DNA of 36,550 bases from an uncultured Oscillospiraceae bacterium (GTDB taxonomy: Bacteria > Bacillota > Clostridia > Oscillospirales > Oscillospiraceae), in contig CANPYX010000026.1 in the NCBI GenBank assembly GCA_947588955.1, positions 1 to 36,550 of the forward strand, read 5' to 3'. The translations under genes and the position numbers were made by a program. Below are positions 1 to 36,550 of this stretch, piece after piece. Under the pieces are notes generated by a model. The model did no database searches, had not been told where the DNA came from, and was given only the letters and a program-made list of their open reading frames with translations. Position 1 is the stretch's first letter. Each line of letters opens with the position of its first letter.

Positions 1-81
1 CTCAAGTACCTGGGCGTCAAGGACATAGCCCACAACCAGCCAAAATCTCTCCCCTACCCCACGGAAAACCCCTGGGGATAA
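1..81 (+). CDS. C-terminal 26 residues of an unidentified protein (partial)
   Basis: An open frame enters from the left edge in frame 1 and stops at TAA 79-81. Only 26 residues are visible, ending in PYPTENPWG. I do not recognise the family. It points towards the dlt-like operon on the other strand, and the two are separated by two strong hairpins, which supports a real gene end here. Codon use is GC-rich like its neighbours. Confidence 0.55.
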   Translation, partial: LKYLGVKDIAHNQPKSLPYPTENPWG

Positions 82-87
82 CCGCTT

Positions 88-110
88 GAAAGACCGCTTT
101 GCGGTCTTTC
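88..110. terminator. Perfect 10-bp hairpin after the partial gene
   Basis: GAAAGACCGC, a TTT loop and GCGGTCTTTC form a perfect stem 6 nt after the stop of the left-edge gene. No T-run follows on the plus strand, so it may be one part of a double terminator together with the larger hairpin at 131-176. Confidence 0.5.
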
Positions 111-130
111 AATGCCAAGGGTGAACGCGC

Positions 131-176
131 GGAAAGCCCCGGCAAGAGGTCTGCGGACCTTTCGCCGGGGCTTTCC
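131..176. terminator. Large bidirectional terminator hairpin
   Basis: GGAAAGCCCCGGC (131-143) pairs with GCCGGGGCTTTCC (164-176). A smaller stem, AGGTC/GACCT, sits inside the loop. It lies between two convergent genes. On the plus strand it is followed by TTCT, and a further short inverted repeat (TGTCAC 180-185 / GTGACA 194-199) overlaps the stop of the minus-strand gene. Confidence 0.65.
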
Positions 177-188
177 TTCTGTCACGGT

Positions 189-2033
189 TCACTGTGACAA
201 AAGCTCCATCATGCCGGCGGCGTCCATTCCGCCGGGAACAGCGAGGCGCGGGAGGGCATAAAGCGACTGGGGAAGCCCGGCTACAACGGTGCTTACGCCC
301 GATCTCACGGAGACCGTTGCCGCTGCGCCGCTTTCGGTCAGGGCATATTCCGAAAACACGTCGTACTTGCCGTTCGGGTAGGTGAACACGCGGGCGTCAA
401 GCCCAAGAGCGGAGCTTATCTGCTCCCTCGATTTTAGGTAGTCCGCTGTGAGGGTTTCAAGATATTCCTCCACGCCCTCGCCCTTCTTTCTCAAAACGCC
501 ATCGCGGGCGTCCTCGCCGTCAACAATCTCCGCCTGGTGCATGTCAAAGGAGTGGGACTGTATGTCCAGCACTCCCCGCTCAACGTAAGGCGCCGCGTCC
601 TCAAGGGCGAAGTGGGGCGTCATGGGATAGCCTGTGTCCTTGTAGGTGTCCTTCCCCACGGAAACGCCGATCACCGACACCGTTGCGCAAAGCCCCAGCT
701 CCTCCAAAATAGGCGCCGCGAGCTCAAGGTTGTCGGCGTAGCCGTCGTCAACGGAGATCAGAACCGGTTTTTCCGGCAGCGGCGTGCCGCGGTACACAAA
801 ATCTATGAGGTCCGAGTAGAAAACGGCGTTGTATCCCGCCGCCTTCAGCGCCTCCATCTGCCCGCGGAAGTCGGATATCAGCGCCGTCACGTCCGTGACC
901 TTTTCCGGGTCGTCGGTGAAGGAGTGGTACATCAGTATGGGCACCCTCTCCTGTGGAATCCGCTCCTCCGGACCGGAGGCAAGAAGGCGCGCGTTTCTTT
1001 GGGCAAGCTGAGATACGTTTTCCTCCGTCACATAAACTCCGAAATCCTCCGGCGCCCACACGTCCTCATCTCCGAATATCCGCGCCTCCGCCATAACGCC
1101 CACACAGTTGCGAAAATGCGTGGAATCGTAAAAGTACCGCGGCTCAAAGCTCACCGAGCTCATGGAGAAATCCCAAAACGGCGTCACCTCCGCCAGGGCG
1201 CGGTAAAACCTGTCCGCGTCCTGGGGGTCAACGCCCCGCATATAGTCGGAATAGACGGGACCGCATACCACGGTGAGGTTTACGCCCGCTTCCTCGCAAA
1301 GCTTTTTTATTCTCCCCACGCTCTCCATTGTGCTGTCAATGCTTGTGAGGGCTATATCATACGTGGGGTAGTCGGCGAAATCCGCGTAAGCCTCGCGGGA
1401 GACGTAATCCTCCAAGGAGTCTATCGCCTCCACGTCCCGCTCCCGCTTGTCGTAAGCTCCCGTGCCGAGGTCAAAGGCGTCATAGCCCCTGGCGAAATAT
1501 TCGTCATTTAACCGGTTCATAACCTTGTCAATGGCGTACTGCGGATTCAGAAACAGGTACTTGAGATAGAAGCCGAGTTTCGACCCTCCCGTCACGTCCG
1601 GGTGCATACAGTTGGTCAGGTTGTCCTCCCCCACGTCATAGTGCGCTCCGTTGTCGATGTACACGTTCAAAAAGATATTTTTTACGGTGTAGCTCCCAAT
1701 GAGCCGGCGGGCAAAGTTCTCCACGTCCAGCATGTCCGCGCCGTAGGTGAACATATTGTAAAAATCCGCGCCCATGTACCCGTTGAGCTCCTCCACCGGA
1801 AAGGAGCTTGTGGATGAGCAGCCCAGGATGTAGGAGTCGTATTCGTCGTGGTGTCGCTCAATATACTCCGTCTTTCCGACGCGCGGGTTCATGGACTGGC
1901 TGTACGCGTCCCAGTGGAATATAACGTCCCCGAACACGCCGTAGGGATCGATGAGCACGTTGCCGAGAAGGAGCAGCAGCGCCAGAAGCGCCACTGTGCC
2001 GGCAAAGACGGCAAGCCATTTTTTCGAGTTCAA
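189..2033 (-). CDS. Membrane-anchored SGNH-like / NodB polysaccharide deacetylase fusion
   Basis: The 614-residue protein starts at TTG; no in-frame ATG fits, and GGGAGGG lies about 8 nt upstream. Residues 7-28 are a hydrophobic anchor, which puts the rest outside the cell. Residues about 65-325 look like a DltD/DUF1574-type SGNH hydrolase: GCSSTS near 71-76 and a DSTHF element near 303-307 in the place of the usual D-x-x-H. Residues about 363-614 are a NodB deacetylase with ILMYHSF (366-372), SVDDGY (427-432, standing for TFDDG) and SHSFDMH (493-499), so the metal and catalytic residues are kept. It is the last gene of the dlt-like operon, where dltD would sit. By inference the SGNH half handles acyl transfer or hydrolysis and the NodB half deacetylates a surface glycan. 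The domain calls are firm; the substrate is unknown. Confidence 0.8.
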   Translation of the reverse strand: MNSKKWLAVFAGTVALLALLLLLGNVLIDPYGVFGDVIFHWDAYSQSMNPRVGKTEYIERHHDEYDSYILGCSSTSSFPVEELNGYMGADFYNMFTYGADMLDVENFARRLIGSYTVKNIFLNVYIDNGAHYDVGEDNLTNCMHPDVTGGSKLGFYLKYLFLNPQYAIDKVMNRLNDEYFARGYDAFDLGTGAYDKRERDVEAIDSLEDYVSREAYADFADYPTYDIALTSIDSTMESVGRIKKLCEEAGVNLTVVCGPVYSDYMRGVDPQDADRFYRALAEVTPFWDFSMSSVSFEPRYFYDSTHFRNCVGVMAEARIFGDEDVWAPEDFGVYVTEENVSQLAQRNARLLASGPEERIPQERVPILMYHSFTDDPEKVTDVTALISDFRGQMEALKAAGYNAVFYSDLIDFVYRGTPLPEKPVLISVDDGYADNLELAAPILEELGLCATVSVIGVSVGKDTYKDTGYPMTPHFALEDAAPYVERGVLDIQSHSFDMHQAEIVDGEDARDGVLRKKGEGVEEYLETLTADYLKSREQISSALGLDARVFTYPNGKYDVFSEYALTESGAAATVSVRSGVSTVVAGLPQSLYALPRLAVPGGMDAAGMMELLSQ

Positions 2034-2048
2034 ATCGCCGCCCTCCCC

Positions 2049-3605
2049 TCAGATACGCCCATAGATAAAATCCGCGGTCCCGCCGTTGCCTGTGAGTATG
2101 CCGAAAAACAATATGACCGCCAGCGGCACGAGTATCCCCATCCACTGGACAAAAAAGCCGCGTTTTGCAAGGCTTTGGCGTATCCTGACGCCCCGCTCCT
2201 CAAGCGCCTCCGCGCCCACCACCGCGCAGCACCCCAGGGCTACGACGGCGATGTCGGCGGCTCCCACGCCAAGCCCCGCAAGGCCGGAGGGCAGTGCGCT
2301 TATACGGAAGTCCAGGAACGTCTGCCTGAGCATTATAAACGACATCTTTAGCCATGGGGCGCGGGTGAGGTATCTGCCGAAAAACACGATAACCGCCGTG
2401 CGGACCATGCAAAAGCCCCTGTAAAGCGGGCTTTTGTCGTTTATTCGCAGCGCCCCCTTCAACCTGCCGTATGTGGGGGCCAAAAGTATCGAGGCTGTGA
2501 TTATGCCGCCGTTATATAGCCCGTAGGCAAGGTATGTGTAGTTCGCCCCGTGCCATATGCCGATTATGAAGTAAACTATAAAGGTCGCAAGGGACGTGGG
2601 CAGTATGCGCCCCACCGTCCCGCCAAGACGCTTGCGCGAGAACCTCCCCAGCGCGGCAAAGGGCTTTGAGAGGCTCAGCGGATAAAATACGTAATCCTTC
2701 ATCCACGCGCCCAGCGTCATGTGCCAGCGCCGCCAAAATTCCGCCAGGGACACGGAAAAAAGCGGGCGGCGGAAGTTCTCCGCCATATCTATGCCAAAAA
2801 GCCGCGCCGTGCCGCGGACGATGTCTATTCCGCCGGAGAAGTCGGCATACAGCTCCACGGTGTACATCAGCACCGCGAATGCCACCACGCTCCCCGGATA
2901 GGCGCCGCCGTTGGCGTAAACCGGCGCCACGGCGACCGACGCCCTGCCGGCAATGACCAGCTTTTTAAAATATCCCCACATCATCAGCTGTATCCCGTCC
3001 CGCAGGTTGTCCGTGTCAAGGTCATGCCCCTCCATGAGCTGCGGCTGCAAACGGCCGAACCTGTCAATGGGCCCCTGGACCATCTGGGGGAAGAAGGATA
3101 CAAAGAGGAAGTATTTGAAAAAATTCCGCTCCGCCGAAACGCTGCCTCTGGAGACATCCACCACATAGCCGACGGACTGGAATATGTAAAACGAAATTCC
3201 CATGGGCAGCAGGAGCCCAAATGTGGGCAGAGCAATACCCGTCCCGGCGGAGATCGCCTCGGCGGTGAAGTCCCAGTATTTTATTACAAAAAGCATACCG
3301 AAGTTGACGACGCACACAGCGGCGACGATGAGGTGCCGCCTGCGGTCAAAGATGCCCCGGCTCTCGCGCCTTTTCTCCTCCGGCATGGCGCGGCGGTCGC
3401 TGTTCAGCTTCCCCAGGGCTGCGCCGGCAAGGTACGTGCTCACCGCTGTCACGGCGAGGTATCCCATGACGGAAACGCCGCCTTGGGCGTAAAACACCAC
3501 CCCCGCCGCCAAAAGCGCCCACCAACGGCGCTTTTTCGGCAGGATATAATACACCGCGACGGCAACCGCCGCAAACAGCAGGAAGCTCCAGGAGGTCAGG
3601 GACAT
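2049..3605 (-). CDS. MBOAT membrane acyltransferase, DltB/AlgI type
   Basis: This 518-residue polytopic protein belongs to the membrane-bound O-acyltransferase family, which passes acyl groups from a carrier protein or CoA across the membrane to a surface polymer. The hallmarks are ISFYIFQSVGYVVD, the FWRRWHMTLGAWMKDYVFYPL region, and IIGIWHGANYTYLAYG with the expected active-site histidine (WHG). Length and about 11 hydrophobic segments fit DltB/AlgI proteins. Its ATG overlaps the stop of the carrier-protein gene by one base (TAATG), implying translational coupling. The next gene starts 15 nt after its stop. In this operon it is the natural partner that takes the aminoacyl or acyl group from the 3605-3832 carrier protein. 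Confidence 0.88.
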   Translation of the reverse strand: MSLTSWSFLLFAAVAVAVYYILPKKRRWWALLAAGVVFYAQGGVSVMGYLAVTAVSTYLAGAALGKLNSDRRAMPEEKRRESRGIFDRRRHLIVAAVCVVNFGMLFVIKYWDFTAEAISAGTGIALPTFGLLLPMGISFYIFQSVGYVVDVSRGSVSAERNFFKYFLFVSFFPQMVQGPIDRFGRLQPQLMEGHDLDTDNLRDGIQLMMWGYFKKLVIAGRASVAVAPVYANGGAYPGSVVAFAVLMYTVELYADFSGGIDIVRGTARLFGIDMAENFRRPLFSVSLAEFWRRWHMTLGAWMKDYVFYPLSLSKPFAALGRFSRKRLGGTVGRILPTSLATFIVYFIIGIWHGANYTYLAYGLYNGGIITASILLAPTYGRLKGALRINDKSPLYRGFCMVRTAVIVFFGRYLTRAPWLKMSFIMLRQTFLDFRISALPSGLAGLGVGAADIAVVALGCCAVVGAEALEERGVRIRQSLAKRGFFVQWMGILVPLAVILFFGILTGNGGTADFIYGRI

Positions 3606-3832
3606 TATCTCTCCCCCGCCCGCCGCACAAGTTCATAGATGGTCTCGGCGCTCCGGAAGTTCTCAGGCGTCAGGTCGTCCACGTCGATCCTCACGCCGTA
3701 GACCGCCATGAGCTCCGTGACGATCATCACAATATCAAGACTCGTTATAAGCCCGTCGTCAACCAGATCGGTCTCCGAGGCGAAGTCAATGCCGGGGCAT
3801 ACGCCGCTGAGTGTCTCAATAAGCTTGTCCAT
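3605..3832 (-). CDS. Acyl/peptidyl carrier protein, DltC-like
   Basis: A 75-residue acidic, helical protein of carrier-protein size. The DDGLITSLDIVMIV segment holds the predicted phosphopantetheine Ser31 in an SLD context. It would be loaded by the AMP-forming ligase at 4657-6177 and would present the thioester to the MBOAT protein. The ribosome binding site AAAGGGG overlaps the end of the GNAT gene, 4 nt away. Its stop overlaps the MBOAT start. The sequence is closer to generic DltC/ACP proteins than to fatty-acid ACP (no DSLD with the usual flanks), so a dedicated role in the operon is likely. Confidence 0.85.
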   Translation of the reverse strand: MDKLIETLSGVCPGIDFASETDLVDDGLITSLDIVMIVTELMAVYGVRIDVDDLTPENFRSAETIYELVRRAGER

Positions 3833-3836
3833 ATGG

Positions 3837-4679
3837 TCAAACCCCTTTCAAAAATACAATGGAATACCGCCCGTCCGGGGCGAATCCGCGGCTTTTGTAA
3901 GCCGCCATCGCGGGCGCGTTTTCCGCCCCCGTCCAAACCGAGGTCCTGAGACCCGGCGTGATTTGCAAAAAGCCGTCAATGAGCCTTTCCGAAAGCCCGC
4001 GCCCTCGAAACGGCGCGTCCACCGCCAGGTGGCGTATCTCCGCCTGCCTGCCGGTGATTTTAAAGCGCAAAATGCCGGCGATTTCGCCGTCCTCCCGCAC
4101 AGTCAGGACCCTGCCGGAGGATATGTCCGACGAAAGCTCCGCCTCACCCGGCAGGCAGCCGGTAAGCGGGGAGAAGCAATTTTGAAGTATCTCTGAGACC
4201 CTTTTTACCCCCTCTCGGACCCCATTCTGACCCCATTCGGGGGGTATCCGGACCCCTTTCGGACCCTGTTCTGGGGGTGTTTGGACCCCTTTCGGACCAC
4301 GTTTGGGGGGTGTTTGGACCACATTGGGGGCAGCTTTGGCGGCGTTGGGAGCACGTGTAAGGCGCAGCCGGCGGAGCGCCGGGACAAACCCCGCGGAGGT
4401 GAAGGCGTCGGTCAGCCGGCGGCTGTCGGCGCCGGGGGCGAATACCGCCTCGGAGACGACGGCGCCGGATATTTCCGGCAGCTCCGGGGCGTTCATGAGG
4501 AAGGTCAGCAGCCTGAAGCCGTCGCGTTTGCGGAAAATAAACAGCCCGGTCCGCGTCTCCAGAAGCTCAAGCTCCTCGCCCCTCAGCGCCTCCGGCGAAG
4601 CCAAATTTGTCATTACCCCCGGTCGGAGGTGCGCCGGAATGAGGGCAGCCGCCTCCTCAAAGCCTGCGGGATTTGTCAT
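3837..4679 (-). CDS. Two-part GNAT acetyltransferase with an 11-residue repeat linker
   Basis: 280 residues. An ATG at 4685 is also possible, but 4679 has the better spacing (9 nt) from GGAGGG at 4689-4694. The gene overlaps the end of the ligase gene by 23 nt. The C-terminal part is a GNAT acetyltransferase: RHLAVDAPFRGRGLSERL is the acetyl-CoA binding motif A, followed by a VWTGAENAPAMAAYKSRGF motif-B segment. The N-terminal 120 residues are poorly recognisable and may be a degenerate second GNAT lobe. Between them lies a Pro/Gly-rich linker of 11-residue repeats (GPKGVQTPPEQ, GPKGVRIPPEW and similar), encoded by a 33-bp tandem repeat. Its place between the ligase and the carrier protein suggests it acetylates the activated amino acid or polymer, but that is inference. 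Confidence 0.78.
   Translation of the reverse strand: MTNPAGFEEAAALIPAHLRPGVMTNLASPEALRGEELELLETRTGLFIFRKRDGFRLLTFLMNAPELPEISGAVVSEAVFAPGADSRRLTDAFTSAGFVPALRRLRLTRAPNAAKAAPNVVQTPPKRGPKGVQTPPEQGPKGVRIPPEWGQNGVREGVKRVSEILQNCFSPLTGCLPGEAELSSDISSGRVLTVREDGEIAGILRFKITGRQAEIRHLAVDAPFRGRGLSERLIDGFLQITPGLRTSVWTGAENAPAMAAYKSRGFAPDGRYSIVFLKGV
4217..4330. repeat. 33-bp in-frame tandem repeat (minisatellite) inside the GNAT gene
   Basis: Units at 4217-4249, 4250-4282 and 4283-4315 are each 33 bp, with a partial fourth at 4316-4330. Each unit is itself built from 11-bp blocks such as GGACCCCTTTC and GGGGGGTGTTT. As 33 is a multiple of 3, changes in copy number keep the reading frame and only change the length of the inter-domain linker. 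Confidence 0.85.
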
Positions 4680-6177
4680 CCTCATATTCCCTCCGAAGTC
4701 CGGGCCTGTCCGCCTTGCCGTTTTGGTTCCTGGGCAGACTGTCATATTGCCGGTATATGTTTGGAAGCATGTATCCGGGGAGATGCTCACGCAGGCGTGA
4801 GGTTATCTCGCCGGGGGCGGCGTCCCCCTCATAGGCGCAGACGATCCTGTCCGTCTCGCCGTCAAAGAAGCACACGGCGCTCCTGACGCCCTCAACGGCG
4901 CTGAGGGCGGTTTCTATCTCGCCGATCTCTATGCGGTAGCCCAGGTGCTTGATCTGCCCGTCGGCGCGGCTGGAGAAGTAGAGGAGCCCGTCCTCTCCCT
5001 CATGGGCAAGGTCGCCGGTGCGGTAGATGATGTCGCGCCAATACGGGTTCATGGGGTTTTGTATAAACGCGCCCGCCGTCCTTTCGGGGTCGGCAAAGTA
5101 GCCCCTTGCAACGCCGGAGCCACGGACGCAGATCTCGCCTGTCTCGCCCTTTTTTACGGGCTTTAGCTCCGAATCAAGAAGCATTATTTCCATATTTTCA
5201 CAAGCCCTGCCTATGGGTATCTGCTCGCCGTTTGAAAATTCGCGGTCTATGACGTAGTACGTGCAGTCCACCGTCACCTCGGTGGGCCCGTAGAGGTTCA
5301 CAAAAACCGCCTCCGGGAGGGCGCGCCGCCAGACGTTGAGGTCCCTGGCGTAAAGCGTCTCGCCGCCGAGTATTACCTTTTTCACCGACTTGGGGACGGC
5401 GCGGTCCAGTATCCCCGACGACGCCGTCATGGAAAAGGCGGAGGTGGACCAGATGAGGGTGGTGACGCTCCGCGCGGAAATCTCCTCCACCAGGAGCTTT
5501 GGGAACATGAAGCATTTTCGCGGGATGATGTGGGCTGTGGCGCCGCATTTTATAGTGAGCCACAAATCCTTCACCGACAGGTCAAAGTAAAACGGCGCCT
5601 GATTGCCCATCACATCTTTTTCCGTAATATCCAGCGTAGGCGCCATCCATTCCAAAAAGTCTATGAGCGCCCTATGGGGTATAACTATGCCCTTGGGCTC
5701 CCCCGTGGAGCCGGAGGTGAATATCATGTAGACAGGGTCCAGATCCAGGACCCTTTCACGGCGGGCGGCAAGACCTTGTGGGTCGGGCTCGGCATCCGGC
5801 AGCGCGGATATGGGCACGGCGTCAAAGGGAAGCCCCTCCGCGTCCTTCTCGCTTTCGCATAGTATCGCCTCTGGCGACAGGCGGAGGAGGATATTTTCAA
5901 GCCGTTTTTTCGGCATTTTCCTGTCCAGCGGAACATAAAAGCACCCGGCGGCAAGCACGCCCATAAAGGCGCGCACCGCGTCAACGCTCCGTTCGCACAG
6001 CACCGCCACGGGTCTTGCCGCGCGGCAGCCCATGCCCGCAAGGGCGGAACCGATTTTAATTGCCCCGCTCTCCAACTCGCCGAAAGTGACGCCCTCGCCG
6101 CCCTCGGCAAACGCGAGCTTGTCCGAAAAGCGCCCCGCGGAGGCGGAGAGATATTCAAAAGCGTTTTTGATATACAT
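4657..6177 (-). CDS. AMP-forming amino-acid ligase, DltA-like adenylation enzyme
   Basis: 506 residues, the usual DltA length, and the first gene of the operon. It should adenylate an amino (or other) acid and load it on the carrier protein. Core motifs are complete: FTSGSTGEPKG (A3, 153-163), FYFDLSVKDL (A4, 196-205, with the amine-binding Asp199), NLYGPTEVT (A5, 294-302), YRTGDLA (A7, 385-391) and the catalytic lysine in NQNGKADR (A10, K488). The NQAPFYFDLSV stretch matches DltA closely. However, the LGGETL segment (270-275) has Gly where DltA enzymes carry the FCGE cysteine linked to D-alanine selectivity, so the substrate may not be D-Ala. The ribosome binding site is weak (GGCGGTAGAAGT). 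Confidence 0.85.
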   Translation of the reverse strand: MYIKNAFEYLSASAGRFSDKLAFAEGGEGVTFGELESGAIKIGSALAGMGCRAARPVAVLCERSVDAVRAFMGVLAAGCFYVPLDRKMPKKRLENILLRLSPEAILCESEKDAEGLPFDAVPISALPDAEPDPQGLAARRERVLDLDPVYMIFTSGSTGEPKGIVIPHRALIDFLEWMAPTLDITEKDVMGNQAPFYFDLSVKDLWLTIKCGATAHIIPRKCFMFPKLLVEEISARSVTTLIWSTSAFSMTASSGILDRAVPKSVKKVILGGETLYARDLNVWRRALPEAVFVNLYGPTEVTVDCTYYVIDREFSNGEQIPIGRACENMEIMLLDSELKPVKKGETGEICVRGSGVARGYFADPERTAGAFIQNPMNPYWRDIIYRTGDLAHEGEDGLLYFSSRADGQIKHLGYRIEIGEIETALSAVEGVRSAVCFFDGETDRIVCAYEGDAAPGEITSRLREHLPGYMLPNIYRQYDSLPRNQNGKADRPGLRREYEDDKSRRL

Positions 6178-6220
6178 ACTTCTACCGCCAAAAAACAGTC
6201 AATCGCGGACATAAATCATG

Positions 6221-6271
6221 TACAATATCCGCGTACACGGATATTGTATCATATTTTTCGGAACATATCAA
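6221..6271 (-). promoter_or_regulatory. Operon promoter P1 with palindromic operator over the -10
   Basis: Reading the minus strand, -35 TTGATA (6266-6271), a 17-bp spacer and -10 TACAAT (6243-6248, with an upstream TG) form a strong sigma-A promoter 66 nt before the ligase gene. The -10 is the outer end of a perfect inverted repeat, TACAATATCCG (6221-6231) / CGGATATTGTA (6238-6248), with a 6-nt centre. A repressor bound there would block the promoter. Confidence 0.7.
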
Positions 6272-6328
6272 CCGCCGCGTTCCCTTTTATATAGCTTGAA
6301 AAAGACGGCGTTTTTTGGTTACAGGTGC

Positions 6329-6380
6329 ATTATACCACGGAGTAAAGCAAAAGTCAAGTAAAATTTTAAAGTAAAGTAAA
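6329..6380 (-). promoter_or_regulatory. Operon promoter P2 with iterated TTTACT motifs
   Basis: A second consensus-like promoter on the minus strand: TTGACT (6352-6357), 17 bp, TATAAT (6329-6334), with TGG giving an extended -10. The transcript would carry a leader of about 145 nt through P1. At and just upstream of the -35, the minus strand has several TTTACT/TTTACTT repeats within about 40 bp. This arrangement is typical of direct-repeat sites for response regulators. Confidence 0.6.
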
Positions 6381-6742
6381 ATACGGCAAGATTTGCAATG
6401 TTTTTCCCTGCCGGAAGAGTCAAGGGGATATACGGCGGGGCAAAGCAGGCGTCCCGCGGAGGCAATGCCATTTTGTTAAGAACCCTATGGCAGTAAATCA
6501 TCCGCCCCGCGCCAGAGGGAAGTTTATAACTCTATAAATTCGCAAAAAGCCGGAGACTATGTATAGACGTGTCCCCAAAGGGGTTTGAAGCGTTTTAACA
6601 AACGGAAATTTATAGGGGCGGGTTTTTATTGATTTTCGGGGGCGGGTGTGGTAAGCTTTCGTAAAGGGCGGGACCGTGGGTGAAATATGGGACACGTTTT
6701 GCTGTATGATGGGGTCAGGGAAAAAGGAAAGGGGCGGCGTAT
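6381..6742. other. Intergenic region between the dlt-like operon and the WYL regulator
   Basis: About 360 bp without a convincing gene. It contains a short CCCCAAAGGGG hairpin followed by GTTTGAAGCGTTTT at about 6573-6597, which echoes the terminator stem found after rubrerythrin (23850-23868). A TATGAT at about 6705 could be the -10 for the WYL gene, but its -35 is poor. AAAGGGG upstream of 6743 is the WYL ribosome binding site. Confidence 0.4.
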
Positions 6743-7732
6743 ATGGCGAAATCATCGGGGCAAAAGCTGAAAATACTTTACATTATGGACTATCTTTTGA
6801 GGAACACCGACGAGGAACACCCGGCGTCGCTGGCGGAGCTGACGGCGTACCTGGAAAAGCAGGAGATCTCCGTCCGGCGAAAGACGCTCTACGATGACAT
6901 TGACACCCTCCGCGCCTTCGGGATGGACATAATCATGACCAACACCGGGCGCAACTACGGCTACTACGTGGCGAGCCGGGACTTTGAACTGCCGGAGCTG
7001 AAGCTTTTGGTGGACAGCGTACAGGCGTCGAAATTTATAACGCAGAAAAAGACGGTGTCGCTCATAGGGAAGATAGAGAAGCTAACCAGCGTCCACCGGG
7101 CGAAGGCGCTCCAGGGGCAGGTGTTTGTGAAAAACAGGATAAAGACCATGAACGAGTCCATCTATTACAACGTGGACGAGCTTCACGGGGCGATAGCCGA
7201 CAGGGTGAAGATACGCTTTAAATATTTTGAGTTCACCCCCGACAAGCAGCGCCGCTTCCGCCGGAACGGGGATTGGTACGTGGCGAGTCCCTACGCCCTC
7301 ACCTGGGACGACGAGAATTACTACCTTGTGGCATACGACTCGGACGCCGGGCACATAAAGCACTACCGGGTGGACAAGATGGCGAGCATATCCGCCATTG
7401 CCGAGCCCAGAGACGGGGAGGACGCCTTCAACGCGACGGACATGGGGGCTTACACCCGCAGTGTGTTCGGGATGTTCGCCGGAGAGCCGGAGACGGTGCT
7501 GATGCGCTTTGAAAATCACCTTGCGGGGGCGGTCATTGACAGGCTGGGGCAGGAGGTCATGACCATACCCGACGGGTCGGACCACTTCACCGTCTCGGCG
7601 AGGGTGGTGCCGAGCCCGCAATTTTTCGCCTGGGTCTTCGGCTTCGGCGCCGGCGCGCAGATACTCGGCCCCGCCGGTGTGCGGGAGAAGATGTCGGCGC
7701 AGCTGCGGGCCGCGGCGGAGCTCTATTCGTGA
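6743..7732 (+). CDS. HTH-WYL domain transcriptional regulator
   Basis: 329 residues. The N-terminal 70 residues are a winged helix of the HTH_11/DeoR kind (LKILYIMDYLL, then VRRKTLYDDIDTLRAFGMDI as the recognition region). Residues about 140-230 are a WYL domain (RVKIRFKYFEF, WYVASPYALTWDDENYYLVAYD), which commonly senses a small ligand or nucleic acid. A WCX-type C-terminal extension ends in GVREKMSAQLRAAAELY. It is divergent from the dlt-like operon and upstream of a small membrane/esterase pair with its own promoter, so it may regulate either neighbour. The palindrome at 6221-6248 is one candidate operator. Confidence 0.85.
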   Translation: MAKSSGQKLKILYIMDYLLRNTDEEHPASLAELTAYLEKQEISVRRKTLYDDIDTLRAFGMDIIMTNTGRNYGYYVASRDFELPELKLLVDSVQASKFITQKKTVSLIGKIEKLTSVHRAKALQGQVFVKNRIKTMNESIYYNVDELHGAIADRVKIRFKYFEFTPDKQRRFRRNGDWYVASPYALTWDDENYYLVAYDSDAGHIKHYRVDKMASISAIAEPRDGEDAFNATDMGAYTRSVFGMFAGEPETVLMRFENHLAGAVIDRLGQEVMTIPDGSDHFTVSARVVPSPQFFAWVFGFGAGAQILGPAGVREKMSAQLRAAAELYS

Positions 7733-7741
7733 AAAACACCC

Positions 7742-7770
7742 TTGACGTATCCCCCGCGGCGTGGCAAAAT
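7742..7770 (+). promoter_or_regulatory. Sigma-A promoter for the YcxB-like/esterase pair
   Basis: TTGACG (7742-7747), a 17-bp spacer and CAAAAT (7765-7770) preceded by TGG. It starts 10 nt after the WYL stop codon and is followed by a strong AAAGGAGG site before the ATG at 7793. Confidence 0.6.
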
Positions 7771-7792
7771 ATGACGTAAAGGAGGCGGTTTC

Positions 7793-8299
7793 ATGGAGCT
7801 CAAGGCTGAAAATACTTTTACCGTCACTGAGGAGCTTTCAAGGGAGGGGACGATGTGCCTGATGAAGGACGACTACTTCCCCACGGTGAAGAAGCTTTTG
7901 ATCGCCGCCGGGGTAGCGTGGGTGCTGCTGGTTGGCGCGACGGTATGGCGCGGGAGCTGGCTGATGGCTATTGCCCCCACGGTGGTGGTGATATTCCTGG
8001 CGGTGTGGCTGCTGGTGATGAACCCGAGGAGCCGCGCCAAAAGGAACTGGAAGGCGCTTCGCGCCAGGCTGAACGACGACCTTAAACGCACCACCCGCTT
8101 TTACGAGGACAGGCTGGAGGTGGAGAGCGCCGGGTCACAGCTCATTGTAAATTACGAGGATATCCGGCGCGTGCTGGAGAGCGAGCACCTGCTCATACTT
8201 ATAAATGACGAGAAGATGGGTGTAATGGCGGCGCTGGACGGCTTCACACTGGGTGACAAGGAGACGGTACTGGAGCTTATCAAGGAGTGGACCAGATGA
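7793..8299 (+). CDS. YcxB-like small membrane protein
   Basis: 168 residues with the layout of the YcxB family. A short N-terminal strand region is followed by two close transmembrane segments (about 34-54 and 56-76), and then a soluble C-terminal domain with RFYEDRLEVESAGSQLIVNYEDI, a YcxB/PH-like strand pattern. Family members have no assigned biochemical role. A strong AAAGGAGG ribosome binding site lies 7 nt before the ATG. Its TGA overlaps the ATG of the esterase gene (ATGA), so the two proteins are probably made together. Confidence 0.7.
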   Translation: MELKAENTFTVTEELSREGTMCLMKDDYFPTVKKLLIAAGVAWVLLVGATVWRGSWLMAIAPTVVVIFLAVWLLVMNPRSRAKRNWKALRARLNDDLKRTTRFYEDRLEVESAGSQLIVNYEDIRRVLESEHLLILINDEKMGVMAALDGFTLGDKETVLELIKEWTR

Positions 8300-9390
8300 A
8301 CGGACTTAAAAGCTATTCGCCCCTGGACGAAAGGGCGCTCATACACGGCAGGACCCTGAGGCGTGAGCCGCTGGAGCTCTACTGGACCGGTTCGTCATTG
8401 GAGCTGGAGACCGACTCCGGGGAGCTTTGGGTGGAGCTGGAGTGCCGTGGAGGGTTTGTCCCCGGTATCCGCGTGGAGCTGGATGGCGCGACAGTGGCGC
8501 GGGTGCTGCCGGATACCGGTATAAGTCGGCTCTGCGCGTTTCGGGGCATACCCCATGAGAGACGGCGCGTCACCGTTTACCGTGAGGGGCAGCCCTGTCA
8601 GGGCGGTCAGGAGGGCAGGACAGCCATACGCGCCATATACGCCGACGGGGAGCTTTATAAGGCGGAGCCACGGAAATACAGGCTTGAGTTCGTGGGCGAC
8701 AGCGTCACCGCCGGCGAGGGGCTGTCGGGACCGGCGAGCCTCACCTCCGGCGGCGCGGCGGTTTACTCAAGCCGCGGGAATTACGCCCTGGAGACGGGGC
8801 GGCTGCTGGGCGCCGACGTGAATATAGTAGCCATGAGCGGATGGGGCGCGGCGGCGTCCTGGGACAACAACCCGGAGAACGTGACGCCGCGGATATATCA
8901 TCAAATCTGCGGCGCTCTGGAGGGCGGCGCGGAGCAGGGGGCATGGGACTTCGCCTCCTGGCGCCCCGACGCCATTATCGTACACCTGGGCAACAACGAC
9001 TTTTTCGCCCTGGACGAGCCGGGACACACGGACCCCGCCACGGGGAAGGTCACAAAGCTCCGGCGCGGCGCCGACGGCCTGCCGGACAGGGAGACTGCCG
9101 GCTTCTTCAAGGGCGCTGTCTACGGCTTTTTGAAAAAGGCGCGCTCCCTGAACCCGGATCCCCACATCGTCTGGGCATATGGCGTTTTCAACGACCTGTG
9201 GACGCCGTACATTCTTGAGGCGATGGACGGATACTCCCGTGACACCGGCGATGAAAACGTGAGCTTCGCCGCCCTCCCCCGCCGGCGGGACGAATATACC
9301 GGCTCCAACGGTCACCCCGGCGTACTTGACCACGCGGAGATGGCAAAGGCGCTGACGGAGCATCTGAGGCGGGTGCTGAATATAGGCTGA
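8296..9390 (+). CDS. SGNH/GDSL carbohydrate esterase, CE2-like
   Basis: 364 residues from ATG 8296. An upstream GTG at 8287 lies inside the AAGGAG ribosome binding site and is less likely. The N-terminal about 115 residues are beta-rich, like the jelly-roll domain of CE2 acetyl esterases. The SGNH domain follows, with EFVGDSVTAGEG (nucleophile Ser136), HLGNNDFF carrying the conserved Asn, and GHPGVLDHAEMA with the C-terminal His. CE2 enzymes remove acetyl groups from xylo- and manno-oligosaccharides. No signal peptide is visible, so the protein is probably cytoplasmic and acts on imported oligosaccharides. It is translationally coupled to the YcxB-like gene. Confidence 0.82.
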   Translation: MNGLKSYSPLDERALIHGRTLRREPLELYWTGSSLELETDSGELWVELECRGGFVPGIRVELDGATVARVLPDTGISRLCAFRGIPHERRRVTVYREGQPCQGGQEGRTAIRAIYADGELYKAEPRKYRLEFVGDSVTAGEGLSGPASLTSGGAAVYSSRGNYALETGRLLGADVNIVAMSGWGAAASWDNNPENVTPRIYHQICGALEGGAEQGAWDFASWRPDAIIVHLGNNDFFALDEPGHTDPATGKVTKLRRGADGLPDRETAGFFKGAVYGFLKKARSLNPDPHIVWAYGVFNDLWTPYILEAMDGYSRDTGDENVSFAALPRRRDEYTGSNGHPGVLDHAEMAKALTEHLRRVLNIG

Positions 9391-9397
9391 CAATTAT

Positions 9398-9430
9398 TAA
9401 TGCCGTGTTCCGAATCGGAACACGGCATTA
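9398..9430. terminator. Bidirectional terminator
   Basis: TAATGCCGTGTTCCGA (9398-9413) and TCGGAACACGGCATTA (9415-9430) form a perfect 16-bp inverted repeat around a single base. It lies between the convergent esterase and YbaK genes, followed by TTTAAAT on the plus side and AATAATTG on the minus side. Confidence 0.8.
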
Positions 9431-9431
9431 T

Positions 9432-9911
9432 TTAAATACATATGTCAGCGCAAGTTAGGGGGATTATGCTTTGAAGGTCGGAAAGGGGCAGCTCCACCTG
9501 GTAACCTATTTTCCCGGCGCTGAAAGTGATGGTTTCATATAGCTGGGCGGTTTCGTCTATTACGGTGGGGAATTGCTTTTTCATGCCGATGGGGGAGCAG
9601 CCGCCGTGGATGTAGCCGGTGAGGGGGAGGAGCTCCTTTTGCTTTATCATCTCCACGCTCTTCTCCCCCACGGCCCTTGCCGCCTTGCGCAGGTCCAGCT
9701 CCCGCTCCACGGGGACCATGAAGACGTAATGCTCACCGGAGGCGGCGACGGTGACCAGGGTTTTGAATACGGCGTCCGGGTCAAGCCCCAGGACCCTCGC
9801 CACATCAGCGCCGCTGACGGCGCCGGAGACGGAGTAGTCGTGGGCCGTGTAGCCTATGCCGCGGCTGTCCAGCACGCGCATCACGTTGGTTTTGGGTATT
9901 TTTGCCGGCAT
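9432..9911 (-). CDS. ybaK: YbaK/EbsC-type Cys-tRNA(Pro) deacylase
   Basis: 159 residues starting at ATG 9911, one base after the stop of the upstream gene; a longer frame to 9953 runs into that gene. The YbaK/aa-tRNA editing domain is clear: KTNVMRVLD at the start, the DAVFKTLV segment with the conserved catalytic-pocket lysine, and GGCSPIGMKKQFP near residue 105. These proteins hydrolyse Cys mis-attached to tRNA-Pro or related mischarged tRNAs in the cytoplasm. It shares an operon with the E2-like gene by spacing only; no functional link is evident. Confidence 0.88.
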   Translation of the reverse strand: MPAKIPKTNVMRVLDSRGIGYTAHDYSVSGAVSGADVARVLGLDPDAVFKTLVTVAASGEHYVFMVPVERELDLRKAARAVGEKSVEMIKQKELLPLTGYIHGGCSPIGMKKQFPTVIDETAQLYETITFSAGKIGYQVELPLSDLQSIIPLTCADICI

Positions 9912-9912
9912 A

Positions 9913-10794
9913 TCAGTAGATGTCCTGCACCACGTTCTCCGGCGGGACCTCAAGGCGCTCCGGGTGCATCAGGTTGTGCTTGAGCATCTTGAGCCCCTGG
10001 GCGTAGTTGTAGCCGTCGCATATGCGCTCGTCGGTAACAATAGTGTAGTCCACGTAGCGCTTCTCCTCCACCTCGCCGGCCTTGTTGAGCTCGTAGACCC
10101 TGCGCTTGGCGCCGAAGGCGATGAAGATGGGCAGGTTGCCGAAGTTGTAGAGGTGGTGGTATATGGGCGGGATGCCCAGGGAGCCGATGTCGGTGATTAT
10201 CATGGAGCCGTGGAAGGGGCTTGCCTCCAGCACAAGCTTGGGGAGGATGTGGAAGTAGTCAAGAACGCACAGCACCCAGACCAGGAACTTGAGGATGAGG
10301 CGGGGGATCTTGACGAGCAATCCCGCCAGGTCGCCGGTGGCGGTCTCGGAGCCGTTCTTCACGTGGTCGATGGCGGCGTTGAGCTTGTTGTACACATCGT
10401 AGACGGTGTCCGTGGGCTCGAAAATGACCTTTATGGAGGTCTCGCCGCCCGTCTCCTCCATGGTCTTCTTTACGGTCATGACGACCTCGATATTTTTCCT
10501 GGCGTAGGCGCGCTGACCGTTTATGTACCTGTTGAGCTGGGGCTTCTGGCTCACGGTGCGCACGTATGAGGCGATGAACATGTGGAGCATACCAAGTCCC
10601 GGATAGCCGTTGCGCCGCTTTTCGCGCATGAACTTTTCAAGCTCCGTGACCTCCACGGAGTCGCGGAAATAGTTGGAGGCGTCGCCCCTGTCGCGCATGA
10701 CGAAGGCGGTTATGCGCATATACGGCGTCATGCCGTGGATGCGGCGGCCCGGCTTGTTCTTGGGGAATACGGGAGTTTGGTCCTTTTTTGACAT
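9913..10794 (-). CDS. Stand-alone 2-oxoacid dehydrogenase E2-like acyltransferase, catalytic His missing
   Basis: 293 residues resembling only the C-terminal catalytic domain of dihydrolipoyl acyltransferases (E2) and chloramphenicol acetyltransferase, with no lipoyl or subunit-binding domain. The match includes the MIITDIGSLGI strand and the terminal VTDERICDGYNYAQ (253-266). In true E2 enzymes this last element is D-H-R-x-x-D-G, and its His is the general base; here it is Glu. A hydrophobic helix (LLVKIPRLILKFLVWVLCVLDYF region) interrupts the fold and could touch the membrane. The promoter is at 10836-10864. It is divergent from a TetR regulator that may control it. A lost or altered transferase activity is likely, but the role is unknown. 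Confidence 0.72.
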   Translation of the reverse strand: MSKKDQTPVFPKNKPGRRIHGMTPYMRITAFVMRDRGDASNYFRDSVEVTELEKFMREKRRNGYPGLGMLHMFIASYVRTVSQKPQLNRYINGQRAYARKNIEVVMTVKKTMEETGGETSIKVIFEPTDTVYDVYNKLNAAIDHVKNGSETATGDLAGLLVKIPRLILKFLVWVLCVLDYFHILPKLVLEASPFHGSMIITDIGSLGIPPIYHHLYNFGNLPIFIAFGAKRRVYELNKAGEVEEKRYVDYTIVTDERICDGYNYAQGLKMLKHNLMHPERLEVPPENVVQDIY

Positions 10795-10835
10795 ATGTGG
10801 TCCCTCTCTTCTCGCTTATTCGCACAGCTATATAA

Positions 10836-10864
10836 AATATATCACACGCCGGCGGACGTGGCAA
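10836..10864 (-). promoter_or_regulatory. Promoter of the E2-like/ybaK operon
   Basis: On the minus strand, TTGCCA (10859-10864), a 17-bp spacer and TATATT (10836-10841) with TGA before it. The leader to the ATG at 10794 is about 35 nt and holds an AGAGGG site 7 nt from the start. Confidence 0.55.
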
Positions 10865-10913
10865 GAAAATTTTGAAAAATATCGGCGGGAGGGGCAATAA
10901 TTTGCACACGCTG

Positions 10914-10942
10914 TTGATTTCGCGTCACATGTATGCTATAAT
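10914..10942 (+). promoter_or_regulatory. Promoter of the TetR/phosphatase operon
   Basis: TTGATT (10914-10919), a 17-bp spacer and a perfect TATAAT (10937-10942) with TGC giving an extended -10. It is divergent from the E2-like promoter, about 50 bp away, so one bound regulator could affect both. Confidence 0.7.
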
Positions 10943-10972
10943 GTCCGTAAAAAACGTACAGGCGGTGTTAAA

Positions 10973-11599
10973 ATGGCCAATATCAAGGACAACCGGCGCT
11001 CCCAGTACACCAGGACCGCGCTGAGGAAGGCGCTTTTGCTCCTCATGCTGGATAAGCCCATCGACAAGATAACGGTGAAGGAGCTGTGCGCGGCGGCGGA
11101 CATAAACCGGGGCACCTTTTACGCCCACTACGCAAGCCCCGAACAGCTGCTCTCCCAGGTGGAGAACGAATTTTACCTGGACCTTCTGGCGGAGGTGGCG
11201 TCCTTCCGGCAGGCGGACGACGTGGAGCGGATATTCGTTGAGGCTCTGCGCGCCCTGCGGGAGCGGCGGGAGATGGCAAGCGCCCTTTTCGGTCCCAACG
11301 GCGACAGGGCGTTCCTCAACAGGGTGGTGCGCGTGGCGCACGATATGTGCATAGTCCAGTGGAGCGGCGTCACGCCCAACGCCCCCAGGGATCTGCTGGA
11401 GCACCTGTATGACTTTCTGTCCGCCGGAGTGGTCAGGGTATTGCAGGAGTGGCTCGCCACGGGAGCGGAGGAGCCGGTGGAGCGCATGGCGGCGATACTC
11501 ACGGATCTGAGCAACTTCGGCGTCAGCGCCTTTGTGGACATCGGCAGGATCGACCCGCCCGTGGAGCGCAGGCTTCCAAGGCTGGGGGAGGGCAAATGA
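10973..11599 (+). CDS. TetR/AcrR-family transcriptional regulator
   Basis: 208 residues. The N-terminal HTH is typical: TRTALRKALLLLML, then ITVKELCAAADINRGTFYAHY, where the last part is the recognition helix. The C-terminal ligand/dimer domain resembles the TetR_C group common in Firmicutes (DhaS-like). It lies divergent from the E2-like gene, the usual position for a local repressor, and its TGA overlaps the phosphatase ATG. The AGGCGG ribosome binding site is 7 nt upstream. Confidence 0.87.
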   Translation: MANIKDNRRSQYTRTALRKALLLLMLDKPIDKITVKELCAAADINRGTFYAHYASPEQLLSQVENEFYLDLLAEVASFRQADDVERIFVEALRALRERREMASALFGPNGDRAFLNRVVRVAHDMCIVQWSGVTPNAPRDLLEHLYDFLSAGVVRVLQEWLATGAEEPVERMAAILTDLSNFGVSAFVDIGRIDPPVERRLPRLGEGK

Positions 11600-12159
11600 C
11601 GCAGCGCCGCGTATACCTCATCCGACACGGGGAGACGGAGTGGAACAAGCTCAGCCGCATACAAGGGAGGGAGGACGTGCCGCTCTGCGCCGAGGGGCTG
11701 GAGCAGGCGCGGAATCTCGCGGATCGCTTTCGGGGCGTAAGGCTGTCCGCCGTCCTCACAAGCCCGCTCATGAGGGCGTGGAGGACCGCGGACATGATAG
11801 CCGAGGCTGTGGGCGCGCCGGTTTATGTGGAGCCGGACCTCACGGAGCGTGACTTCGGGAGCGTCTCCGGGAGGGTGGTGGACATATTCAACCCGGAAAG
11901 GTACGCCTCCGACCTGGAGCCTTTGGACTGCGTGGCGTCAAGGGCGCTGGCGGTGCTTGAGCGGTACGCCCAAGGTCTGAGCGGGGACTTTGCCGCCGTG
12001 AGCCACGGAGGGACAATCAACGCCGTCCTCCGGGCGGTCTCCGGCGGCGAGATAGGCAGCGGAAAGACGCGCCTTATAAACGCGGGGATAAATATTCTCG
12101 CGTGGGACGGCGAGGGGTTTCGGGTTATCGGATACAACCTGGATTCAGTAAAGATTTGA
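11596..12159 (+). CDS. Histidine phosphatase (phosphoglycerate mutase-like)
   Basis: 187 residues beginning at ATG 11596 (ATGA overlap with the TetR gene, GGGGGAGGG upstream). The phosphohistidine motif LIRHGETEWN is at residues 8-17, and the second catalytic His is in SHGGTINAVLRA near residue 135. Length and sequence fit small-molecule phosphatases of the CobC/GpmB type rather than glycolytic mutase. No cobalamin genes are nearby, so the substrate cannot be named. It ends 16 bp before the convergent ABC exporter gene without a clear terminator between. Confidence 0.85.
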   Translation: MTQRRVYLIRHGETEWNKLSRIQGREDVPLCAEGLEQARNLADRFRGVRLSAVLTSPLMRAWRTADMIAEAVGAPVYVEPDLTERDFGSVSGRVVDIFNPERYASDLEPLDCVASRALAVLERYAQGLSGDFAAVSHGGTINAVLRAVSGGEIGSGKTRLINAGINILAWDGEGFRVIGYNLDSVKI

Positions 12160-12175
12160 GCCCTTTTTGAAAAAA

Positions 12176-13888
12176 TCATGCCGCGTTTATTGTGTATAAG
12201 GAGTAGAAATAGCCCTTTTCCTCCATCAGCGTTTGGAATGTGCCGCGCTCGGTGAGGGCGCCGTCGCGGAGGACCAGGATCTCGTCATATCGCTCCAAAA
12301 GCGCCCGGTCCAGGCGGTGGGTGACGATGAGCCGCGTGAGGCCGTCAAGGTCAAGTATCGCGCCGGTGACGGCAAACGCCGTCTCGTTGTCCAGGGACGC
12401 CGTGGCCTCGTCCAGGAGCAGTACAGGCGTGCCGCGAATGAGGGCGCGGGCGATGGACACCCTCTGCCGCTCCCCGCCGGAGAGCGCGGAGCCGTTCTCG
12501 CCGCACAGGTAGTCCGGTCCCCGCTCCTCCATGAGCGGAAATAGCCCGGCGCGGCGGGCGGCGCTGTCCACCGCGTCGTCGGAGAAGTCGCGGAACATGG
12601 TGATGTTCCGCCGGAGCGTGTCGTCGAAGATGAAGACGTTCTGCCCGATGAGGCTCTCCAAATCGTAGAGGCTGTCGGGGTCTATGCCCCGAAGCTCCCT
12701 CCCGTTCACCGTGAGACTGCCGGTATACCCGTCGCATGCGCCCATGAGAAGGTTTAAGAGGGTGCTCTTGCCGGAGCCGGAGGCCCCCACAAGGGCGTAT
12801 TTTTTTCCCGCCTCCAGCCGGAGGGAGATGTCACGCAGTACAGGCTTTTCCGGCTCGTAGCCGAAGGTCAGGTTTCTAAATTCGATGGCGTCCGTGAGCC
12901 TTGGCTCGACGGTCTCGCCGGAGTGCGAGGCGTTTTCCTCAACGACGTCCGCCAGCTTTTCGATGAGCCCCCGCGCGGCCCTGCGCTGGGCGAGGAGCTG
13001 GGGTATCTGTCTGACAGGTTGGATCAAAGAGTTGGATAGGTTGGTGAAGATGAGCACCGTCCCCGCCGTGATACTGCCGCGCATGGCCAGATACGCGCCG
13101 ATGAAAAATATGCCGAACTGCATGACCACGGAGAGGCTGCCGCCCACGCCCTGCATGGCTCCCCGCCAACGCAGGCGGCGGCTTCGCGCCAGCTCCAGGG
13201 CCTCATTTTCCCCGTCGAAGATGCGTCCCGCCTCGGGCTCCGCCTTGAAGCTCTTGATGACGGAAAAGCCGGAGAGAAGGTCGCGGAGCTTGCCAACGAA
13301 GCCCTCGCTTTTGTCGCTGAGCGCCTTTTCCCGCCGGGAGAGCTCCGGGCCGAAAAGCGCCGCCCCCAGGAAGGGCAGAACGCACAGCACCACGGCGGCG
13401 CCTGTCAGCGCGGGGCTGTAGGTCAGGAGAAATACAAGCGTGGCGGCGAAATCAAGCGGCAGTATGATGAGCTCAAAGAGGTTTTGCAGATAGTCGGAGG
13501 CGATCACAGACACATCGCCTGTGAGCACGGACAGATACCGCCCGGTGCTCTCCCTGGAAAAGGCGCTGATGCCCTTTTCGGAGAGCCGCCGAAAGGCGTA
13601 GGACTTGTAGCGGCGCAGAGCCCTCTCCATCCAGCCGCCGAGGGCGCGGTAATACAGCGTCTCAGCGACGCCCAGGAACACAGCCACGCCCGCCGCCGCC
13701 CACAAAAGCCTCAGGAGCCCGGCGGCGTCCGGCACCGCTATTGCGTCCACCACATCCCCCAGCACCCGCGACACGATGAGCATTGACGGGATCTCCAGAA
13801 GGTACAGCGCCGCCGTCCCCAGGAAGCGGAGGCGGTTGCGCTCAAAAAACGCCCGTATGTAGGGACGGGCGGGGTCAGGTCTTCTCAT
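12176..13888 (-). CDS. ABC exporter half-transporter (TMD-NBD)
   Basis: 570 residues from ATG 13888, with GGAGGGG 6 nt upstream; a longer frame to 13993 only overlaps the regulator gene. The N-terminal about 300 residues are a six-helix exporter domain (RFLGTAALYLLEIPSMLIVSRVLG start). The nucleotide-binding domain has Walker A GASGSGKST, Q-loop LIGQNVF, signature LSGGERQRVSIARAL, Walker B VLLLDEATASLD and switch THR. One gene implies a homodimer. It overlaps the XRE regulator gene by 14 nt, so the regulator probably controls it. The exported substrate (drug, lipid or peptide) cannot be told from sequence. Confidence 0.88.
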   Translation of the reverse strand: MRRPDPARPYIRAFFERNRLRFLGTAALYLLEIPSMLIVSRVLGDVVDAIAVPDAAGLLRLLWAAAGVAVFLGVAETLYYRALGGWMERALRRYKSYAFRRLSEKGISAFSRESTGRYLSVLTGDVSVIASDYLQNLFELIILPLDFAATLVFLLTYSPALTGAAVVLCVLPFLGAALFGPELSRREKALSDKSEGFVGKLRDLLSGFSVIKSFKAEPEAGRIFDGENEALELARSRRLRWRGAMQGVGGSLSVVMQFGIFFIGAYLAMRGSITAGTVLIFTNLSNSLIQPVRQIPQLLAQRRAARGLIEKLADVVEENASHSGETVEPRLTDAIEFRNLTFGYEPEKPVLRDISLRLEAGKKYALVGASGSGKSTLLNLLMGACDGYTGSLTVNGRELRGIDPDSLYDLESLIGQNVFIFDDTLRRNITMFRDFSDDAVDSAARRAGLFPLMEERGPDYLCGENGSALSGGERQRVSIARALIRGTPVLLLDEATASLDNETAFAVTGAILDLDGLTRLIVTHRLDRALLERYDEILVLRDGALTERGTFQTLMEEKGYFYSLYTINAA

Positions 13889-14750
13889 TCTGCCCCTCCT
13901 CACGCTCAAAGGGCTGCTTGCCCAGGCAGTTGGCGGTGAGGTACGTATGGTTCCCCTGGCGCATCCAGCGGGCGATGGACAAAAGAGCGACAAGTCCCCC
14001 GTCCTCCATATAGGCGTAGGCGCTCACCGGCCCGTCAGGGAGGGTGATCTCCTGCCGGACCATCTGACCTGTCGCCTCAGTCAGCGCCTCTAAGATCCGC
14101 TCCGCCTCCTCCACGGTGAGGCCGGTTCCCTTGGCGACTGCCGCCGGGACGTAGTAGCTGTCCCTGTTCCGACAGAAGTACCGAAGCGTCTCCATGGCGC
14201 CGGGCATGGAGAGGGCTCTGAACAGTACGCGGTATTCGTCATCGGTCAGAAAGTATCGCTCGTACCCCTCACGGGGCTTTGGGAACACCCCCATATAGGA
14301 ATAGTCCTCCGCCCCCACGCCCATGATATAGCCGCTGTCTATGCCCAGGGTGACGCGCATAAGGCCAAGCGTCTTGTTCTCCGCCTCCTGCGGATAGCCG
14401 ATACGCGGCATATTGAGCATGAGATCACTGCTGGTCCCGTATATGGCGCCGTCCCATAAAAGGCGGTTGATCCTTGTCAGCCGCTCGCTCTCCGGAAGCG
14501 AACGCAGCCAGCAGAGAAAGGCGGTCTCCATATCCTGCACCTGACCGCCCTCCCTGCCAAAGAGGGCGTCCACCGTCACCCCCAGCCTGTCCGCCACGGC
14601 GGGCAGAAGGGACACGTCCGGCGCGCCGCCGTTCTCCCATTGGCTCACCGCCTGGGTGCTGACGCCCACCGCCTCGCCCAGCTCCTTTTGGGTCATGCCC
14701 GCGCGCTTGCGGAATTTTTGTATTTGAAGCCCTATGATCTCTATATCCAT
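13875..14750 (-). CDS. XRE-family regulator with C-terminal sensor-like domain
   Basis: 291 residues. Residues 5-62 are a Cro/cI helix-turn-helix (IQKFRKRAGMTQKELGEAVGVS, then TQAVSQWENGGAPDVSLLPAVADRLGV). The remaining about 220 residues include a second helical, winged-helix-like segment (AVAKGTGLTVEEAERILEALTEA) and no enzyme motif. Such proteins usually sense a small molecule. It has a perfect AGGAGG 5 nt before the ATG and its own promoter with a palindrome over the -35. The exporter gene starts inside its 3' end. Confidence 0.85.
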   Translation of the reverse strand: MDIEIIGLQIQKFRKRAGMTQKELGEAVGVSTQAVSQWENGGAPDVSLLPAVADRLGVTVDALFGREGGQVQDMETAFLCWLRSLPESERLTRINRLLWDGAIYGTSSDLMLNMPRIGYPQEAENKTLGLMRVTLGIDSGYIMGVGAEDYSYMGVFPKPREGYERYFLTDDEYRVLFRALSMPGAMETLRYFCRNRDSYYVPAAVAKGTGLTVEEAERILEALTEATGQMVRQEITLPDGPVSAYAYMEDGGLVALLSIARWMRQGNHTYLTANCLGKQPFEREEGQNEKT

Positions 14751-14799
14751 ATTTTCCTCCTAATACTAATGAAGATTTGCCTGTACAAGCCACGCTTTA

Positions 14800-14829
14800 T
14801 TTATAGCTCATTTGCCGCTTGAATTCAAG
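14800..14829 (-). promoter_or_regulatory. Promoter and palindromic operator of the XRE/ABC operon
   Basis: On the minus strand, TTGAAT (14823-14828), a 17-bp spacer and TATAAA (14800-14805). The -35 lies inside the perfect 12-bp palindrome CTTGAATTCAAG (14818-14829), a plausible autoregulatory site for the XRE protein. Confidence 0.6.
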
Positions 14830-14847
14830 AGACGCAAACTGGAGAAA

Positions 14848-14925
14848 AATCAAGCGCGGATTGATTGAGCTTGTCAAAAAAGGGCATAGCCCTTTTTTGA
14901 CAACTCCCAATTCCCTTTTGTGTTC
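14848..14925 (-). repeat. Dispersed repeat, copy 1 (minus orientation), with terminator hairpin
   Basis: Read on the minus strand, this stretch holds GGGAACACAAA, then a TTTTTTGACA element, then a near-palindromic end (AATCAATCC...GCTTGATT). The same elements occur in the same order on the plus strand at 15629-15755. Its centre is a perfect hairpin, TTGTCAAAAAAGGGC (14871-14885) / GCCCTTTTTTGACAA (14889-14903) with a 3-nt loop, which would also terminate the acetyltransferase transcript. Confidence 0.6.
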
Positions 14926-14950
14926 CCGATGTGTCTGAACCTCGCTCGGC

Positions 14951-15052
14951 GTGGATATTCATCCACCAGTGTGCATAAAAGTACCCGCCAGCAAATTTGC
15001 TGGCGGAGATAATCGCAAAGACCCCTGCCACATTAAAACATGGTGGCAGGGG
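14951..15052. other. Cluster of three hairpins in a gene-free stretch
   Basis: In order: GTGGAT/ATCCAC (14951-14966); a perfect 22-bp palindrome CCGCCAGCAAA/TTTGCTGGCGG (14985-15006); and CCCCTGCCAC (15022-15031) with GTGGCAGGGG (15043-15052). No T-run follows the last two, so they are not simple terminators. The stretch has minus-strand open frames, but their codons only follow the repeats and I do not call a gene. Confidence 0.5.
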
Positions 15053-15080
15053 GACGGTAAAAAGCAGGTTCCGCAGTATC

Positions 15081-15473
15081 CTAATATGTTTCCATTTGCC
15101 CGCATAGCATAGTATAAAAACCAAATCGCTCATAAAACGGCTTCAAGCGTTCTTCATAAACCACTGAAATCATGTAGATACGCTTTTCTTTCAGATATTC
15201 GATCATTTTATTCATCAGGTCTGTGCCAATCCCTTTGCCTTGGTGATCCGGACTAACCATTAAATCCTGAATATAAGCATCTGTTACTCCGTTTGATACA
15301 CAATCAATATACCCAATCAGTTTTTCATTTTCATAAACCGCAATATGGTAATAGGATGTCATCAAAGGGCTTTTATACTCGTTTTCCATCCTGTTCCAAC
15401 CCACAGATTCACGCAAATCCGCCAACGCTTTTTCAGACACTTTTTCATTGAATTTGAATACCAATATGTTCAT
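15081..15473 (-). CDS. Low-GC GNAT acetyltransferase
   Basis: 130 residues. The acetyl-CoA motif is DLMVSPDHQGKGIGTDLM (about 70-87), and the C-terminal VVYEERLKPFYERFGF matches motif B of small GNAT enzymes. The substrate is unknown. Base composition is clearly lower in GC than the flanking ABC and MATE genes, and codons are A/T-rich. The gene is bracketed by inverted copies of a dispersed repeat (14848-14925 and 15629-15755). Together these suggest recent acquisition. AGAGAGG abuts the ATG, which is unusually close spacing for a ribosome binding site. Confidence 0.82.
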   Translation of the reverse strand: MNILVFKFNEKVSEKALADLRESVGWNRMENEYKSPLMTSYYHIAVYENEKLIGYIDCVSNGVTDAYIQDLMVSPDHQGKGIGTDLMNKMIEYLKEKRIYMISVVYEERLKPFYERFGFYTMLCGQMETY

Positions 15474-15538
15474 CCTCTCTCGTGGAAGATTTGTGTCGTT
15501 ATATTACGATTTGCCGAACAGCAGCCCACTTGAGTTTT

Positions 15539-15546
15539 ATTATACC
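15539..15546 (-). promoter_or_regulatory. Extended -10 promoter of the low-GC acetyltransferase
   Basis: TGGTATAAT on the minus strand (TATAAT = 15539-15544) about 65 nt before the ATG. The -35 (TAGATT at 15562-15567) is weak, so the extended -10 would carry most of the recognition. Confidence 0.45.
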
Positions 15547-15628
15547 ACCCAAATATGAAGAAATCTACTGTCCTTTAAAGCGGGGTGAGTTATAGTCATG
15601 CAGATTGAGAATTATTCATGCTTTTGGT

Positions 15629-15755
15629 CGGGAACACAAAGTCGAGTTGGGACTTTGACAAAGGGGATACGTTCAGATTTTTCCGACGTACATGCCGCCG
15701 GAAAAATATTTGATCTTGAGTTTTTTGACAGTCTGAATCAAGCGCGGATTGATTA
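15629..15755 (+). repeat. Dispersed repeat, copy 2 (plus orientation)
   Basis: It contains GGGAACACAAA, then a hairpin core TTTTTCCG...CGGAAAAA (15679-15708), then TTTTTTGACA, then AATCAAGCGCGGATTGATT (15736-15754). The last 19-mer also occurs exactly at 14848-14866. The 30-bp hairpin core occurs as an exact reverse complement at 36335-36364. A 57-codon frame (15598-15771) runs through it, but I read this as repeat-derived. Confidence 0.65.
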
Positions 15756-15773
15756 TGCGCTTCAAAATTGAAA

Positions 15774-15799
15774 ACGCGCGGCATTTTCAAGCCGCGCGT
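15774..15799. terminator. Terminator of the MATE gene
   Basis: ACGCGCGGC (15774-15782) and GCCGCGCGT (15791-15799) with an 8-nt loop. On the minus strand it is followed by TTTTCAATTTT, 19 nt after the MATE stop codon. Confidence 0.75.
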
Positions 15800-15817
15800 A
15801 TATTTTTTCTGTTTTGC

Positions 15818-17191
15818 CTATCCTTCCTCCACCGCGGTGAGCTCTTTGCGGACGGTCAGGACCATGGCGGTGAAGCAGGCGATGCCGCCGACGAAATTTG
15901 AGATCGGCTCGGCGACAAATACGCCGTTTACGCCGAGGCCCGCCACGGAGGGGAGTATCAGCGTCAGGGGTATGACGATGAACGCCTTGCGAAGGAGGGA
16001 GAAGAACACAGCCTGACGGGACTTGCCAAGCGCCACGAAGGCGGACTGCCCGGAAAATTGAAGCGCCATCATGAATATGCCGAAGAAGTAGATGTGCAGG
16101 GCTGGGACGCCGTAGGTCACAAGATCGGAGCTGTCGTTGAAGAGCCTTATGAACGCCTGGGGGAACAGGAAAAGCACGAGCCATGCGCAGCAGGTGAACG
16201 CCACGCACACCACCGTCATGAACCTTATGCTCTCCAGCACGCGCCCGTTCTTTTTCGCCCCGTAGTTGAAGCTTATCACCGGCTGAGCCCCGCCGGTGAG
16301 CCCCTGGACGGGGAGGGTGATTATCTCCCGCACAGAGTTTATGACGGTCATGACCCCCACGTACAGGTCACCCATGTCACCGCCCACGCGCTTTAGTGTG
16401 GCGTTGCAGATTATCTGGACAGACCCGTTGGTGACCGCCATTATGAAGCCCGAAAGCCCCAGGGCGCATATGTCACCGATGAGCCGCCCCTCAAGGCGCA
16501 GTCCCCGGAGCGTCAGGGGCACCACCGCCCTTTTGCCGGCGAGGAACAGGTATACCCACGCCGCCGAGACGCCCTGGCTTATGACTGTGGCGATCGCCGC
16601 GCCGCGCACCCCCAGGTCAAAGGCGAATATAAAGAGCGGGTCGAGGATAAGGTTCAGCGCCGCGCCGATGAGAACCGTAAGCATACCCGTGACGCCGAAG
16701 CCCTGGGCGTTGACGTAGGAGTTCATGCCAAGGCTCGTCATGACAAAGAGCGTCCCCAAAAGGTATACGGATATGTAGCTCTCCGCGTAAGGGTACGTGT
16801 CATCGCTGGCGCCGAATAGGTAGAGTATGGGTCTTCTCGCCGCGTAGCATAGTCCCGCCAGCGCCACGCCGGAGATGAGCAGCAGGAGGAAGGAGGTGCC
16901 CATTATCCGCTCCGCCCGCCTCCTGTCCCCGGCGCCCCGCGCCATGGAAAAGAGCGGCGCGCCGCCGATACCGAAAAGCTGGGTGAAGGCGGAGATGATA
17001 GTGATTATGGGCAAACACAGCCCCACGCCTGTGAGCGCCGTGGTCCCTACGCCCTCGATATGCCCGATGTAGACCCTGTCCACCACGTTATACAGCACAT
17101 TTATGAGCTGCGCCAATGTCATGGGAAGCGCAATCCTGAGAATGCTCCTCTTGACATTGCCGGTCCCGAAATCTCCAACAACCCCAGCCAT
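15818..17191 (-). CDS. MATE-family efflux transporter
   Basis: 457 residues starting at ATG 17191, where AAGGAAGG is 10 nt upstream; a GTG at 17200 sits against the ribosome binding site and is less likely. Twelve hydrophobic segments and typical MATE signatures are present: SILRIALPMTLAQLINVLYNVVDRVYIGHIEG at the N-terminus, GGAPLFSMARGAGDRRRAERIMG, and the matching GGAQPVISFNYGAKKNGRV at the start of the second half. MATE proteins expel cationic compounds or metabolites in exchange for Na+ or H+. It is monocistronic, with its own promoter and terminator. Confidence 0.92.
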   Translation of the reverse strand: MAGVVGDFGTGNVKRSILRIALPMTLAQLINVLYNVVDRVYIGHIEGVGTTALTGVGLCLPIITIISAFTQLFGIGGAPLFSMARGAGDRRRAERIMGTSFLLLLISGVALAGLCYAARRPILYLFGASDDTYPYAESYISVYLLGTLFVMTSLGMNSYVNAQGFGVTGMLTVLIGAALNLILDPLFIFAFDLGVRGAAIATVISQGVSAAWVYLFLAGKRAVVPLTLRGLRLEGRLIGDICALGLSGFIMAVTNGSVQIICNATLKRVGGDMGDLYVGVMTVINSVREIITLPVQGLTGGAQPVISFNYGAKKNGRVLESIRFMTVVCVAFTCCAWLVLFLFPQAFIRLFNDSSDLVTYGVPALHIYFFGIFMMALQFSGQSAFVALGKSRQAVFFSLLRKAFIVIPLTLILPSVAGLGVNGVFVAEPISNFVGGIACFTAMVLTVRKELTAVEEG

Positions 17192-17216
17192 TTTTCCCAC
17201 ACCTTCCTTTTTAAAA

Positions 17217-17245
17217 ATTATACCTCAAACGGTCGGGAATTTCAA
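17217..17245 (-). promoter_or_regulatory. MATE gene promoter
   Basis: On the minus strand, TTGAAA (17240-17245), a 17-bp spacer and TATAAT (17217-17222). The leader is only about 20 nt. Confidence 0.7.
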
Positions 17246-17279
17246 TCGAGCCTTGAATAATGACGAAAGCAAAAATTAC

Positions 17280-17308
17280 TTGACATTTCGTCTTTTTGAC
17301 GGTAAAAT
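17280..17308 (+). promoter_or_regulatory. rny promoter with long leader
   Basis: A consensus TTGACA (17280-17285), a 17-bp spacer and TAAAAT (17303-17308). The transcript would carry about 150 nt before the rny ATG. An 8-bp stem with G-U pairs, GGATGGTA/TGCTATCC, forms near 17320-17345. No known riboswitch was recognised in the leader. Confidence 0.7.
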
Positions 17309-17465
17309 AAAGGATGGTATTTTTTCAAGATGCTATCCTACCGTACATCAATGGGGATATGAACGGTGCTGACATACATTATTTTCATTGAGTGTGGTAT
17401 TTTGGTGTTTCGGAATCGTATCGAATAATTTACAATTTATAGAAAGGGAGGTGTTTTATCTCAAT

Positions 17466-19007
17466 ATGTGGATCGCAATAGCAGCACTGCTGGGTCTTGT
17501 CCTGGGGGCGGGTGGGATGTTTGCCCTTGTCCAGATGAAGCGCAAGCGTGACCAGCGCACCATCGAGGACGCCGAGGAGCAGGCCAAGCAGATCATCAAT
17601 GACGCCATAAAGAGCGCGGAAAACAAAAAGCGCGAGGCGCTTTTGGAGGCCAAGGAGGAGATACACGCAAGCCGTACCGAGTACGAGCGTGAGGTAAAGG
17701 AACGCCGCGCGGAGCTTTCAAAGCAGGAGCGCCGTCTTCAGCAGAAGGAGGAGGCGCTGGACAAGAAGACGGAGAACATCGAGCGCAAGAACGACCAGAT
17801 CACCAAGAAGCTCTCCGAGCTGGACGCCGCCAAGGAGGAGGTCGCCCTTGTCAAGAGGGGCCAGCTTGAGATGCTGGAGAAGATCTCCGGCTACACAGTT
17901 GACGAGGCAAAGGCATACCTCATCAAGAACGTTGAGACAGAGTGCACCCACGAGGTCGCCATGAAGATTAAGGAAATCGAGGCGCGCTTCAAGGAGGAGT
18001 CCGACGAGAAGGCAAAGGAGGTCATAAGCCTCGCCATCCAACGCTGCGCCGCCGACCATGTGGCGGAGGCGACGGTCTCCGTGGTCCCGCTGCCCAACGA
18101 CGAGATGAAGGGCAGGATCATAGGGCGCGAGGGACGCAACATACGCAGTATAGAGAACCTCACGGGCGTGGACCTCATCATTGACGACACACCGGAGGCC
18201 ATAACGGTCTCCAGCTTTGACCCGGTCCGCCGCGAGATAGCGCGTCTGGCGCTGGAGAAGCTCATTCAGGACGGGCGCATCCACCCCACGCGCATTGAGG
18301 AAATGGTTGAAAAGGCCCGCCGGGAGGTGGACGCCACCATCAAGGCGGAGGGCGAGCGTGCCGTATTTGAGACAGGCGTGCGCGGCCTGCACCCGGAGCT
18401 GGTGAAGCTCCTTGGGCGCCAGAAGTACCGCACCAGCTACGGTCAGAACGTTTTGAACCACTCCAAGGAGGTCGCCCACATCGCGGGGCTCCTTGCCTCC
18501 GAGCTGGGCGTGGACGTGGCCACCGCAAAGCGCGCGGGACTTCTCCACGACCTGGGCAAGTCCGTGGACCACGAGATGGAGGGCTCACATGTCCAGCTGG
18601 GCGTGGAGCTTGCCCGCCGCTATCACGAGTCCGAGGAGGTCATCCACGCCATCGAGGCGCACCACGGCGACGTGGAGCCCCACACCATCATCGCCTGCCT
18701 TGTCCAGGCGGCAGACACCATCTCCGCCGCGCGTCCCGGCGCGCGCCGCGAGAACATTGAAAGCTACATCAAGCGTCTTGAAAAGCTTGAGGAGCTCACA
18801 GGCTCCTTCAAGGGCGTTGAGACGAGCTACGCTATCCAGGCGGGGCGTGAGATACGCATAATGGTCAAGCCTGAGGAGGTATCCGAGGACGAGATGGTCC
18901 TGCTTGCCAGGGACATCGCCAGAAAGATCGAGCAGGAGCTTGAGTACCCAGGACAGATCAAGGTGAATCTCTTCCGCGAGACCAAGGCCGTGGAGTACGC
19001 AAAATAA
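17466..19007 (+). CDS. rny: Ribonuclease Y
   Basis: 513 residues, the normal RNase Y length. It is the membrane-anchored endonuclease that starts mRNA decay in Firmicutes. Residues 2-24 are the membrane anchor. Residues about 28-180 are a long charged coiled coil, and about 205-265 a KH domain ([16 protein letters not shown]). The HD domain has His332 ([13 protein letters not shown]) and the HD pair 361-362 ([12 protein letters not shown]). I chose ATG 17466 because it begins directly at the anchor. The GGGAGG site is 13-14 nt away, longer than ideal, and an in-frame GTG lies closer, so the start is slightly uncertain. A terminator follows at once. Confidence 0.95.
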
Positions 19008-19021
19008 CACGGACAGATTGG

Positions 19022-19054
19022 AAAGCCTCCGGCTGTTTGCCGGAGGCTTTTTTG
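19022..19054 (+). terminator. rny terminator
   Basis: AAAGCCTCCGGC (19022-19033), loop TGTTT and GCCGGAGGCTTT (19039-19050) followed by TTT. The next gene's AAGGAG (19055-19060) begins just after the T-run, so some read-through into the phosphodiesterase gene is likely. Confidence 0.9.
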
Positions 19055-19067
19055 AAGGAGAATGGGA

Positions 19068-20135
19068 ATGGAGCGAATCAAGAACGCGGCTCTCATAATC
19101 CTTGCCGCCGCCCTGATTGCCGGTGGGGCGTGGGTTGGGAACCTTTATCTCAACATCTCCGCCGGGGACGCGGAGCTTGAGGAAACCCGCGCCGAGGTAT
19201 CTGCGCTGGAGGAGAAGGTGCGGGAGCTGGAGAGCAGACCGGAGACGGAACCGGAACCGGGACCGGAACTGGAGCCGCCGAAGGAGCCGGTACAGAAGGC
19301 GCCGCCCGCCGGTGCGCCCACGGGCAGGGAGATTCTTGAAGCCCATCGGGTAGTCGCGCACGCGTTGGGTCCCAGTGAGGACTGGCAGGGCAGAAATTGC
19401 GTTGAAGGCTTTGAAAAGGCGTATGAAAACGGCACCCGCGTCTTCGAGGCGGACATAATCTTCACCGCCGACGGCGAGCTGGTCCTGCGCCACGACTGGG
19501 GTGCCAGCATAGGCGAGGGGGACAAACCCGGCGACGTTTTGACGCTGGAGGAATACGAATCCTTCAACCCGATACTCGGCAAATACACCGCCATGACCTT
19601 TCGCGACCTTTTGGAGCTTATGGACAGATATCAGGACATCGTCGTCGTGACGGACACCAAGCACACGGACCCTGAGGTCGTCTCCGTGCAGTTTACGAAG
19701 CTCCGCAACGACGCGGAGGAGTCGGGTCTGCTCTACCTCTTTGACAGGATATACATTCAGCTGTACAACCGGCGCATGTATGACGCCCTTGAGCGGATTG
19801 ACCACTTCCCCCACTACATTCTGACCCTTTACGCCTCCGGGTTCAACAACACCATGGAGCAGTTTCAGGACTACGCACTTTTCTGTAACGAAAACGGCAT
19901 TGAGGGTATAACCATGTGGAATTACTGGTGGAGGCCGGAATACAAGGAGGTCCTTGAAATGTTCGAGCTGCTCTCCTGGGTCCACACGGTTGACGACGAA
20001 AAGGAGGCGAGGTCGCTCCTTGAGCAAGGGGTCACCGGCGTCTACACCAACTCCCTCACCGAGCCTCAGTTAGCGCCGGAATCGGAACCGGAACCCGAAA
20101 CGGAGACTGAAACGGAGCTCGAGGAACAGATATAA
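19068..20135 (+). CDS. Membrane-anchored glycerophosphodiester phosphodiesterase-like protein
   Basis: 355 residues from ATG 19068 (7 nt after AAGGAG); ATG 19062 is too close. Residues 5-25 are an N-terminal anchor. A coiled-coil stretch with a Pro/Glu-rich linker follows (PETEPEPGPELEP), then a GDPD TIM-barrel domain. The domain keeps AHALG, FEADIIFTADGELVLRHDW (metal-binding E and D, then the catalytic-type HD), and VTDTKH. The classical HRG and PENT elements appear as HAL and RNC, as in a cell-envelope subgroup of GDPD-like proteins. The C-terminal tail is a second Pro/Glu/Thr-rich stretch (PESEPEPETETETE). It probably acts outside the membrane on glycerophosphodiester or teichoic-acid-like substrates. 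Confidence 0.78.
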   Translation: MERIKNAALIILAAALIAGGAWVGNLYLNISAGDAELEETRAEVSALEEKVRELESRPETEPEPGPELEPPKEPVQKAPPAGAPTGREILEAHRVVAHALGPSEDWQGRNCVEGFEKAYENGTRVFEADIIFTADGELVLRHDWGASIGEGDKPGDVLTLEEYESFNPILGKYTAMTFRDLLELMDRYQDIVVVTDTKHTDPEVVSVQFTKLRNDAEESGLLYLFDRIYIQLYNRRMYDALERIDHFPHYILTLYASGFNNTMEQFQDYALFCNENGIEGITMWNYWWRPEYKEVLEMFELLSWVHTVDDEKEARSLLEQGVTGVYTNSLTEPQLAPESEPEPETETETELEEQI

Positions 20136-20151
20136 ATTTGCTTTACAGCAG

Positions 20152-20195
20152 AAAAAATTTTCGGAAACGTCCGCAGACGTTTCCGAAAATTTTTT
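20152..20195. terminator. 20-bp perfect terminator hairpin with conserved tail
   Basis: A 20-bp perfect stem (20152-20171 with 20176-20195), loop CGCA, begins with AAAAAA and ends with TTTTTT, so it works on both strands. It is followed by GCACGTTCCCCTT, a tail also found after the hairpin at 36421-36458. Confidence 0.85.
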
Positions 20196-20207
20196 GCACG
20201 TTCCCCT

Positions 20208-20237
20208 TCAAAAAAAGGGCTTTCGCCCTTTTTTTGA
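20208..20237. terminator. hpf terminator
   Basis: TCAAAAAAAGGGC (20208-20220), loop TTTC and GCCCTTTTTTTGA (20225-20237). It lies 4 nt from the hpf stop, and A/T runs on both arms make it bidirectional. Confidence 0.8.
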
Positions 20238-20240
20238 CCG

Positions 20241-20777
20241 TTAGTCGCTCTCAATGAGTCCGTATCCGCCGTTGTTGCGCTTGTAGACTACGGCGAATCT
20301 GCCCTCGTCGTCCTGGTTCTTGAATACGAAAAACTCGTGCTCAAGAAGGTTCATCTGCAAAATCGCCTCGTCGACGGTCATGGGTTTGATGGAGAATCGC
20401 TTGGTGCGCACCACGTTGAATTCCTCGTCCTCCTCGTCGTCGGGGACGACTACCGGGGGCTTGATCTCCCGCTCAAAGGCTCCGTCACGGAGCTTTTTCT
20501 CCAGGCGGGTCTTGTTCTTGCGTATCTGCCGCTCAATGGAGGCGGCGGCGGAATCAATTGAGGCGTACATATCCCCCGTAGTCTCGGTCACCCGGTAGAT
20601 CATCCCGCCGGCACGGATGGTGGCCTCAACAATGAAGCGCCCGCGCTCCATGGAGAAGGTCACAGAGGCGTCCGCCTCGCTTTTGAAAAGCCTGTCCAGC
20701 TTCCCCAGCTTCTTCTCCGCGTATGCCCTCACATCCTCGGAGACCTGCAGCTTCTTCTCGGCAAAAGTAAACCTCAT
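20241..20777 (-). CDS. hpf: Ribosome hibernation-promoting factor, long form
   Basis: 178 residues from ATG 20777 (AAAGGAG 8 nt upstream); the longer frame to 20909 lacks a ribosome binding site and crosses the promoter. The N-terminal 100 residues are the S30AE/RaiA domain (MRFTFAEKKLQVSEDVRAYAEKKLGKLDRLF, SFSMERG-like strand). The C-terminal about 55 residues are the dimerisation domain of long HPF (VVRTKRFSIKPMTVDEAILQMNLLEHEFFVFKN). The protein pairs two 70S ribosomes into 100S dimers in stationary phase or stress. The acidic PDDEEDEEF linker is typical. Confidence 0.95.
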   Translation of the reverse strand: MRFTFAEKKLQVSEDVRAYAEKKLGKLDRLFKSEADASVTFSMERGRFIVEATIRAGGMIYRVTETTGDMYASIDSAAASIERQIRKNKTRLEKKLRDGAFEREIKPPVVVPDDEEDEEFNVVRTKRFSIKPMTVDEAILQMNLLEHEFFVFKNQDDEGRFAVVYKRNNGGYGLIESD

Positions 20778-20828
20778 TTCGTCCACTCCTTTCTGTGTAC
20801 AGAGAGCTCTTATGCCCCCCGTGACAGC

Positions 20829-20857
20829 ATTATAACACAGGCTGTGTAAAAAATGAA
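20829..20857 (-). promoter_or_regulatory. hpf promoter
   Basis: On the minus strand, TATAAT (20829-20834) with an extended TGT, and a weak TTCATT -35 (20852-20857) at 17 bp. The spacer holds a 13-bp inverted repeat, ACACAG-G-CTGTGT, next to the -10, a possible regulator site. Confidence 0.55.
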
Positions 20858-20905
20858 CAAATATTTTGAAAATTTCATAAATATTTTTTGTAAATTCACA
20901 AACCC

Positions 20906-21748
20906 TCACAGCACCTCGGTGGCGTGGCGGGTGACGTGGCAGCCGATGTTGACAACGCAGGCGGTGCCGGCGATGTGGGAGGCGAAGGCGTTTATATTCA
21001 CCGCCAGCGCCGTGGTCCTGCCGCCGAAGCCCTGGGGACCGATGCCCATGCGGTTTATCTTTTCCAGAACACGCCTTTCCATGTCTGCGTAAAACCCGTC
21101 ATCGCTGCGCCTGTCCACGGAGCGGGTGAGGGCGAGCTTCGCCATATGCGCCGCCTTCTCCACCGTGCCTCCTATGCCCACGCCCACCACCACGGGAGGG
21201 CAGGGGTCCGCGCCGGCTATGCTCACCGTCTCCGCGATAAAGTCCTCAAACTCCTCAATTTTCGCCGAGGGCAGGAACATTTTCATTCGGCTCTTGTTCT
21301 CGCTTCCGAAGCCCTTGGGGGCGACGGCGAGGGTCAATCTGTCCCCCGGCACGAGGCGCGTCCATATGACGGGCGGGGTGTTGTCGCCGGTGTTGACCCG
21401 GCGGAAGGGGTCCGCCACCACGGATTTGCGGAGATAGCCGTTGACGTAGCCCCGGCGGACGCCCTCGGTTATCGCCTCCTCAAAGTCCCCGCCGGTGATG
21501 TGGACCTCCTGCCCCAGGTCGGCGAAGACCACCGCCATGCCGGTGTCCTGGCATATGGGAAGGCCGTTGTCCGAGGCGCACCTGAAATTTTCCACCATGT
21601 CGCAAAGGGCGCCGCGCCCCGCCTCCGAGGGCTCCCTCTCCGCCGCCGACTCAATCGCCGCGCGAAGGTCGGGCGTCAGCACCGTCGCCGCGCGGATACA
21701 AAGGCGCTCGATGGCGTCGGTTATGGCAAAAGCTTCTATTTCTCTCAT
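20906..21748 (-). CDS. Class I fumarate hydratase (or tartrate dehydratase) alpha subunit
   Basis: 280 residues from ATG 21748 (GGAGGGG upstream), the size of the FumA N-terminal/alpha half. It interconverts fumarate and malate (or acts on tartrate) with an oxygen-sensitive 4Fe-4S cluster. The three cluster cysteines are in PICQDTG, ADPCPP and NIGCHVTRH. GSENKSRMKMF and PQGFGGRTTALAV are further family signatures. The beta (C-terminal) subunit normally lies next to alpha, but here the next gene is hpf. Either the beta gene is elsewhere or the cluster was split. It is divergent from the TtcA-like gene through overlapping promoters. Confidence 0.9.
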   Translation of the reverse strand: MREIEAFAITDAIERLCIRAATVLTPDLRAAIESAAEREPSEAGRGALCDMVENFRCASDNGLPICQDTGMAVVFADLGQEVHITGGDFEEAITEGVRRGYVNGYLRKSVVADPFRRVNTGDNTPPVIWTRLVPGDRLTLAVAPKGFGSENKSRMKMFLPSAKIEEFEDFIAETVSIAGADPCPPVVVGVGIGGTVEKAAHMAKLALTRSVDRRSDDGFYADMERRVLEKINRMGIGPQGFGGRTTALAVNINAFASHIAGTACVVNIGCHVTRHATEVL

Positions 21749-21782
21749 GGTCCCCTCCGAATAAATCAAATATTGTGAAATA

Positions 21783-21815
21783 AGTATATCACATTCCCGC
21801 GAGATGTGGTACAAT
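21783..21815. promoter_or_regulatory. Overlapping divergent promoters (fumarase alpha / TtcA-like)
   Basis: For the minus gene, TGATATACT with -10 at 21783-21788. For the plus gene, TGGTACAAT with -10 at 21810-21815. Both are extended -10 types with poor -35 elements, and they lie within 33 bp, so the two transcripts must compete. Confidence 0.5.
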
Positions 21816-21850
21816 AATTGCGGCGCAAATCATTTTTTTCGGAGGCGCGT

Positions 21851-22693
21851 ATGTCAAGAGAGCTTACCCGCGCGCAGCTCATCGAGCGGAGCATAATAAA
21901 AAAATACCGGGGGGAGCTGTGGAACCCCTTCACCTACGCCATAAACAGATACGAGCTCATAAAGCCGGGGGACTCCATCGCCGTGTGCGTCTCCGGCGGG
22001 AAGGACTCGATGCTGCTGGCGAAGCTCATGCAGGAGCTCCACCGCCACACCGCCGTGCCCTTTGACCTGCGCTATATCGTCATGGACCCGGGGTACAACA
22101 GGGAGAACAGGGAGAAGATCGAGCTCAACGCGGCGCTCCTGGAGCTGCCGGTGGAGATATTTGAAAGCGACATTTTCGCCGTCGCCAACTCCCAGGAGAG
22201 GAACCCCTGCTACCTCTGCGCGCGTATGCGCAGAGGGTATCTTTACGCAAAGGCGCGGGACCTGGGGTGCAACAAGATAGCTCTGGGGCACCACTTCAAC
22301 GACGTCATCGAGACAACGCTGATGGGAATGCTCTTCGGCGCGCAGCTCCAGGCGATGATGCCCAAGCTCCACAGCACGAACTTCCCCGGAATGGAGCTGA
22401 TACGCCCGCTCTACTGCGTCCACGAGGAGGACATCGTCGCCTGGGCGCGGTACAACGGGCTCGAATTCCTGCGCTGTGCCTGCCGCTTCACCGAGGGGCT
22501 GGAGTCCGGGGAGCTGTCCGGGAAGCGGAGGGAGACGAAGGAGCTCATAAGGGAGCTCAAGAAGACCAACCCCAACGTGGAAAAGTCCATCTTCAACGCC
22601 ATTCACGAGGTGAGCCTGGACACCTTCCCCGTCTACAAAACGCGGGGCGTGGAGCACTCCTTTCTGGAGCGGTACGACGAGGGGAAAATTTGA
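21851..22693 (+). CDS. ttcA: TtcA-like tRNA thiolation ATPase (PP-loop)
   Basis: 280 residues from ATG 21851 (GGAGG 6 nt upstream). The PP-loop is CVSGGKDSMLL (about 45-55). NPCYLCARMRRGYLYAKA carries the paired cysteines of the TtcA group, and ALGHHFNDVIETTLMG and LRCACRFTEG follow the TtcA order. TtcA enzymes adenylate C32 of tRNA and add sulfur using an Fe-S cluster. Several Clostridia have related PP-loop proteins of unknown target, so the exact tRNA modification is inferred. It is followed closely by perR. Confidence 0.82.
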   Translation: MSRELTRAQLIERSIIKKYRGELWNPFTYAINRYELIKPGDSIAVCVSGGKDSMLLAKLMQELHRHTAVPFDLRYIVMDPGYNRENREKIELNAALLELPVEIFESDIFAVANSQERNPCYLCARMRRGYLYAKARDLGCNKIALGHHFNDVIETTLMGMLFGAQLQAMMPKLHSTNFPGMELIRPLYCVHEEDIVAWARYNGLEFLRCACRFTEGLESGELSGKRRETKELIRELKKTNPNVEKSIFNAIHEVSLDTFPVYKTRGVEHSFLERYDEGKI

Positions 22694-22702
22694 ATCGGGC
22701 TA

Positions 22703-22731
22703 TTGCTTTTTCGCGGCGCTTGTGGTATGCT
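22703..22731 (+). promoter_or_regulatory. perR-rubrerythrin promoter
   Basis: TTGCTT (22703-22708), a 17-bp spacer and TATGCT (22726-22731) with TGG. A CTTGT...ACAAG inverted repeat spans the -10 (22719-22739). No canonical PerR box is visible. Confidence 0.5.
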
Positions 22732-22764
22732 TAAACAAGAATGATTCCTGTTAGGGGTGATGGC

Positions 22765-23163
22765 ATGGCGATAGAGAGAAGGAGCGAGAAGCGCGAGGCG
22801 GTGCTGTCGCTTCTCCGCTCGGTCAAATGCCACCCCTCGGCGGAGTGGGTCCACGCGCGTCTCAGGGAGACGTACCCCGGTCTGAGCCTGGGGACGGTTT
22901 ACCGGAACCTCCGCCAGCTCACAGAGGAGGGGCTTGTAAGGAGCGTGGGCGTGATAGACGGGCAGGAGCGGTTTGACGGGAACGTTTCGCCCCACTGCCA
23001 CTTCGTCTGCTCCAAATGCGGCGCCGTGACGGACGTGGAGCTCCCCGTGGGCGCCGGCGCGGTGAAAAGCGCGGAAAGGCTAACCGGCGGCATGGTCGAC
23101 GGGGTGGAGGTGCGCTTCACCGGTCTGTGCGCCGGATGCAGGCAAGAGGATATACAGGTCTGA
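22765..23163 (+). CDS. perR: PerR-type Fur-family repressor
   Basis: 132 residues from ATG 22765 (AGGGGTG upstream); the longer frame from 22741 adds eight residues across that site. The winged helix includes [30 protein letters not shown]. The sensor-metal site fits PerR: the His of HPSAEW, the Asp of RFDGN and the HCHF pair. The structural zinc site is CSKCG plus CAGC. PerR senses peroxide by metal-catalysed His oxidation. Its place directly before reverse rubrerythrin supports peroxide control of that gene. Confidence 0.88.
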
Positions 23164-23209
23164 ACCTTGTATATACATATTTCAAATCTTTTACACTGGA
23201 GGTAACACT

Positions 23210-23797
23210 ATGAAGAAATGGGTCTGCCCTGTCTGCGGGTATGTTTATGAAGGCGAGAATCCCCCTGAGTTCTGCCCCGTCTGCAAGGTCCCAGGAAGCA
23301 AGTTCAAGCCCATGGAGGACACAGCCAAGCTCGCCGCCGAGCACGAGTTCGGCATCTACGCCAAGACTGTGAAGAACAACGCCGACATATCCGAGGAGGA
23401 CAAGAAGTACATCTTTGACCAGCTCATGGCAAACTTCAACGGCGAGTGCTCCGAGGTGGGAATGTACCTGTGCATGGCGCGCATCGCCCACCGGGAGGGC
23501 TATCCCGAAATCGGCCTCTACTGGGAGAAGGCGGCATACGAGGAGGCGGAGCACGCCGCCAAGTTCGCCGAGCTCCTGGGCAGCGACCTGGAGCCCAACA
23601 TGAAGGCCGACACCAAGGCAAACCTCGCCTGGCGCGTTGACTGCGAGTTCGGCGCCACCCAGGGCAAGTTCGACCTTGCCGCCTGCGCCAAAAAGAACGG
23701 CCTGGACGCCATTCACGACACCGTGCACGAAATGGCCCGCGACGAGGCGCGTCATGGGAAGGCGCTGAAGGGGCTGCTGGAAAGATATTTCAAATAA
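23210..23797 (+). CDS. Reverse rubrerythrin
   Basis: 195 residues. The rubredoxin domain comes first (Cys6, 9, 22, 25 in CPVCG and CPVC) and the diiron ferritin-like domain second. This is the reverse of classical rubrerythrin and typical of clostridial revRbr. Diiron ligands lie in [29 protein letters not shown] and [11 protein letters not shown]. It reduces hydrogen peroxide and, through rubredoxin/NADH reductases, oxygen in the cytoplasm. It has GGAGG 7 nt before the ATG, follows perR by 46 nt and probably shares its transcript. The terminator is at 23826-23868. Confidence 0.93.
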
Positions 23798-23825
23798 GCC
23801 GTTATTACTGAATAAACCTGTTTTC

Positions 23826-23868
23826 AAAAGCTTCAAACCCCTTGGGACACAAGGGGTTTGAAGCTTTT
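23826..23868. terminator. 19-bp perfect terminator after rubrerythrin
   Basis: AAAAGCTTCAAACCCCTTG (23826-23844), loop GGACA and the exact complement at 23850-23868 ending in CTTTT. Confidence 0.88.
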
Positions 23869-23920
23869 AGGGGGGGTATTTCAAGGAGTGGTGAAGTGAA
23901 AACACAGCAATAATAAGAAA

Positions 23921-24013
23921 TCCCACTTTTCACAAAAAAGTGGGACTCAGAGTGGGAGTACAGGCCTTGCAAAACCATAAAAGTGGGATTGAAAAAGGCA
24001 AAATTCCACTTTT
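23921..24013. repeat. Clustered AAAAGTGGGA motifs in both orientations
   Basis: Copies are at 23921-23930 (minus), 23936-23945 (plus), 23951-23957 (plus, partial), 23979-23988 (plus) and 24004-24013 (minus, one mismatch). The first two form a hairpin with a 5-nt loop. The region 23869-24158 has no gene and is AT-rich, unlike the flanking rubrerythrin and rubredoxin genes. Confidence 0.6.
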
Positions 24014-24158
24014 GACTAAAATCCACATCATGTGCAATTATCCCATGCCTACTGACACAATATCTTGACTTGAAAATACATTTTCAGGTTTATTATCCAT
24101 ATAATGGGATTTATGAGCAAATTGGAATCTATATAATAATGAAGTGGAAAGGTTTATT

Positions 24159-24629
24159 ATGGAAGAAATATCTCTCTGCATTATGACAAGGGAGCTTTGC
24201 CAAGAATTATATAGGGATTGGCAAAACGACCCTGCCATTTACATGGACATGGATAAATTTGAACCTTATCAATACAATGAAGCAGTAGTAGACAGGTATT
24301 TTATATCAAAGCAATCTCCATCCCGTGTTTTATTTGCGATTATGAAAGGCAGCACGCCGATAGGTGAACTTCAACTAAAGCAGATAGACTGGGAATGCAA
24401 AGAATGTACTTTGAGCATCCACCTGCAAAATGACGCTGTAAAAGGGCATGGATATGGAACGGCGGCAGAAAAGCTGGCTCTGAAATATGCTTTCGACACG
24501 CTGGGAATGAACGCTGTAAATGCGGATACCGTTATCAAGAATACACGAAGCCAGCACGTTCTTGAAAAAGTCGGGTTCAAGTACATAGAAGAAAAGGGCG
24601 GCTTCAAGTATTATCGTTTTGTGCGGTAA
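24159..24629 (+). CDS. Low-GC RimJ/RimL-type GNAT acetyltransferase
   Basis: 156 residues from ATG 24159, with GAAAGG 6 nt upstream; a GTG at 24144 is possible but lacks a site. The fold is GNAT: FAIMKGSTPIGELQL strand, AVKGHGYGTAAEKLALKYAF as the acetyl-CoA motif, and ADTVIKNTRSQHVLEKVGFKY as the C-terminal part. Relatives acetylate protein N-termini, antibiotics or small molecules; the target is unknown. The composition is AT-rich and sits inside an otherwise GC-rich oxidative-stress block, with a repeat-rich upstream region, so it was probably inserted. Confidence 0.82.
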   Translation: MEEISLCIMTRELCQELYRDWQNDPAIYMDMDKFEPYQYNEAVVDRYFISKQSPSRVLFAIMKGSTPIGELQLKQIDWECKECTLSIHLQNDAVKGHGYGTAAEKLALKYAFDTLGMNAVNADTVIKNTRSQHVLEKVGFKYIEEKGGFKYYRFVR

Positions 24630-24741
24630 CCTCCATTTTGTCAGCAACCATTATATTTAGCACAGCGGTGCGGATTTTGTAAAGAAAAAATATCCAAAAT
24701 TTTGCGGGGCGCTTTTTCCGCAAAGAAAAGTATATTTTTAC

Positions 24742-24770
24742 TTGAACAGCGCGGGAGGTAATGCTATAAT
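24742..24770 (+). promoter_or_regulatory. Rubredoxin-hrb promoter
   Basis: TTGAAC (24742-24747), a 17-bp spacer and TATAAT (24765-24770) with TGC. The ribosome binding site AGGAGG lies 9-10 nt before the rubredoxin ATG. Confidence 0.75.
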
Positions 24771-24823
24771 ATTTTAAACCGTTCCGGCAAAAAACGGAAA
24801 TTTATTTCAGGAGGAATATTAAA

Positions 24824-24982
24824 ATGGACGAAAAATATGTCTGCCCCTGCGGCTATGAGTACGACCCCGAGGTGGGCGACCCCGACAACGGCATCGAGCC
24901 CGGCACGCCCTTTGAGGACCTTCCCGACGACTGGGTCTGCCCCATATGCGGACTGGGCAAGGACTCCTTCGAGCAGGAATAA
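24824..24982 (+). CDS. Rubredoxin with a shortened first cysteine knuckle
   Basis: A 52-residue electron carrier of the cytoplasm. The body is standard ([33 protein letters not shown], shown in parts by its usual spacing). The second iron-binding knuckle is a normal C-P-I-C-G. The first knuckle reads V-C-P-C-G (Cys7, Cys9): one residue between the cysteines instead of the usual two. The DNA is unambiguous at TGCCCCTGC. AGGAGG precedes the ATG. It lies 42 nt before the Hrb gene under one promoter, and so probably feeds electrons to rubrerythrin together with Hrb. Confidence 0.9.
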
Positions 24983-25024
24983 ACTGCGGCTGGCGGTTAA
25001 GCTGACGGTAAAAGGAGTGATTTT

Positions 25025-25642
25025 ATGGACCCCAAAGCCCTTTACAAGCTGACCTACGGCGTATATCTGCTGTCCGCCCGCGAGGGGGACAGGGACAACG
25101 CCTGCATAATCAACACAGCCGTCCAGACGGCGTCGAATCCCAACAGGATCTCCATAGCCGCTGTCCGCGGCGGCTTCACCCACGACATGATAGCGAGGAC
25201 CGGGGAGTTCAACATCTCCTCCATCACCCAGGAGGCGGATATGGAGCTTTTCCGTCGCTTCGGTATGCAGTCCGGCAGGGACACGGACAAGCTGGCGGGC
25301 TTTACCGACGTCGCCAGGAGCGCCAACGGGCTCCTTTACCTGACGGCTGCGTGCAACGCCTTTATGTCCGTGAAGGTCACGGGCTCCCTGGATCTGGGCT
25401 CCCACACGCTGTTTGTGGGGGAGATGACGGACGGTCAGGTGCTCTCCGGCGCGCCCTCCGCCACATATGAGTATTACCAGACCGTGATAAAGCCCGGCGC
25501 CGCCCCCGCGCCAAAGGCGTCCCAAAAGCCGGTGAAAAAGTGGCTCTGCCCCGTCTGCGGCTACGTCCACGAGGGCCCCGAACCGCCGGAGACCTGCCCC
25601 CTGTGCCATATCCCCGGCAGCAGATTTGTCGAGATTGAGTGA
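25025..25642 (+). CDS. Flavin reductase-rubredoxin fusion (high-molecular-weight rubredoxin, Hrb)
   Basis: 205 residues. Residues 1-160 are an FMN-binding flavin-reductase-like domain (LYKLTYGVYLLSAREGDRDNACIINTAVQ, then NPNRISIAAVRGGFTHDMI). After a Pro/Ala linker, residues about 173-205 are a rubredoxin domain with CPVCGYVHEG and CPLCHIPGSRF. In Moorella and related anaerobes Hrb passes electrons from NAD(P)H to flavodiiron proteins or rubrerythrins. AAAGGAG is 8 nt before the ATG. With rubredoxin and reverse rubrerythrin it forms an oxygen/peroxide reduction chain. Confidence 0.9.
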   Translation: MDPKALYKLTYGVYLLSAREGDRDNACIINTAVQTASNPNRISIAAVRGGFTHDMIARTGEFNISSITQEADMELFRRFGMQSGRDTDKLAGFTDVARSANGLLYLTAACNAFMSVKVTGSLDLGSHTLFVGEMTDGQVLSGAPSATYEYYQTVIKPGAAPAPKASQKPVKKWLCPVCGYVHEGPEPPETCPLCHIPGSRFVEIE

Positions 25643-25643
25643 C

Positions 25644-25681
25644 AAAAAATCCGTGAATTTTGGAAAATTCACGGATTTTTT
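25644..25681. terminator. Bidirectional 18-bp terminator
   Basis: Arms 25644-25661 and 25664-25681 pair perfectly around GG, with an A6 start and a T6 end. It begins 1 nt after the hrb stop and serves the convergent permease gene too. It is followed by GCGCGTTGCGCCTT, a variant of the GCACGTTCCCCTT tail seen elsewhere. Confidence 0.88.
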
Positions 25682-25694
25682 GCGCGTTGCGCCT

Positions 25695-27182
25695 TTAAAT
25701 AATGCCGGGGAGGTCAAAAGACTCGTTTATTGGCACGTTGATGCCGAGGACCGTGTGCTGGAGCACCCTTTCAAAGACCACGTCGTAGGTGAAGGTGTCC
25801 AGGTCAACCCTTATGAGGGAGATTATGTAGGTTTTTCCCGTGTCGGAGGACAGCTTTTCCCCATAGCCCTCGGAATCGGTTTTCCAGAAGTACACGTATT
25901 TTCCCTCGCCGTAGAAGCTTTCTGAATACACAGCGCCGTTTACGCTTTTGAGAGGGTCCCGGACGAGCGGGGAGGAATTACCGTCCGCGTCCGTCACCGT
26001 GAGCTCCCCGTCAATGACGCTGACAGTGAGCCCGTTGTACTCGTGCGTCCGCGCGCCGGGGCTGTTGTATAACGCGCGCTCAAAGGACGCGTCCTTGCCG
26101 CACCCGCTGAGGGCGAGGCAGACGGCGAGGGCGAGGAGCGGCGCGGCGGGCTTAAATTTATGCTTTCCGCCGCCCGTGAGGGCGGTTTTGTATCTTTTAC
26201 GGATGAGCAGGACGCATACGGCGCATATAAATACGGCGCCCGCGCATGTCAAAGCGAGCTCCGGCGGGCCCACCTCGCGAAATACGGCGACGCTCTCGCC
26301 GGTAACGGCGTCGACGGCGAATTTGCTCCCTTTGATATACCCCATCGCCGACATGAGGGACGAGGGCAGCGGGAGTGAGTATTGAAGGGACCTGTCAAGC
26401 CCGATTAAGGGCAGAAGGACAAGGGCCGTGGACAGAAAGGCGGAGAGGGCGAACTGCCCGCACAGGGCGGAAAAGAGGAGCGTAAGCAGGGCAAGCTCCG
26501 CCGAGCCCAGGAGCCGCAGACCCGCCGCCAGCGCCTCGGCTCCCCAGAGGGGCAGGGTTTTTTCGGCTGTCCCCAGGCTCTCCACGCTCTGCATGGGGTA
26601 ATCGGGGTGGGGAAGGCCGTATTTGAGGGCGTAAAACGCGAGCCTTATGAGGTCCGCGGAAACCGACAGGCCGGCGGCGAGGGTCAGGGCGAGGAGGAGC
26701 TTTTTTGAGCCGTAGAGCCGCCGCCCCTCCCGGGAGGTGAGCGCCAGGGGCTCCATGCCGCTTGACGCCTCGGCGCAGTAGACGGGGACGCACAGCAGTA
26801 TTATCGCGGCAGCCAGCGGAAGGTCCGGCAGCCGCTCCGCCAAAAGTCCCGCCCAGCCGTTGGCGTCCAGAAAGAAGCGGTTTTCCCTGCCCTCGTTTAC
26901 GTAGAGGTACTGCTTGTAGAGCACGTCGAAGCCCTCGCCCGCGCCATCGGCGTCCCGCGCCCGCGCCTCCAGAAGCTCCGCCTTCTCCGGCGTCCAGGGG
27001 CCCTCCACCGCCCGAAGCTCGGCGAGGTACTGCCCGCGGTAAAGCGCCGCGTCGGGGTTCACCGGGGAGTCGGACAAGATGAGTACGGCAAGCTCGGCAA
27101 GGAAAAATAGCGCGATAACCAGTGCTCCGCGGTTCGATTTCAGGAGCTTTTTAAGCTCAAATTTCATCATTTCCGTCATCAT
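25695..27182 (-). CDS. ABC-2 permease fused to a lipoprotein-like C-terminal domain
   Basis: 495 residues. Residues 1-345 are an ABC-2-type permease (KFELKKLLKSNRGALVIALFFLAELAVLIL start, about six transmembrane segments, a large extracytoplasmic loop after the first). Residues about 343-361 are an extra hydrophobic stretch ending in LSGCGKD, exactly like a lipoprotein signal and lipobox but inside the chain. It is followed by 133 soluble, beta-rich residues with no known domain. No start codon lies just before that stretch, and a CCGCCC/GGGCGG hairpin (26170-26185) sits at the junction. Its ATG overlaps the stop of the preceding permease (ATGA). The last domain may face outside as a binding or sensor part. 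Confidence 0.75.
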   Translation of the reverse strand: MMTEMMKFELKKLLKSNRGALVIALFFLAELAVLILSDSPVNPDAALYRGQYLAELRAVEGPWTPEKAELLEARARDADGAGEGFDVLYKQYLYVNEGRENRFFLDANGWAGLLAERLPDLPLAAAIILLCVPVYCAEASSGMEPLALTSREGRRLYGSKKLLLALTLAAGLSVSADLIRLAFYALKYGLPHPDYPMQSVESLGTAEKTLPLWGAEALAAGLRLLGSAELALLTLLFSALCGQFALSAFLSTALVLLPLIGLDRSLQYSLPLPSSLMSAMGYIKGSKFAVDAVTGESVAVFREVGPPELALTCAGAVFICAVCVLLIRKRYKTALTGGGKHKFKPAAPLLALAVCLALSGCGKDASFERALYNSPGARTHEYNGLTVSVIDGELTVTDADGNSSPLVRDPLKSVNGAVYSESFYGEGKYVYFWKTDSEGYGEKLSSDTGKTYIISLIRVDLDTFTYDVVFERVLQHTVLGINVPINESFDLPGII

Positions 27183-28390
27183 TTTCGCGTCATAGCCCCC
27201 TTTTGAAGCTTGTTTTTCCCGCCAAAAAGGAGGGCGAGGACGGCGGCGCAGACGCCCAGGAGGAATGTAAACACGAGCCCCGCCTGCCAGGTCAGGACGG
27301 GAATGTCAAGCGGCTTGACAAACTCCGTCCTGCCGAATAAAAGCCGGTTCACAAGCAGGGAATAGGGATTCAGCACCTTGAAAAGGGCGCGGGAGGAGTA
27401 CCCCCACCTGGCGCCAGCGAGGGTACACAGGAGAAACACTCCGGTGCCCAGGGCAAAGGGCGCAAGGGCGTGGCGACCGACCTCGCTCAGAAGCAAAAAC
27501 ACCATTCCCAGCGCCCAGAAGCCCAGCGCGCGTGTCAGAGCGCCGGCGGCGCTGTACGCGAACAGCGTCAGCTCCACAGACGCCTCCTTAAAGCCGCTCA
27601 CCGCGTACACGGGCATATTTCCCGCGTCCGTCAGGTTGGACATGAGGGCAAAGCCCGCGAAATCCACGGCGGAGAACCACACGGAGACGGCAAAAATGTA
27701 CGCCGTCGCCGCCGTAATCTTGGCAAGGACGGAGGGGATACCGCCGCCGGCGGAGGTGAGAATGAGCTGCGTCATACGGCACTGGCTGTCACAGGCGAAG
27801 GACCGGGAGAGGGCGTAGAGCACCAGGAGGAATATGAGCACCGTGGAAAAATCGTAGTTAAGATAGAGCTTCCAGCCCTCGGTGAAGTAAAAGTCCGTGA
27901 TCTGCCGCCCGGAGTAAAGGCGGGCGATGGCGGCGTTTTTCCGCGCCTCGTATTTGTTGCCGAGGCTTTCGTAGAGCTCCACGTTTTCCGATGCCGCCCG
28001 GACCACCTCAAGGGCGCTGTTCCTGTAGGTGTAGAACCGCTCCATGGGGTCCACGTAGTACCGCTCCAGGAGGTTCCTGTCGCTGTAAAGATTGCCGGTA
28101 AGCGTCCCCTCCACGCCGCCGTGGGTGGTGGCGGTGAGGTCGTGCGTCGCCTCCTCCAGGGGGCGGTAAACCTTCAAAAGGGCGTTTATCTTGTCAAGCG
28201 TTATCTCACCGCTGTATTTTTCGTACTGCTCCCAATATACGCGTTTCCAGTCCTCATCTGCCTCTATCCAGGAGAGGTCCCGGAGGGTGCCGGCGATCTT
28301 GAACAGGTCAAAGACCGTGAACAGGAGCAGGGCGATGAGTATCGGGAGGCGCAGAAAGAGCTTTTTCATCTCAAAGCCGGCGAGCCTCAT
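27179..28390 (-). CDS. ABC-2-type permease
   Basis: 403 residues with the layout of ABC-2 exporters: a first transmembrane helix at about 12-32, a long extracytoplasmic region (about 33-180), then about five helices clustered in 180-395. The start (GFEMKKLFLRLPILIALLLF) is similar to that of the following permease, so the two probably form a heterodimer driven by the ATPase at 28387-29256. Both ends overlap the neighbours through ATGA, which gives equal expression. No substrate can be read from the sequence. Confidence 0.8.
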   Translation of the reverse strand: MRLAGFEMKKLFLRLPILIALLLFTVFDLFKIAGTLRDLSWIEADEDWKRVYWEQYEKYSGEITLDKINALLKVYRPLEEATHDLTATTHGGVEGTLTGNLYSDRNLLERYYVDPMERFYTYRNSALEVVRAASENVELYESLGNKYEARKNAAIARLYSGRQITDFYFTEGWKLYLNYDFSTVLIFLLVLYALSRSFACDSQCRMTQLILTSAGGGIPSVLAKITAATAYIFAVSVWFSAVDFAGFALMSNLTDAGNMPVYAVSGFKEASVELTLFAYSAAGALTRALGFWALGMVFLLLSEVGRHALAPFALGTGVFLLCTLAGARWGYSSRALFKVLNPYSLLVNRLLFGRTEFVKPLDIPVLTWQAGLVFTFLLGVCAAVLALLFGGKNKLQKGAMTRK

Positions 28391-29256
28391 ACCTCTGCCT
28401 CCCCGAAGTGTGAGAGGAACACGTCCTCAAGGTTGGGCTCCGCGTGGACGGCGGCGGGGTGGGGCATTGAGCGGGAGACAATGCGGAGAGTGACCGTACC
28501 GCCGCCCCGGTGCATGTTGCTTATGTTGAAGCTGTCGAACTGCCCCAGGTCCTCGCTCTCCGGCACCGTCACGGTCCAGACGAGCCCGGCGCACTCGCTC
28601 TCAAGGCTTTGGGGCGTATCCTGGCAGATGAGGCGGCCCTCCTTCAATATTATCACCTCGTTGGCGATAAACTCCACGTCGGAGACGATATGTGTGGCGA
28701 GAAGCACCATTCGGTCCTTGGAAAAGCGGGTTATCAGGTTGCGGAAGCGTATGCGCTCCCGTGGGTCGAGGCCGGCTGTGGGCTCGTCCAGAATGAGAAT
28801 GGCGGGGTCGGAGAGCATCGCCTGGACGATGCCCACCCGCTGGCGCATACCGCCCGACAGAGCCCCCACCTTTTTATCGCCCGAATCCCCCAGGTTCACG
28901 GTGTCAAGAAGCTCCCGCGCCCGCTTTCGCCCCGCGTCGGCGGGGATACCCTTCAGGGCGCACATGTACGCCAAAAACTCCGACACCGTGAAATCGCGGT
29001 AAAACTCCGGGTACTGGGGCAGGTAACCGATTTGGGACAGGAACTCCCGCCCCAACGCCCGCGTGTCCGTGCCGTCCACGGTGACGGAGCCGGAGTCCGC
29101 CCGCGCAAGGCCCACCAGGACGCTTATGAGCGTTGTCTTCCCCGCCCCGTTCGCCCCCAGGAGCCCGTAGACGCCGCCGGTGAGGGTGGCGGAAAAGTCG
29201 CGGAGGGCGTATTTCCGCCGGTAGCGTTTTGAGATGTTTTCAAATCTTATTTCCAT
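28387..29256 (-). CDS. ABC transporter ATP-binding protein
   Basis: 289 residues from ATG 29256 (GAGG 7 nt upstream; GTG 29262 is less likely). Walker A is GANGAGKTT, the Q-loop is in IGYLPQYPEFY, the signature is LSGGMRQRVGIVQAM, Walker B is ILILDEPTAGLD and the switch His is in ATHIVSD. The C-terminal 70 residues end in PNLEDVFLSH, typical of ATPases paired with ABC-2 permeases. It begins 9 nt after the propeller lipoprotein gene and overlaps the first permease gene. Confidence 0.92.
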   Translation of the reverse strand: MEIRFENISKRYRRKYALRDFSATLTGGVYGLLGANGAGKTTLISVLVGLARADSGSVTVDGTDTRALGREFLSQIGYLPQYPEFYRDFTVSEFLAYMCALKGIPADAGRKRARELLDTVNLGDSGDKKVGALSGGMRQRVGIVQAMLSDPAILILDEPTAGLDPRERIRFRNLITRFSKDRMVLLATHIVSDVEFIANEVIILKEGRLICQDTPQSLESECAGLVWTVTVPESEDLGQFDSFNISNMHRGGGTVTLRIVSRSMPHPAAVHAEPNLEDVFLSHFGEAEV

Positions 29257-29265
29257 ATTCACGCC

Positions 29266-31356
29266 TCACTCAAAGGACAAAACCGTGACACGCGCCGGTA
29301 CGTCCGAGAACCCGCCAGTCTTCACAACGCACAGCTTCAAATCGTCCAAAATGAGGATACCCGGCGCGGCGTCGAAGGCGTCCTCGTTTTCGTCGGTGAC
29401 GGTGTACTCCAGCCGCAGGCTGTCGTCCCGCGTACCGTAGACGCGCACTGTCAAGCTGCCGTCAAACGCGGCTGTGGCGAAATACCCACCGTCACGGGAA
29501 ACGAAAAGGTCGCCGGCGCCCTCCGGCGCTGAGTGCCTGTAAACGGCGTAGGTGAGGCTGTCCACGTCCGCCACCGCCATCGCGCCGGAGGCGGTAAAGA
29601 AGCTTTCATTAAAAAGCATCTTACCCCCGGCATACCCCACCGGTCCCTGGGGGTCGAAGCCGTCAAAGCCGGCGCAGGCAAGGCCCTCGCCGTCAAGACC
29701 CACGCTGCCGAAATGGGTGTTGTCGGAAAAAATCAGCTTTGAGGAGTCCTCGCTGAACCACAGGCCCGTCGCCATTGTGACGCCGCCGTTCCCATCTGAG
29801 CCGCCGCGAAAATCAAGGGGAAGCGTGACCTTACGTGTCTCCCTGTCATAGAGGTATATCCCGTCATTCATAACGGAGAAAGCGGCGTAACGCCCGTCCG
29901 GGGAGACGGCGGCGCACATGATATTCTTATCCCCGCCGGCAACGGCGGAAAGGGAGAACCGGTCCAGCTCCGAAAGCGAGCTGTCGAGAAAGACGCACAC
30001 CGTGCCGACCGTGCCGGAGCCGTCCGGCGTCAGCGCGGCGGTCCCGCCATTCTCCTCCGCCTCACCCACGGCGCAGAAGCCTCCGGCGATAGGATGGAAC
30101 GTGACGCTCTTGAGGCCGGGGACCGGTCCCTCCGCCAGGACCTCGCCGGAGCTCATGTCAACAAGGCGCAGCCCGTCCGACCTCCTGACAAGCACCGTGC
30201 CGCCCTCTCCGTACCACAGCGAACGGACGGCGCTGTCCATGACCTCCGGCGCGGCAAGGACAGTCCCGGCGTTCCCGCCGCTCCCGTCCCGGTCATCCGG
30301 CGAGGCCCCGCTTCCGTCAAGCCTGTCGCCGTCCCAGATGGGGACGGATCTTGTCTTTATAAGCTGAAAGCCGCGTATATCGTCCTTTTCTCCGCCCACG
30401 GCGCATACGGCGGCGTAATAGGTGGTCACCGCCTCCGGCAGATCGGCAAGCGTCAGGTCGGCCTCCACCCGCGCCGCCTTGCCCTTCTCCAGCGTGACCT
30501 CCCGGAAGATGTCCTCACCGTCCGTCATCGGGGTGTTGTCGGCGAAAAACGAGACGCGGTACGTGAGCCCCGGTATCCCGCAGATGTCCACGGCGATGTG
30601 GAGCGTGTCCCTTCCCGTTATCTCAATATCGTTAAGCTCCTCTTTCCCGTCAAAGGTGTCAAATACATAGACGTTCTCATCAAGCTTGTCCTCCCGCGTC
30701 TCGCCGTCGCCGGTGGACATACCGATTTGGGGACCCAGGTTTTCCTCCACGAACCGGGCTGTCATCAGCTCGTTTTTCACCGAGACGCCGGAAAGCGCCG
30801 CCAGGGTCTTGCCCTCCGGCGCGTCGGGTTCCGGATCGGAGGAGAAGCTTATGGGGTAAGAGCCGGTCACCGCGTTTCCGTAGAGCCCAAAGCTTGAGGA
30901 GCTCACCATGTCCGGCTCAAAGCCGGCGTTGAAAAGGTCCGCCACCGTCAGCGTCACCGTATCCCCCGCCCTGCCGGTGACGGGTACGAAAACAAAGGAA
31001 AAATGCTCCTCCGTGTTGTCCTCGCCGAGGGTGAAGGGGTGCATGTAGGCGTATTCCCCCTCGCCGTTCAGTCTGTAGGGCTGGGGGATGCCGTCGAGGA
31101 AAAGCAAAAAGCCCACGCTCCTCCCGGTGCCCTCGCCTGTCGCGAGGTAGGGGACCCGGAGCTCGCCGCCTGTGTACTCAAGGGGGTCCTGAGTGTCCGG
31201 CGCGTGGGATACGGAGCCCAGAACGTCCGGCGGTGCCTCGTAGTCAAACGGGTTGGAGGTGAAATCGCCGTCAACGGGTGGGGTCTCCACTCTTCCGCAG
31301 GCGGCAAGAAGGGAAACGATAAGACACATGATGACTAAAACTGCTGTTTTTTTCAT
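29266..31356 (-). CDS. Large lipoprotein with beta-propeller-like repeats
   Basis: 696 residues from ATG 31356 (AGGGAGG 6 nt upstream). The signal peptide ends in a lipobox LAAC near residue 20, so the protein is anchored on the outer membrane face. Residues about 100-330 are beta-rich domains. From about 370 to the end there are WD40/YncE-like blades (SPDGRYAAFSVMNDGIYLYDRETRKV, GGYFATAAFDGSLTVRVYGT). No catalytic motif is seen. A surface sensor or binding partner for the ABC-2 system downstream is the best reading. The ribosome binding site lies in a hairpin (31364-31392). Confidence 0.78.
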   Translation of the reverse strand: MKKTAVLVIMCLIVSLLAACGRVETPPVDGDFTSNPFDYEAPPDVLGSVSHAPDTQDPLEYTGGELRVPYLATGEGTGRSVGFLLFLDGIPQPYRLNGEGEYAYMHPFTLGEDNTEEHFSFVFVPVTGRAGDTVTLTVADLFNAGFEPDMVSSSSFGLYGNAVTGSYPISFSSDPEPDAPEGKTLAALSGVSVKNELMTARFVEENLGPQIGMSTGDGETREDKLDENVYVFDTFDGKEELNDIEITGRDTLHIAVDICGIPGLTYRVSFFADNTPMTDGEDIFREVTLEKGKAARVEADLTLADLPEAVTTYYAAVCAVGGEKDDIRGFQLIKTRSVPIWDGDRLDGSGASPDDRDGSGGNAGTVLAAPEVMDSAVRSLWYGEGGTVLVRRSDGLRLVDMSSGEVLAEGPVPGLKSVTFHPIAGGFCAVGEAEENGGTAALTPDGSGTVGTVCVFLDSSLSELDRFSLSAVAGGDKNIMCAAVSPDGRYAAFSVMNDGIYLYDRETRKVTLPLDFRGGSDGNGGVTMATGLWFSEDSSKLIFSDNTHFGSVGLDGEGLACAGFDGFDPQGPVGYAGGKMLFNESFFTASGAMAVADVDSLTYAVYRHSAPEGAGDLFVSRDGGYFATAAFDGSLTVRVYGTRDDSLRLEYTVTDENEDAFDAAPGILILDDLKLCVVKTGGFSDVPARVTVLSFE

Positions 31357-31363
31357 AAAAAAC

Positions 31364-31392
31364 CTCCCTGTATCCATTTAAGATACAGGGAG
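31364..31392 (-). promoter_or_regulatory. Hairpin that masks the lipoprotein gene's ribosome binding site
   Basis: CTCCCTGTATC (31364-31374) and GATACAGGGAG (31382-31392) form a perfect 11-bp stem with a 7-nt loop. In the minus-strand mRNA the 3' arm contains the AGGGAG of the Shine-Dalgarno site, 6-7 nt from the ATG, so folding would block translation. It could equally be a DNA operator. A TTGACT with poorly spaced A/T-rich partners lies further upstream (about 31420). Confidence 0.6.
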
Positions 31393-31478
31393 ATTTTAAT
31401 TCAGGACGGTCAAAAAAGAGTCAAGCCGGTGGGATTTTTTCAAAAAAGCTGTTCGGTTACACGCCGCGCCGCCGAAAA

Positions 31479-33317
31479 TCAGGAGGGGAGATAGCTGACG
31501 GAACAACTTCTGCCCTCCAGCGCCTTTTGGATGGCTTCGCTGTCCTCAAAGCGGGCTGTTATAAACTGAAGGTTTTTGAGGTCGCATAGCTCCGACCAGT
31601 CGTCGGAATACAGGCTGAACAGGTTGACGTTTTTCAGTTCGGTCAGCGCGGCTATGGGTCCGGCGTCCAGCCGGAGCCCGCCGCGGATGTCCAAAACGGT
31701 GAGGGATCTCATTCCCTGTATACCGTCGATTGATTTAAGGTTTGAAAAATCAATATACAGATTCGTAAGGTCCGTAAGTCCGGAGATCGCCGACAGATCC
31801 TCAAGCTCCTCTCCGCTCCATGCGTAAAGTGAGCAAAGCCGCGTCATGCCCCCTATCGCCGCGAGGGTCTCGGCGCTTACCGGACGGACTGACAAAAAGT
31901 CAACGCGCGAAAGCCTTTCCACGCCGTCCATGGAGAGCTCCGGGCAATCGTGGAGCTCAAGGCTCGTGAGGGCGGGGAAATCCGCGAGGATGTCAAGGCT
32001 TGTTACCAGCGTCGCCCCGATGTTGAGCCTTGAGAGCTTCGTAAGCTCCTTCAAGGGGGAAAGATCCGAGACGGGGTTGTCGCTTATATAAAGCTCCCTC
32101 AGCTCCGGACAGCCGCCCAGGGGCGTCAGGTTCTCGATTTTGTTCCCGTGAAGAGCCAGATTCTCGATTTTCGTCCCCGAAAGAGGCGAGAGATCGGTGA
32201 TCTCCTGATTGCAGAGCGAGAGCTCGGTGAGGTTTTTGAAATTCGGAATGTCCTCCAGGGTGTCCACGGTGCCGCCCGCCATGGTGTCAAAATACTGCCC
32301 GTCCAGGGAAAATTCCTTCCCGTGGATGAGTATGCGTTCCCACCCGTCAAAGGGGTATGTGCCGGCGATTTGGATTGATGTTATTTTATCCAGGTCGCCG
32401 CGCGTGACCACCCTCACATCCTTCCCCAGCTGCCTTGCCACCTCCCTGCCGATAAGGGGAGACGCAAAGGAGTATATCCTGCTCTCATCCGGTATGCCGC
32501 CGATGAGGGCAATGGCAAGCACCGCCGCTGTTACAAGCGCCGCCGCGATTACGGAAACCAAAATCTTCGGACGGCGCCTCACGCGCAAAAGCGCCCTTTT
32601 GACCTCCTTGGCGGATTGATACCTGTCCTTTGGGTCAAAGCGCGTGCATTTCGCCACAACCCTGCCAAGCTCCGCAGGGACTCGCCCGCGGTCAAGTGAG
32701 TATTCTCCCGTGGAAATTTCATGCAGGAGCACGCCCAGGGAGTAAATATCGGACCTGGGGTCCGTCTGGGAGTAGCCAAACTGCTCCGGCGCGGCGGCAA
32801 AACCCGTGCCTATGATCCTTGTATCTCTGGTATCGCTCTCGGAAAATCTTCTGGCGATCCCAAAGTCGATAAGAACACACCCACGATCCGGAGTTAACAC
32901 CACATTTTCCGCCTTTATATCGCGGTGAATGATGGGCGGCTCCATTTCGTGGAGCCGCTCCAGCGTCTCGGCTATCTGCGCGCCAAGCTTTGCGGTCTCG
33001 TCGGCGGAAAGCGGTCCCCGCGACCGATAAAGCTCCAAAAGCGTACTTCCCTCCACGTATTCCCGCAAAACGCAGCACACATCACCGTCGCGGTATATCC
33101 CCATAATCCGCGGTACGCCCTGACCATCAAGGCCGCGTACCGCTTCATATATTCCCGCGTCAAGGCTGCCGTCGGCGGCGCGCTTTAAAACGGCACTCGT
33201 TCCGTCGCGTCCGCGCAAAAGAACGGTCTGACGGTCAGGCAACTCCTTCAGCGCCCGCACGGGCTCATATTCCCCCAAGAGCTCACGGGGAACGTATTTT
33301 AAAAGTCCGTCGTCCAT
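31479..33317 (-). CDS. Transmembrane Ser/Thr protein kinase with extracellular leucine-rich repeats
   Basis: 612 residues from ATG 33317, overlapping the stop of the XRE gene (TGATG). Residues about 15-245 are a Hanks-type kinase: AVLK (Lys45), HRDIKAENVV (131-140), DFG (151-153) and APEQFG/DIYSLGVLLHE in the activation and F-helix region. The glycine-rich loop is atypical. Residues about 251-273 are the single transmembrane helix. Outside, residues about 340-600 are leucine-rich repeats of the LxxLxLxxNxI/LxxLxxL type (KNLTELSLCNQEITDLSPL). Bacterial kinases usually carry PASTA or other sensors; LRR sensors are less usual. It probably signals envelope or ligand state to the XRE partner or the ABC block. 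Confidence 0.88.
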   Translation of the reverse strand: MDDGLLKYVPRELLGEYEPVRALKELPDRQTVLLRGRDGTSAVLKRAADGSLDAGIYEAVRGLDGQGVPRIMGIYRDGDVCCVLREYVEGSTLLELYRSRGPLSADETAKLGAQIAETLERLHEMEPPIIHRDIKAENVVLTPDRGCVLIDFGIARRFSESDTRDTRIIGTGFAAAPEQFGYSQTDPRSDIYSLGVLLHEISTGEYSLDRGRVPAELGRVVAKCTRFDPKDRYQSAKEVKRALLRVRRRPKILVSVIAAALVTAAVLAIALIGGIPDESRIYSFASPLIGREVARQLGKDVRVVTRGDLDKITSIQIAGTYPFDGWERILIHGKEFSLDGQYFDTMAGGTVDTLEDIPNFKNLTELSLCNQEITDLSPLSGTKIENLALHGNKIENLTPLGGCPELRELYISDNPVSDLSPLKELTKLSRLNIGATLVTSLDILADFPALTSLELHDCPELSMDGVERLSRVDFLSVRPVSAETLAAIGGMTRLCSLYAWSGEELEDLSAISGLTDLTNLYIDFSNLKSIDGIQGMRSLTVLDIRGGLRLDAGPIAALTELKNVNLFSLYSDDWSELCDLKNLQFITARFEDSEAIQKALEGRSCSVSYLPS

Positions 33318-33793
33318 CACGACTTGACAAGCGGCTCCTCGCCCAGCTCGGCAAGAAGCTCATCGGCGGCGGTTATGTCATAGCCCTCCTTGAGCGCGTA
33401 AATAATCACGGCGTCACGCTTTACCCTGGGATACAGCGCGCCGCGGTTGGCGGACCGCAGGAGCCGCTGAGTCTCCCGTACCCCGGCGGCAAGGACAAAC
33501 GCCAGCCGTATCACCACGTCCCGTCCCGGTTCGCGCTCGCCGTCACACAGCTGATATACAAATGACCTGCTCATCAGTGATCTCTCGGCAAGCTTCGCTG
33601 CCTTCAAATCCTGAGCTTCCATAAGCTCCTTAAGGCGTTGGCTGAAGGGCAAGCTCACAAGGTCGCCGTCAATGTCCGCAAGTGTGTCGCCAATTCCGTC
33701 GGAAGTCTCAATGAGCCTCATGAGCTCGTCGGTGCCGCGCCCGAACGACGGTTGACCAACAAATATTTCTTCCCTCTCGTCCGTTATTTCCAC
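33317..33793 (-). CDS. XRE-like helix-turn-helix protein paired with the kinase
   Basis: 158 residues from GTG 33793, which is 6 nt after GGAGGT; a GTG at 33799 touches that site. The N-terminal 50 residues are acidic and without a known fold, with Thr/Ser-rich ETSDGIGDTLADI. Residues about 52-112 are an XRE helix-turn-helix (FSQRLKELMEAQDLKAAKLAERSLMSRSFVYQL, then REPGRDVVIRLAFVLA). The C-terminal part is helical. It is the promoter-proximal gene and is coupled to the kinase, so it is a likely phosphorylation target. That link is inference. Confidence 0.75.
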   Translation of the reverse strand: MEITDEREEIFVGQPSFGRGTDELMRLIETSDGIGDTLADIDGDLVSLPFSQRLKELMEAQDLKAAKLAERSLMSRSFVYQLCDGEREPGRDVVIRLAFVLAAGVRETQRLLRSANRGALYPRVKRDAVIIYALKEGYDITAADELLAELGEEPLVKS

Positions 33794-33838
33794 GCTCACA
33801 CCTCCGTTCCAGATGTTCGTGAAAGAAGCTGCTATGTA

Positions 33839-33867
33839 ATTATATCATTTTCCAAAAAATGCGTCAA
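33839..33867 (-). promoter_or_regulatory. Promoter of the XRE-kinase operon
   Basis: On the minus strand, TTGACG (33862-33867), a 17-bp spacer and a perfect TATAAT (33839-33844) with an extended TGA. The leader is about 40 nt. Confidence 0.78.
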
Positions 33868-33926
33868 TACCGTTTCAGCCGCTTTATTATGTGCCGTTTC
33901 GTCTTCAAAATCGCGTTCGCTTTAGC

Positions 33927-33955
33927 TTGACAAAGCGCCCGCGGCGTGCTATTAT
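33927..33955 (+). promoter_or_regulatory. degV promoter
   Basis: A consensus TTGACA (33927-33932), a 17-bp spacer and TATTAT (33950-33955) with TGC. It is divergent from the XRE-kinase promoter, about 60 bp away. Confidence 0.78.
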
Positions 33956-34007
33956 TTCGGGTGAAATAAAATTTCAGCTCCGGCGATAAGCCGGTCACGG
34001 AGGGAAT

Positions 34008-34865
34008 ATGTCAGTCAAAATCATCACCGATTCCGCCTGTGACATCACTCAGGAGCGGGCGCGGGAGCTGGGTATACAGGTCATTCCTCTCGTCACCGTC
34101 TTCGGCACAGAGGAATATCTGGACGGCGTGACGCTTTCAAGCCGCCAGTTCTTTGAAAAGCTTATAGAAACAGACGAGCTGCCCCACACCTGTCAGATAA
34201 CCCCGTTCCGTTACGAAGAGGTCTTCAGGGAGGCGGCAGCGGACGGCAGCGATGTCATATGTATCGTCATGTCCTCAAAGCTCTCCGGCTCCTGGCAAAG
34301 CGCGGCGGTAGCGTCGTCAGAATTTGACGGTCGCGTAACGGCAATCGACAGCGAGAACGTCTGCATAGGTCAGCAGATACTTGTGCTCTACGCCGTCCGC
34401 CTTAGGGATCAGGGGCTCACCGCCCAGGAGATAGTGGCGGAGCTGGAGGCAAGGAAGCGGGACATACGCCTCCTTGCGCTTCTTGACACCCTGGAGTACC
34501 TGAAAAAGGGCGGCAGAATATCTCCCGCTGTGGCGTTCGCGGGCGAGCTTCTTTCCATAAAGCCCGTGGTATCCGTTGAGGACGGCGAGGTGAAGCTCAT
34601 CGGCAAGGCGCGGGGCTCAAAAAGCGGCAACAACCTGTTGAAAACATTTATCGGAAAATCCGGTGGCATAAGCTTTGATATGCCCTACGTCCTGGCGTAC
34701 AGCGGGCTCTCCGACTGCCTCCTGCGGAAATATATCGAGGACAGCCGCGAGCTGTGGGCGGACCGCACCGCCGAGCTGCCCATATGCCCGATCGGGAGCA
34801 CCATCGGCACCCACGCCGGCCCCGGCGCCATAGCCGTGGCGTTCTTCGAAAAACCGGACAAATAA
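34008..34865 (+). CDS. DegV-family fatty-acid-binding protein
   Basis: 285 residues. The N-terminal IITDSACDITQE is the DegV signature, with VIPLVTVFGTEEYLDG following. SSKLSGSWQSA and DTLEYLKKGGRIS (GR-I motif) bind the acyl carboxylate, and IGSTIGTHAGPGAIAVAFF closes the domain. DegV/FakB proteins present fatty acids to the FakA kinase for acyl-phosphate formation. No fakA is near, as is common. The AGGGA ribosome binding site is 2-3 nt from the ATG (CGGAGGGAAT), a little close. Convergent with the tandem GNAT gene. Confidence 0.92.
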   Translation: MSVKIITDSACDITQERARELGIQVIPLVTVFGTEEYLDGVTLSSRQFFEKLIETDELPHTCQITPFRYEEVFREAAADGSDVICIVMSSKLSGSWQSAAVASSEFDGRVTAIDSENVCIGQQILVLYAVRLRDQGLTAQEIVAELEARKRDIRLLALLDTLEYLKKGGRISPAVAFAGELLSIKPVVSVEDGEVKLIGKARGSKSGNNLLKTFIGKSGGISFDMPYVLAYSGLSDCLLRKYIEDSRELWADRTAELPICPIGSTIGTHAGPGAIAVAFFEKPDK

Positions 34866-34889
34866 GCTTGCCGGCTATATCTTCGCCGG

Positions 34890-35735
34890 TCACAGCGACG
34901 TTTTATAGCACACATACTCCCCCACGCACCGGAAGCCCATAGCCAGGGCGTCCGGCTGGCTCTCGCTGTCATTGAAAAAGGTCATGGATTCGGACCCGTC
35001 AGCCTTTGCCCCGTTCAAAGCCGCCGTCACAAGCGCCCGGTACGCCTTGGCGTCATAGCCGGACGCAAAAAACAGGGCGAATATCTCCCCCATCTTGCTG
35101 TCCTTCCGGGCCTGTAGGGCTCCCGCCGGCACGCCGTGGGGCTCATACAGCAGCAGCCGCCATTCGTCCATGTCCGCCAGCAGCCTGTCCGAGTTCCAGT
35201 ACATACCCTCGTCCTGGGCGTGGAGAGCGCGGAACAGGTGAAAATTCTCCCTTGTAACCGGCACCACGTCCGGGTCCGGCCACCGGGGTTCCCAGCGCTC
35301 CAGGTCAAATACGTCGTTGAAGTCACGCTCGATGCAGGTAAAGCCCCCGGCCTCCAGCGCCGCTATCGCCTGGGTATTCTCTCCGGGGAAGCCCAGATAA
35401 AGCTCGTATCCGCTGAAATGCTCACGGGCAAAGGCGGTAAATTCTCCGATGGCGTCATCCATCCCCTCGGCGATACAGAAGGAGCAGGTGTCCAGATATT
35501 TGTCCTCGGCCAGGTAATAATAATGTATCCACCCGGCGGCCCTGCCGTCGCGCTCATAGAGCAGAATGTCCTCGTTCTCCCGTTCAAAGGCACGCAGGGA
35601 CCGCTCCACAAAATCCGCCCTGGTCTTGATCCCGTCCGTGTAGGTGGGATAGCCGGACCTTGCCGGGTCCATGGCGAGAGCGTATATAAAATCTATGTAC
35701 CTGTCAAAATCCTCTCTCTTCAGCGGTGTCAGCAT
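34890..35735 (-). CDS. Tandem GNAT-like acetyltransferase
   Basis: 281 residues with GGGAGGG about 6 nt before the ATG. Two GNAT-like halves can be seen. Residues 1-150 contain ILLYERDGRAAGWIHYYYL and LGFPGENTQAIAALEAGGFTCIERDF. Residues 160-281 contain VPAGALQARKDSKMGEIFALFF and FFNDSESQPDALAMGFRCVGEYVCY. Neither half has a clean R/Q-x-x-G-x-G/A acetyl-CoA loop, so one or both may be degenerate. The substrate is unknown. It follows DegV convergently, with 24 bp and only a weak hairpin between them. Confidence 0.7.
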   Translation of the reverse strand: MLTPLKREDFDRYIDFIYALAMDPARSGYPTYTDGIKTRADFVERSLRAFERENEDILLYERDGRAAGWIHYYYLAEDKYLDTCSFCIAEGMDDAIGEFTAFAREHFSGYELYLGFPGENTQAIAALEAGGFTCIERDFNDVFDLERWEPRWPDPDVVPVTRENFHLFRALHAQDEGMYWNSDRLLADMDEWRLLLYEPHGVPAGALQARKDSKMGEIFALFFASGYDAKAYRALVTAALNGAKADGSESMTFFNDSESQPDALAMGFRCVGEYVCYKTSL

Positions 35736-35780
35736 TGTTTTCCCTCCCGTTGCGCGCTTATGGCGCGATAAATTGAATAA

Positions 35781-36167
35781 TTAAACCTCATATTCCCACA
35801 GGCCCAGTTTGCCGTTTGCCAAAACCGGGTCGATTTTTTCTACATTTTCAAGCTTGAATCCGTATCCGTGCCAGCTGTTATCCTCCGTCGTGCCCTCATA
35901 AATCGCGAAATTCTTCCTTCTGAGAGCTTCTCTCATCTCATCGTCCACCTCAACGCAGTCCGTTATGGCGGCTTTCGCGACAAAACAGCCTAAGGGATAA
36001 TTGAGATTGAGGTACGCAAACCTTTCCATGGCGGCTTTATCGACACCTTTTCCCGCGTGGATCAATATATCTCCGCGATATTTCGTTTTCCAGGTCCGGA
36101 ACTCATATTCCTTTAACCCCTCGGCAATCAATGTCGCAAAGGGTTGTTTTATCGTAATCGCCTTCAT
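35781..36167 (-). CDS. ASCH-domain protein
   Basis: 128 residues from ATG 36167 (GGAGG 5 nt upstream); the open frame extends to 36269 but without a ribosome binding site. The ASCH fold signature is clear: MKAITIKQPFATLIAEGLKEYEFRTW at the start, then YRGDILIHAGKG. This beta-barrel is related to PUA domains and is thought to bind RNA or modified nucleosides; some members are amidohydrolases or ribonucleases. The gene is less GC-rich than the neighbours and is followed upstream by a copy of the dispersed repeat. Confidence 0.85.
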   Translation of the reverse strand: MKAITIKQPFATLIAEGLKEYEFRTWKTKYRGDILIHAGKGVDKAAMERFAYLNLNYPLGCFVAKAAITDCVEVDDEMREALRRKNFAIYEGTTEDNSWHGYGFKLENVEKIDPVLANGKLGLWEYEV

Positions 36168-36309
36168 CTCCGCCTCCGCAAAGCTTAGATTTGTCGTCCA
36201 GTCGTCATCGACATTTAGTATTTGTACCACCCAATCAGGAAAAAATCTATGACGCATTAAGCAAGTCAATTAAAATCATATTCTAAAATCCAATGCCAAG
36301 AACGTTTCG

Positions 36310-36364
36310 ATCAACTGTCCAAATCTTCAATCATTTTTCCGGCGGCATGTACGTCGGAAAAATC
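36310..36364 (-). repeat. Dispersed repeat, copy 3 (minus orientation, partial)
   Basis: 36335-36364 is the exact reverse complement of the 30-bp hairpin core at 15679-15708 (TTTTTCCGACGTACATG... ). On the minus strand the likeness continues into a TTTGGACAGTTGATC stretch that parallels the TTTTTTGACAGT of copy 2. Confidence 0.7.
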
Positions 36365-36371
36365 ACCTTTT

Positions 36372-36414
36372 GTCACGGTGAGTGTGCGAGCGCAGTGAGT
36401 GCGCGAACCGTGAC
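36372..36414. repeat. Imperfect hairpin GTCACGGT/ACCGTGAC
   Basis: GTCACGGT (36372-36379) pairs with ACCGTGAC (36407-36414) around a GC-rich 27-nt loop that can fold further. Read on the minus strand it begins GTCACGGTTC and ends CCGTGACAAAAGG. A shorter likeness, GTCACGGTTCACTGTGACAAAAG, lies at 181-203 at the other end of the window. Confidence 0.5.
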
Positions 36415-36420
36415 GGCAGG

Positions 36421-36458
36421 AAAAAATCTGTGAATTCCGCAGAATTCACAGATTTTTT
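36421..36458. terminator. 17-bp terminator-like hairpin with conserved tail
   Basis: AAAAAATCTGTGAATTC (36421-36437), loop CGCA and GAATTCACAGATTTTTT (36442-36458). It is followed by CCGCACGTTCCCCTT. It has the same loop, A6/T6 ends and tail as the hairpin at 20152-20195, but here it is not next to a recognised gene end in the window. Confidence 0.7.
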
Positions 36459-36504
36459 CCGCACGTTCCCCTTTGGGGCTGTGAAAAAAGTCCCGTAAAA
36501 AAGG

Positions 36505-36545
36505 AAGAGAGTTACCAAGGGACCCTGGTAACTCTCTTCTTTTTT
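36505..36545. terminator. Terminator at the right edge
   Basis: AAGAGAGTTACCA (36505-36517) and TGGTAACTCTCTT (36526-36538), 8-nt loop, followed by CTTTTTTT. It could end a transcript coming from the left, or (with the A-run on the other side) a minus-strand gene beyond the edge. 36270-36504 otherwise holds only repeats. Confidence 0.8.
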
Positions 36546-36550
36546 TGGTA

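Follow-up and report, generated by a model that had tools for sequence, protein, structure and literature searches.

A candidate carrier-fed surface O-acylation cassette ending in a membrane-anchored SGNH-NodB fusion in an uncultured Oscillospiraceae bacterium

Five genes occupy positions 189-6177 on the minus strand of the window, by which we mean the whole 36,550-nucleotide stretch analysed here (contig CANPYX010000026.1, from an uncultured Oscillospiraceae bacterium). They encode an adenylation enzyme, a GNAT protein, a carrier protein, an MBOAT and a membrane-anchored SGNH-NodB fusion, and adjacent genes overlap or lie at most 15 bases apart (Table 1). A preliminary description of this DNA had called these five tightly packed genes, and the Pfam and TIGR matches support all five calls, each in its place. 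Fifteen bases separate the MBOAT from the fusion, whose start codon is a TTG preceded by a GGGAGG-like site. The tandem repeat that encodes the linker of the GNAT protein is absent from the other 11 GNATs aligned.

Table 1 Features of the cassette, with positions in the window.
Feature	Position	Strand	Support
Adenylation enzyme (DltA-like A domain, 506 aa)	4657..6177	-	PF00501 E 5e-68; TIGR01733 355 bits, over cut-off
GNAT acetyltransferase with N-terminal extra domain, about 282 aa from ATG 4685	3837..4685	-	PF00583 E 6.5e-11
Pro-rich linker in GNAT, from an in-frame 33-base tandem repeat (3.4-3.7 copies)	4215..4339	-	
Acyl/aminoacyl carrier protein, 75 aa, phosphopantetheine Ser in ITSLD	3605..3832	-	PF00550 E 3e-4, barely over cut-off
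MBOAT acyltransferase, 518 aa	2049..3605	-	PF03062 E 8e-15, 55.4 bits, cut-off 27
Codons of putative C-terminal acyl-shuttle hexapeptide FIYGRI, fused to MBOAT	2052..2069	-	Motif from excerpts of PMC12148441
SGNH-NodB fusion, whole gene	189..2033	-	PF01522 E 2e-11 at residues 419-566
Fusion residues 1-345: membrane anchor (residues 3-35) and SGNH-like acyltransferase half; Ser73, Asp303, His306	999..2033	-	
Fusion residues 346-614: NodB/PgaB-like de-N-acetylase half; Asp429, Asp430, His494, His499	192..998	-	

The search for the five-gene order and for the SGNH-NodB domain pair that the preliminary description had proposed recovered the fusion at 43 loci, the SGNH half being assigned from sequence. 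The fusion is thus conserved as a unit, and its recurrence rules out both a chance joining of ORFs and an assembly artefact. This count leaves out one partial locus (L053, from genome G029, in which two contigs carry the fusion) and two loci with a diverged SGNH half (L106 and L107). The order A-GNAT-carrier-MBOAT-fusion was found at 22 of the 43 loci, all with the GNAT, and 13 have the order MBOAT-fusion-carrier-FkbH; the FkbH of L052 scores 253.9 bits against a cut-off of 146.65. FkbH proteins load glycerate in polyketide and peptide pathways, and the FkbH module of these sister cassettes probably does the same. With two loading modules behind one fused enzyme, the family looks like a swappable surface-decorating kit, and the operon type changes a single time in the tree of the fusions (34 of 41 rows typed). 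The FkbH-loaded sister cassettes go beyond the preliminary description, as do the fused acyl-shuttle tail and the absence of any DltD found in the genus, both presented below.

Several loci depart from these layouts. A GNAT profile run on 244 frames of L150, L153, L097, L051 and L100 located the GNAT in the gap of L150 and L153 (E 4e-25 and 3e-30) and found none in the other three. The genes of L150 are widely spaced, with gaps of roughly 600 and 760 bases. At L097, whose contig starts within A, no GNAT separates A from the carrier; next to the fusion of L051, A and GNAT are both missing. A scan of genome contigs yielded one named relative, L059, which is an uncultured Clostridia MAG. The NodB-only loci L054-L058 were considered as split cassettes and rejected, the stretches examined having no A, carrier or MBOAT match. 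When the cassette and antisense frames were set aside, no family recurred in more than three of the neighbourhoods of 12 amino-acid-type loci, and the five genes therefore look self-sufficient; recurring polymer synthesis genes were not seen beside these 12 cassettes either. A plasmid search matched 803 records, none of which covers 80% of the query in one place, and among the matches listed all eight fall in the NodB half. No description of the fusion or of the cassette was found in the literature searched, which lay mostly outside subscription journals.

Searched alone, the SGNH half gave no usable match in Pfam or the PDB, and a G-x-S ... D-x-x-H pattern is invariant in an alignment of 16 fusions. 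Profile comparison with the SGNH partners of MBOATs gave a probability of 97.7 (E 2e-12) for a set picked wholly by the same profile and of 98.1 (E 7e-14) for a second set of which half was picked in this way. Two sets not picked with this profile, seven DltDs (probability 88, E 3e-6, 72 columns) and the partners from second operons (probability 73, E 3e-5, 88 columns), matched more weakly and in the C-terminal block only, and two negative controls gave 0.1. The sequence evidence leans towards an SGNH-type N-terminal half. The NodB half scores 44.3 bits with PF01522 (cut-off 23.1), matches PgaB, BpsB and related de-N-acetylases in the PDB (E 4e-32 and 8e-27) and misses the PgaB equivalog (67.9 of 321.9 bits). 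From the NodB family we take Asp429 to be the base and Asp430, His494 and His499 to be the metal ligands. Of 44 fusion proteins, 43 retain the SGNH catalytic residues, 42 those of NodB and 41 both sets. The two fusions of L104 lack the NodB motifs and keep the SGNH residues, and that of L151 lacks the SGNH triad and keeps the NodB residues, which indicates that the halves are separable. The MBOAT carries a DltX-like shuttle motif fused to its tail, and at fusion loci all 38 MBOATs with a complete tail keep the Tyr of this motif (the MBOAT of L044, split over two ORFs, was left out).

The preliminary description had taken the locus for a dlt variant. A diverged dlt operon that acquired a deacetylase and a GNAT would still place the usual D-Ala esters on teichoic acid, and in its favour the order A, C, B, D-like is kept overall, the A domain has a strong DltA match (E 2e-84) and the source genome encodes two LtaS-like sulfatase-fold membrane proteins. 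However, with the DltA subfamily model NF003417 (cut-off 476) the A domain reaches 297.9 bits, whereas two control DltAs beside DltD genes in this taxonomic order pass with 504.9 and 489.4 bits. The miss of the DltA equivalog TIGR01734 (284.1 bits, cut-off 559.85) says little by itself, because the same controls also miss it (495.4 and 477 of 560 bits), a point that speaks for a dlt origin. The MBOAT misses the DltB equivalog TIGR04091 (158.4 of 375 bits, scored for the window alone), and the carrier passes the generic PF00550 and misses the DltC model NF003464 (19.3 of 68 bits). The DltD family PF04914 gave no match, a search of 34 genomes of the genus turned up no DltD, and the CDP-glycerol polymerase PF04464 was not found in the source genome. 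Frames of 25-89 aa ending in FxYxxF were scanned in the window for a separate DltX, and none lies in the operon; the sole frame of this kind in the window is at 14640-14822. The pocket differs as well. In the parts of PMC8972799 available, the D-alanine pocket of DltA is described as lined by Leu, Met and Cys, where our A domain (pocket code DLKTIGLVDK, predicted by alignment) has Leu, Lys and Gly. Among the 22 A domains scored (the truncated one of L043 was left out), Lys occupies the third code site in 21 and Cys the sixth in none; the A domain of the window has Gly at the sixth, and the two controls have Val or Leu at the Lys site and Cys at the Gly site. With several defining features missed (the DltA, DltB and DltC cut-offs, the D-alanine pocket, DltD and DltX), we rejected membership of a dlt operon in the strict sense, and consider a diverged dlt operon improbable. 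The amino acid predicted from the ten-residue code is perhaps Glu-like, and the substrate may be N-acetylated.

The NodB half could act on the acyl group or on the glycan that receives it. Its residues are intact in all 13 FkbH-type cassettes, where the acyl group is expected to lack an N-acetyl. Since NodB persists alongside loaders of two different chemistries, the target is more likely the shared acceptor glycan than the acyl group. This bears on a protecting-group cycle, in which the GNAT would acetylate the loaded amino acid inside the cell and the NodB half would deacetylate it outside after transfer. GNAT and NodB do occur together in 22 cassettes, but the FkbH-type ones keep NodB without this A domain and GNAT, L097 keeps an intact NodB without a GNAT in its place, and the PgaB group of NodB enzymes has glycans as its substrates, so that we give such a cycle very little credence. 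The halves might instead have different targets and be fused only for a shared anchor, the NodB half acting for example on GlcNAc of the wall-polymer linkage unit, as PplD reportedly does. The NodB half matches PDB 6dq3 (E 1e-21), an entry named once in the PplD paper; against this rather improbable reading, both sites stay on one fused protein whichever loader type is present, and nothing points to separate targets. According to sections of PMC12148441, MBOAT-SGNH machines form O-esters through Tyr and Ser intermediates, which makes an ester likelier than an amide. The preliminary description had proposed that the NodB half frees a sugar amine which the SGNH half then acylates, giving an amide. 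Two active sites on one anchored chain, both intact in most fusions, fit this idea; the O-esters of the described pairs and the loss of one or the other site in L104 and L151 argue against it, and we regard the amide as improbable too. What stands of that proposal is a coupled role of deacetylation and acylation, which is the likeliest reading, exposure of an amine before acylation being one possibility within it.

We therefore favour, with confidence only slightly better than even, a self-contained carrier-fed machine for surface O-acylation in which the terminal enzyme would in addition remove N-acetyl groups from the acceptor glycan. What the sequences show is the components with their catalytic residues, a conserved gene order and two kinds of loader; each catalytic step, the amino acid, the linkage and the polymer are inferred. 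The A domain would activate an amino acid other than D-alanine and load it on the carrier, and the GNAT would probably add an N-acetyl group to this amino acid, either once loaded or while still free. The MBOAT would carry the acyl group across the membrane to the Tyr in the FIYGRI shuttle at its own C-terminus, and the SGNH half would receive it on Ser73 and pass it as an ester to a surface polymer containing N-acetylhexosamine. The NodB half, which belongs to the same anchored polypeptide, would strip N-acetyl groups from that polymer. PgaC/IcaA, sought in the source genome, gave a sub-cut-off match only, so a PNAG target is without direct support. A bolder version of this model, in which the anchored enzyme replaces N-acetyl groups of the glycan with the carrier-delivered acyl group, bound either to the amine thus freed or to a neighbouring hydroxyl of the same sugar, and in which the exchangeable loader decides between glycerate and a Glu-like amino acid, seems to us unlikely. 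Surface acylation alters charge, biofilm and host recognition. If the favoured model holds, one would expect a surface polymer that has lost N-acetyl groups and gained a non-alanine acyl group, in a genus in which no DltD was found, and the cassettes would offer a direct genetic handle on the role of each domain.

Like dltXABCD, the cassette unites an adenylation enzyme, a carrier, an MBOAT and a putative SGNH partner in one operon, with a carrier thioester as the presumed donor. It differs in its predicted non-D-Ala pocket, in the added GNAT, in having the shuttle motif on the MBOAT with no DltX gene found, and in an SGNH half that lies outside the DltD family and is fused to NodB. The O-acetylation pairs PatAB, AlgIJ/X, WssHI and CcsHI likewise have an MBOAT with a C-terminal FxYxxF-type motif and an SGNH partner, but use acyl-CoA without a carrier protein (as stated in passages of PMC12148441), whereas the cassette has a dedicated carrier and loading enzyme. 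With the de-N-acetylases PgaB, IcaB and PplD it shares the NodB signature of a base Asp and Asp-His-His; in the cassette this domain forms the C-terminal half of a protein that resembles an acyltransferase, and its PgaB equivalog score is well short of the cut-off. The sister cassettes have FkbH with a carrier as in polyketide and peptide pathways, but beside an MBOAT and a surface fusion enzyme and with no synthase. The available part of PMC12148441 divides MBOAT-SGNH machines into those with a carrier and DltX (Dlt) and those with acyl-CoA and a fused shuttle (Pat and others). The cassette mixes both groups, joining a dedicated carrier to a fused shuttle, adds a putative de-N-acetylase to the terminal enzyme, and belongs to a family in which two alternative loading modules stand behind that one enzyme.

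The window lies at the beginning of contig C26 of the draft genome (2.56 Mb, 58 contigs), and the five-gene set claimed for it in the preliminary description was borne out, with open frames lying head to tail on the minus strand from 6177 to 189. The SGNH half of the fusion is the sole part of this cassette without a Pfam or NCBIfam identification.

Coordinates of the cassette genes in the window
Gene	Positions	Strand	Basis
A domain	6177-4657	minus	open frame and Pfam/NCBIfam
GNAT	4685-3837	minus	open frame and Pfam/NCBIfam
carrier	3832-3605	minus	open frame and Pfam/NCBIfam
MBOAT	3605-2049	minus	open frame and Pfam/NCBIfam
SGNH-NodB fusion	2033-189	minus	open frame; NodB half by Pfam/NCBIfam

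The contig ends 188 bases past the fusion gene. Just downstream of this gene (84-186) is an element of about 100 bases, part of which matches its own reverse complement, and about 20 similar places occur on both strands of the genome (75-97% identity). Bases 1-77 match G000:C9:20561-20637 in the same genome at 100%, probably an assembly repeat where the contig broke. The GNAT gene carries an in-frame 33-base tandem repeat (4215-4339); none of the 11 further GNATs in the alignment shows it. A divergent WYL-domain regulator (6743-7732) separates the cassette from a GDSL esterase (8287-9390) resembling the acetylxylan esterase AxeC2 (71.5 bits against a cut-off of 500).

A genome search for the SGNH-NodB domain pair gave full-length fusion matches in 15 of 60 relatives, own genome counted. 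The genus, represented by 34 genomes, accounts for 14 of the 15; one further genome in this search (G029) has the fusion split over two contig pieces. Among 295 genomes of the order, 23 were hit by the SGNH-half profile at E 1e-3, and in 13 of these the match reached E 1e-98 or better. The full fusion profile, run on 391 genomes of the class at E 1e-60, hit 25, of which 14 (own included) matched over the full length and 11 by the NodB half only; the phylum sample gave fusion matches in 4 of 398 genomes at E 1e-20, own included. One match (L059) comes from an uncultured Clostridia MAG. These counts over genus, order, class and phylum samples show a genuine, conserved protein whose distribution is sparse but wide.

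Neighbourhoods were compared at 43 loci encoding 44 fusion proteins, one locus (L104) having two in tandem. The SGNH residues Ser73, Asp303 and His306 are intact in 43/44 fusions and the NodB residues Asp429, Asp430, His494 and His499 in 42/44. At L151 the SGNH catalytic residues are lost and the NodB residues intact; both tandem paralogues at L104 are without NodB motifs and keep the SGNH residues. Most lines thus retain both sites, but the exceptions show that either can be lost without the other. A hydropathy scan revealed a hydrophobic N terminus (residues 3-35), which we read as the putative anchor of an extracytoplasmic enzyme, and a second hydrophobic stretch (442-460) within the NodB half.

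No usable match to the SGNH half was obtained in Pfam or PDB, and one of 14 members touches the GDSL Pfam family (E 0.08). A search for DltD itself (PF04914) found no copy in the genus (34 draft genomes) and gave hits in 2/60 relatives and in 7/148 genomes of the class. Some genus genomes have a separate dlt-like operon of A domain, carrier and MBOAT genes without NodB, followed by an SGNH-like gene at L121-L125 and L129. The order search gave nine weak SGNH-half matches (L084-L091, L094), with an MBOAT in the stretch at eight of these loci and the match directly behind it at six, one of which (L088) matches the GDSL Pfam at E 2e-6, below the cut-off. Profile comparison with such MBOAT partners, in sets containing proteins found with the same profile, gave probability scores of 97.7 and 98.1, and the G-x-S and D-x-x-H blocks fell in register. 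Against independently chosen sets the scores were 88 over 72 columns for DltD and 73 over 88 columns for the SGNH-like genes of the second operons, both in the C-terminal block, and two unrelated families used as negative controls scored 0.1. On these sequence grounds we regard the half as a probable relative of SGNH proteins that does not belong to the DltD family. The own genome is rich in possible surface acylation systems: it has four more MBOATs (L066-L069), three of which adjoin a gene for an AlgX-, DHHW- or GDSL-domain protein; the 330-aa neighbour of the L066 MBOAT has no family match.

The order A domain-GNAT-carrier-MBOAT-fusion (amino-acid type) recurs at 22/43 fusion loci, window included. 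The automatic search alone gave 18, window included, among which L043 has its A domain cut by the contig end and L044 its MBOAT in two frames; L150 and L153, where the GNAT behind the A domain was detected by the GNAT profile only, were added, and L167 and L168 come from the phylum sample. Another order, MBOAT-fusion-carrier-FkbH (FkbH type), occurs at 13/43 (L045-L050, L052, L101-L103, L144-L146), with a 1.2 kb gap between fusion and carrier at L146 and an FkbH above the NCBIfam cut-off at L052. The other 8/43 have neither order: L097 lacks the GNAT only, L051 has carrier-MBOAT-fusion, L100 has MBOAT-fusion cut by the contig, L104 has an MBOAT with its two fusions, and no adjoining partner was detected at L105, L149, L151 (at a contig end) and L169. 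In the flanks, which differ in length, and not counting cassette genes or frames lying antisense to them, the family met most often was near 3/12 amino-acid-type loci; its copy in the window is MatE-like. In one clustering a phosphopantetheinyl-transferase-containing family, identified on L045, was near 7/10 FkbH-type loci. A GT2-GtrA fusion gene was near 8/10 (L045-L050, L052, L101). At L126 a single stretch contains an A domain, a pair of carrier-like frames and an FkbH-like frame of 551 aa.

Alignment gave the pocket code DLKTIGLVDK in 9 of the 22 A domains scored, window included. The third site is Lys in 21/22 (Gln in L150), the ninth Asp in 21/22 (Asn in L097) and the sixth Gly, Ala or Ser in all 22. 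In two DltAs of the order adjoining DltD genes, over the DltA subfamily cut-off and under the equivalog cut-off, the third site is Val or Leu, the ninth Leu and the sixth Cys. Since its pocket residues differ from those of DltA, the window A domain should not select D-Ala, whose methyl group, in the available text of PMC8972799, faces Leu, Met and Cys in DltA, with Cys excluding L-Ala. The window code resembles Glu/Gln codes, and a Glu-like substrate is our guess, if a rather doubtful one. The Lys-bearing code DAKDLGVVDK specifies Glu; this string was not found in the open-access literature searched. The code DAQDLGVVDK is reported for both Glu and Gln in the accessible part of PMC12283262. 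For the FkbH type a glyceryl group would be the likely cargo, by analogy with aeruginosin synthesis, where FkbH domains have been proposed as glycerate loaders (PMC10143770, available portion).

In a maximum likelihood tree of 41 fusions, rooted at the midpoint, the FkbH-type fusions form one clade (support 100/99) with L105 and L149, which have no detected partners. With L097 counted as amino-acid type, 34 rows have an operon type, and over these it switches once; this fits a single exchange of the loader in front of a common terminal enzyme, in either direction given the midpoint root. Members of one genus are scattered over several clades, which suggests horizontal transfer.

Conservation of NodB over both loader types is our strongest comparative argument. 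Because NodB is intact in 13/13 FkbH-type cassettes and in the amino-acid type, its substrate should be an acceptor glycan common to both. The GNAT would N-acetylate the loaded amino acid, a role suggested by its position and by the fact that it almost always accompanies the amino-acid loader; a protecting-group role for NodB against this GNAT is weakened, since the NodB substrate should be shared by both types. The target may be a polyglycerol-phosphate polymer resembling LTA, but the backbone of such a polymer offers NodB no N-acetyl group; the joint reading needs an N-acetylhexosamine in the polymer. In the own genome PF04464 was not found, and two LtaS-like proteins score far under the LtaS cut-off.

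No description of the SGNH-NodB fusion or of the cassette was found in the open-access literature searched, and neither NodB nor CE4 is mentioned in the available text of a review on SGNH proteins (PMC9487903). Each part of the cassette is of a known kind; the combination is new. Of the 38 complete MBOAT tails, 35 have the ending FxYxx[FIYH] and the other three (L051, L097 and L100, together one clade) YVYEN[IV], with the Tyr kept in all 38; the L124 MBOAT, of a second operon, ends in FIYTRF. According to the accessible part of PMC12148441, such a hexapeptide is an acyl shuttle, which sits in DltX in the carrier-fed Dlt pathway, while pathways described as carrier-free have it as part of the MBOAT itself. 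Unlike either, the cassette has a carrier and the MBOAT-fused motif together.
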